Position numbers and translations under genes: made by a program. Shown here piece after piece: positions 1 to 41,257 of a stretch of 41,257 bases of DNA. The DNA is from Candidatus Roizmanbacteria bacterium RIFCSPLOWO2_01_FULL_40_13 (GTDB taxonomy: Bacteria > Patescibacteriota > Microgenomatia > UBA1406 > GWC2-37-13), in contig MGAN01000014.1 of assembly GCA_001789745.1 (NCBI GenBank), forward strand, positions 20,628-61,884, given 5' to 3'. Every line of letters begins with the position of its first letter. Positions within the stretch are counted from its first letter, which is position 1. The notes beneath the pieces are model-generated. The model did no database searches and was not told the origin of the DNA. It worked only from the letters and a program-made list of their open reading frames with translations.

Positions 1-6
1 TGTTTT

Positions 7-28
7 TTCCAGTATTCATATACTGGAA
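7..28. repeat. Short perfect hairpin upstream of rdgB
   Basis: A 9-bp perfect inverted repeat (TTCCAGTAT, loop TCAT, ATACTGGAA) lies 27 bases before the -35 box of the first promoter. It has no T-run on the correct side to be a terminator for either strand. It could be an operator or a dispersed palindrome; function unknown. Confidence 0.4.
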
Positions 29-55
29 TCTTAGCATAACATATTCCAAGTTTTC

Positions 56-84
56 TTGTCAAGGGCAGCTCAAGAATGTATAAT
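56..84 (+). promoter_or_regulatory. Sigma-70-like promoter, probably giving a leaderless rdgB mRNA
   Basis: TTGTCA (56-61) and a perfect TATAAT (79-84) are separated by 17 bases. Start of transcription would be expected about 7 bases after the -10, at 91-92, exactly on the ATG at 92. No Shine-Dalgarno sequence precedes that ATG, so a leaderless transcript is the simplest reading. Confidence 0.6.
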
Positions 85-91
85 TTCTCCC

Positions 92-751
92 ATGAATAAA
101 TTGCTCCTGGCAACGCATAATCCGGCCAAAATCAGGGAATTGAAATTAGGTTTGCAGGAACTGAAAAAATCAGGGATCAAACTTGTCACTTTAAAATCCT
201 TAAAGATCAGGTCAAAACCTAGAGAAACCGGCAAAACTTTTAGGGAAAATGCCGTAATCAAAGCCCGCTACTATGCAAATTTAAGTAGACTGCCGACTGT
301 CGCAGACGACGGAGGATTGAGCATTCCTTTTTTACGCAACGAACCCGGGGTCAGGTCACGCCGCTGGCTGGGATTTGAAGCGTCAGACGAACAATTGATT
401 AACTACACTTTATCCCAGCTTAAGGGAGTCTCGCTAAAATTAAGAAGGGCCTATCTTGAAACCTGTATTTGTTTTTATAAGCCAGGTTATAACCCTCAGG
501 GTTTGATAAAAAACGAGCCTGCAAACCCTGAGGGTTGTGTAATCTGCGAACAGGAGAAAATTCACGGTTATATCGCGGAAAAACCTTGCCCTCAATACGC
601 CAAAGGGTTTCCCTACCGGGCTCTTCTCATTGTCAAAAAATTCAATAAATATTACGACGAGCTGACGGAGGTCGAACACCAAGCTATCAATCACCGACTC
701 AAAGCCCTAAAAAGATTAGTGAAAAAAATCAAATCAAATATAATAAAATAG
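92..751 (+). CDS. RdgB/HAM1-family non-canonical purine NTP pyrophosphatase, divergent
   Basis: Probable cytoplasmic house-cleaning enzyme that hydrolyses XTP/dITP to the monophosphate. The N-terminus MNKLLLATHNPAK matches the family's (S/T)HNxxK nucleotide motif. FRENAVIKARYYA and DDGGLSIPF correspond to the canonical ENA..KA and DDSGL blocks, with Ser replaced by Gly. The C-terminal NHRLKALKRL matches the SHR..AL block. The usual GFGYDP motif is weak (AKGFPYRALLIV). About 16 residues around residue 134 are encoded by an inverted palindromic repeat (491-536) and look inserted. A TTG start at 56 is possible by frame but falls in the -35 box; the ATG at 92 gives the normal family N-terminus. 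DUF5674 follows 4 bases later. Family assignment is good; catalytic competence is less certain. Confidence 0.8.
   Translation: MNKLLLATHNPAKIRELKLGLQELKKSGIKLVTLKSLKIRSKPRETGKTFRENAVIKARYYANLSRLPTVADDGGLSIPFLRNEPGVRSRRWLGFEASDEQLINYTLSQLKGVSLKLRRAYLETCICFYKPGYNPQGLIKNEPANPEGCVICEQEKIHGYIAEKPCPQYAKGFPYRALLIVKKFNKYYDELTEVEHQAINHRLKALKRLVKKIKSNIIK
491..536. repeat. Intragenic inverted palindromic repeat in rdgB-like gene
   Basis: AACCCTCAGGGTTT at 491-504 and its exact reverse complement AAACCCTGAGGGTT at 523-536 flank an 18-base spacer. Each arm is itself nearly palindromic. It is translated in frame as part of the pyrophosphatase, between the core sheet and the GYIAEKP segment. Confidence 0.8.
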
Positions 752-755
752 ACTA

Positions 756-1112
756 ATGATCGTTTTACTTACAAAACCCGCCACCGATCAAGATATCAAA
801 AAAGCCTCTGCCGATTATCCTGACTATGTTAAAATTACTCTTGACATCGAAAAAGGGATCGTTGCTCTAGGAGGCGAATATCACTATGACGCGGAACAGG
901 TACTTTTAGAAAAAAACAGCAAACAAAAAGACATCTGGGGAGGCGGACTTGACCTGATTTCGCAGGAACTTGATACTGTTGCCATGATTAATATCAGGCC
1001 GAATAGAAATCCCCATCAAGAAATTCAAAATGAAAAAATCAAAAACAAATTTCTTTCGCTTACTTATAAATTCCTGAAAAAATATGCAAAAAAACCTGCG
1101 AGCTTATTTTGA
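756..1112 (+). CDS. DUF5674 family protein
   Basis: A 118-residue soluble protein matching the DUF5674 family, known mainly from CPR bacteria and cyanobacteria and with no assigned function. Typical blocks are the MIVLLTKPAT start, DYVKITLDIEKGIVALGGEY, a KQKDIWGGG glycine motif near residue 60 and AMINIRPN near residue 78. It starts 4 bases after the rdgB-like stop, and its own 3' end overlaps the next ORF by 29 bases, so it is probably translated from a shared transcript. It ends in TGA, which argues against recoding of UGA in this organism. Confidence 0.8.
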   Translation: MIVLLTKPATDQDIKKASADYPDYVKITLDIEKGIVALGGEYHYDAEQVLLEKNSKQKDIWGGGLDLISQELDTVAMINIRPNRNPHQEIQNEKIKNKFLSLTYKFLKKYAKKPASLF

Positions 1113-1389
1113 CTTTTCTTCCGATCTCAAGCGGACTATCAAGTGTTTAGTTAATAAAAATTCCAAAACCGCAGCTGTCTTTTTCCAACACGCTGATAAA
1201 ATATATCGCGAAAAAATTCACCCGTCGATCAATGAAAAATATTTCCCGCCCCAACTGCAGAAATCTTGGCTGGAACTATCTCGACAAAAACTGATTTCAG
1301 ATCCGGAAAAACAACTATTGGTCGCCGATAAAATACTCACCATAGCTACGATTATTTTTAAGCGAACTTTCCACTATGCTGTCAATTGA
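1084..1389 (+). CDS. Small basic protein of unknown function
   Basis: A 101-residue, Lys-rich, mostly helical protein with no membrane segment or motif I recognise. It overlaps DUF5674 upstream by 29 bases and serS downstream by 14 bases, an arrangement typical of tightly coupled CPR operons. That packing, and the lack of any other candidate in the interval, support its being real. It could be a nucleic-acid-binding helper, but nothing in the sequence shows this. Confidence 0.6.
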   Translation: MQKNLRAYFDFSSDLKRTIKCLVNKNSKTAAVFFQHADKIYREKIHPSINEKYFPPQLQKSWLELSRQKLISDPEKQLLVADKILTIATIIFKRTFHYAVN

Positions 1390-2617
1390 TTTCATCAGGA
1401 AAAATAAGGAAAAGGTTGTTCAAGCGGCGAAAAATAAAAACCGCGAAATTGATCTGGAGAAAATCATCAACTTGGATGATCAAAGATTGGATTTAATACA
1501 CCGGATTCAAAACCTGCGGGAAGAGAGGAACAAACTTGCCAAATCACCGGTCAGCGATGAAAGCAAAATAAAAGGTAAAGACATCAAAAATAATCTAAAA
1601 AATCTCGAAAACCAATTAACAACCAACAATCAACAATTAAATGAGTTATTATCTTATGTCCCAAACGTACCTCTCCCCGATGTTCCGATCGGTAAAGACG
1701 CAACAGGGAATAAGGAAATAAAAAAATGGGGAAAAATTCCAAAAATGGACTTTATTCCTAAATCACATATCGAACTGGGAAAAAGTCTTGACCTGATCGA
1801 TTTGGAAAGAGGGGTAAAAATATCCGGATTCCGCGGCTATTTTCTGAAAAATCAACTGGCTCAACTCCATTTTGCCTTGCTTTTTCATGTTTTCAATAAG
1901 CTTGTCAGGAAAGGCTACACTCCTATTATTGCTCCGGCCGTCATTAAGGCTTTTACGCTTTCTGGCTCCGGCCAATTCCCCTGGGGCAAGCAGGATGTTT
2001 ATAGACTCAACGGTGAGGATGCTTATTTGGCAGGTACTGCCGAGCAGCCGGTAACCGCTTATTTTTCCGGCGAAATTTTAAATGAAAAAGATTTGCCCAA
2101 AAAATTCGTCGCTTTTTCTCCCTGTTTCAGAAAGGAAGCAGGAGCTTATGGAAAAGACACCAAAGGACTTTACCGATTGCACGAATTCTGGAAAGTCGAA
2201 CAGGTGATCATTGGAAAAAATAATATTGAGGAAGCAAAAAAACTCCACGAAGAACTCCAGAAAAATTCAGAAGAGATTCTGCAGGATTTGGAATTACCAT
2301 ATCGGGTTTTGCTTATGTGCACGGGAGACATGGGTGAACCGCAGATCAAGAAATACGATACCGAGACCTGGATGCCTTCACGTAATGCCTATGGCGAAAC
2401 CATGTCCAACTCGATCATGGGAGATTTTCAAACCAGAAGATTAAATATTAAGTATCGAAAACCTGACGGCAAAACCGAGTACTGTTTTTCACTGAACAAT
2501 ACCGCCCTGGCATCGCCGAGGATCCTGATCGCCGTCCTGGAAAACTACCAGCAAAAAGACGGTTCAATTCTGATTCCCAAAATCCTTCAACCTTTAGTCG
2601 AATTTAAACAAATTTAA
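1376..2617 (+). CDS. serS: Seryl-tRNA synthetase
   Basis: Class II aminoacyl-tRNA synthetase charging tRNA-Ser. The N-terminal ~110 residues are the charged coiled-coil arm that contacts the tRNA long variable arm. The catalytic core holds TAEQPVTAYF near residue 222, motif 2 (FRKEAGAYGKDTKG) near residue 250, and motif 3 (NNTALASPRILIAVLE) near residue 375. The common HQFxKVE is LHEFWKVEQ here. Length (413) is normal. The ATG at 1376 overlaps the previous gene. Its stop shares the TTAA at 2614-2617 with the convergent penicillin-binding protein gene. Confidence 0.96.
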   Translation: MLSIDFIRKNKEKVVQAAKNKNREIDLEKIINLDDQRLDLIHRIQNLREERNKLAKSPVSDESKIKGKDIKNNLKNLENQLTTNNQQLNELLSYVPNVPLPDVPIGKDATGNKEIKKWGKIPKMDFIPKSHIELGKSLDLIDLERGVKISGFRGYFLKNQLAQLHFALLFHVFNKLVRKGYTPIIAPAVIKAFTLSGSGQFPWGKQDVYRLNGEDAYLAGTAEQPVTAYFSGEILNEKDLPKKFVAFSPCFRKEAGAYGKDTKGLYRLHEFWKVEQVIIGKNNIEEAKKLHEELQKNSEEILQDLELPYRVLLMCTGDMGEPQIKKYDTETWMPSRNAYGETMSNSIMGDFQTRRLNIKYRKPDGKTEYCFSLNNTALASPRILIAVLENYQQKDGSILIPKILQPLVEFKQI

Positions 2618-4857
2618 TCATCTTTTTCCGGCGTTGGAGAAGTTTTTAAAATAATTTCTTTACAGCTCGCTTTGTTTTCAGTACCGGCTAAAAAATACTC
2701 AACTCTGCCAAAATAGCATTTCTTCTCAACTACATTTTCAGGTTTTGAGTACCATTTATTGCCGCTGCTGTAATTATTGAGCAAATAACTCATCATTCTA
2801 TTCCAGATGGGAGTTGCACCGGTAACGCCTGACGCCAGATAACGGTTCATCGGTTTATTATCATTATTGCCCACCCACACCGCCACTACAAATTCGGGGG
2901 TATAGCCGATCGCGAGATTGTCTTTTTTATCATCGGTTGTCCCGGTCTTTACCGCAACTTTGTATCCCGGTATCTCCAGTAGCGATCTGGAACCAAAAGC
3001 CAGCTGTCTGGCAAAATTATCGGACAAAATATCGGAGATAATGAAAGCTATTCCTCCGTTTAAGACTTTCCTTTTAACTCTGCTTGGTTCATAGATAAAA
3101 TTACCGTAAGCATCCTCGACCTGCACCAAAGAGGTACTATCGATTTTATATCCCTGATTTGCCAGCACTCCGTATGCTGTCGCTATATCGACCAGCATCA
3201 CCTCTCCGCCGCCCAGGGTCAAAGATAGTCCGTATTGCGAGGGATCATTCCAATTACGAATTCCCATATTCTTAGCGTGACGGATAAAATTATCAACGCC
3301 AACTTCGTTTAAGGTCTTGACCGCCGGAATATTGTATGAGTTGGCCAAAGCCAGACGCATCGTCACTCTTCCGTGGAATCGGTTGTCATAATTTACCGGT
3401 TTATAATTATACCCTCCGCCCAGATCAAAGGTAACGGGCGCATCGTTGATGATGGTTGCAGCTGTTAAGCCGCCATCCAGCGCCAGAGAATACATCAGGG
3501 GCTTTATCGAACTGCCCGGCTGTCTGAAGGCTATCGTGACATTAAAAGCCCCGTCCGGCAGAGCATTATAGTCAACCGATCCCACCATTGCCAAAATCTC
3601 GCCGGTGGAAGGCCTCGTAACCAAGATGGCGCCGTTGCTGACATTCAGGTGTCTGATTTTGTCAATCTCTTCCTGTAAAATCCTTTCCGCTTGCTTTTGA
3701 ATATCCAGATCAAGTGATGTAGTCACCTTAAATCCGCCTTCTTCAACTTTCTGTATTCCAAAAATGCTTTCCAATTCACTCCTTGTATAAAAGACGAAAT
3801 GGGGAGCATTTATCTTCGACTCAAAGGGAATAAAACTCATTTTTTCCGCTTTAGCTTTTTTGTTTTCTTCAACATTGATATATCCGTTTTCCAACATCAG
3901 TTCAAGGACTTCATCTCTTCTTGAAATTGCCAGGTCCGGATTGACATACGGCGAGTAATAAGTAGGCGCAATCGGTAATCCTGCCAAAAGCGCTGCCTCG
4001 GAAAGGGTCAGATCTTTGGCATTTTTTCCAAAATAAGTCTTGGCTGCTTCTTCTATCCCATAGGAAGATCCGCCATAAGGGACCTGATTAAGATACATCT
4101 CCAGAATTTGATCTTTTGTATAGATTCTTTCAGCCCAAAGTGCCAGAATAATTTCTTTGATTTTTCTTTTAACCGTCCTTTCCGAAGTCAAAAGCGAAGA
4201 TTTGATTAACTGCTGGGTAATGGTCGACCCTCCCTGGATTTTACCCCAGACGTAGGAGTCCTTAACCGCCCTTAGAATTCCGTTAACAAAAGATACTCCG
4301 TTGTGTTTATAAAAATCTTTGTCTTCGATTGATATAGCCGCTTCTTTTATATAAACGGGCAGTTCTTTTATTCGAATCGGGGTTCTATTTTGCTCGCGAT
4401 AGACTTCGTACAAGAGCCTGCCATTACGGTCAAAAATATGGGTCGAGAGAGGATAGTTTACCCTCCCGATACTGGCCGGCGAGGGTAGACTTTTGACAAA
4501 AAGGTAGGATTGTTGGAAAAAAATTACCAGCAGCGTTAGCACCGACCCCAAGACCAGGTAGCGTATCCTGTTTGAGATTTTGGGAAAAATTTTTGCCTTG
4601 ATTTTTAGTTTAGGAAGTTTTAGTTTTTTAGTTTTTCGCTGCTTAAATTTTGGCACTCGAAATTTTTTTAGTTTATTTCGGATCAAGTTAAATGCCCCAA
4701 GCAGTAATTTGAAGACGAACAGCAAAAAATTGATCGTCGTATCTCCAACGAAAATAAAAAAGTTTATTAAAAAAAGCAGGATTTTATAAATATTTAATAA
4801 TAGTACAGATAAGAAAGAGCTAAATAAAGTAAATCTGCCTTTATTCATGGCCCTCAT
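2614..4857 (-). CDS. Class A penicillin-binding protein (transglycosylase-transpeptidase, PBP1A type)
   Basis: Bifunctional peptidoglycan synthase. The ~100-residue N-terminal region is hydrophobic then very Lys/Arg-rich, followed by a membrane anchor near residues 99-121. The glycosyltransferase domain (GT51) shows EDKDFYKHNGV near residue 177, GGSTITQQ near 210 and the YLNQVPYGG block. The transpeptidase domain shows GSSIKP (catalytic Ser) near residue 447, the SYN motif in LANSYNIP, and KTGTT near 632. All key motifs are intact. A short Ser/Thr/Pro tail ends the protein. An alternative ATG lies 9 bases downstream of the chosen start. The sortase gene lies 55 bases upstream on the same strand. 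Confidence 0.95.
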   Translation of the reverse strand: MRAMNKGRFTLFSSFLSVLLLNIYKILLFLINFFIFVGDTTINFLLFVFKLLLGAFNLIRNKLKKFRVPKFKQRKTKKLKLPKLKIKAKIFPKISNRIRYLVLGSVLTLLVIFFQQSYLFVKSLPSPASIGRVNYPLSTHIFDRNGRLLYEVYREQNRTPIRIKELPVYIKEAAISIEDKDFYKHNGVSFVNGILRAVKDSYVWGKIQGGSTITQQLIKSSLLTSERTVKRKIKEIILALWAERIYTKDQILEMYLNQVPYGGSSYGIEEAAKTYFGKNAKDLTLSEAALLAGLPIAPTYYSPYVNPDLAISRRDEVLELMLENGYINVEENKKAKAEKMSFIPFESKINAPHFVFYTRSELESIFGIQKVEEGGFKVTTSLDLDIQKQAERILQEEIDKIRHLNVSNGAILVTRPSTGEILAMVGSVDYNALPDGAFNVTIAFRQPGSSIKPLMYSLALDGGLTAATIINDAPVTFDLGGGYNYKPVNYDNRFHGRVTMRLALANSYNIPAVKTLNEVGVDNFIRHAKNMGIRNWNDPSQYGLSLTLGGGEVMLVDIATAYGVLANQGYKIDSTSLVQVEDAYGNFIYEPSRVKRKVLNGGIAFIISDILSDNFARQLAFGSRSLLEIPGYKVAVKTGTTDDKKDNLAIGYTPEFVVAVWVGNNDNKPMNRYLASGVTGATPIWNRMMSYLLNNYSSGNKWYSKPENVVEKKCYFGRVEYFLAGTENKASCKEIILKTSPTPEKDD

Positions 4858-4912
4858 TTTACCATATATTATGGGGCTTAAGCGATTATTTTTCTCCGGC
4901 TATTTTTGACCG

Positions 4913-5668
4913 TTACCCGCTTGGAAGTTTTGTCAGTTTTGCTTTGACAACCAACCTTTTCCAATAGGTTCCCGGTGGTACGCAGGTAATAAGCGTCAGA
5001 TAAGACGCGTCATTGGCCTGTTCCAGTACTGATATTTCATCCGGATTAACTACAAACAGGTCAAAAACCTCATATTCGAATTTGTCCTCTCCGATGTTCA
5101 CATAGATTTTGTCTCCCTTTTCCATCGAAGGCAAGTAGGTAAAAATTGTGGTATAGTTCTTGGAGTTATAGAGTTGGGGCAGTGTTGAGTGGCCGAAAAT
5201 CACCACATTGCCATACTCACCCGGCAAAGAAGCCGGAAGATAATGTACCAGACTTTTTTTTAGGTCTTCTCCACCTACCAAAACCCGGGCATCTGCGATA
5301 TTGAGTTTTGGAATTGAAAGAGCATACTCCTTGACCTCGACAGCCTCGACCGCCTCACCTTGGGGTCTTTTGGGAAACCAGAGATTTACCTGGGTAAAAT
5401 CTCTCAAGTTATTGGAGTAAACATTAAAATCACCCAATACCGAATTTGCCTGTGCCAGGGATGAAGCGAGTTGCGTACTCGGGATAGGGCTTTTTAAATT
5501 TTGTCTGATAAATACCCGCGAATAAAGCTCAAAAGATATCACGGGATAAAATGACCAGAACAATAACAGGCAACCTATGGTTAGGGAAAGATACGATGCA
5601 AGACGAATCGTCTTTTTTTTTACCGAGGTCTCCTCCTTGATATAACTATATAAAGCCATATTAATCAT
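4913..5668 (-). CDS. Sortase (cysteine transpeptidase)
   Basis: Membrane-anchored sortase that would attach surface proteins or pilins to the wall or to each other. After a basic N-terminus there is one membrane segment (LSLTIGCLLLFWSF). The catalytic domain follows, with IPKLNI at the first strand, GHST carrying the catalytic His, TLITCVPPG carrying the catalytic Cys, and WKRLVVKAKL carrying the Arg. The frame is open up to 5722, but that extension is encoded by a mobile two-hairpin element. The ATG at 5668 (or 5659) lies just outside the element and is preferred. No clear Shine-Dalgarno precedes either. The substrate is unknown; the LPVTS-tailed protein at 14694 is one candidate. Confidence 0.88.
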   Translation of the reverse strand: MINMALYSYIKEETSVKKKTIRLASYLSLTIGCLLLFWSFYPVISFELYSRVFIRQNLKSPIPSTQLASSLAQANSVLGDFNVYSNNLRDFTQVNLWFPKRPQGEAVEAVEVKEYALSIPKLNIADARVLVGGEDLKKSLVHYLPASLPGEYGNVVIFGHSTLPQLYNSKNYTTIFTYLPSMEKGDKIYVNIGEDKFEYEVFDLFVVNPDEISVLEQANDASYLTLITCVPPGTYWKRLVVKAKLTKLPSG

Positions 5669-5696
5669 CGGTTGGTATTGCAAACGTATCCAAATA

Positions 5697-5799
5697 TATA
5701 CCCGTCTTAGTTGATTTTGCAAATTTTCAACTAAAAATATCTTATCAAATCAACTTAGAGGGGTATATACTGATTGCAATCTCAATCAATAGAAGTATA
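5697..5799 (+). mobile_element. TA-flanked two-hairpin element, copy A
   Basis: The core is 5699-5797 (99 bp), flanked on both sides by TA. The first hairpin pairs TATACCC.TCT.AGTTGATTT with its distal complement ending GGGGTATA, a stem of about 21 bp with two mismatches. The second hairpin is TGATTG/CAATCA, closed by TATACT/AGTATA. It is nearly identical to copy B at 12022-12120, which is in the opposite orientation. It lies between the sortase gene and the PilM-like gene and enters the 5' extension of the sortase frame. Confidence 0.8.
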
Positions 5800-5807
5800 C
5801 CAATCTT

Positions 5808-7862
5808 TTATAAACTGCTAATTTCAAGACTGATGTTTTTCCCAATCCAAGGAGTGAAACTTTGGAACAAGGGCAGTTTTGGCGCAATGTCCAATTTCAT
5901 ACCTTCCGCGGCAAAATTATTTTTAATTAATCTTTCCACCGTATCTTTGTTCCTGCCGCGCACTTGGCTCAATAATTTAACTTTATCTATATTTTTTAAA
6001 GCTCTGGCGTCTATTGCAAGTAGTAAGCTAATTTCTCCATTTTTCTTTTCCGCTTTTTTTATCGAATACGAAAGATTTTCCAGCTGAAGATTGTATCCTT
6101 TTTTCATCTTCCCGGATAGCTCTTTCTCAAGAATTCGCAACATATTTCTCTCCTGAAAATAATAAACCGTGGTGACGGCTTGTGCGCTAAGATTCAACTT
6201 GTCTGCCTCTTCCCCAAGCTCCCTATCGAATTTTTCCTCAGCCAGTTCAACTTCGGTTAGGGTTCTGATAATCTTTCCTTCCTTAATCTGGACTTGCCCT
6301 GATTTAATCAGCTCGTCAAGATCCTGTTTTTTTGCCTGATCTAAGAGACTTGTCCTCAGGTCGGCTTGGTCCTTGCCGGTTACGGTTTTTATCTCTTTTT
6401 TTGATCCACCGCTGAAGCTGCTGTCATTTAGGGCAAAATAAAGAGTGTCGGGAAGAGACTCTATTTTAAATTTCTTTCCGCCGGTGATATTGGCTTCGCT
6501 GCCTATTTCCTCTGCGGTCAGACTGGCTTTGACTTTTCCCGGTTGCTTAACCAGCCCTCCTTCGATGGTTATTACGCTGGCAGAGGCTACTTTTACCTCC
6601 TGGTCCAGGCTATATTTTAAGTCTCCCGTTTCCAGCACTGTGCCTTTGGGAAAATTTTTTTCATTATCTTCAAAGTTATGAATTGTCACGGTACCTCTGG
6701 CCTTTTCACCGATCTCTTTTTTCCCGGTTGTTGCTTTTAACTCTTTTAATTCTCCGGTCAATTTAACCTGCTCAATTTTTAGACCTTGAGAGTCTATGGT
6801 TAACTCGTTTTTTAGCGATTGGAAGGGAAGATAAACTATAAGCTCGGCTTTGTGAAAGAAGTATTCGTTTATTAATAAGCCGCCTGAGATTAATACAATC
6901 CCTAAAATTACCGTCCACCTGATATTGATGGTAGTCAGAGTCTTTACCGCCTCACTAATCGGATTTTTTAAGCTCGAGAAAAACTTGGCCGGTGCAAATT
7001 TAACAGCAGGGAAGGTTGCGGGAAGAATTGTTTGAACCGGTTCGCGCTCTCCCTTGCTTTCCACATCCCCTCCGATTACAAAACCCATAATCTCCTCCTT
7101 TTTCGGCGTTTCCGTGGCTTTGATTACGCCTGCGTTCTTGTTAATCTGCTCCGCGAATACTCCCAAAAGCCCTTGCATAATCTCCGGTTCATTGATTATT
7201 TCTACTCTAGGGAGTTGGACAAACACTTCTTCGCTCCAGCGGTAGGTGACAATATCGGTAGCCGCGTTGTCCAGGTCTCCGGAATTATAAAGAATAATTC
7301 TTGAAGGAAGCAAAAATTTGCCTTTTATCTGACTAAAACTTGTCATCAGATCGTCGATTAAATTATCGGTATGCGCCAAGACTTTATTAAAGATTAACCC
7401 GCCGCGCTGATAAACGAAAATCGACAGATTGGAATGGTCAAGTTCGATTAAAAGAGCGGTCAGGGGCAGATTTTCTTTTTTTTCGATAAAGTGAACTATA
7501 GCTTCATAACACTCGATGTAGCCTAAAGCCTTGAGATTTAAGTTTTTTACCAGTTGTTTTATCTGATTGAGATAGGCTTTGTTTATCTCTTTGGTTTTTT
7601 CGTCGATAAAATGTGAGTATAAAAAAAATATAGCCTCTTGTACTTTAGTCTTTGTTCTCTGCTCCAGATTTACTATAACTTGGTTGACCGCCTCACTGAT
7701 ATACTCCCAACCGTTAAGATAAGTAAATTTTTCTTGATCCAAAAGGATAATCCTGGATCTATCCATTCTCATCACAAAAGCTATACCTTCTTTTTCTTTC
7801 AAATAAATTCCCAGGTATGTCTTCCCTTCGGTTGTTTTTTTGGAAAAAAACGGAAAATTCAT
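5808..7862 (-). CDS. PilM-like actin-fold / membrane segment / baseplate-J-like fusion protein
   Basis: A 684-residue protein. Residues ~15-240 read as a degenerate PilM/FtsA-like actin fold: LGIYLKEKEG at the first strand, ALLIELDHSNLSIFVY at the second phosphate-loop position, and ILYNSGD near the adenosine position. A membrane segment follows near residues 316-335. The C-terminal half contains a region resembling the baseplate-J-like domains found in many CPR proteins (GTVTIHN, FPKGTVLE, VKASLTAEEIGSEANI), then a charged helical part. It probably links a cytoplasmic pilus-type platform to an extracytoplasmic domain. The start lies 2 bases past the stop of the solute-binding protein gene, so the two are probably co-transcribed. 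Domain assignments are by eye. Confidence 0.6.
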   Translation of the reverse strand: MNFPFFSKKTTEGKTYLGIYLKEKEGIAFVMRMDRSRIILLDQEKFTYLNGWEYISEAVNQVIVNLEQRTKTKVQEAIFFLYSHFIDEKTKEINKAYLNQIKQLVKNLNLKALGYIECYEAIVHFIEKKENLPLTALLIELDHSNLSIFVYQRGGLIFNKVLAHTDNLIDDLMTSFSQIKGKFLLPSRIILYNSGDLDNAATDIVTYRWSEEVFVQLPRVEIINEPEIMQGLLGVFAEQINKNAGVIKATETPKKEEIMGFVIGGDVESKGEREPVQTILPATFPAVKFAPAKFFSSLKNPISEAVKTLTTINIRWTVILGIVLISGGLLINEYFFHKAELIVYLPFQSLKNELTIDSQGLKIEQVKLTGELKELKATTGKKEIGEKARGTVTIHNFEDNEKNFPKGTVLETGDLKYSLDQEVKVASASVITIEGGLVKQPGKVKASLTAEEIGSEANITGGKKFKIESLPDTLYFALNDSSFSGGSKKEIKTVTGKDQADLRTSLLDQAKKQDLDELIKSGQVQIKEGKIIRTLTEVELAEEKFDRELGEEADKLNLSAQAVTTVYYFQERNMLRILEKELSGKMKKGYNLQLENLSYSIKKAEKKNGEISLLLAIDARALKNIDKVKLLSQVRGRNKDTVERLIKNNFAAEGMKLDIAPKLPLFQSFTPWIGKNISLEISSL

Positions 7863-7864
7863 TT

Positions 7865-9355
7865 TTATTGAATACTATATTTTTCAAATACTTGATCTAC
7901 ACCCTTTTTGGCCGTTTTCAAGGCGTCACTGTAATCCACTCCTTGAACCGTCGCATTGACGGCATTTACCAGATACTGGATGATCTCGTCATTTAAACCG
8001 CTGTCGTAGGTTTTGGCGACGACCGGCAGAGAAACAAATGAGTCCGCTTGTTTGATCACTGCTCCCACATATTCATCCTGCGCAAGAAGCGACCCAAGAT
8101 CAACTCGCGAGTAGGGTTCGCCAAATCTACGCAGTTTGCTTTGTGTCTCATACAATTTAGTCAGGTTGTCTTTTTCAACCAAAAAACGTAAAAATTTCCA
8201 CGCTTCGACTTGGTTTTTACTGTAGCGGTTGACGCCTTCTACCCAATAATTGGCCAGCGACAGCGCTGAGCCTCCGGGTACAACCGGTACCGGAACCACC
8301 TTAAGCTGAAGATCTGGATTGATGTTTTTAATAGTTAGCGCCTCCCAAGAAGGCGCAAAGATCATCGCCACTTTTTCCTCAATAAAAGCTGTGGTCGAGT
8401 TCGGCATCGACTCATCCCAAAAGTTATTCGGGGGTTCCGCGAACTTCCTAAAACTTTCCAAAGCTCCCGCGGCTTCCGCCTTATCCAAAGATTTTAAATC
8501 AGCGCCATTCTGCAGCAGCATCAATCCTAAGATATCGGAAAAATGTTCGACATTTGAAGCAAGACCTAAAGCTATGCCTGCCGTAATAAGCTGCCCGTCT
8601 GCGTCTTTGACCGTAAGATTAATCACCGCGTCGGTAATATCGTCCCATGTCGACGGCGGGACGGAGATTCCTGCTTGTTTAAATAGACTGTCGTTGTAGA
8701 TCAAAACCAATCCGTCAATGTACAAAGGTATCCCGTAATATTTATCTCCTATCTTCAGATCCTGTTGGTGAATTTTATAAAAAGTCTTCTCAAATTCTGT
8801 CCCTGCCATCACCGTATCCGGAAGCGGTACTACCACGTCTTTTATCTGCGGCAACCAGGTATTGTGAAATCGGAACAGATCGGGGCCTTGACCGTTTTTG
8901 CTTCTGGCGAGAAGTTTTTCACGATAGTCTTGCGGAATCATTTTCTGGTAGTTGATTTTTATACCGGGATTTTTACGCTGGTATTCTTCAATAATTGGGG
9001 TGAAGACTTCTTTCTCCTCCCACAATCCCCAATAAGTCAAACTTACTTCCTTGGAAGCCGGTTTTCCTCCCAGAAAAAGCCGCAGGAAAAAAATCAGGAT
9101 AATCAGAAATACGGCTGCTAATCCTGCGATAATAAAATACTTATTCTTATTTTCTTGATAGACGACAGGGGGAGGTTCTGACGGCATTTCAGATCCCGGC
9201 GCAACCGGAGCAACTTCTTCTCCTGTTGCCGCTTCTACTTCCGGAGCAACTTCTTCCGGCTGGAGCCCCCCCTGATTTTCAGCCTCAAAAATTTGACCGG
9301 ATTGACTAATCGATTCAGTTTGCTTTTCCTCGTCATTTATTTTATTATCATCCAT
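7865..9355 (-). CDS. Membrane-anchored extracellular solute-binding protein (family 1 type)
   Basis: Residues 1-70 are acidic and Pro-rich and presumably cytoplasmic. A single membrane helix (YFIIAGLAAVFLIILIFFL) spans about residues 73-92. The rest matches sugar-type ABC solute-binding proteins: LTYWGLWEEKEVFTPIIEEY, a GPDLFRFHNTWLPQ block, KYYGIPLYIDGLVLIYN, and APSWEALTIKN near residue 340. The usual lipobox is absent; an uncleaved helix anchors it instead. No permease or ATPase gene is in the window, so its transport partner is unknown. It begins 35 bases from the divergent VanW gene. Confidence 0.88.
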   Translation of the reverse strand: MDDNKINDEEKQTESISQSGQIFEAENQGGLQPEEVAPEVEAATGEEVAPVAPGSEMPSEPPPVVYQENKNKYFIIAGLAAVFLIILIFFLRLFLGGKPASKEVSLTYWGLWEEKEVFTPIIEEYQRKNPGIKINYQKMIPQDYREKLLARSKNGQGPDLFRFHNTWLPQIKDVVVPLPDTVMAGTEFEKTFYKIHQQDLKIGDKYYGIPLYIDGLVLIYNDSLFKQAGISVPPSTWDDITDAVINLTVKDADGQLITAGIALGLASNVEHFSDILGLMLLQNGADLKSLDKAEAAGALESFRKFAEPPNNFWDESMPNSTTAFIEEKVAMIFAPSWEALTIKNINPDLQLKVVPVPVVPGGSALSLANYWVEGVNRYSKNQVEAWKFLRFLVEKDNLTKLYETQSKLRRFGEPYSRVDLGSLLAQDEYVGAVIKQADSFVSLPVVAKTYDSGLNDEIIQYLVNAVNATVQGVDYSDALKTAKKGVDQVFEKYSIQ

Positions 9356-9390
9356 ATCAATTATAATAGCAAATTACTTGCTCAAATTAC

Positions 9391-10767
9391 ATGAGATGGG
9401 TTGCTGTTTCACTTGCGGTATCACTTTTTATCATTGTCTTGGCTACCGTTCTTATCATAGCCGAAGAAAATAATTTCAACAATAAGATTTACCCGCATGT
9501 TTATATCAACAATCAGGACTTTGGCAGACAGTCTAAAGATGCGGTGCAAAAACACTTTGCGGAATTGAATAAGCATTTTCAGACGATCAATTTAACAATT
9601 TTTTACAGCAAAGAGCCGCTGGCAACTTTTTCGGGACAATTGCTCAAGATCGGATACGATCCAAAGGGAATAGCCGATAGAGCTTATCTTATAGGCAGAT
9701 CTAATCATTTCTCCGCCAGACTGTATCAAAAATTGGCCACACTATTCAACTGGCAGAAATTCGAGTTTAATTTTGAATTATCTTATGATCCGCAACCTTT
9801 AAATGAATTTATTGCGCAGTCTAAAGAAAAGTACAATAACCCCCCAAAAAATGCGCTCTTTACTTTTTCCGAAGGAAGAGTCGTTAGCTTTCAAGAAGAA
9901 AAAGCAGGTTTTGCGATAGATGAAGAAAAATTTCAGGCTGATCTTAAGGAGTCGACCAACAGCCTGGCTAAAAAAATCGCCAATCAGCAGATTACCCTTA
10001 CCGTCGACAAGATACAACCCGAGGTTACGCTGGCCAAAGCCAATCAATTCGGTATCGAAGAATTAATAGCCGAAGGCAAATCTGACTTTACGGGTTCAAT
10101 TCCGGAAAGAATTCACAATATAATTCTCTCGAGTTCCAAATTTAATGGAGTTTTGCTCCCCAAAGACAAAACTCTATCCTTCAACAATACCGTGGGAGAT
10201 ATTTCCTCACTTACTGGTTATAAGCCCGCCTACATCATCAAAAGCGGCAAGACCGTGCTTGGAGACGGCGGTGGAGTCTGTCAAGTGTCAACTACCCTTT
10301 TTCGTGCCGCCTTAAATGCCGGCCTGCCCGTAGTCGAACGAACTGCCCATGCTTATCGGGTCGGATACTATGAAAACGACTCCAAACCCGGATTCGACGC
10401 TACTGTCTTTGCTCCTTCGCCCGATCTCAAGCTAAAAAATGATACTTCCGCGTCCATTCTCATTCAGACTGAAGTTGATCAAGATAACAGTATATTGTAT
10501 TTTAGATTCTACGGCAAAAAGGATAACAGAGTCGTTGAAATCTCACCTGTCACCGTCTTTGATATTGTTCCGCCCTTACCTGAAAATCGCCAGGATGACC
10601 CGACTTTGAAAAAAGGAGTAGTAAAACAGGTCGATTGGCCTGCTTGGGGGGCAAAAGCTGTCTTTGATTATAAAGTCAGCATCAATGACAAAGTTACTTT
10701 TGAAAAAAAATTCTACTCGTCCTACCGCCCCTGGCAGGCTGTATATCTCGTTGGCACAGCCGATTAA
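9391..10767 (+). CDS. VanW family protein with peptidoglycan-binding-like domain
   Basis: A 458-residue protein anchored by an N-terminal membrane helix (residues ~3-24). The middle resembles the PG_binding_4-type repeat region seen before VanW domains. The VanW domain occupies about residues 230-380, with LPKDKTLSFNNTVGD, GGGVCQVSTTLFRAALNAGL, VERTAHAYRV and FDATVF. VanW domains are of unknown biochemical role but occur in vancomycin-resistance clusters and wall proteins. It is divergent from the solute-binding protein and convergent with the acyltransferase 13 bases downstream. Confidence 0.92.
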   Translation: MRWVAVSLAVSLFIIVLATVLIIAEENNFNNKIYPHVYINNQDFGRQSKDAVQKHFAELNKHFQTINLTIFYSKEPLATFSGQLLKIGYDPKGIADRAYLIGRSNHFSARLYQKLATLFNWQKFEFNFELSYDPQPLNEFIAQSKEKYNNPPKNALFTFSEGRVVSFQEEKAGFAIDEEKFQADLKESTNSLAKKIANQQITLTVDKIQPEVTLAKANQFGIEELIAEGKSDFTGSIPERIHNIILSSSKFNGVLLPKDKTLSFNNTVGDISSLTGYKPAYIIKSGKTVLGDGGGVCQVSTTLFRAALNAGLPVVERTAHAYRVGYYENDSKPGFDATVFAPSPDLKLKNDTSASILIQTEVDQDNSILYFRFYGKKDNRVVEISPVTVFDIVPPLPENRQDDPTLKKGVVKQVDWPAWGAKAVFDYKVSINDKVTFEKKFYSSYRPWQAVYLVGTAD

Positions 10768-10780
10768 CATCGGTAACCGT

Positions 10781-11383
10781 TCACCTAAACCATCTGGCTC
10801 TGCCGAGTTTGTAGTGGAGATTTTTGAGTTTGCGTTCGCCGATGACTGTCGCGGGAACTCCGCCGACCACGGCTAGCGGAGTCACGTCTTTACTTACCAC
10901 GGCGCCGGCTGCAATTATCGCTCCTTTGCCGATTCTGACTCCCGGTTGGATGATTACACGCGGTCCGATAAAGACAAAGTCCTCAATCAGAACCGGAGCA
11001 TTGCTGGGAGAAAAATGTTTATCATTTATCTCGTGTTGGGAATTGAAGATCATCACTCCTGTGGCGAGAGCAACGTGATTTCCAATCTTTAGTTTAGCTC
11101 TTCCGTCAAGTAGCGCGTCTTCTCCAACGATTGTATCTTCGCCGATCTCAATATTATGCGGATCATAAAATCTTGCTCCCATATGAATCGTCGATCCTCT
11201 GCCGATCTTGATTCCGCCCGCCCTGTACAAAAGTCTACGCAGATGATGAGACGGGATTAATCCAATTAAATGAAGCAAAAATACTAAAAACTCCAGATTT
11301 ATATTCTTGAAGCGACTAATCACTTTTTCTAGCAATCGGCCGTTAGCAAGCGCCTCACCTGTTTTATCTTTAAAATTTAGCAT
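10781..11383 (-). CDS. Left-handed beta-helix (hexapeptide-repeat) acyltransferase
   Basis: A 200-residue protein with an N-terminal amphipathic region, then hexapeptide repeats from about residue 55 (IGRGSTIHMGARF, IEIGEDTIVGEDALL, LKIGNHVALATGV). The loop FNSQHEIND supplies the His typical of the maltose/galactoside O-acetyltransferase group. The C-terminal coils are VFIGPRVIIQPGVRIGKGAI, AAGAVVSKDVTPLAVVGGVP and a basic tail. Likely acetylates a sugar of the surface glycan. The upstream region carries the IS605-like end repeats. Confidence 0.9.
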   Translation of the reverse strand: MLNFKDKTGEALANGRLLEKVISRFKNINLEFLVFLLHLIGLIPSHHLRRLLYRAGGIKIGRGSTIHMGARFYDPHNIEIGEDTIVGEDALLDGRAKLKIGNHVALATGVMIFNSQHEINDKHFSPSNAPVLIEDFVFIGPRVIIQPGVRIGKGAIIAAGAVVSKDVTPLAVVGGVPATVIGERKLKNLHYKLGRARWFR

Positions 11384-11394
11384 GTTTTGAAGCT

Positions 11395-11509
11395 CCCACG
11401 ACCTAACGGCCGGGGATTCAATTAGTTCGCTTCGTCAGAGCTGAAATCCTGCCGAAGCGGAAATTGTTCTATATCTCACGACCTAACGGTCGGGGATTTC
11501 CGCGAAGGC
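11395..11509. repeat. Paired hairpin repeats resembling an IS200/IS605 or TnpB right end
   Basis: Two near-identical 24-base blocks, 11395-11418 and 11475-11498, each contain CACGACCTAACGG(C/T)CGGGGATT. The second forms a perfect CGACC/GGTCG hairpin and is enclosed by GCCGAAGCGGAAAT (11451-11464) and ATTTCCGCGAAGGC (11496-11509), which pair apart from three middle bases. Similar sequences end IS605-type elements and their TnpB guide RNAs. No transposase or TnpB gene is present here. Resemblance is from memory and tentative. Confidence 0.4.
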
Positions 11510-11520
11510 TGATTAAACTA

Positions 11521-11634
11521 ACCTCCTCCTGGCCCTCCTTTTTTGGAGGGAAGAGATACAAATATATATTTCCCAAGGGAAAATACAACCACCCCCATCC
11601 CCTCCTTGTTAAGGAGGGGAGAAAGGGGAGGTTA
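11521..11634. repeat. CCCTCC/GGAGGG palindromes, left block
   Basis: The first palindrome (around 11533-11552) is GCCCTCC-TTTTTT-GGAGGG. The second (11586-11634) is nested: outer AACCaCCCC/GGGGaGGTT around inner CCCCTCCTT-gtt-AAGGAGGGG. The second contains the stop codon of the broken DUF559 frame at 11609-11611. Confidence 0.75.
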
Positions 11635-11768
11635 AATTTTTTTTAATGATCCCCAATACATTATCTAATTCTTTAAATATTAATTTATCCTCAATCCTAA
11701 TAATTTTAATTCCTGAATTTTTGCTGAATTGTTCTTTAACTTAGTCCTTTAAATATATTTTATCATGG

Positions 11769-11873
11769 TATACCCATCTTACTCCGATTTGCAGCTCTCT
11801 CGGAGCGAAAAAGCGGATTAGATGAGTATATACTGAGTAACTCGGTTGCAATCCCTTAAGTTATCGAAGTATA
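11769..11873 (+). mobile_element. TA-flanked two-hairpin element, copy E (divergent)
   Basis: Core 11771-11871 (101 bp) flanked by TA. It keeps the family marks TACCCATCTTA, TTTGCA, GAGTATATACT and GAAGTA. The arms differ from copies A-D: CTCCG pairs locally with CGGAG, and TCCG can pair distally with CGGA, with ATCTTA opposite TAGAT. The second hairpin uses TAACT/AGTTA. It interrupts the DUF559 gene after the DGISH motif. Confidence 0.75.
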
Positions 11874-12019
11874 ATGCGAAATTCCGTCCACTTCAATCGC
11901 TATTTTATCCAATGGGCAATAAAAGTCGACAATATAATTTCCTATACTGTATTGTCTTCTAAACTTTTTGCCTAAAATTTGTCTGTTTTTTAACTGATTC
12001 CATAAGTATGCCTCTACTT

Positions 12020-12122
12020 TATACTTCTATTGATTGAGATTGCAATCAGTATATACCCCTCTAAGTTGATTTGATAAGATATTTTTAGTTGAAAATTTGC
12101 AAAATCAACTAAGACGGGTATA
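12020..12122 (-). mobile_element. TA-flanked two-hairpin element, copy B
   Basis: Core 12022-12120 (99 bp), almost identical to copy A but in the opposite orientation. Flanked by TA at 12020-12021 and 12121-12122. It interrupts the DUF559 gene between the LRNRST and KVEAYLW segments. Confidence 0.8.
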
Positions 12123-12188
12123 GTAGATCTGTTCCTTAAAAATTTTCTTTGGTTAAGCAATTTTTTTCTGTTAAAATTTTTTGTTCCA

Positions 12189-12285
12189 TAAACCAACCAC
12201 CCCCGTCCCCTCCTTGTTAAGGAGGGGAGAAACAACCGACCGCCTCTGTCATCCCCCTTTGTTAAGGAGGGGAGAAAGGAGAGGT
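12189..12285. repeat. CCCCTCCTT palindromes, right block
   Basis: Two tandem copies share the core TCCTTGTTAAGGAGGGGAGAAA or a close variant, one at about 12196-12232 and one at about 12247-12285. The second copy supplies the last residues (TSPFSPP) and the stop codon of the helicase gene. The first covers the start of the broken DUF559 frame. Confidence 0.75.
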
Positions 12286-14022
12286 ATATTCTTCAATAAA
12301 CCTCGACTTGGTAGTCGCTCCTCTCCTTCCCCAGATCATCCGCCCTTTGGTATAGGATATATGCAGCTTTTGTCTGGCGCGGGTGATACCGACGTAAAAA
12401 AGACGCCTCTCCTCTTCCAGGGAATAAATGTCGTCGACCGATCTGGAATGCGGTAATATTCCCTCCTCAACCCCGCTGATAAAGACCGTCGGGAACTCCA
12501 ATCCTTTAGCCTGATGCAGGGTCATCAGTTTGACTCCGTCTTTTTTACCATTCTTTTTTTCACCTTCGAAGTATTCCGACTCAACTAAGGCCACCTGCTC
12601 GAGAAACTCGTTTAAAATGGGAAAATTCAAGGCTACCGATTTCAACTCCTTGATATTTTCCAGTCTGGCAAAATCCTCCTCCAAATCAGGATTATAAAAA
12701 CTCAGGTAATTGGTCTTGGCAAAGATCTGCTCCATTATCTCACCGGTTGGGATAGATTTTAATCTATTGCTGTCTTCTTGAAATAATTTCTTAAAAGTCT
12801 CCCAACGTCTTTTGCCCAGTTTTTTGATCCTGTCAGTTGAGATCTCATCCTGCGGGTTTAGTATTAAGCGAAGATAGGAAATTACATCTTTTATCTCCTT
12901 GCGTTCATAGAATCTCGTCCCTCCAATCAGAACATACGGGATGCTGTAATGCAGAAAAGCTTCCTCAAGCACCCTCGACTGGGCATTGGTTCGATATAGC
13001 ACCGCATAATCGGTAAATCTTTCCGAATCTACGATCTTGTTGGCTATATATATTGCTTCCTCTTCCTCATCCTCCGCTTCATAGAACTCGATCGCTTCTC
13101 CGTTACCATTGCCGGTGAAAAGATCTAGGATCGGGTGGGTGTTATTTTTAACTATAATTTTATTGGCAAAATCCAATATCGTCTGCGTCGAACGGTAATT
13201 TTGCTCAAGATGGAAAATTTTTGTCTGCGGAAAATCATGCCGGAATTTATCCAGATTTCGCATGTCTGCCCCCCGCCAGGAATAGATGCTTTGCGAAAAA
13301 TCGCCAACCGCCGTAACCTTCATATATTTCCCGGCCAGAAGCTTAGACAAAAGATACTGGATAAAATTTGTGTCCTGGAACTCGTCAAGCAGGAGATAAC
13401 GGTACCTTTCTTGATATTTGGTCAAAATTTTATCGCTGGCCAAAAACAGATTAACCGTCTCGACGATCAAATCATCAAAATCCAAAGCTTTATTTTTCCT
13501 TAATTCTTTTTGGTAACGCTCGTAAACTTCGGCAACATCAGCAGAACTGTAATCTGAATAAAATTCCAGGAATTTATTTGCCGGGATCAGCTGGTTTTTG
13601 GCCGCAGAAATTCTTTGAGAAAAATAATAAGGGGTAAATTTTTTTATTTCGAGTTTTTTCAGAATTTTTTTCAGCAGGTCTTTTTGATCATTATCGCCAA
13701 AAATTACAAAACCGTTATCAATCCCGATATTATGGCTTTCGCGGCGTAAGATCCGACAGCAAAATGAATGAAATGTGCCGATGTAGCCTAAGCGCTGCAT
13801 TCCCATCCGCGCCTTCATTTCCGAGGCCGCTTTGTTGGTGAATGTGATCATTACAATCTGCTCCGGAGGCGCTTGATGATTATTGATAAGGTTTAAGACT
13901 TTATAAACTAAAACTCTGGTCTTGCCGGAACCGGCGCCGGCCAAGATCAGCGAAGGACCGTCTACGTGCTTGACCGCCTTTGTCTGTTGTGGATTTAATT
14001 GCGAAAAAAGGTCCGATGCCAT
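12262..14022 (-). CDS. UvrD/PcrA/Rep-type superfamily 1 DNA helicase
   Basis: ATP-dependent 3'-5' helicase for repair or replication restart. Visible motifs: Q-motif LNPQQTKAV (residues 9-17), Walker A GAGSGKT near residue 32, TFTNKAASEM, Walker B LLLDEFQDTN near 212, GDFSQSIYSWRGAD, EQNYRST, LMTLHQAKGLEFPTVFI near 500 and VGITRARQ near 550. At 586 residues it is shorter than typical PcrA/UvrD and lacks their C-terminal tail. The last seven residues and stop are encoded by a CCCCTCCTT palindrome, so the original 3' end may have been replaced. The TpiA gene starts 11 bases away, divergently. Confidence 0.93.
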   Translation of the reverse strand: MASDLFSQLNPQQTKAVKHVDGPSLILAGAGSGKTRVLVYKVLNLINNHQAPPEQIVMITFTNKAASEMKARMGMQRLGYIGTFHSFCCRILRRESHNIGIDNGFVIFGDNDQKDLLKKILKKLEIKKFTPYYFSQRISAAKNQLIPANKFLEFYSDYSSADVAEVYERYQKELRKNKALDFDDLIVETVNLFLASDKILTKYQERYRYLLLDEFQDTNFIQYLLSKLLAGKYMKVTAVGDFSQSIYSWRGADMRNLDKFRHDFPQTKIFHLEQNYRSTQTILDFANKIIVKNNTHPILDLFTGNGNGEAIEFYEAEDEEEEAIYIANKIVDSERFTDYAVLYRTNAQSRVLEEAFLHYSIPYVLIGGTRFYERKEIKDVISYLRLILNPQDEISTDRIKKLGKRRWETFKKLFQEDSNRLKSIPTGEIMEQIFAKTNYLSFYNPDLEEDFARLENIKELKSVALNFPILNEFLEQVALVESEYFEGEKKNGKKDGVKLMTLHQAKGLEFPTVFISGVEEGILPHSRSVDDIYSLEEERRLFYVGITRARQKLHISYTKGRMIWGRRGATTKSRFIEEYTSPFSPP

Positions 14023-14033
14023 AGAATATAATT

Positions 14034-14681
14034 ATGTATTATTTTATCGCCAACTGGAAGGCCAATAAAAATCTTAGCGAAGCCTTAAGCTGGATAGACG
14101 ATTTTATCTCCAATACCGAAGATAAAACCGAAGCCAAATTTATTATCAGTCCGCCCGCGCCTTTTCTTTATCCTCTTAAAGAAAAAATAAAAGGACGGAA
14201 TAATGTATACCTCGCAGCACAGGATATCTCCCGATTTGCAGGCGGGAGTTATACCGGCGAAGTCACTGCCAAATCCATACAAAGTCTTGTCGATTTCGCC
14301 ATCATCGGTCACAGCGAAAGACGCAATCTTTTTCAAGAAAACTATGACGCTTTGCAAAAAAAAACAGAATTAGCCCAAAAGTATAATATCGAACCGATTT
14401 TTTGCCTTAGAGACGAAAAAGACCAAATTCCCGCAACGGTAAAAATAGTCGCCTATGAACCTGTCTACGCTATCGGTTCCGGCAATAACGAACCGCTGGA
14501 GCAGGTCATCAAGCAAAAAGCAAAAATTATAGGCGATAAACAACTGACATTTCTTTATGGCGGCAGCGTCAATGAAAAAAACTCATCAACTTACCTTAAA
14601 TCAGGTCAACTGGACGGATTTCTTGTCGGTAACGCCTCCCTTAACCCGTCTGAATTTCTGAATATAGTGAAATCCGCTTAA
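14034..14681 (+). CDS. tpiA: Triosephosphate isomerase, shortened
   Basis: Interconverts dihydroxyacetone phosphate and glyceraldehyde 3-phosphate. Catalytic elements are intact: NWKAN near residue 7 (Asn and Lys), GHSERR near residue 87 (His), AYEPVYAIGSGN with the catalytic Glu, and the phosphate-binding YGGSVN and LVGNASL. At 215 residues it is about 30-40 shorter than usual, with missing length in the helices between strands 5 and 6. No other glycolytic gene is nearby. A TATAAT ends one base before the ATG, with no clear -35. Confidence 0.95.
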   Translation: MYYFIANWKANKNLSEALSWIDDFISNTEDKTEAKFIISPPAPFLYPLKEKIKGRNNVYLAAQDISRFAGGSYTGEVTAKSIQSLVDFAIIGHSERRNLFQENYDALQKKTELAQKYNIEPIFCLRDEKDQIPATVKIVAYEPVYAIGSGNNEPLEQVIKQKAKIIGDKQLTFLYGGSVNEKNSSTYLKSGQLDGFLVGNASLNPSEFLNIVKSA

Positions 14682-14693
14682 CCCTGCACCCTG

Positions 14694-15329
14694 TCAAAGT
14701 AATAATGACGCCAATACTAAAATACCTGCCAATCCAAGCAGAACCAACGAGTTGATGATATTGCTGGTTACCGGAAGTTTTTCAATCGCTGTGGGAGCCG
14801 GAGTCGAGGTTGCTTGAACGGATGTGGATTCTTCGCTAAATCCTTCACCTGTTCCTTTCGATGCTGGAGTCTCTTCTGTAACTTCCGGAGTTGGTTCTTC
14901 CAGCTGCTCAACCTGTAAAACCTCTGTAGGTAAAAGAATAGGTGTCGGGGTATCAATCGTTTTTGTTGCGGGCCGGGTAGGAATAAGTGAGGGAGATAAG
15001 CTGTCTACTCTTGAGGTTGTTAAATTATTAGCAAAATATTCCATTGCAGTCAAGATACCAAATACTATCAATAATATGGATAATACGACTAAAATAGTTT
15101 TATTTTTGCTGGTCAAGAGTTCATTCCATCTCTTTTTTTCTTCTCTGATGATCGTCTGCGCCGGGCTTACAGGCTGACCGTCTTCCTTGAATTGGGGCAC
15201 TTCAGGTTTTTCCTCTGTGTTTCTGGTTTTGGATAATAAGTAGATCTCGTAGACCAAAAATCCCAATGTGATAATAAATGCTACCAGTCCGATTTTGTTT
15301 AACGAAGTAAGCACTGTAATTATATCCAT
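14694..15329 (-). CDS. Triple-membrane-segment surface protein with Pro/Thr linker and LPVTS tail
   Basis: A 211-residue protein not recognised as a family. It has an N-terminal membrane helix (residues ~13-33), a charged stretch, a second helix (~77-97), and a Ser/Thr/Pro/Glu-rich linker (~105-180). It ends in LPVTSN followed by a hydrophobic stretch to the last residue. LPVTS plus a hydrophobic end resembles a sortase sorting signal, but the usual positive tail is missing. Convergent with tpiA, 13 bases away. Confidence 0.65.
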   Translation of the reverse strand: MDIITVLTSLNKIGLVAFIITLGFLVYEIYLLSKTRNTEEKPEVPQFKEDGQPVSPAQTIIREEKKRWNELLTSKNKTILVVLSILLIVFGILTAMEYFANNLTTSRVDSLSPSLIPTRPATKTIDTPTPILLPTEVLQVEQLEEPTPEVTEETPASKGTGEGFSEESTSVQATSTPAPTAIEKLPVTSNIINSLVLLGLAGILVLASLLL

Positions 15330-15346
15330 AAGCTTATTCTAGCCCT

Positions 15347-15582
15347 GCTATAGCTACCGTAATACGAAATGTCATATTTGTCATCCTGAATTTATTTCAG
15401 GATCTTGTTGTTTATACTTCTGTTAATTGAAATCGCAATCAGTATATACCCCTCCTTAGTTGATTTGATAAGATAACTTTAGTTAACAATTTGCAAAATC
15501 AACTAAGACGGATATAGATGCTGAAACAAGTTCAGCATGACATTTATCAAAACCGGTCATTTTGTTTTGCGCTAACTATATC
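15347..15582. repeat. GTCATCC-type nested palindrome carrying element C
   Basis: Outer arms (GCTATAG... and ...GCGCTAACTATAT) enclose TCATCCTGAA and TTCAGCATGA arms. The same structure occurs uninterrupted at 21005-21137. In this copy element C sits between GATCTTGTTGTT and GATGCTGAA. With the element and one TA removed, the interval matches the other copy base for base in length. Confidence 0.75.
15413..15516 (-). mobile_element. TA-flanked two-hairpin element, copy C
   Basis: Core 15415-15514 (100 bp), inverted relative to copies A and D, flanked by TA. Close to copy D, sharing the GTTAACTAAAGTTATCTTATC centre. One end reads GGATA instead of GGGTA. Inserted inside the GTCATCC palindrome. 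Confidence 0.8.
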
Positions 15583-15584
15583 TT

Positions 15585-16883
15585 CTAAAAGGCAAACAGG
15601 ATGCCAAGACCCAGAATTATCAGGCTGGCGCTCATTACTCCAAAAGGCTTGATGTCAACTCCGCTGGTCGGAGGAGTCGGCGTAAAGGTAGGAGGCTGAG
15701 TAAGATAGGGAGAGAACTCTATTGTGGGAGAGGGCAATTCAGGAACCTCGGTTGGCATCAAAGTCGGCGATGCTTCAGCCGTCGCTTCACCCAATACCTG
15801 TTCGCCCGATTTGGCGACACTAAAGTTTCTGCTTAGAATCGTTTCTTTGCCTTCTGTATCGGTGGATCTTGCCTTAAGCGTATGTCCTCCAACCGGAAGA
15901 TTTGTACTTAAGATAACGCTCCATACTCCTTGCTTATCCGCTGAAACTTTGTAACTTAAACCCGGATCGTTGTCAATGCTGACAATTACCTGGTTCCCGG
16001 CAAACGAAGCGCCTTTAATCAATGGTTTTCCTCCCGGTATTACTGCAGAGTCCCGGGGAAATAAAATTTCGAATTTAGTTTTCTGCCCGGATTTATTTTT
16101 TACACTTGCTGAAAGAACGCCGCCCTGATCTAAAAAATTATAATCTTTACCCAAAATAACTGTCTGAGGTATCGGGCTGAGATGGGAAAATCTTGCTTGT
16201 ATTTTAGTTATTTTAGAAGATTCGTCGACAATCACAATCGTTACCGTAGCGTCAGACGGCACCGAATGTAATTTCAAAGAATTTTTGTTGACAAGATAAT
16301 TTAAAGGAATCAGCCACTCACCGGTAGTCTTAGTAAGCGTTACAAGAGGGTAAATATTGTCTAAAGTAAAAATTATGATCGCGTTTTGGACTGCGCCGCC
16401 GTTTTCCCGGATTAATTTACCGTAGGCGGGTACTAGGTCGGGGGAGGTCGCAATCTTGGCGGGGGTAATAAAACTAAAAGCTTCTCCGTCATCGGCTTCA
16501 ACTACCTGGTTGTCACTTATGATTTTATAAAAGTAACGGCTATTGGATTTAAGATTTTTTAAAGTGACAAGATGATTTTTATAGCGGCTTCGTTTATCTT
16601 GTAAATCCCGCTCGTCGATTGTCACTCTATTTAGAGTTCGCTCATTCTCTCCAAATATCACCCAACCGGATTGCTTCTCTTCGGTCTGCCAAAAAATTTT
16701 GGCTTGATTATGAGTCAAGTTCATCACGTCTAAGCTGCTTACTATTTTTTTGCTGGCTTTAAGCGGTAGGGAATTGGGAGAAAAAGTCCGTGCCAGAATC
16801 ATAATAATAATCATGATCACTCCTACGGTTAATAGAAAAGGGACTTTAGCGGTTTGGGGTAAAAAATACTTAGAATAAGTCAT
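15585..16883 (-). CDS. Surface protein with fibronectin-III-like and bacterial Ig-like domains
   Basis: A 432-residue protein with an N-terminal membrane helix (~residues 15-33). A fibronectin-III-like domain follows (NLTHNQAKIFWQTEEKQSGW, then LKNLKSNSRYFYKI), then a beta-rich middle region. An Ig-like domain (FPRDSAVIPGGKPLIKGAS, SADKQGVWSVIL, LKARSTDTEGKE) lies near residues 275-360. A Pro/Thr-rich linker and a C-terminal hydrophobic segment end the protein. Likely displayed on the cell surface, perhaps as an adhesin. It is 5 bases after the small membrane protein upstream, consistent with one transcript with the pilus-type genes. Confidence 0.75.
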   Translation of the reverse strand: MTYSKYFLPQTAKVPFLLTVGVIMIIIMILARTFSPNSLPLKASKKIVSSLDVMNLTHNQAKIFWQTEEKQSGWVIFGENERTLNRVTIDERDLQDKRSRYKNHLVTLKNLKSNSRYFYKIISDNQVVEADDGEAFSFITPAKIATSPDLVPAYGKLIRENGGAVQNAIIIFTLDNIYPLVTLTKTTGEWLIPLNYLVNKNSLKLHSVPSDATVTIVIVDESSKITKIQARFSHLSPIPQTVILGKDYNFLDQGGVLSASVKNKSGQKTKFEILFPRDSAVIPGGKPLIKGASFAGNQVIVSIDNDPGLSYKVSADKQGVWSVILSTNLPVGGHTLKARSTDTEGKETILSRNFSVAKSGEQVLGEATAEASPTLMPTEVPELPSPTIEFSPYLTQPPTFTPTPPTSGVDIKPFGVMSASLIILGLGILFAF

Positions 16884-16888
16884 TTAAG

Positions 16889-17074
16889 TCAGGGATTTCT
16901 CTCCTTAATAATTTGCAAAATTTCTGGATTGAAAGTGTAATCGACTGTCTGTACGGACTTAAGTCCGGACTCTACCGTCGTTTTTTTTCTGGCTTTATAG
17001 ATATCCAGAATCATCCAAGCTACTATAGTCAGAAAAATCGTAATCGAAATCCAAAAGGTTTCTTTTTGGTTCAT
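16889..17074 (-). CDS. Small single-pass membrane protein next to pilO-like gene
   Basis: A 61-residue protein with one membrane helix (WISITIFLTIVAWMILDIY, residues ~8-26) and a charged C-terminal half. Lies 13 bases after the pilO-like gene and 5 bases before the Ig-like surface protein gene, so probably part of the pilus membrane platform operon. No family recognised. A PilP-like role would fit by position only. Confidence 0.6.
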   Translation of the reverse strand: MNQKETFWISITIFLTIVAWMILDIYKARKKTTVESGLKSVQTVDYTFNPEILQIIKERNP

Positions 17075-17087
17075 ATTTGCTGCTTAA

Positions 17088-17669
17088 TTACAGATAAAAT
17101 CCCTCTACTTCTAATTTAATTTTCAGCAATTCCGCACTTTGCGTCGATTGATTGGTTTGTCTGGTCAACTCCAAAAGCGGAATCAATTTAAGTCGGCGCT
17201 GGTTATATATTTTTCTGATAAACGCCAGTGTGTCTTCAAAGTTCCCGCTGAGATTCAGATTAATGATAAACGATCTCAATTTATTGGCTGTGCCTTTATC
17301 TTTTAGATTTATATCGGAAATTACAATTCTTTCGGCGATTAACTTACTTTCATCTGTCGAGACATTTACGTCAAATAGCACTTTATTAACTTCCGGTTGT
17401 CTCGAAATCGCTTCTTGCAAAAGCTTAAGATCTTCTCTACTGTTCTCAAATGCAGCCTGCACTTCAATTATCTTAGTAATTTGATCGGCATAAAGCTGAT
17501 CAATTTCCTGTAGCTTTTTTATTTTCGTCTTGATCTCAAAGACGGTAATCAGATTCGGTCTGATTACATAAAAGACAAAAAAAGAAAATAGCAAGAAAAA
17601 CGCTACGGTGTAAGTATAGTCTTTGGTTTTTTTATCAGATAATTGTTTAATTAAATTTGATTTTTCCAT
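17088..17669 (-). CDS. PilO-like type IV pilus inner-membrane platform protein
   Basis: A 193-residue protein with a short cytoplasmic N-terminus, a membrane helix (~residues 20-40), a coiled-coil stretch (KTKIKKLQEIDQLYADQI...) and a ferredoxin-like domain (LNLSGNFEDTLAFIRKIY is the typical PilO strand-helix). It starts 2 bases past the pilN-like stop. PilN and PilO pair in the pilus alignment complex. The sequence is divergent; topology and neighbour carry the call. Confidence 0.75.
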   Translation of the reverse strand: MEKSNLIKQLSDKKTKDYTYTVAFFLLFSFFVFYVIRPNLITVFEIKTKIKKLQEIDQLYADQITKIIEVQAAFENSREDLKLLQEAISRQPEVNKVLFDVNVSTDESKLIAERIVISDINLKDKGTANKLRSFIINLNLSGNFEDTLAFIRKIYNQRRLKLIPLLELTRQTNQSTQSAELLKIKLEVEGFYL

Positions 17670-17671
17670 AT

Positions 17672-18205
17672 CTATACCGGACTTGGGTTAAAACCTGCAA
17701 ACTCGAGAGTAAATTCTAACCCCTGATCGCTTCTTTTAATATTTTTGAGATTGATTTGTCTGAATCTGGCTTCGTTTCGCAAGCGCTGAAGAAAGTTGTT
17801 AACGGTTCGGGCGTCGGTTGTCACGCCGACAAAAGTAATGCCATCGTTAGTCAATTTTAATTTGCTGAGAAAAAGACTTTCTGGAAAAAGCGATAACAGA
17901 TAATCAATGGCTGACAGAGTATTTGATTGCTTGTTAACTATTGACCTTGACTCATCCAGTTTAAAAGCTTGTTTTTTTGCTTCTATAATCATCGGTTGAG
18001 ATATCTGGACAATTTCTTTCTTTTGTTCAGTTGATTCTTGCAGATCGACAAGTTCTTGATCTATCTTAAAGCGATAAAAAAATACCCCAATCACTACAAT
18101 CTGGGTAATCACCAAAATGTAACGTAGATAATTCAACATGAAGTAAATAAGCTTATCTACGACTTTTTCTTTTTTCTTAGTAATTAGGTTGATTCTATAT
18201 TTCAT
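17672..18205 (-). CDS. PilN-like type IV pilus inner-membrane platform protein
   Basis: A 177-residue protein. The start MKYRINLITKKKE resembles PilN, where an IN(L/F)L motif binds PilM. The membrane helix is at ~30-48, followed by a coiled coil and a small alpha/beta domain (LKLTNDGITFVGVTTDARTV, FLQRLRN). Its ATG overlaps the rpsT stop as TAATG, suggesting translational coupling. PilM would be its partner; the only PilM-like protein in the window is the fusion at 5808-7862. Confidence 0.8.
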   Translation of the reverse strand: MKYRINLITKKKEKVVDKLIYFMLNYLRYILVITQIVVIGVFFYRFKIDQELVDLQESTEQKKEIVQISQPMIIEAKKQAFKLDESRSIVNKQSNTLSAIDYLLSLFPESLFLSKLKLTNDGITFVGVTTDARTVNNFLQRLRNEARFRQINLKNIKRSDQGLEFTLEFAGFNPSPV

Positions 18206-18459
18206 TATTGTACAAATTTACTTACTCTTGCTTTGAGTCGGGCAGCTTTATTTTTATGAATTACCTTTACTTTAGCGGCTTTATCGATGACTGAATAAGC
18301 ATTTTTTAAAAACTCGGATTTTTTAAAAGCCTTATCTGCTTTCTTATGTTTTTTAGCTTGATCAAGGACTTTTTTGAAAGCCAGTTCATAACGTAAGTTA
18401 TTCCTCGTTCTTTTTTTATCCTGTCTTAATTTTTTTTTGGCTGATTTAATTATAGGCAT
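18205..18459 (-). CDS. rpsT: Small ribosomal subunit protein bS20
   Basis: An 84-residue basic protein (MPIIKSAKKKLRQDKKRTRN...) with the typical S20 N-terminus, which binds 16S rRNA, and three-helix character. The frame stays open up to 18561, but the extension reads through a palindromic repeat and looks non-native. The ATG at 18459 is preceded by a GGGGGTG Shine-Dalgarno-like block 5 bases upstream, which decides the start. Overlaps pilN-like by one base. The linkage of S20 to pilus genes is unusual. Confidence 0.93.
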   Translation of the reverse strand: MPIIKSAKKKLRQDKKRTRNNLRYELAFKKVLDQAKKHKKADKAFKKSEFLKNAYSVIDKAAKVKVIHKNKAARLKARVSKFVQ

Positions 18460-18513
18460 AATAACACCCCCATTCAATAAATTCGGAATTCGAATCTCGA
18501 CATCCGAAACATC

Positions 18514-18893
18514 CACCCCTCTATTCCCTCCTAATTTAGGAGGGAAGAATAAATAGTTCATTTTGTCCCCCCTTGGAAAGAAGGGAATCGGGCCATTTAT
18601 CCTCCTCCTTATATCAAATCCGCTTGATCACTTTGTCATTCCGCACTTGATGCGGAATCTATTTAATAGATTCCTGCTTCCGCAGGAATGACATTATGTG
18701 TATTATTCAAGAGGATCCGATATTAGTTATCCTCCTCCTTCGTTATCCTCCTCCTTAGTTATCCTCTCCTTGGATAAGGAGGGAAAATCAAAAAGACCTC
18801 TATCCCCTCCTTGGATAAGGAGGGAAAATAGGGGAGGATTGATATTTTGAATTTTTAAGATTTGAGTTTTGCTTATTGTTTCGAGCTTCGGAT
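18514..18893. repeat. Repeat-rich intergenic region upstream of rpsT
   Basis: No gene is seen in 18562-18893. Contents: CCCTCCTAATTTAGGAGGG (about 18521-18545); CCCCCTT...AAGGG (about 18568-18589); a GTCATTCC-type palindrome at 18634-18692 (arms GTCATTCCGC and GGAATGAC); direct TTATCCTCCTCC repeats at about 18727-18765; two CTCCTTGGATAAGGAGGGAAAAT copies (about 18765-18828); and a TTTGAG...TTCGGATTT repeat at 18861-18895, related to the block inside the GT4 gene. The rpsT promoter must lie here, but I cannot pick it out. Confidence 0.7.
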
Positions 18894-19361
18894 TTAAATT
18901 TCGTATTCCTTTTCATATACTTTATCTCCATAACTACCCGTAAACCTTAAATTAGCTCTGATTTTGCCGACCACCTGATGATAAATGCAAGTGCCTGACG
19001 AACAGGTGCCTAAAGTTAAAGTCTTATCGATGGACGACTGGCCGCTTTTAATTTCGACGGTTCCGATCACGCCCTGTAGACCCTGTGATGCTGTCTGATA
19101 GGACAGCTCATAGTCTACTGTTTCCGTCCCCTTTGGCAGTTTTTTAACCTGGAGAGTGACTTCTCTTCCGGAAGCTGAAGCAACCAAATCAACTCCTGCG
19201 TTTGCGTCAACCGTGGGAATTACAACTTCCGTAGGAAGCAATTCAGACTCTTCTTCGGTTTCTTCACTTATTCTGCCGGAACTGATTAAAACTATGCTAA
19301 TTATTAACAAAGTCAGAATAACACCCCCGATAAGTATAATTTTCTTTTTGTCAGGTTTCAT
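18894..19361 (-). CDS. Membrane-anchored extracytoplasmic protein with CxxxxC pair
   Basis: About 155 residues; no family recognised. A basic start (MKPDKKK) precedes a membrane helix (IILIGGVILTLLIISIVLI), an acidic linker and a beta-rich domain with GTCSSGTCIYHQVVGKI. The two Cys could form a disulphide outside the cell. An upstream ATG at 19376 adds five residues. I prefer 19361 because it gives a classic basic signal-anchor start. It lies alone between repeat blocks. Confidence 0.65.
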   Translation of the reverse strand: MKPDKKKIILIGGVILTLLIISIVLISSGRISEETEEESELLPTEVVIPTVDANAGVDLVASASGREVTLQVKKLPKGTETVDYELSYQTASQGLQGVIGTVEIKSGQSSIDKTLTLGTCSSGTCIYHQVVGKIRANLRFTGSYGDKVYEKEYEI

Positions 19362-19372
19362 AGTTGTTATTG

Positions 19373-19590
19373 TCATTCTGAACTTGGTTCGGAATCTGAC
19401 TTAAATGAACTACCCGCAGCAGAGCCGCGAGGTATCTTTATGTCATTCCCTCGAAGGAGGGAATCCAGACCGGATCCCCTCTCTGCGCGGGGATGACAAA
19501 CATTAGCAAGCTGCGAGGAATTAAGCCACTAAGGTAAATTATTAAGATCCCGAATTCCCCCTTCGTTAAAACTACTGAAGGATAAATAAA
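19373..19590. repeat. GTCATTCCC-type composite repeat, uninterrupted copy
   Basis: A GTCATTCTGAA half-palindrome (19373-19400) is followed by a composite repeat (19405-19535). The composite has GCAGCAGAGCCGCGAGG, then GTCATTCCCTC...GAGGGAAT...ATCCCC...GGGGATGAC, then GCGAGGAATTAAGCCACTAAGGT. The same composite occurs at 36438-36662, where element F is inserted after the CGAGGT block. Beyond 19535 there is a weak CCCCCTTCG...GAAGG remnant. Confidence 0.7.
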
Positions 19591-19607
19591 TTCGTGATGA
19601 TTCCGAT

Positions 19608-20987
19608 TTAATTGAAATCAACTTTTAATTTATTCTTGAAATATTCTTTTAGAGAATTTGCTTTAACTCTCTCCTGTTTCATCGAGTCGCGATCTCTCAC
19701 GGTCACGGATTTGTCTTGGGCCGTCTGATAATCCACTGTGACACAAAAAGGTGTCCCAATCTCATCCTGTCTCCGATACATCTTCCCGATATTGCCCGAG
19801 TCGTCAAATTCAACCACGAAGTCTTTTTTCAAATCAACAAAAATATCTTTGGCTATACCTTTTAATTTATCATCTTTTTGCAGAGGAAACACGGCAACTT
19901 TTACCGGAGCAATTCTCGGATCAAAACTCATCAATGTTCTCAAGCTGTCACCGACTTTCTCTTCTTTAAAGGAATCGATCATCAAGGTAAATACTAATCT
20001 GGAAAGCCCGAAGGTTGGCTCAATAACATGCGGAATAAAAGATTTACCGGTTTTCTGATCTTTGTATGTCAGATCTTTGCCTGATTTTTCCATGTGATTT
20101 CTTAAATCATAGTCTGTTCGATAGGCAAGGCCCCAGATCTCTTTCCAACCAAAAGGAAACTCATATTCGATATCCATGGTTTTTTTCGAATAATGGGATC
20201 TTTCATACTCTTCATGTTCTCTCCAGCGAAGTTTTTTTTCATTTAAACCAAGCTTTTTCGCAAATTTCCACATTTCTTTTTGCCAGTATTCGTAATGTTT
20301 TTTCCACTCTTTTTCCTCGATAAAATACTCAAATTCCATCAAATCAAACTGCAGTGTGCGAAAAACCGATTGACCCATGGTGATCTCATTACGAAAAGCA
20401 ATCCCTTGTGAAGCAATACCGAAAGGAATCTTCACCCGAATCGTATCTAATACGTTTCTAAAGTTCAGAAAAATCCCTTGCGCCAACTCTCCCCGAAGAT
20501 ATGCTAAGGATTTACTCTCTTGCAAAATCCCGATATGGGTTGGAAATAACAGATTGAACCTTCGCACTTCGGTGAAGTCTGATTTACCACAGTGTGGGCA
20601 CTTTAGCTTATTGTCTTGAATAATTTTTGTCAGCTTCTCGGGAGATAGTCCTTCTACCTTGATATTTTTAAGTTTATTTTCGATAAGATGGTCTGCCCGT
20701 GTTCGATAACGGCAATTTTTGCAGTCTACCAAAGCGTCGCTAAATCCGGCCACATGACCGGAGGCTTCCCAGACCTTGGGATTTAGTATTACCGAAGTAT
20801 CGAGTAAGATTATATCGCTTCGGTCAAGGACGAATTTCTTAAGCCAGAGATCGCGCAGATTGTTCTTCAGTAGCACTCCGTAATGGCCAAAATCCCAAGT
20901 GTTGGCCAACCCCCCATAAATTTCACTGGAGGGATAAATAAATCCCCGTCTTTTGGCAAGAGCGACAATATTGTCCATTGTAATCAT
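19608..20987 (-). CDS. glyS: Glycyl-tRNA synthetase, homodimeric (alpha2) type
   Basis: Class II synthetase charging tRNA-Gly. The start KRRGFIYPSSEIYGGLANTW and WEASGHVAGFSD are diagnostic. A zinc-binding pair CKNC...CPHC lies near residues 90-140. Later blocks are GIASQGIAFRNEI, FDLMEFEYFI and EPTFGLSRLVFTL. The C-terminal anticodon-binding domain (RIAPVKVAVFPLQ to VTVRDRDSM) is complete. 459 residues is normal. An ATG three codons into the frame is an alternative start. Confidence 0.96.
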   Translation of the reverse strand: MITMDNIVALAKRRGFIYPSSEIYGGLANTWDFGHYGVLLKNNLRDLWLKKFVLDRSDIILLDTSVILNPKVWEASGHVAGFSDALVDCKNCRYRTRADHLIENKLKNIKVEGLSPEKLTKIIQDNKLKCPHCGKSDFTEVRRFNLLFPTHIGILQESKSLAYLRGELAQGIFLNFRNVLDTIRVKIPFGIASQGIAFRNEITMGQSVFRTLQFDLMEFEYFIEEKEWKKHYEYWQKEMWKFAKKLGLNEKKLRWREHEEYERSHYSKKTMDIEYEFPFGWKEIWGLAYRTDYDLRNHMEKSGKDLTYKDQKTGKSFIPHVIEPTFGLSRLVFTLMIDSFKEEKVGDSLRTLMSFDPRIAPVKVAVFPLQKDDKLKGIAKDIFVDLKKDFVVEFDDSGNIGKMYRRQDEIGTPFCVTVDYQTAQDKSVTVRDRDSMKQERVKANSLKEYFKNKLKVDFN

Positions 20988-21004
20988 GTTATTTAAAAAG
21001 CGGT

Positions 21005-21137
21005 TATATAGTTAGCGCAAAACAAAATGTCGTATTCGTCATCCTGAACTTGATTTGGGATCTGATTGATAAGATGCTGAAATAAATTCAGCATGACACA
21101 GAATGCAATCTGTCATTTCGTTTTGCGATCGCTATAT
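21005..21137. repeat. GTCATCC-type nested palindrome, uninterrupted copy
   Basis: Outer arms ATATAGTTAGCGCAAAAC and GTTTTGCGATCGCTATAT enclose TCATCCTGAACTTG and AAATTCAGCATGAC. This is the empty-site counterpart of the copy at 15347-15582 that carries element C. It lies between recO and glyS. Confidence 0.75.
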
Positions 21138-21146
21138 GAATCTTCA

Positions 21147-21674
21147 TTATAAATGAAGTTGCGGTATTTTTTCATGAATTATTCCTTCCGCAAACCAGAT
21201 TAATTCCTCATGGGATTTATCTTCTTTTATATATCCCAGTAGCTTCAACGTATTGTTCAAATAGTTCTTAAGCAATTCTATTTTATTCTCCTTTGCTTGC
21301 GAAAGCTCAATTAAATATCGCAATAACAAATTGTAGATTTGCGGTTCGGTCTGGTTTTCAGGCAAAAGTCTTTCCAAAATAAAAAAATATTGATACAAAT
21401 TATTCAACTTTTCCCGATTGTTCTTGATCTGAGAAAATCCAGAGATGAGAGTTGTCTCTTGAAGGTAATATCTTTCGTCTTTTTTATACAAAATGCAGCT
21501 TATTAAATTTGCCGTCTGAAGGTGAGGAGACCTTCGACTGGTAATTTTTTTCACTCCCTTGGCTATCACGCTAACTTTCCCCAACGCGTCGCTGAATAAC
21601 GCCACAATCGTGTCTCGATTCGGCAGTATCTTTTTTTTCAACACAATCGCTTCAATTTTTACCGTCCTTTTCAT
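21147..21674 (-). CDS. recO: RecO-type DNA repair protein, short form
   Basis: A 175-residue protein with the N-terminal OB-fold (EAIVLKKKILPNRDTIVALFSDALGKVSVIAKGVK) and the helical region of RecO. RecO helps load RecA on SSB-coated DNA. It lacks the C-terminal zinc-finger part of longer RecO proteins. The start overlaps the DUF4012 stop by 4 bases (ATGA), indicating coupling. Confidence 0.82.
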   Translation of the reverse strand: MKRTVKIEAIVLKKKILPNRDTIVALFSDALGKVSVIAKGVKKITSRRSPHLQTANLISCILYKKDERYYLQETTLISGFSQIKNNREKLNNLYQYFFILERLLPENQTEPQIYNLLLRYLIELSQAKENKIELLKNYLNNTLKLLGYIKEDKSHEELIWFAEGIIHEKIPQLHL

Positions 21675-23533
21675 TTCGTCTTTATCTCTATATCCTCATT
21701 CAACACTCCGCTAAAGATATTTTTGCCGTCCGCATCAACCGTCAGTTTGTCCTCATTGGTTCCTGCCTGTTTTTGCACTAACAGTTTGTAGTTTTTACTT
21801 GAAATGTTGCTGGGCAGGATATATTTCACCACCACCTGAGCCTTACCCATCGGAGTTATCTCAAGATATCCTGCAAAAACTGTCTTGCCCAGTTCGTCAT
21901 AAGTCTGCATCTTCTTTTTTGATCCTTCATAACTCACTAATTCCGATCCCTCCGGAACATAAAATCTGATCCAATTTCTCAATGTCGCATTGATACAAAG
22001 TCCTCCCCGTTCCAAGTTGCAGTCCGAGTGGGGATAAGGATTGCGGAATTCGATAATGATTTCGCGTGATACTTTTCCTTGGTCGTTGAGTCGGGTTTTG
22101 GAAGTAATTGACTGGGTTGTGAAAAGATTGGCCTTGGCTCCGGCAAAATTGACATTATTGATATGCAGATAATCTCCCTCATAATCTCTGATTTTACCGG
22201 CAAAATTAAGTTTCTCGATTGATTGTTGCAGATCTTTATCAACAAAATAAATCTGAATGTGCTTCTCTTGCAAATTCTTGAACATCTCCTGGACTAACGT
22301 ACCCCAGTATTTGGAAGGCGAAAATCCAATCGCTTTATAAAAAAGCTCGTACATCAAATCACCCAGTATTCCTTTCCTGTCTTCCTTGATAAAACCTACC
22401 GGTCTGTCAATTTCGTTCAAAAGCGTATAGATTACCTGCGGACAATCGCATCTTTTGTCTTTTTCAGCCGAAAATCTAAATCCTCTCGCTTCGGTATCGC
22501 CAAAGATCGTCAGCATATCAACCAATACATTGGTATCAATGGTAATAATACCGTCATAGTTGACTTTCTCTCCGCTGTTTTTATACAAGCTGTTGAATAA
22601 ATCGATTGAGCTAGGAAGATCGGGCGAGAGATTGCTGTCACGAATATAAAATCTGCTGACATTTTTATGGTAAGTCAGAATTTCTTCGGGAGCTTGAGGA
22701 TGATTGGAAATACTGTCGTCTAAGGTATAAATATCCTTTGAACGCTGAACCGTCATTTTACCGTTTTTAATTTTAAAGACCGCATAAGCGGTCAAAAATC
22801 CGCCGGTCGCCCGCAATTCCTTGTCGTTTTGAAAAAGCAATAGGTAAGTTTTTTCATTATCGCTGCCGAAGATCTCCGGCAGATTTTTAACCAATGGTTT
22901 GGCTTCCACAAATAAAGAAGCCATACCGGTAAATTGCTCTTTGATATTATCAATTCTTTCCCTGACGATTGTCTTTCCCAATTTTTTCGGGTATCTCCCG
23001 GGATCAATTTTCTCAATTCTTAACTCTGCCTGTTTGATATCTTCGGAGATGGGATCTACCTTAGCCAGCATCTTATCCAAAGTAAGTATCGCAGTCTGCA
23101 GTCTGTCCTCCGCTGTTTTCTCGACAAATGAACTTTCGCCTTTTTTGAAACCCAGTAGATCGGCGTAGGGTGTAATGGCTTTAACTGATTCCTGTCCTGC
23201 TTTAACCATATAATCGCCCGCTTCGACTGCGTTTTTGAAATCAGAGATGTAAGGAATAAAAGAAGCCCAATATACCGATCTCGCTGACTTTTCAAAATCA
23301 TCGTATTCTTTGGCAAATTTCCCCAAATCTTTATTCAGAAGGTCAATGTCATTTTTGGAAAAACTGTTTTTTAGTTCTTTGGCCGAGGCTATTAATACCT
23401 TGCCTTTAGCCGATATATTTCTGTAAGTAAGGTAGGAATATAAAACAATACTTACAGAGATAAGAACCAGTACACCAAAAAATCCCGACACCTTTTTTTT
23501 GCGTTTTCTTGGCGCGAAATTAAACTGTTTCAT
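21671..23533 (-). CDS. DUF4012 domain-containing membrane protein
   Basis: A 620-residue protein with a Lys/Arg-rich start, one membrane helix (~residues 17-36), a helical extracytoplasmic region, and the DUF4012 domain. The domain shows KTYLLLFQNDKELRATGGFL near residue 225, then SNLSPDLPSSIDLF and YDGIITIDTNVLVDML. DUF4012 proteins lie in polysaccharide loci of actinobacteria and CPR; the role is unknown. The protein fits here between recO and the sugar transferase. Confidence 0.88.
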   Translation of the reverse strand: MKQFNFAPRKRKKKVSGFFGVLVLISVSIVLYSYLTYRNISAKGKVLIASAKELKNSFSKNDIDLLNKDLGKFAKEYDDFEKSARSVYWASFIPYISDFKNAVEAGDYMVKAGQESVKAITPYADLLGFKKGESSFVEKTAEDRLQTAILTLDKMLAKVDPISEDIKQAELRIEKIDPGRYPKKLGKTIVRERIDNIKEQFTGMASLFVEAKPLVKNLPEIFGSDNEKTYLLLFQNDKELRATGGFLTAYAVFKIKNGKMTVQRSKDIYTLDDSISNHPQAPEEILTYHKNVSRFYIRDSNLSPDLPSSIDLFNSLYKNSGEKVNYDGIITIDTNVLVDMLTIFGDTEARGFRFSAEKDKRCDCPQVIYTLLNEIDRPVGFIKEDRKGILGDLMYELFYKAIGFSPSKYWGTLVQEMFKNLQEKHIQIYFVDKDLQQSIEKLNFAGKIRDYEGDYLHINNVNFAGAKANLFTTQSITSKTRLNDQGKVSREIIIEFRNPYPHSDCNLERGGLCINATLRNWIRFYVPEGSELVSYEGSKKKMQTYDELGKTVFAGYLEITPMGKAQVVVKYILPSNISSKNYKLLVQKQAGTNEDKLTVDADGKNIFSGVLNEDIEIKTK

Positions 23534-23581
23534 TATAAATTTCTATTTAAAACTTACCCGTAAAACAAATATTATAATCAA

Positions 23582-24220
23582 TCATATCGCCCCTTGTCCA
23601 CTCAACATCACCATTGGGGTCTTAAGTATGATCTTCAGATCTAACCATAAGGAAACTTTATCGACATACTTTGCATCCATAGCGATCCGCTTGTCAAAAT
23701 CAACCTCCGACCGTCCCGATACTTGCCAAAGACCGGTTATACCCGGCTTTACCGAAAGCACTTTTTTAACTAGAATTCTCGTCTGGGGAAATTTTTTTTG
23801 CTGATTCTCCAGTTCGTCCGGATAATAGGCGCGGGGTCCGACCAAACTCATTTCACCTTTGAGCACATTAATTAACTGGGGAATTTCATCGATTGAATGT
23901 TTCCGTATTCTTTTGCCCACCGGCGTTATTCTCGGATCTCTTTTTAGTTTATAACTGCCTCGCTTGTATTCGCTGTAAAGACTTTTGAATCTGGGGTCTG
24001 TACGCAACATATGATGAGCATTGACAACCATCGATCTAAACTTATACATTTTGAATTTTTTTCCGGACATTCCTGTTCTTTCCGGAACATCAGCTAAAAC
24101 AGGGCCTTCCGAATCAAAAATAATTGCCGCTATTGTAATCGTGTAAATAGGAAAAAAAATTATCAATAGGATTACAGCCCCTAAAGTATCAATTATTCTC
24201 TTAAAATATTTTTTATACAT
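23582..24220 (-). CDS. Phosphoglycosyl transferase (bacterial sugar transferase, WcaJ/WbaP-like catalytic domain)
   Basis: Initiates surface glycan assembly by moving a sugar phosphate to undecaprenyl phosphate. The 212-residue protein has a membrane-inserted N-terminal helix (residues ~10-32), KMYKFRSMV near residue 58, RDPRITPVGKRIRKHSIDEIPQ, GEMSLVGPRAYYP and KPGITGLWQVSGRSEVDF. This is the minimal monotopic form, without the four-helix N-terminal region of WcaJ. It follows manC by 5 bases. Confidence 0.93.
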   Translation of the reverse strand: MYKKYFKRIIDTLGAVILLIIFFPIYTITIAAIIFDSEGPVLADVPERTGMSGKKFKMYKFRSMVVNAHHMLRTDPRFKSLYSEYKRGSYKLKRDPRITPVGKRIRKHSIDEIPQLINVLKGEMSLVGPRAYYPDELENQQKKFPQTRILVKKVLSVKPGITGLWQVSGRSEVDFDKRIAMDAKYVDKVSLWLDLKIILKTPMVMLSGQGAI

Positions 24221-24225
24221 CGTCT

Positions 24226-25311
24226 TTATGTGAGCTTTTCGTTTTCGGTGCCTTCGAATTTTTCAACCAGTTTTTTAATTTTTGGCACTGAAGTTTTCTT
24301 GGTAATTAAAATTGCATCTTTCGTGTTGACTACTATATTTTCATCTAAATCAATTCCAACAATTAGTTTACTATCTTCATAATTATAAATTAGTGAGTCC
24401 CTTACATGCTCGAGCGTCACCCTGCCTCTGATGACATTTTCATATGGGTGATTCTCAAGCGCTTCTTTCAACGCTTCCCAAGCTCCGACATCACTCCAGC
24501 CTATATCGTCAACCACCACCAGGGCGTCTTCTTTATCTAAGTTTTCTAAGATTGCGTTATCAAAGCTGATGTTTTCAACCTTACCGTATCTTTTTTTAAG
24601 TTCGGCTGCATAGTTTTTTTTGCCGTAATATTTCAGGATGCTCTCGGTGTTTTTATAGATATTGGGAGCTAATTTTTTAAATGCGGAATAGATAAATTGA
24701 GGAGTGGTGACAAAATAACCCAAATTCCAGGCGTATCTACCGGAGTCCATAAATTTCTTTGCAGTTTTCTCGTCGGGTCTGTATTTAAACCCTTCAAATA
24801 GGAAAAATTTGACTCGATTGACGGACTTGATTTGGTGAGCCAGATGTATATAACCCAAATTAGTGCTTGGAAAACGCGGCTTATGTGCAATAAAAATGAT
24901 TTTATTCGGGTTTTTTCTTATTTCGCTACCGGCTACTTTTAAGATTTTCCTAAAAAGTTCAAGCCTTTTAACCAGATGGTCGCTCCATAAAATGGCAACC
25001 GGTTCACGCGGATTTTGCCTGGATAGAGTTCCCATAATCAGCGCAATTGCCGGACCCACGTCTCTCTTCTCCGGTTCAAATAAAAAGTTTCCTTTAGGAA
25101 TATTTGGCAGTTGCTCTCTGACAAGCTCCTTATAGCTGACGTTGGTTGAAACAAATATATCTTTTGCCTTAAAATCAGGATAGAGTCTGTCTACGGATAG
25201 CTGGAGCGTCGATCTGTTGCCTATGATTTTTTCAAATTGCTTTGGTGATTTTTTCCTCGACAGAGGCCAAAGTCTTGTCCCCGTCCCACCGGCAAAAATA
25301 ATAGCTTTCAT
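24226..25311 (-). CDS. manC: Mannose-1-phosphate guanylyltransferase
   Basis: Makes GDP-mannose from GTP and mannose 1-phosphate for the surface glycan. The nucleotidyltransferase signature AIIFAGGTGTRLWPLSR sits at the N-terminus, with SPKQFEKI, an ILWSDHLV block near residue 110 and VDDIGWSDVGAWEAL near 270. The isomerase half of long ManC/AlgA proteins is absent (about 361 residues). The frame extends upstream to 25338, but the ATG at 25311 gives the standard MKAIIFAGG start. A CCCCTC palindrome lies just upstream. Confidence 0.93.
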   Translation of the reverse strand: MKAIIFAGGTGTRLWPLSRKKSPKQFEKIIGNRSTLQLSVDRLYPDFKAKDIFVSTNVSYKELVREQLPNIPKGNFLFEPEKRDVGPAIALIMGTLSRQNPREPVAILWSDHLVKRLELFRKILKVAGSEIRKNPNKIIFIAHKPRFPSTNLGYIHLAHQIKSVNRVKFFLFEGFKYRPDEKTAKKFMDSGRYAWNLGYFVTTPQFIYSAFKKLAPNIYKNTESILKYYGKKNYAAELKKRYGKVENISFDNAILENLDKEDALVVVDDIGWSDVGAWEALKEALENHPYENVIRGRVTLEHVRDSLIYNYEDSKLIVGIDLDENIVVNTKDAILITKKTSVPKIKKLVEKFEGTENEKLT

Positions 25312-25334
25312 AATTAAATGAAAAAAATTCGCAG

Positions 25335-25384
25335 CCACCCTCTTTTCCCCTCTTTAGTGGGGAGGGGATAAATGGGGAGATGAA
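25335..25384. repeat. CCCCTC/GAGGGG palindrome
   Basis: Between the GT4 and manC genes: CCACCCTC outer arm, then CCCCTCTTTAGTGGGGAGGGG, then ATAAATGGGGAG. Related to the 11.5 kb, 12.2 kb and 18.7 kb palindromes but with different arm bases that still pair. Confidence 0.6.
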
Positions 25385-25387
25385 ATT

Positions 25388-26542
25388 TTAATTTTTTTTC
25401 TTCAAAGCGCTTAAAAAAAGTGATTTAAAAATAGATTTCTCAAACTTTTCTGCATTTTTAACGCCATACTCTTTTGTTGTCTTCTTCAATTCATATTTTA
25501 TCATATCGTACTTCTTTATCATTACTGTAAGCGCATCTTGGTTTTGTCGGTCAAAAAATATTCCGGTCTTTCCGTCGATTACGGTCTCAACTGCTCCGCC
25601 TTGGTGATAGGCGATCACCGGGCAGCCGAAAAATTGTGCCTCAAGCGAAACATAACCGAAATCCTCATCCTGGGGCATGACTAAAGCTTGCGCTTGACTA
25701 TACAGATAGCCAAGCTGTGCATCCGTGATATTACTGACAAAAAAAATGTTGTCTTTTGCTATTTTTTTTAATTTATTTTTTTCGCTGCCTTCCCCGACTA
25801 CGACTAAGTTAACGTCGTCTAATCGATTAAACGATTGGACGGCCAGTTCTACTTTTTTATAAGGCTCCAACCTGGAAACTACCAGAAAATATTTTTGTTT
25901 TGAACTAAAATATTTGAGTTTTGAGTTTGTTTCGAGTTTCGAGCTTCGAACTTCGGATTTAACTCTATTCCAATGGTCTTTATCAAACGGCGGATAGATA
26001 ACTTCAGAGTCTCTTTTATAGAACTTTCTGCAGCGGTCTGCCACCGATTGAGAGACCGATACGATTTTATCCGGCCTTTGACCGGCAATAAAATCCCAGA
26101 CCCTCAACTTTTCCAGATAAGGAAAAAGCATGGCTTTAATTAACCGTTTTTTAAGATAAATATCGGCACTTGTCCATAAAAATCTGGTTGAGGTCAGCAA
26201 ATAGCATAAGTGAAACGTCTCCGGCTTCGTGATTACAGACTTGGCAAATGAAGACGTAACCGAAATAACCAGCTCATATTCACTGAAATCAAATGACTCG
26301 AAAGCAAAGGGATAAAACGGCAAGGAAGCAATCCTGCTCCTTCTTAAAAATGGCGGGAGTTTTTGGATAAAAGAAGTTTTTATTGATAAATCTTTAGCCC
26401 ACGCTGCCTTTTCCGGATCAAAATATGAAGTAAAAAAATCCGATTGAGGGAATATTTCCTGCAAAATCAATAACACCCTCTCGACTCCGCCCCATTTATC
26501 CATCCAGTCGTAGATAATCGCGATTTTTTTAAACTTTCGCAT
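25388..26542 (-). CDS. Glycosyltransferase family 4 protein
   Basis: A 384-residue GT-B fold enzyme, probably a mannosyl or similar transferase using the ManC product. N-terminal domain: IAIIYDWMDKWGGVERVLL. C-terminal donor domain: YFLVVSRLEPYKKVELAVQ, LVVVGEGSEKNKL, QALVMPQDEDFGYVSLEAQ (the E..E sugar-nucleotide site) and GCPVIAYHQGGAVET. Between the domains, about 16 residues (KSEVRSSKLETNSKLK) are encoded by a dispersed repeat (25913-25960) and look inserted in frame. The two-domain linker would tolerate this. Confidence 0.92.
   Translation of the reverse strand: MRKFKKIAIIYDWMDKWGGVERVLLILQEIFPQSDFFTSYFDPEKAAWAKDLSIKTSFIQKLPPFLRRSRIASLPFYPFAFESFDFSEYELVISVTSSFAKSVITKPETFHLCYLLTSTRFLWTSADIYLKKRLIKAMLFPYLEKLRVWDFIAGQRPDKIVSVSQSVADRCRKFYKRDSEVIYPPFDKDHWNRVKSEVRSSKLETNSKLKYFSSKQKYFLVVSRLEPYKKVELAVQSFNRLDDVNLVVVGEGSEKNKLKKIAKDNIFFVSNITDAQLGYLYSQAQALVMPQDEDFGYVSLEAQFFGCPVIAYHQGGAVETVIDGKTGIFFDRQNQDALTVMIKKYDMIKYELKKTTKEYGVKNAEKFEKSIFKSLFLSALKKKN
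25913..25960. repeat. Dispersed repeat inserted in frame in GT4 gene
   Basis: TTTGAGTTTTGAGTTTG, then TTCGAGTTTCGAGCTTCGAA and CTTCGGATTT. A related block with the same order (TTTGAGTTTTG, TTTCGAGCTTCGGATTT) is intergenic at 18861-18895. Here it keeps the GT4 reading frame open. Confidence 0.75.
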
Positions 26543-26851
26543 AAACCTATTATGGGTGGGACATAATTATTTCAATGTCATTTTCGAGGGCGCGAAGCGG
26601 ATCGAAGAATCCGTCTCAATCGCCGCTGTTAGATAGAGATTTCTCGACAAGCTCGAAATGACACTTATGTCCCGGTCATAAGCCTATTATATCTTGATTA
26701 GATTAAATTACTTATGTATGATGAAATTTAGTTACTTAATCTACTTATACCCATCTTAGTTGATTTTGCAAATTGTTAACTAAAGTTATCTTATCAAATC
26801 AACTTAGAGGGGTATATACTGATTGCGGTTTCAATTAATAGAAGTATAACT
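26543..26851. other. Divergent intergenic region with a GTCAT palindrome and element D
   Basis: No gene is seen. About 26546-26692 is a nested palindrome: outer AACCTATTATGGGTGGGACATAA against TTATGTCCCGGTCATAAGCC, inner GTCATTTTCGAG against CTCGAAATGAC. Element D (26746-26848) follows, ending 3 bases before the Hpt start codon. Promoters for the GT4 and pilus operons should be here but are not obvious. Confidence 0.7.
26746..26848 (+). mobile_element. TA-flanked two-hairpin element, copy D
   Basis: Core 26748-26846 (99 bp), flanked by TA. Long stem TACCC.TCTTAGTTGATTT against AAATCAACTTAGAGGGGTA, with an internal AACT-aa-AGTT hairpin, then the ATTG/CAAT hairpin ended by AGAAGTA. Closest to copy C. 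The flank and the first ATG of the pilus operon follow immediately. Confidence 0.8.
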
Positions 26852-27241
26852 ATGCCTAATCCGGATTTGACAACCTACAAAACGTTATATTTGCAGACCG
26901 CCCGCGAACATCTACGCGATCTTAAAAAAGATCTCACGCTTTTAAATCAAACCCCGCAGGATCAACATCTGGTCTATGAAATTTTTCGGCTGTTTCACTC
27001 TCTCAAAAGTCAAAATTATTTTATGGGTTTCCAGAATACGGGTAATTTCTGCAAAACACTCGAAACTTATTTTCGTAAAATTAAGGACGGATTTACCGCC
27101 TATCATCCCGCTGTATCCAATATCATCATCGAGTCAATTGTGCAAATTGAAAATTCTCTGAATATGATCGAAAAAAACGGTCTGGAAAAAGATCTGCATT
27201 TTGAAATTAGCAGTTTTGAAAAACGATTGGGATTACAATGA
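26852..27241 (+). CDS. Hpt (histidine phosphotransfer) domain protein
   Basis: A 129-residue helical protein. EIFRLFHSLKSQNYFMGF near residues 43-60 matches the CheA P1/Hpt phosphorylation site, with His near residue 49. No kinase, dimerisation or CheW-like domain follows, so it is a free-standing phosphotransfer module. It overlaps the CheY-like gene by 4 bases (ATGA). The cognate kinase must be encoded elsewhere, or the protein has lost its partner. Confidence 0.8.
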   Translation: MPNPDLTTYKTLYLQTAREHLRDLKKDLTLLNQTPQDQHLVYEIFRLFHSLKSQNYFMGFQNTGNFCKTLETYFRKIKDGFTAYHPAVSNIIIESIVQIENSLNMIEKNGLEKDLHFEISSFEKRLGLQ

Positions 27242-27603
27242 AACTAATCTTAGTGGAAGACGACGTATTTTTTCGTAAGTTTTACGTCGAGAAGCTTAAG
27301 GAAAAAGGTTTTGAAATTGAGGAGGCAGACGACGGAGAGCAGGGCTTGGAAAAAATCAGATCCTTTAAGCCCGATCTTGTCTTGCTTGATATCATCATGC
27401 CCAAAAAGGACGGGTTTGAAGTACTTAAAGATATGCAAGCGGACAGCAGTCTAAAAGATATTCCGGTCTTGGTCTTCTCCACCTTAGGTCAGGAAACAGA
27501 CGTTGCCAAAGCAAAAAAGCTCGGTGCAACCGATTATGTCAATAAAAGCCTTTTTGATTTTAATCAACTGCTGGAAAAAATTAATACTTTAACTAAAAAA
27601 TAA
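27238..27603 (+). CDS. CheY-like response regulator
   Basis: A 121-residue single receiver domain. Acidic pair VEDD near residues 5-8, phosphoacceptor Asp in LVLLDIIMP near residue 52, Ser/Thr in VFSTLG, and the Lys in DYVNKS. No output domain is present. Sits between Hpt and PilB with 1-2 base spacing, so it likely acts on the pilus motor by protein contact. Confidence 0.93.
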   Translation: MKLILVEDDVFFRKFYVEKLKEKGFEIEEADDGEQGLEKIRSFKPDLVLLDIIMPKKDGFEVLKDMQADSSLKDIPVLVFSTLGQETDVAKAKKLGATDYVNKSLFDFNQLLEKINTLTKK

Positions 27604-27604
27604 T

Positions 27605-29272
27605 ATGATCATCACCGACGATCAGCTAAAAGTACTGGTCTTAAAGAATAAATTGATCGATGAGAAAGGTCTTAACAAAATCTTCACCTACTCTAAGGAT
27701 TCTGGAGTGAATTTGGTTGACGCCCTGATTGAAAACAATCTGGTCACCGACGAAAACTTGGGTTTATTGATTTCTGATTTTCTCAAGCTCCCTTTTATAA
27801 TCTTAACCAAAACTTCAATTACCCCCGAAGTCTTTCGTATCATTCCCGAGCGAATCGCCAGAAAATATAAAGCCATTGCTTTTGCCCGCGTCAAAGAAGG
27901 TATAAAAGTAGCAATGTCCGACCCGCGCAATACCGAGCTGCTCCAGCTAATCTCCAAAAAAACCGGTGAACGCATCTTTGTCTATTACGCTACCGAAAAA
28001 GATATCAATAATACATTGCGTATTTATCGCAAAGATCTGCAAAAAACTTTTGACGAATTGCTCGAAAAAGTTAATCTGGAAAAATCTGCAGAAGAGGCTC
28101 CCGTAACCAAAATCGTCGACCTCTTAATCAATTATGCTTACCAGGATAAGGCGTCAGATATCCATATCGAGCCGCTGGAAAAAGATTCTCTTATCCGCTT
28201 CCGAATTGATGGTGTGTTGCATGACGTCTTGACTCTTCCCAAAGATTTAAACGATCGGATAATTACCCGTATTAAAGTACTTTCCAGACTGCGTACCGAC
28301 GAGCACTTAAGCTCCCAAGACGGCAAAATGCGGGTGAAGCTGGAAGAGGAAACTATCGATATCCGCGTCTCAATTATCCCGATTTCCGACGGTGAAAAAG
28401 CTGTACTGCGTATTCTGGCGGGCAAATCCAAGCAGTACTCGCTCATTGATCTGGGTATGCGTCAGGAAGATCTTGATATCGTGACTGAAGCCTTCCTAAA
28501 ATCTTACGGCATGATCCTCTCGACCGGCCCGACCGGCTCCGGTAAATCAACCACTATCTACGCGATCTTAAAGATCCTAAATACCAGAGACAAAAATATC
28601 ACCACCATTGAAGACCCGGTCGAATACAAGATCAAAGGCGTCAATCAAATTCAGGCCAATCCCAAAACCAACCTGACCTTTGCTGCAGGCTTAAGATCGA
28701 TCTTAAGACAAGATCCCAATGTAGTTTTTGTCGGCGAGATCAGAGACGTCGAAACAGCAGGAATTGCCGTCAATGCCGCCCTGACCGGCCATCTTGTCCT
28801 CTCCACTCTCCATACCAACGACGCCGCAACCACCCTACCCAGATTAACCGATATGAAAGTCGAACCCTTTCTGGTCGCCTCAACCGTTAATGTAATTATC
28901 GCGCAACGCTTGGTCCGTAAAATCTGCGATATGTGTCGAACTTCGATCGACACCTCACAAAATGATCTCCTCAAAAACTTACCGCCTGAAATCATCAAAA
29001 AACACTTTGGCAATAAAAAAGATTTGGTTATCTACAAGGGAGCAGGCTGCAAAGTCTGTCTTTTTACAGGCTATTCCGGTCGCGTCGGGCTTTTTGAAGT
29101 CCTGGAGGTAACCGATCCGATCAAAAAGCTAATCACCGAAAAAGCTCCCTCTGATCTTATTGCCAAACAAGCAATTTCCGATGGCATGAATACCATGCTT
29201 GACGACGGCATTGAAAAAGTCGCCAAAGGCACCACTTCAATCGAAGAAGTCCTCAGAGTTAACAAGGCATAA
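27605..29272 (+). CDS. pilB: Type IV pilus assembly ATPase PilB (GspE family)
   Basis: Hexameric ATPase powering pilus extension. N-terminal MshEN/GspE-N-type region to ~residue 150, a linker, then the ATPase: IHIEP, RIDGVLHDV, Walker A GPTGSGKSTT near residue 307, LRQDPNVVFVGEIRD (Asp box and Walker B) and TGHLVLSTLHTND (His box). A zinc-type tetracysteine is formed by CDMC and CKVC near residues 440-480, as in PilB/GspE. 555 residues is typical. Confidence 0.96.
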   Translation: MIITDDQLKVLVLKNKLIDEKGLNKIFTYSKDSGVNLVDALIENNLVTDENLGLLISDFLKLPFIILTKTSITPEVFRIIPERIARKYKAIAFARVKEGIKVAMSDPRNTELLQLISKKTGERIFVYYATEKDINNTLRIYRKDLQKTFDELLEKVNLEKSAEEAPVTKIVDLLINYAYQDKASDIHIEPLEKDSLIRFRIDGVLHDVLTLPKDLNDRIITRIKVLSRLRTDEHLSSQDGKMRVKLEEETIDIRVSIIPISDGEKAVLRILAGKSKQYSLIDLGMRQEDLDIVTEAFLKSYGMILSTGPTGSGKSTTIYAILKILNTRDKNITTIEDPVEYKIKGVNQIQANPKTNLTFAAGLRSILRQDPNVVFVGEIRDVETAGIAVNAALTGHLVLSTLHTNDAATTLPRLTDMKVEPFLVASTVNVIIAQRLVRKICDMCRTSIDTSQNDLLKNLPPEIIKKHFGNKKDLVIYKGAGCKVCLFTGYSGRVGLFEVLEVTDPIKKLITEKAPSDLIAKQAISDGMNTMLDDGIEKVAKGTTSIEEVLRVNKA

Positions 29273-29290
29273 ATTCTCTATGGAGTAAAA

Positions 29291-30376
29291 ATGAAAAAAA
29301 ATGAAAAAAAACCAGAATCGGTGAAAAAAATCCTTCCTTATTCTCTGTCTACCGCTGATAAACTTGGTCTTTTCAGCAATCTCTCTACCATGTTGTCAGC
29401 CGGAATCTCGATTATCGAGACCATCGACTCGATGCTTGATGACGCCAAAGGCAATCTGAAAAAAATACTTGAAGTTTTGCGCGAAGATCTGATACAGGGC
29501 AAGCGAATCTACCAGTCTTATGCCAGATTTCCCAATGCCTTTGATAAAGTCACGGTTAACATCATTAAAGCGGCCGAGGAGGCAGGCACGCTTGATACGA
29601 CTTTGAAGGATATCAGAGACAATATCAAAAAGGAGAATGAATTTCTCGACAAAATCAAGTCTGCTCTAACTTACCCTTTGGTGATATTTGTCGTCTTTTT
29701 AGGAGTATTATTAACTATTCTTATCGTCGTCATCCCCAAAATCTCTACCGTTTTTTCCAGATTAAGGGTAGAGCTTCCGCTTCCGACTAAAATTCTTATC
29801 TTTGTCTCCAATATCATGATTTCATATACTGTTCCCTTTTTAATCGGCCTGTTTGTTTTTCTTGCGGCGCTTTTTCTATTTTATAAAACCAAGAAAAAGT
29901 TAATGCTTGGAATTATCTTTTCTTTGCCTCTCATCTCCGATTTGATCAAGCAAATCGATCTTGTCAGATTTACCCGCAGTCTCAACTATCTGCTTACATC
30001 CGGAATACCGATAATCAGCGCACTCGAACTTACCGAAGAAGTAGTTGCCCGTAAAGATATCGCCGCAGTTATCTCACGCTCCAAAGAAATGATCGTCTCC
30101 GGTAAAAAACTCTCCGAGGGACTCAAGACTTCTAAAGGCAAAGTGCCTTCTCTGATGATTAAAATCATCGAGGCCGGGGAAAAAAGCGGCACTCTTGATA
30201 AATCTCTAAAAGATATCTCCGAATATATGGATTATCAAGTCTCAAACACACTCTCAGTCTTAACTGCCCTGATAGAACCCGTCATGCTTGTCCTGGTAGG
30301 AATTGTGGTTGGCGGCATGATGCTTGCGATCATAGGGCCGATCTATAATCTAATTGGTCAGGTGGGAAATCGTTAA
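29291..30376 (+). CDS. pilC: Type IV pilus inner-membrane platform protein PilC (GspF family)
   Basis: A 361-residue polytopic platform protein turning with the PilB motor. Two T2SSF domains: the first around residues 20-140 (FSNLSTMLSAGISIIETI, AAEEAGTLDTTLKDI), the second around 220-345 (FTRSLNYLLTSGIPIISALELT, IEAGEKSGTLDKSLKDISEY). Membrane helices lie near 125-150, 165-195 and at the C-terminus. Follows pilB after 18 bases; the prepilin gene starts 2 bases later. Confidence 0.95.
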   Translation: MKKNEKKPESVKKILPYSLSTADKLGLFSNLSTMLSAGISIIETIDSMLDDAKGNLKKILEVLREDLIQGKRIYQSYARFPNAFDKVTVNIIKAAEEAGTLDTTLKDIRDNIKKENEFLDKIKSALTYPLVIFVVFLGVLLTILIVVIPKISTVFSRLRVELPLPTKILIFVSNIMISYTVPFLIGLFVFLAALFLFYKTKKKLMLGIIFSLPLISDLIKQIDLVRFTRSLNYLLTSGIPIISALELTEEVVARKDIAAVISRSKEMIVSGKKLSEGLKTSKGKVPSLMIKIIEAGEKSGTLDKSLKDISEYMDYQVSNTLSVLTALIEPVMLVLVGIVVGGMMLAIIGPIYNLIGQVGNR

Positions 30377-30378
30377 CT

Positions 30379-30879
30379 ATGAAAAAGACTAGAAATTATC
30401 TTGCGGGATACAGTCTTCCTGAACTATTGCTGGTTCTTTCTATCTTAGGCGTGCTTTTTTCCATCTCGACAATTAATTTATTTGGCTCCTACCATAAAAA
30501 TACGCTCAATACTACAGTTGCGACTTTCATAAGCGACCTAAAACATCAGCAGACTAAAGCCATGGCAGGCGATAACGAAGGTCAATCCAATAATGACGAC
30601 TATGGCACTTATTTTCCCCCTGACGGATTAAGCTATATTCTATTCAAGGGTTCGACATATGACCCGGCAGAACCAACTAATTTTCAGGTAAGACTAAACG
30701 GCGATCTGCAGTTTTCCAGCATTCTGGTTCCCGGCTCTGAGATTATCTTCGCTCAAGGCAACGGTGAAATCTTAAATTACAATGCCGGCTTTGACAATAT
30801 CACCGTAAGAAATATCCGCACCGACGAAACTAAGACAATCAGAATTAATCAAGTGGGAACAATAATAAACATTTATTAA
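30379..30879 (+). CDS. Prepilin-like protein (GspH/FimT type)
   Basis: A 166-residue pseudopilin. The class III signal is GYSLPELLLVLSILGVLFSI, with Gly before the cleavage site and Glu at +5, then a short extracytoplasmic domain. It would be processed by a PilD peptidase, not seen in the window. Likely a minor pilin initiating assembly. Confidence 0.85.
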   Translation: MKKTRNYLAGYSLPELLLVLSILGVLFSISTINLFGSYHKNTLNTTVATFISDLKHQQTKAMAGDNEGQSNNDDYGTYFPPDGLSYILFKGSTYDPAEPTNFQVRLNGDLQFSSILVPGSEIIFAQGNGEILNYNAGFDNITVRNIRTDETKTIRINQVGTIINIY

Positions 30880-30893
30880 TTTTCGAATTTACC

Positions 30894-32855
30894 GTGAATA
30901 AAGCTCAATCACTGGTTGAATTGCTTTTAGCCATAGGTCTTTCGGCTATACTGCTGCCGGCTCTCATCACCGGTCTGGTTTCCTCCCGCTCCGGCAAAAG
31001 CCAGCAGACTCTACGGGTTGAGGCAATCTCATTAATTAAGGAAACTCAAGAGGCTGTAAGAAGCATTAGAAACCGCGACTGGGGCAATATCGCCGTCAAT
31101 GGCACTTACCATCCTGTAATTTCAGGTACTATGTGGGCATCAGCATCAGGATCATTGACCGAAGCTGGCTTTACCAAGTCATACGCTGTAAGTTCTGTCA
31201 ATCGGGATGTAAACGGAGCCATAGTTACTCCGCCTGCCGGAACCGTTGACAACTCAACCAAAAAAATCGATATTCTGGTTTCCTGGAATCAGCCTTATTC
31301 ATCTTCCGTCCAGACTACTTTTTTTCTTACCCGCTGGCGCGACAATCTTCCCTATACTGAAACAACCGAGACCCAGTTCGATGCCGGCACTTTAACCGGA
31401 GTCACGGTAAGGTCCAGCGACCCGCCCCAAGCTGCCGACGATGGCGAGATTATCTTGGGATCTGGCGGCAATAGCAACTGGTGCGATCCCAATCTTACCT
31501 CCCAGTCTTTCGATATCAGCGGCAATGGCAACACCAACGGTATCTGGGCTGTTGAAGGCAGAGCTTTTCTGGCAACAGGAGACGACGCGTCAGGGCCTGA
31601 CTTTGTCAACGTCGCCATCTCCAATCCTCCCCAACCCACTCCGCCTTCTATCAGCGAAGAAGGCTCTTATGACACCAACCTTAAAGTCAACGACGTCTTT
31701 GGTGAGACAGTCGATGGGACTTCCTACGCTTATCTGGTCACAGACGATAATCTGGAAGAAATAGTCATCTTAAATGCCAGCAATAATCCTCCAACCAAAA
31801 TCAGTGTCTTAAATATTTCAGGTTCAACCAACGGCAACAGCATCTTTGTCTCCAACAATATCCTGTATACGACCTTCGGAACAAAGTTATATTCTTTTAA
31901 TGTCAGCGACCGAGCCAATCCTCAAGCCCTTGACTCGATTGATCTTCCTGCAACCGGAAACGGTCTTTTTGTCGTCAACGGATATGTATATGTTGCTCTA
32001 AATTCAACCTCCAGCCAGTTAAAAATCGTCGACGCGACAACTCCTTCCGATCTTCAAGATAGAGGAGATATTGACGTCAACGATAAAGAAGGAGTTGCGG
32101 TCTACGTCGCCTCTTCGGGTGATCGTGCTTATTTGATAACTAACCGTTCAACTTCTCAGCCGGAATTTTTTATTATAGACACCTCCAATAAATCCAGTCT
32201 TTCTCTGGTTACGGGCGGAACTTATGATTCGGGTGATACCGATCCCAAAGGCGTCAGCATAACTCCGGGTAACCGAGCTATACTGGTTGGCTGGAATGGG
32301 ACAGAGTACCAGGTAATAAATATCGACAACGAAAATTCACCATCTTCCTGCGGCGGCGCAGAATCGGATAACGTTAACGGAGTCTCAACAGTTCTTGAAT
32401 CTGACGGAGACGCTTACTCTTACATCATCACGACTAATACGTCTTCCGAATTCAGAATCATAGTCGGCGGACCCGGAGGATCCTACGCTTCGGAGGGTAT
32501 ATTCGAATCGCAGACTTTTGACCCCGGTTACTCAACCGCCGATAATCGATTTGAAGCCAATTTCTCCCAGCCGTCAAATACCACTATCCAATTTCAGGTG
32601 GCTTTGGCCAATCTGGAGTCGGGCTCTTGTCCCTCAAGCTATACTTTTCTCGGCCAGGATGGGACTTCAAGCACTTGGTTTCCCCTGACTCCTACTCCCG
32701 GGCTGACTACTTATCAGGCGCCCTTCCCTCTCGGATCCTATGCTCCCAATTATTCCAATCCCGGCCAATGCTTCCGCTATAAGGTTAAATTAACCACAAC
32801 CGACCAAAATAACACACCCGTCCTTTACGACTTTACCATTAATTATTCACCATAA
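30894..32855 (+). CDS. Prepilin-type N-terminus fused to an LVIVD-like beta-propeller
   Basis: A 653-residue protein with a GTG start. The N-terminus AQSLVELLLAIGLSAILLPALI is a prepilin-type helix (Glu at +5, Ala instead of Gly before the site). Beyond residue ~230 it has repeats that resemble LVIVD beta-propeller blades: TSYAYLVTDDNLEEIVILNAS, NNILYTTFGTKLYSFNVSD, GYVYVALN..LKIVDATTPS, RAYLITN..EFFIIDTSNKS. A final beta-sandwich-like domain follows. Probably a large minor pilin presenting the propeller at the tip, as PilY1 or other tip adhesins do. That role is inferred. Confidence 0.75.
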   Translation: MNKAQSLVELLLAIGLSAILLPALITGLVSSRSGKSQQTLRVEAISLIKETQEAVRSIRNRDWGNIAVNGTYHPVISGTMWASASGSLTEAGFTKSYAVSSVNRDVNGAIVTPPAGTVDNSTKKIDILVSWNQPYSSSVQTTFFLTRWRDNLPYTETTETQFDAGTLTGVTVRSSDPPQAADDGEIILGSGGNSNWCDPNLTSQSFDISGNGNTNGIWAVEGRAFLATGDDASGPDFVNVAISNPPQPTPPSISEEGSYDTNLKVNDVFGETVDGTSYAYLVTDDNLEEIVILNASNNPPTKISVLNISGSTNGNSIFVSNNILYTTFGTKLYSFNVSDRANPQALDSIDLPATGNGLFVVNGYVYVALNSTSSQLKIVDATTPSDLQDRGDIDVNDKEGVAVYVASSGDRAYLITNRSTSQPEFFIIDTSNKSSLSLVTGGTYDSGDTDPKGVSITPGNRAILVGWNGTEYQVINIDNENSPSSCGGAESDNVNGVSTVLESDGDAYSYIITTNTSSEFRIIVGGPGGSYASEGIFESQTFDPGYSTADNRFEANFSQPSNTTIQFQVALANLESGSCPSSYTFLGQDGTSSTWFPLTPTPGLTTYQAPFPLGSYAPNYSNPGQCFRYKVKLTTTDQNNTPVLYDFTINYSP

Positions 32856-33175
32856 TGATTAAAAACTCTAAACACTAAATTCTAAACTCTAATCAATTTT
32901 CAAAATTCCAAATAACAAAACTTTTTAATTTAACGTGAATTACGAAACTAATAAACGTCATTCTGGTAAGCTGAAATGAAATTTCAACGCATCCAGAATC
33001 GTTGCTAAGTTAAATACATCTTGCGTAATTTCGACGCAATTCGTTAGATTCTGGACAAGCCAGAATGACGAATTACTTGTTAATAGAGCCTAAAGAGATT
33101 CGTAATTCGCATTTATTTATATTTTTGGTAATTTGGATTTGTTTAGAATTTAGAAATTAGAATTTAGAGTTTTAT
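32856..33175. repeat. Three nested inverted repeats between two pilin genes
   Basis: Outer arms 32860-32919 and 33121-33173 are TTTAG-rich (AAACTCTAAA, TTCTAAAC against their complements). Middle arms are GTGAATTACGAA (32935-32946) and TTCGTAATTCGC (33099-33110). Inner arms are CGTCATTCTGG (32956-32966) and CCAGAATGACG (33060-33070). No gene is seen; the next gene's start codon lies at the edge of the right outer arm. Confidence 0.8.
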
Positions 33176-33661
33176 ATGCGAAAGAAAAAGGGGTTTACTC
33201 TGGTCGAGCTTATGATATTTATGGGAATGTTTTCCATTCTCTTGGTTGTTTTTAGCCAAATTTTTGGACAGATTGTGGATACGCGGCTGGAATCCGAAAG
33301 TCATTCCAGCGTGGTTCAGGACGGCAATTATCTTCTCAACCGCCTGATGTATGATATCGTTATTGCAAGCGGTATCAATCTTCCCGCAACGGTCGGTAGT
33401 TCGGATACCAACTTGAATATTACCGTAGCCGGCGAAGATCATATCTATAGCCTGAGCGGCGACAACCTCGTACTCATTATCAATAGCGACGTCTACCAGC
33501 TCAACAGCGTCAATACGACTATCTCAAATTTGAATTTTCAAAGAATCGGAAATGACGACGGCAAAGATACTATACGATACAGCTACACTGTCACAAGTAA
33601 AATCGAGCGCCCGGCAGGTCCCGAATCGCAGGATTATCAAACAACGGTAGGATTGAGATAA
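33176..33661 (+). CDS. Prepilin-like protein (PilW/GspJ type)
   Basis: A 161-residue pseudopilin with the standard KKKGFTLVELMIFMGMFSIL leader and helix, followed by a beta-rich domain. Like PilW/GspJ, it continues with a helix (HSSVVQDGNYLLNRLMYDI). The start codon follows the outer arm of the nested repeat with no obvious Shine-Dalgarno. Confidence 0.85.
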   Translation: MRKKKGFTLVELMIFMGMFSILLVVFSQIFGQIVDTRLESESHSSVVQDGNYLLNRLMYDIVIASGINLPATVGSSDTNLNITVAGEDHIYSLSGDNLVLIINSDVYQLNSVNTTISNLNFQRIGNDDGKDTIRYSYTVTSKIERPAGPESQDYQTTVGLR

Positions 33662-33668
33662 TTATATA

Positions 33669-34140
33669 TTAAACCCTAATCCCTAAATCCTAAATTCTAA
33701 ACAATATTTAATGATCAAACCCCAAAATTCAAAAAAGTTCGATTTAGAAGATAGAACATTCAAATTCGCAAAAAAATGTCGAACCCTTGTTAAAAAAATT
33801 CCAAAAACTATTAGTAGTATTGAGGATGGAAAACAATTAATTAGATCATCGGGATCAGTTCATTCCAACTATATAGAAGCAAATGAGGCATTTAGTAAAA
33901 TTGACTTCTACCACAGAGTTAAAATCTGTAGAAAAGAAGTTAAGGAAAGTCGATCATGGTTAAAGTTGTTGGATTTGAATCGAGGTGATTCTCTAGACTT
34001 AGAAAGAAATAGATTAACTCGAGAGGCCGAAGAATTAATGAGAATTTTTGGATCAATTATTACTAGAGAAAAAAAGTTTTGAAAATTTGATTTTAAGTTT
34101 TTGAATTTGTTTAGAACTTAGAGTTTAGGGTTTAGAATTT
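33669..34140. mobile_element. Possible cassette: four-helix-bundle gene between TTTAGGG-like inverted repeats
   Basis: Left arm 33669-33702 (TAAACCCTAATCCC, TAAATTCTAAAC) and right arm 34109-34140 (GTTTAGAACTTAG, AGTTTAGGGTTTAGA) are imperfect inverted complements bounding the gene at 33711-34082. The same repeat type bounds the gene-less nested repeat at 32860-33173. Mobility is inferred from this arrangement. Confidence 0.55.
33711..34082 (+). CDS. Four-helix-bundle protein (23S rRNA intervening-sequence protein family)
   Basis: A 123-residue protein matching the S23/IVP four-helix-bundle family: FKFAKKCRTLVKKIPKTI, QLIRSSGSVHSNYIEANEA and RVKICRKEVKESRSWLKLL are typical helices. Family members are encoded in 23S rRNA intervening sequences and in many CPR intergenic sites; the Avd protein of diversity-generating retroelements is related. 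No reverse transcriptase is here. It breaks the pilin gene series, is AT-rich and is bounded by inverted repeats, so it is probably an insertion unrelated to pilus function. Confidence 0.85.
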   Translation: MIKPQNSKKFDLEDRTFKFAKKCRTLVKKIPKTISSIEDGKQLIRSSGSVHSNYIEANEAFSKIDFYHRVKICRKEVKESRSWLKLLDLNRGDSLDLERNRLTREAEELMRIFGSIITREKKF

Positions 34141-34168
34141 ATTATCATTTTTTGATTTAGAAAGTTAA

Positions 34169-34531
34169 ATGAAACGTGGTCAAACTTTAATTATGCTTTT
34201 GGTCTTTATGATTATAGCTATCACCGTGACTACGGCAGCTACCGCATTGATCTTGGTTAATTCAGCCAGTGCTCAAAAAATGGAAGGCGGTATCATCGCC
34301 TACAGCGTAGCGGAAAGCGGGATTGAAAATGGTCTGCTCAGACTGCTCCGCAATCCCTTTTATACCGGTGAAACTCTAAATTTGGACGAAGGCACTGCTA
34401 CAATCACGGTCACCGGCAGCAACCCCTACACCATTACTTCAACCGGTCAAAGCGGCAGTTTTACCCGTGTTTTGCAGGTAGTAGTAAACTATAATGGTAA
34501 TATGACCATTGCTTCCTGGAATGAGACTTAA
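34169..34531 (+). CDS. PilX-like minor pilin or secreted membrane-anchored protein
   Basis: A 120-residue protein starting MKRGQTLIMLLVFMIIAITV, a membrane helix with a PilX-type GQ(S/T)LI start but no Glu at +5. It continues AYSVAESGIENGLLRLLRNPF, the conserved helix of PilX-type pilins, then a small beta domain. Sits in the pilin run, 2 bases before the next gene. Confidence 0.75.
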   Translation: MKRGQTLIMLLVFMIIAITVTTAATALILVNSASAQKMEGGIIAYSVAESGIENGLLRLLRNPFYTGETLNLDEGTATITVTGSNPYTITSTGQSGSFTRVLQVVVNYNGNMTIASWNET

Positions 34532-34533
34532 TT

Positions 34534-35355
34534 ATGCTTAAAAACAAAGTCATTATCTTAATCCATAAAGACAGATTCGAATACTTTGACGGGGTTCAGT
34601 CCAAGATCTTCCAATTTGTCTTTCAATCCAACCTGATTCAAGACCTTGAGGTCATCGACGAAGAGCAGATCAAAAACCAGATCAAAGTCTTTGTCGAGAC
34701 TAATAAATTAATTCCTGCCCAGATTCTTTTTATCGTTTCGGATCAAATCATCTTTGCCAAAGCTTTTGTTCTTTCCCCCAATCTCAATAAACCGGAAATT
34801 ATCGAAAAGTATTTGGAATCGATACCTTTCGAGCATGTCAGCTACAAAATCATCGATAGGGATAAAGATTTTATCGTCATGGCGATTAATAAGGAAATTT
34901 TTACTTCGCTCAAGCGGGCATTTGGGCTTCTGGGTTTTCAATCAGGCGGAATTGTTGCCCAATCCCAGCTGGGTGAAATCTACAAAAATTCCCAGACCCT
35001 ATCTTCCGATATAGTTAGATATACTATTTCCCATCTCGATAGTCTGCAAAAACAGGGATTTATCCAGGAAGAAATTCCCAAACCGGAAAAATCCAATTAC
35101 CGCGGCGAGGCCAAACCTGCAGCAGAGAAAAAACCGGTAAACCCCATGGACAAATACCGGCTTCCGGCTTTGATCTTGGTATTTGTCATACTTCTGGGAA
35201 CCCTGGGTTTTGTCGTCTACAAGCAAAATACACCGGGTTCGCGCGCCAATCCCGTCCCTCAACCGGTCATTGCTCCAGCGGTTATTTCACCAACCGAGGA
35301 ACCCATTCTTGAAGAATCAGCTCCCGCAGGCTCCCCCTCTGCACAAACTTTATAG
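34534..35355 (+). CDS. Membrane protein of pilus locus with possible actin-like N-terminal fold
   Basis: A 273-residue protein. Residues 1-180 are cytoplasmic alpha/beta (VIILIHKDRFEYFDG, QILFIVSDQIIFAKAF) and could be a reduced PilM-like half. A Lys/Pro linker, a membrane helix (residues ~209-229) and an extracytoplasmic Pro-rich tail follow. The layout resembles the PilM-like fusion at 5808-7862 without its large C-terminal domain. Family not recognised. Confidence 0.6.
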   Translation: MLKNKVIILIHKDRFEYFDGVQSKIFQFVFQSNLIQDLEVIDEEQIKNQIKVFVETNKLIPAQILFIVSDQIIFAKAFVLSPNLNKPEIIEKYLESIPFEHVSYKIIDRDKDFIVMAINKEIFTSLKRAFGLLGFQSGGIVAQSQLGEIYKNSQTLSSDIVRYTISHLDSLQKQGFIQEEIPKPEKSNYRGEAKPAAEKKPVNPMDKYRLPALILVFVILLGTLGFVVYKQNTPGSRANPVPQPVIAPAVISPTEEPILEESAPAGSPSAQTL

Positions 35356-35363
35356 AATAAATT

Positions 35364-36437
35364 ATGTTTACCGTACTTAACATTATCATATTATTTAGCG
35401 TTCTGATAATCGGAGGACTGGGATGGGAGAATTACTACTTCTTAGGCTCGATCCTTCTCTGGCTGATCATCAATTTCTTTATCTCGGTTAGGCAGAAAAA
35501 AGATTTTAAGTTCCCGCCGGGGGTTTTTCTTTACCAGATTTTTTTGATCTTCTTCAGCTTCAACCTCTTCTGGACGAAAAATTTTTGGTCAACTCTGCTT
35601 TATCTTATGTTCTATGCTATTGGCTTTTTCTTCTGGATAATTGCCTACAACCAAAAACCGAAATTCAAACATCTTGCCGGTTTGGTGATTCTGCTTGGAG
35701 TTATTTTTGCTATCTGGTCGATAGTGAATATCCTGATTGGGATTGAGCCTAAGATCGACTCCTTTAGCCTTAACAAATTTGCAACCCGCGACCACCATCA
35801 TATCGCCGACCTCTGGGCGGTGGTATTGAGCATAATCGCAGTCAACTTAATGACGGGTAGTAAAAATAAAATATATTGGCTGCTTATTCCCTTTGGAGCC
35901 TACCTTTTCTATATCTCCCGGTCTCGCACGGCCATTCTTGCATTATTGGCTGGGACCTTTTATATCTTTCAGGCTCTGCCCGAGACTAAAAAATATCTCA
36001 AGCGTCTTTATATCTTAATTACCGCGGCAATATTGTTATTTTTATTCTTCGGCCGCACCAAACCTGTCCTTCTCGACCGCGTTTATTATTTACAGGGAAT
36101 CGCGGGAGTTATCCGAAATCCGCTGGGTGTGGGAGTCGGCAATTTCGGCCTCATCTCCTCCGACTCCAAAAATCATCTCTTTGGCCTTAGCGACTTCTCC
36201 TCCGTTGCCATGAATTTGATCTTGGAGATGTTAACCGGCATGGGAGTTTTTGCTTTTATTTTCCTCGTTTGGTTTATTAAAGTAATCTTCACAGTTTTTG
36301 CTCACCACGATGAAAATAGTCTTGTCCCTAAGTTAATTTTTCTTACCCTCACCGTCAACTTCCTGTTCGATTTCACCTACCTGATCCCTACCTTCCTCTG
36401 GCTCTGGTTCATCAGTTTAGGATTGTCACAAAAATAA
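35364..36437 (+). CDS. O-antigen ligase/polymerase-like membrane protein
   Basis: A 357-residue protein with about ten membrane helices. The SRSRTAILALLAG block near residue 188 and NPLGVGVGNFGL near 253 match the Wzy_C/WaaL superfamily. Members polymerise surface glycans, ligate them, or glycosylate pilins (PilO/TfpO type). Being the last gene of the pilin run, an oligosaccharyltransferase acting on pilins is attractive but not proven. Confidence 0.82.
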   Translation: MFTVLNIIILFSVLIIGGLGWENYYFLGSILLWLIINFFISVRQKKDFKFPPGVFLYQIFLIFFSFNLFWTKNFWSTLLYLMFYAIGFFFWIIAYNQKPKFKHLAGLVILLGVIFAIWSIVNILIGIEPKIDSFSLNKFATRDHHHIADLWAVVLSIIAVNLMTGSKNKIYWLLIPFGAYLFYISRSRTAILALLAGTFYIFQALPETKKYLKRLYILITAAILLFLFFGRTKPVLLDRVYYLQGIAGVIRNPLGVGVGNFGLISSDSKNHLFGLSDFSSVAMNLILEMLTGMGVFAFIFLVWFIKVIFTVFAHHDENSLVPKLIFLTLTVNFLFDFTYLIPTFLWLWFISLGLSQK

Positions 36438-36662
36438 TGAACCACCTCGCAGTAGAGCCGCGAGGTTTCTACACCCATCTTATGCTGGTTTGCAACCCGT
36501 CGGGTTGTCAAAGCAGCTTAGAGGGGTATATACTCGAGCAAATTCATTTGCGAGTGGTATAGTCTGTCATTCCCTCGGATGAGGGAATCCAGACCGGATC
36601 CCCTCCCTGCGCGGGGATGACAAACATTTCGCAACAAGCCTCGAGGAATTAAACCACTAAGG
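36438..36662. repeat. GTCATTCCC-type composite repeat interrupted by element F
   Basis: Same order as 19405-19535: CGCAGTAGAGCCGCGAGGT, then GTCATTCCCTC..GAGGGAAT..GGGGATGAC, then TCGAGGAATTAAACCACTAAGGT. Element F (36470-36561) separates the CGAGGT block from GTCATTCCC. The rest of the gap to 36827 is AT-rich with nothing recognised. Confidence 0.75.
36470..36561 (+). mobile_element. TA-flanked two-hairpin element, copy F (divergent, short)
   Basis: Core 36472-36559 (88 bp), flanked by TA. Keeps CACCCATCTTA, TTTGCA, CTTAGAGGGGTATATACT and GGTA. Arms differ from other copies: a perfect CAACCC-gtc-GGGTTG inner hairpin, GCTG/CAGC in the long stem, and ACTCG..CAAAT/ATTTG.CGAGT in the second hairpin. 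Confidence 0.75.
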
Positions 36663-36827
36663 TTAAAAATTAAATCTACTCGATCTATAAGTCTTGCCTA
36701 ATTGTAGTGTGCTATAAAATTTAATTAAATTAATTCATTCACAACAATCTTTCTGGAATTGATATTTAACTTATAGTTTTTATATAGCGGTTATATAAGA
36801 TAAATTTTAGCTTGACATTTAAATTAT

Positions 36828-36856
36828 TTGAGTTTAATATAGTATTATGCTATAAT
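36828..36856 (+). promoter_or_regulatory. Strong sigma-70-like promoter with extended -10
   Basis: TTGAGT (36828-36833), 17-base spacer, TATAAT (36851-36856) preceded by TGC, making an extended -10. Start expected near 36863. It would drive the 50-codon ORF and perhaps the large surface-protein gene. Confidence 0.7.
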
Positions 36857-36882
36857 AGTGTGTTTTAAATGTCCATAACAAA

Positions 36883-37035
36883 ATGGCAATACCATTAAAA
36901 GGCAGTGATGTTATAACACCAAAAAGTCTCCTTCAAAAAGTATTTTCTTATTTCTTTAGATTACATCGGCTTGATCTTTTAATTTTTTTTATTTTTACTG
37001 TTTTAGCTAAAAGTAAGATATTTCCTACCCTCTGA
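36883..37035 (+). CDS. Possible 50-codon leader ORF or small RNA body
   Basis: An ATG at 36883 opens 50 codons ending in TGA (37033-37035). The predicted peptide has a polar first half and one hydrophobic stretch (LDLLIFFIFTVLAKSK). No Shine-Dalgarno is visible. The stop codon lies across the first arm and loop of the terminator hairpin that follows. The transcript from 36863 to 37048 (~185 bases) could instead be a noncoding RNA. Which of the two is right cannot be decided from sequence. Confidence 0.4.
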   Translation: MAIPLKGSDVITPKSLLQKVFSYFFRLHRLDLLIFFIFTVLAKSKIFPTL

Positions 37036-37048
37036 AAAGAGGGTTTTT
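37028..37048 (+). terminator. Rho-independent terminator / attenuator
   Basis: CCCTCT (37028-37033), GAAA loop, AGAGGG (37038-37043), followed by TTTTTATTTT. A textbook intrinsic terminator, placed only 11 bases before the next start codon at 37060. Confidence 0.8.
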
Positions 37049-37059
37049 ATTTTAATACT

Positions 37060-39822
37060 ATGACGGGCAATCGTCAAGAAAACAAAGGGAAAAGTTGGAA
37101 TGGAATAATAAACAATGCTGCTGCTCTCGGTTTACTTTTTGGTCAAATTAAAACTCTTCCTAACAATTTTTCACTTAATCAAGTACCCGATCGATCACCA
37201 GTAGGACAAACTCTTAGGGTTCGATCACGCCCTGAACCAAGAGTAAGCAGAAACCATAATAATAAAAAAGTTCAAGTTTCACCAACAATCAGACCAACAA
37301 TATCTCAAAACCCACGTCCTCAACGGCTATTCCCTAATGGAAAAAGGCCAGACCGTATCGGCGGTAAGCACCCACGATCATCTGTTCCCGGTAAGGGAAT
37401 TAGTATTCCAAAAGATCAATTAGTAAAAGCAGCATCACCCAATAGAATAAACCAATCTCATACCTCTCCAAACTTAAATAGTCCTCGCCGCCCAAGAGAA
37501 TTAAGAAGTTTAAATGAAACCAATACGGTTAATTCTTTTACGGAACTGTTTCACCGGTTGGGTCTGGATAGTGAAGCTCAAACTCTAACTGAAATGTTAA
37601 ATTATACTCCAACTTCCCTCTTCTCAATTCAAGCTTATGCCTTACAAATTTTACACACTAACACTGCCCAAAAAGCTCTTGCTGAAACAATCATAAATTC
37701 AGACGGACAGGATCTAAATGCCATAGCTCAAAGCAGGTTTTCGGAATTGCCGGTTATTTCTAATTTATTAAAGTTATCACGACTGGATCAAGACGGGATT
37801 TCTGCTCTGGAGCTTCTGACTGAAAATATCTCTCAATTATCCGCAGATCATGGATTTAAGTTCAACAATAACTTTATTGATTACTTTAATAATAATCTCA
37901 AGGAATTTTTTGATAGTCTTAATGATCTCTTGCCTACTGGATTTATAGGCCTAAATGCTGCAGTTGCATTAGCTTTTATCAAAAAGAGATTTCCTAACAT
38001 AGTTAAACAGATAAAGTCAAATAAAGACATTGATCCTAAGCTTTTAGCTAAATTGATAGCAGTTAATTTATTTATAGCATTTCTTTTACTATCGTGCCTC
38101 CCCGTTAGCGATGCAAACAATACTCCTACTGTTACTCCGCATCAATCAACTATTGAAACTTTGTCGACGCCCGACAATATTTTATTAAATCAAATTTCGG
38201 ATGCTAGAGACCAAATTATTAATATAGCTAGCAGTATAGGTTCTAATATAATTTACTCTACCGATCAAACATTATCCGATGGGGAAAGACAGGTGTTAAA
38301 TGAATTTAAGTCTGCACAAGAAAATTATCTTGCAATAAATGAACATAAAATCGGATCTGACGACATTAGCCTTGCCGACACTCAAGTAATCGACGCCCAA
38401 TTAACCAACAACCAAACCGGAGCACCTGAAAGTGTAGAGTTTGCTTTTTCGACATTAAATTTAAGTCGGGATGGTATCCAAACTGGTAATGCTCTCACCT
38501 TTCAATATAGAGATAATTTGGGTCAAATAATCAATTGTGCATTAACATATTCAAATCAGGAAACTTTTAACGGTGATGTAATAAAAACTTTTATCGCAAT
38601 TCCTGCTATTACAGATTCGGGGTCAAATCCCCTCCCTAGTTTTGCGATTAAATTTGTCTACGATAATGCAGAAGATTCTAGCCCTAAAGCTATATATATG
38701 ATTAGACCTGAACAAAACGGGGAGCAAACTATTATTATTTTGCAGGGCAGCTCCTACCAAGATCAACAAAATCTTAACGAAATCACAGGTATTAATGTCG
38801 CTGCAAAAATATTAATCTCAACCCCTGCTTCTCCAATCGGAACCACTGCCCCCCTACCCACCGAAGTTCCTGCCGCACCCGCCGATACGCCAACTACTAT
38901 GCCAACTGAACAACCGCCAATGCTACCTGCACAATTAAATAACCAAAAAGTCGAGTTAATCCAGGCAGAAGACGGAACCTCTCAAATTAGGGTTCTTGTA
39001 GATCCGAATAAATTTGAAGGAGATCCTATAATCGCAGAATATGTAGATGGACGGTGGGTATCAAAAAACTTTATCTTGATTAGAAAGCCCGAATATATTG
39101 AAGAAATTTTTAATAACCCAAATGTCTGGCAAGAAAAAATTTACACTTTTCTTGACGGTGAAATTACATCTTACCCTGTAGTCTATCAAAATCCTGAAAC
39201 TAAACAATATGTGAGTACCGCAGATACGGGGGAAGAATTAGTACAAGCTTATGCTGTTTCACCGGAAATAATAGGATTGTCTTCAGAAGTCGACCCATTA
39301 ACCGGTTTATCTACTCTCAAATTTATACTTTTGTTGAAAAATAAGGTTTTAAATATAGCTCCCGCCGCTCTCTCTTACCAACCCGATAAACATACTAGTG
39401 AGGGAGTACAGGAATACGCTAATTCACTGACTTTAGAACAGCTAACTGCTTTCATCCACATGGTCGATGGCTCAACGCCTTATAACAGAATCGATAAGGT
39501 TGCGTACATGGTTTCTTACGCTTTTACCGATCAACTCGACGCTTTTGTAGAGCAAAAAAAGAGTGTTGATCCTGGAGTGATATGTTATTTTTTAGGAGGT
39601 TATCGAGAAACCGGGTATCTTCAACAACAAATTGATTTCTGTACTGGACAAATCTATAATCCTGGAAGACAAATCAAATCTGGTGAAGCTATAAAATCAG
39701 ATATGGATCCATATTTATCTTATCCGCAAGAAGGACAAATATTTGACCCGAGTTGGTTGTTTAACCTACCACTATTTCAAACAGAAAAATTTTGGACTCA
39801 AATTGGCTTTATTGACTGGTGA
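37060..39822 (+). CDS. Large membrane-spanning protein of unknown function
   Basis: A 920-residue protein with no recognised family. Residues 1-150 are basic, Pro/Arg/Asn-rich and probably disordered. Residues ~155-320 are helical. One membrane segment (KLIAVNLFIAFLLLSCLP, ~residues 329-346) ends in an LLLSC that looks like a lipobox but is internal. The C-terminal ~570 residues are extracytoplasmic by this topology, beta-rich, with a Pro/Thr linker (near 610-625). No signal peptide is present, so topology would be N-in/C-out. Codon use is AT-rich compared with the genes to the left. The ATG lies just after the T-run of a terminator with no good Shine-Dalgarno. Confidence 0.7.
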   Translation: MTGNRQENKGKSWNGIINNAAALGLLFGQIKTLPNNFSLNQVPDRSPVGQTLRVRSRPEPRVSRNHNNKKVQVSPTIRPTISQNPRPQRLFPNGKRPDRIGGKHPRSSVPGKGISIPKDQLVKAASPNRINQSHTSPNLNSPRRPRELRSLNETNTVNSFTELFHRLGLDSEAQTLTEMLNYTPTSLFSIQAYALQILHTNTAQKALAETIINSDGQDLNAIAQSRFSELPVISNLLKLSRLDQDGISALELLTENISQLSADHGFKFNNNFIDYFNNNLKEFFDSLNDLLPTGFIGLNAAVALAFIKKRFPNIVKQIKSNKDIDPKLLAKLIAVNLFIAFLLLSCLPVSDANNTPTVTPHQSTIETLSTPDNILLNQISDARDQIINIASSIGSNIIYSTDQTLSDGERQVLNEFKSAQENYLAINEHKIGSDDISLADTQVIDAQLTNNQTGAPESVEFAFSTLNLSRDGIQTGNALTFQYRDNLGQIINCALTYSNQETFNGDVIKTFIAIPAITDSGSNPLPSFAIKFVYDNAEDSSPKAIYMIRPEQNGEQTIIILQGSSYQDQQNLNEITGINVAAKILISTPASPIGTTAPLPTEVPAAPADTPTTMPTEQPPMLPAQLNNQKVELIQAEDGTSQIRVLVDPNKFEGDPIIAEYVDGRWVSKNFILIRKPEYIEEIFNNPNVWQEKIYTFLDGEITSYPVVYQNPETKQYVSTADTGEELVQAYAVSPEIIGLSSEVDPLTGLSTLKFILLLKNKVLNIAPAALSYQPDKHTSEGVQEYANSLTLEQLTAFIHMVDGSTPYNRIDKVAYMVSYAFTDQLDAFVEQKKSVDPGVICYFLGGYRETGYLQQQIDFCTGQIYNPGRQIKSGEAIKSDMDPYLSYPQEGQIFDPSWLFNLPLFQTEKFWTQIGFIDW

Positions 39823-39926
39823 AATTGATATAATCTTTTAGATTGAAATTTTTAATTCTTCATTAAATCAGAAATATTATATCTTTCTTTTCAATTTCAT
39901 TTCACCTCTACACTTAATTCAACATC

Positions 39927-39955
39927 TTGACTTATATTTTACCATTATATATATT
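39927..39955 (+). promoter_or_regulatory. Promoter, probably giving a leaderless mRNA
   Basis: TTGACT (39927-39932), 17-base spacer, TATATT (39950-39955). The next gene's ATG is at 39962, 6 bases after the -10, so transcription would begin at or next to the start codon. The same layout as at 56-92. Confidence 0.6.
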
Positions 39956-39961
39956 CATATT

Positions 39962-40672
39962 ATGTCTATTGCTGAATTTACAGAAAAATATTCCAAAAAT
40001 ATTCCTATAGTAGTATTAATAATAATATTTATCACTTCGTTTATCGCCGGGATTTTATACTCTAAAGCAGGCTTAAAAAAGAAGGAGGTTGCCAATAGTC
40101 TCAATCCTCAGACAAATGTACTCAAAACTAATGAGGAAATAAACTTGTCAGACGCGCTTAATATTGATAAAAGTATGCCTTTTGGTGCAAAAACTCTCAA
40201 TTCAATTAGAGTCAAAAAAATCCAGTTAAGCAAAATACAGCTCAATGATAAAACTTTAAATAAAGCAGAACTAAATGTTACCTTCACCCAAGCAGGTGCT
40301 GAAAAAGAGTTAATCCTACCATTAATTAATAAATTATATTTTGCTGAAGCTTTAAAGGATCAAAATAATAAGGTTTATTATCCTGATAAAGAATTAATTG
40401 ATGTGACCGAACTGCCCCTTAAAGAAAATGATCTGATTACTCTCTCTTTGATTTATACAATCAATGAAAATTATGTTACTAAAGAAAATATAGAAAAGTA
40501 TTGCACTGATAAAGATATTATAGAATGTATAATGTTCCAATTTAATTTTGGGTTTGGCGAAAATCCTATAGATATAGATAATTATTTAACCGAATTAATG
40601 AATTCTCAAATAGTTGCCGATTACCAAAAAGTTGTGGCTGTCCGCATATCCAAACCTTACCAAACGAATTAA
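39962..40672 (+). CDS. Single-pass membrane protein of unknown function
   Basis: A 236-residue protein with an N-terminal helix (IPIVVLIIIFITSFIAGILY, residues ~15-34) and a Lys/Asn/Glu-rich extracytoplasmic domain with alternating strands (VKKIQLSKIQLNDKTL, KAELNVTFTQAGAEKEL). Two Cys (YCTDKDIIECI) may form a disulphide. AT-rich, like both neighbours. No family recognised. Confidence 0.7.
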   Translation: MSIAEFTEKYSKNIPIVVLIIIFITSFIAGILYSKAGLKKKEVANSLNPQTNVLKTNEEINLSDALNIDKSMPFGAKTLNSIRVKKIQLSKIQLNDKTLNKAELNVTFTQAGAEKELILPLINKLYFAEALKDQNNKVYYPDKELIDVTELPLKENDLITLSLIYTINENYVTKENIEKYCTDKDIIECIMFQFNFGFGENPIDIDNYLTELMNSQIVADYQKVVAVRISKPYQTN

Positions 40673-40698
40673 TATGTGCTAATATGCTTTAATTAATA

Positions 40699-41257
40699 AT
40701 GATAAAGAAAATATTTTATTCCTGCGCCTTTCTCTTATCATTCGTATTTTTCTTTTTTTTATTCGCAGAACCTATTTATGGACAACCTCAGGGATCGATT
40801 CTTGCCTGCCCGGGTGGATGCGGAGGATCTGATTGTTGTTGGAGTCAACTTTTTGTAAATACATATGAATGTTATAAAAATGGCTCTAATCAATGTGATA
40901 CTCAAATCTTGGATGCTTCTAATGTGTCATCTTGTCACGCAAGTCCCTGTCAGACAAATTCGCCGGTGTGTAGTTCGGATGATGTTGGTAAATGCGGTGA
41001 TGTAAATCCTGATGTTCATATAGTAGATTGCGGCTGGACCAGTGCTTGTTCGTATGGTCAATGTTGCGGAGCTGGATCACCCACTACAACTCCGACACCT
41101 ACTTCAACTGGCCCAACCCCAACCGTAGCCCCACCCACGCCTACTCCAACCGGAACTCCTACTCCAACCGGAACTCCCACACCAACCCCGGGTGGACCAA
41201 CACCGACAGTAAGTTGTGTATGCGGCACCTGGACAAATAGAGCGTGCGGCGGAAATG
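40699..41257 (+). CDS. Secreted Cys-rich protein with Pro/Thr repeats (partial, runs off window)
   Basis: The frame opens at an ATG at 40699 and has no stop before the window end, giving at least 186 residues. A signal peptide (MIKKIFYSCAFLLSF, long Phe/Leu run, then AEPIYGQ) precedes a domain with many Cys (CPGGCGGSDCCW, CGWTSACSYGQCCG). A PT-rich linker of about 35 residues follows (TPTPTGTPTPTGTPTPTPG), then the start of a second Cys-rich unit (CVCGTWTNRACGG). Probably disulphide-bonded and surface exposed. The family is not recognised. Confidence 0.75.
   Translation, partial: MIKKIFYSCAFLLSFVFFFFLFAEPIYGQPQGSILACPGGCGGSDCCWSQLFVNTYECYKNGSNQCDTQILDASNVSSCHASPCQTNSPVCSSDDVGKCGDVNPDVHIVDCGWTSACSYGQCCGAGSPTTTPTPTSTGPTPTVAPPTPTPTGTPTPTGTPTPTPGGPTPTVSCVCGTWTNRACGGN

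Follow-up and report, generated by a model that had tools for sequence, protein, structure and literature searches.

Proteins of the S23 (IVP) family have been known for decades from the intervening sequences (IVSs) of rRNA genes, and structures have been solved; we know of no function assigned to the family. Avd, a protein of diversity-generating retroelements, acts with RNA and a reverse transcriptase. The S23 family (PF05635) and its presence in rRNA IVSs have been described (PMC4990558), S23 ORFs are scattered among the rRNA insertions of CPR bacteria (PMC11270868), and Zhang and Ye 2013 (PMC3936711) reported 23S_rRNA_IVP genes in cas loci, with the motif GxxRxxxSxxxNxxE. Within a literature search of incomplete coverage, which took in few subscription papers or preprints, we did not come across any description of heptad arms flanking S23 genes, or of such an element moving at the DNA level outside rRNA.

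The stretch of DNA analyzed here (the window; 41,257 nt, G000:C14:20628-61884) comes from a 1.04-Mb genome in 21 contigs that is 89% complete and that, judging from its size and named relatives, apparently belongs to the Patescibacteria (CPR). In this stretch, pilin-type genes of one co-oriented operon lie on both sides of an S23 gene (33711-34082, + strand), which encodes a 123-aa protein in sense with the operon and matches PF05635 at 47.1 bits (E 3.2e-12), above the curated cut-off of 33.8. Upstream lies a pilin-like gene with an N-methylation signal (33176-33661, +; PF07963), and downstream the next host-operon gene (34169-34531, +), which abuts or nearly abuts that pilin gene in element-free congeners. 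An AlphaFold model of the protein (pLDDT 90) is a four-helix bundle whose best Foldseek matches were 2rld, 2gsc and 4dwl, with TM scores of ~0.75–0.79 to 2rld and 2gsc, and Avd was among the nearest solved folds (4dwl, 8ub7). Two solved homologues crystallized with five chains, and 2gsc has been reported as a homopentamer (PMC4990558). Across 130 S23 proteins, Q42, R45, S49, N53 and E56 were 99–100% invariant and E79 99%; the motif given for the "cas-associated" genes matches the invariant R45, S49, N53 and E56 of the window protein.

A previous sequence-only reading had placed this gene, between imperfect inverted repeats and interrupting the pilin series, at 33669-34140, which is correct to within a few bases. 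The best inverted repeat pairs 33666-33734 with 34077-34145 (69 nt, 71% complementary). Its left arm (33666-33710) is composed of CTAAAYY heptads facing the right arm, the match running on to 33734 inside the start of the ORF, and its right arm (34077-34145) of TTTGAATTTG-TTTAGRR heptads complementary to the left. The repeats had been called TTTAGGG-like, and while they do form facing inverted arrays, their units are degenerate TTTAGRR/CTAAAYY heptads that do not keep a strict TTTAGGG. Two copies of ATTAT (33661-33665 and 34141-34145) form a possible 5-bp direct repeat, a candidate target duplication that is weak in such A+T-rich sequence. Facing-strand clusters of the unit occurred at only two places in the 41-kb window, the S23 cassette and a non-coding cassette at about 32860-33173 that has the same TTTAGRR arms and no S23 gene and lies between a 653-aa gene and the next pilin gene. 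The RNA fold of this second cassette scored z −7.3. Folding of the S23 cassette transcript, proposed in the sequence-only reading, also beat shuffled sequences, though modestly (z −2.1) because the sequence is A+T-rich.

The proposed link to 23S rRNA IVSs is supported in part. The window element shares with IVSs of 23S and 16S rRNA that carry an S23p ORF (Coxiella, Leptospira, CPR) the PF05635 protein, a length of ~430–500 bp, a sporadic distribution and the layout, with the gene in the loop of a long terminal stem (whose fold z is modest here). It differs in lying between operon genes, in its degenerate heptad arms, in its dispersed gene-less derivatives and in having filled and empty sites at the DNA level; no 23S match was found in any S23 locus, and the window element lies in a pilin operon. 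Avd likewise shares the fold (4dwl, 8ub7), although no RVT_1 reverse transcriptase was found in the window genome (89% complete).

We compared the pilin operon with that of five congeners, and found that operon order was kept and the S23 cassette missing in all five. Four of the five have the two pilin genes overlapping or separated by at most ~70 nt at the S23 junction, while G002 has a different non-coding heptad hairpin there. The junction before the preceding pilin gene, where the second cassette sits, was short and empty in three congeners and held another palindrome type in two. The suggestion that the gene and its repeats form a mobile cassette is thus borne out by its absence from the orthologous operon and by the association of repeats and S23 genes across bacteria described below; neither conservation of the position across distant relatives nor a lack of the repeat-gene association elsewhere, either of which would speak against it, was found.

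The motif TTTAGRRTTTAG occurred 55 times in the window genome, mostly as divergent (−)...(+) pairs, whereas its reversed control occurred 15 times, and arms of the TTTAGRR kind are not a product of chance. Counts were also high in G001 (37), G002 (23) and G003 (23), and low in G004 (2) and G005 (4). S23 genes of the window subfamily lie inside TTTAG arms at other sites in G001 (69% identical) and G002 (56% identical), and in G003 the arms stand beside what is apparently the same EamA-type gene as in G002, with S23 reduced to its first codons. Among 37 TTTAG elements collected from four genomes of the genus, most are ~150-nt gene-less hairpins. Twenty-two gene-less copies aligned end to end. 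As in MITEs, the copies are short and numerous, are bounded by terminal inverted repeats and contain no gene for a transposase; RNAalifold predicted no consensus structure for the 22. One gene-less copy (L010) starts with the S23-like codons MIKIQKSKKY, so some, at least, of the gene-less copies are derived from elements that carried S23. Interrupted or decayed S23 copies were also seen in G000 (C18:7306-7488, C13:23341-23654 and C18:96750-96866).

Other small palindromic sequences occur in and around these elements. In the second cassette a palindrome CGTCATTCTGG...CCAGAATGACG is nested at 32956-33070, and palindromes of the CGTCATTC...GAATGACG type, nested in TTTAG cassettes there and in L038, L205, L010 and L030, constitute a second, REP-like family of hairpin elements whose interiors are sometimes longer. 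The palindromic stretch TATACCC..CTTAGTTGATTTTGCAAA...TCAACTAAGGAGGG..TATA, shared by L005, L007, L030 and L032, is another small dispersed element; it breaks up two S23 genes and is found within or next to TTTAG cassettes. At L203 (1072-1608; G003:C3), as read by eye, a GIY-YIG-like ORF with GTCATGCTG/GATCCCG palindromes replaces S23 in TTTAG arms; this one arrangement suggests that GTCAT palindromes may carry GIY-YIG genes in the way that heptad arms carry S23.

The gene-less copies resemble MITEs and REPIN/RAYT systems in being short, dispersed and hairpin-forming and in depending on a protein encoded elsewhere, but the S23 elements differ from both in having 7-nt arrays of varying sequence and coding copies that carry S23 in place of a transposase; the CGTCATTC palindromes nested in them resemble REP-type units more closely. 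S23 is the whole coding content of the window element, which has no transposase and so is not an insertion sequence. We found no autonomous transposon with matching ends, the coding relatives found carrying S23 only, and no Y1_Tnp in the TTTAG elements read, though Y1_Tnp is present in the genomes. Long, internally repetitive terminal inverted repeats are shared with Foldback-type transposons (e.g. Galileo, PMC3573991), which unlike the S23 elements are eukaryotic and large, have a transposase and lack S23. Intergenic 7-nt arrays are also known as the STRR heptanucleotide repeats of cyanobacteria and the TAACTGA repeats of Beggiatoaceae (PMC4679880), both described as direct repeats, unlike the facing arms at S23; the Beggiatoaceae paper (PMC4679880) makes no mention of S23 or a helix-bundle protein.

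The S23 family is widespread beyond the genus: in the family, 60 of 72 genomes contained PF05635, with 1–10 copies each, as did 156 of 287 genomes sampled from the phylum, while phage records held no detectable S23 relative. Facing repeats in S23 flanks were scored relative to shuffled sequences that preserved dinucleotide composition, with a threshold of z 3 and with cross-pairing controls as well. Facing arms above this threshold flanked 30 of 36 S23 loci in the family and, in the phylum, 25 of 30; across many phyla they flanked 63 of 78 named loci (32/38 in CPR, 31/40 in others), the named loci being best-scoring matches and not a random sample. A controlled run gave 109 of 128 testable S23 genes (median z 7.2) compared to 6 of 135 neighboring genes (median 0.1), so the association of repeats and S23 genes that the sequence-only reading had suggested checking is present well beyond the window. 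Arms matched themselves at lags of 7, 14 and 21 nt (0.59, 0.54 and 0.50, expected 0.32) and at no other lag. One exception in arrangement is L198 (1390-1970), on a Pseudanabaena plasmid between cas6 and cas4, where the heptads (AAAAGCT/AAAAGCC) are direct and not inverted. S23 genes also lie immediately upstream of ORFs with pilin-like N termini in other genomes (L055, L058, L122), and in L055 one reading frame spans S23, the 7-nt array and a pilin-like protein (394 aa).

The unit of the arms varies by locus (AGTATTA, AGCTTTG, TCAGAAG, GGGAACA, TTTAGRR), and its content tracks protein identity (Mantel r = 0.27, reached in 0 of 2000 permutations), compared to r = 0.05 for distal flanks. Taken separately, CPR (r = 0.34) and the other phyla (r = 0.43) each had this co-variation of unit and protein, which was absent between CPR and non-CPR elements (r = −0.04). 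It may therefore reflect common descent of gene and arms and not recognition; its presence within sets and absence between them indicates a pairing kept over moderate divergence, and we do not claim a universal recognition code. Our best inference from this co-variation within clades and from the fold shared with Avd is that S23 may bind its folded repeat arms.

Filled and empty sites gave the closest view of insertion. Seven such comparisons were made, with a clean 5-bp target duplication at two, and the finest came from Nostocales plasmids, where empty sites are ~90–97% identical. At site 1, Trichormus has AAAAA-GTAAT-[element]-GTAAT-TAACAAAT where relatives have AAAAAGTAATTAACAAAT, with flanks ~97% identical; site 3 reads AGG-TTCTA-[element]-TTCTA-GTTATG and has empty counterparts on four plasmids. 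Both 5-bp duplications (GTAAT and TTCTA) touch the stop codon of the upstream gene. At site 2, two plasmids have S23, one has a gene-less hairpin of the same unit type and one has other sequence. Site 4 shows a 3-bp duplication, while sites 5 and 6 (~91–93% identity) lost ~8–12 nt with no duplication. At site 7, which compares the Picosynechococcus cmr2-S23-cmr3 operon with PCC 7002, the junction is ambiguous. A population test for flanking direct repeats or target duplications, made without empty sites, was negative. One 416-bp element lies gap-free and 82% identical at two unrelated plasmid places (L197, L234), and the similarity stops at the arms. These filled and empty sites in cyanobacterial plasmids show that the element has moved from one operon junction to another.

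We consider it probable that the S23 gene and its facing TTTAGRR arrays constitute one mobile DNA element of ~480 bp with MITE-like derivatives, in which S23 would recognize the arms. The element would have inserted at the DNA level between two pilin genes, with S23 presumably expressed by read-through from the host operon, since S23 genes almost always lie in sense. The protein probably assembles as a ring, as the five-chain crystals of its two solved homologues suggest. By recognizing the arms of its element, either as a hairpin or as an array of repeats, this ring would promote the copying or joining of that element or license it, while gene-less copies may persist as MITE-like hairpins that use S23 produced elsewhere. 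Candidates for the cutting and joining enzyme are S23 itself or a host or foreign recombinase that S23 recruits or admits. RVT_1, Y1_Tnp, rve and DDE_Tnp_1 were tested as partners and rejected, as none tracks the elements. A bolder version, which we put forward only tentatively, is that S23 itself mobilizes the elements, which would form a large class of bacterial transposable elements not described before; its ring would recognize the facing 7-nt arrays and direct or perform insertion of the element. Such a ring would consist of four-helix bundles and have no nuclease or recombinase fold known so far, the residues Q42, R45, S49, N53 and E56 together with E79 would be its active or joining site, and rRNA IVSs and the "cas-associated" S23 genes would represent special sites at which members of this class have landed.

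Possible, if doubtful, is the alternative that an ordinary transposase, of host or foreign origin, reads the arms and moves the element wholly in trans, with S23 a passenger or accessory that serves, for example, in hairpin protection or regulation. The element has no recognized catalytic domain, the genus carries transposases of other elements (Y1_Tnp in all six genomes, DDE_Tnp_1 in G000 and G002), and a 5-bp duplication, if real, is typical of many DDE enzymes. However, dN/dS between S23 copies at unrelated sites was 0.10–0.14 (leaving out the pairs L196/L231 and L200/L232, which were in the wrong reading frame), indicative of purifying selection, and S23 is nearly constant inside the arms in many phyla, which argues that the element needs it. 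With decayed, truncated or interrupted copies at some sites (L224, L233, L236, L203), selection apparently acts on the element and not on the host operon. In addition, rve is missing in G000, G001, G003 and G004 and DDE_Tnp_1 in G001 and G003, all of them S23-rich, and a single enzyme acting in trans would not read all of the arm units that differ among S23 subfamilies.

The sequence-only reading had suggested that the cassette uses mRNA or intergenic sites in place of rRNA, and an element that enters mRNA by reverse splicing or retro-insertion and is released from RNA by RNase III would be an mRNA counterpart of the IVSs. It would share with rRNA IVSs the protein family and a layout in which the stem is cut by RNase III (PMC4990558), and with diversity-generating retroelements the fold of Avd. 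It would also account for orientation, as S23 was in sense with its neighbors in 96 of 99 loci (3 antisense) where both neighbors were co-oriented, as scored by a simple ORF caller. Gene-less TTTAG copies, oriented by the asymmetric unit in one arm, had no such sense bias, although numbers were small (7 sense, 8 antisense). S23 in sense 96 to 3 together with gene-less copies lying either way argues for insertion at the DNA level with read-through expression, and the simplest reading is that the element inserts into DNA in either direction and that S23 copies survive only where read-through expresses the gene. No RVT_1 reverse transcriptase was found in the six genomes of the genus (G000, 89% complete, and its congeners) or in 20 genomes of the 20-species genus g9, which carry several S23 copies, and therefore a reverse transcriptase is not needed in them; the two target-site duplications likewise suggest staggered cuts in DNA. 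The use of mRNA sites was thus not borne out, and we regard insertion at the RNA level as improbable.

That S23 is instead an ordinary operon gene with a pilus, CRISPR or ribosome function, whose hairpins regulate expression, is very improbable. S23 does sit inside operons in sense and was earlier listed among cas-locus genes (18 genes, PMC3936711), but its operon partners are unrelated between loci, it is missing from orthologous operons, it has 1–10 copies per genome in most genomes of the family, and decayed, truncated or interrupted copies occur. In CRISPR operons, S23 lies between cmr2 and cmr3 in PCC 7003 (L242, 1400-1920) and between cas6 and cas4 in L198, and the operon on pAQ6 of PCC 7002 is empty, so that the reported cas association may be one of insertion only. 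Many intergenic regions of bacteria do contain heptanucleotide repeats (PMC4679880), and the arms in the window are rich in A+T, but that the arms are merely the low-complexity or slipped-strand tandem repeats usual in such genomes, unrelated to S23, is scarcely credible given their inverted placement at S23 and at so few control genes, their excess over composition-preserving shuffles and cross-pairing controls, and their travel with the gene in the G001 and G002 copies and the 416-bp plasmid element.

We regard the element described here as a selfish element of the S23/IVS type, and there is a real chance of a new mechanism. In some phyla a large fraction of the genomes sampled encode S23/IVP proteins, and the architecture of facing heptad arms, shared by most sampled S23 genes in many phyla, suggests a role for the family. 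Tying S23 to a defined DNA element, with heptad arms, gene-less derivatives, read-through and filled and empty sites, makes the function of the protein directly testable. On this view rRNA IVSs, the supposed cas-associated copies and at least part of the enigmatic bacterial heptanucleotide repeats could share one origin, and transposition might proceed by a mechanism that involves no recognized transposase.
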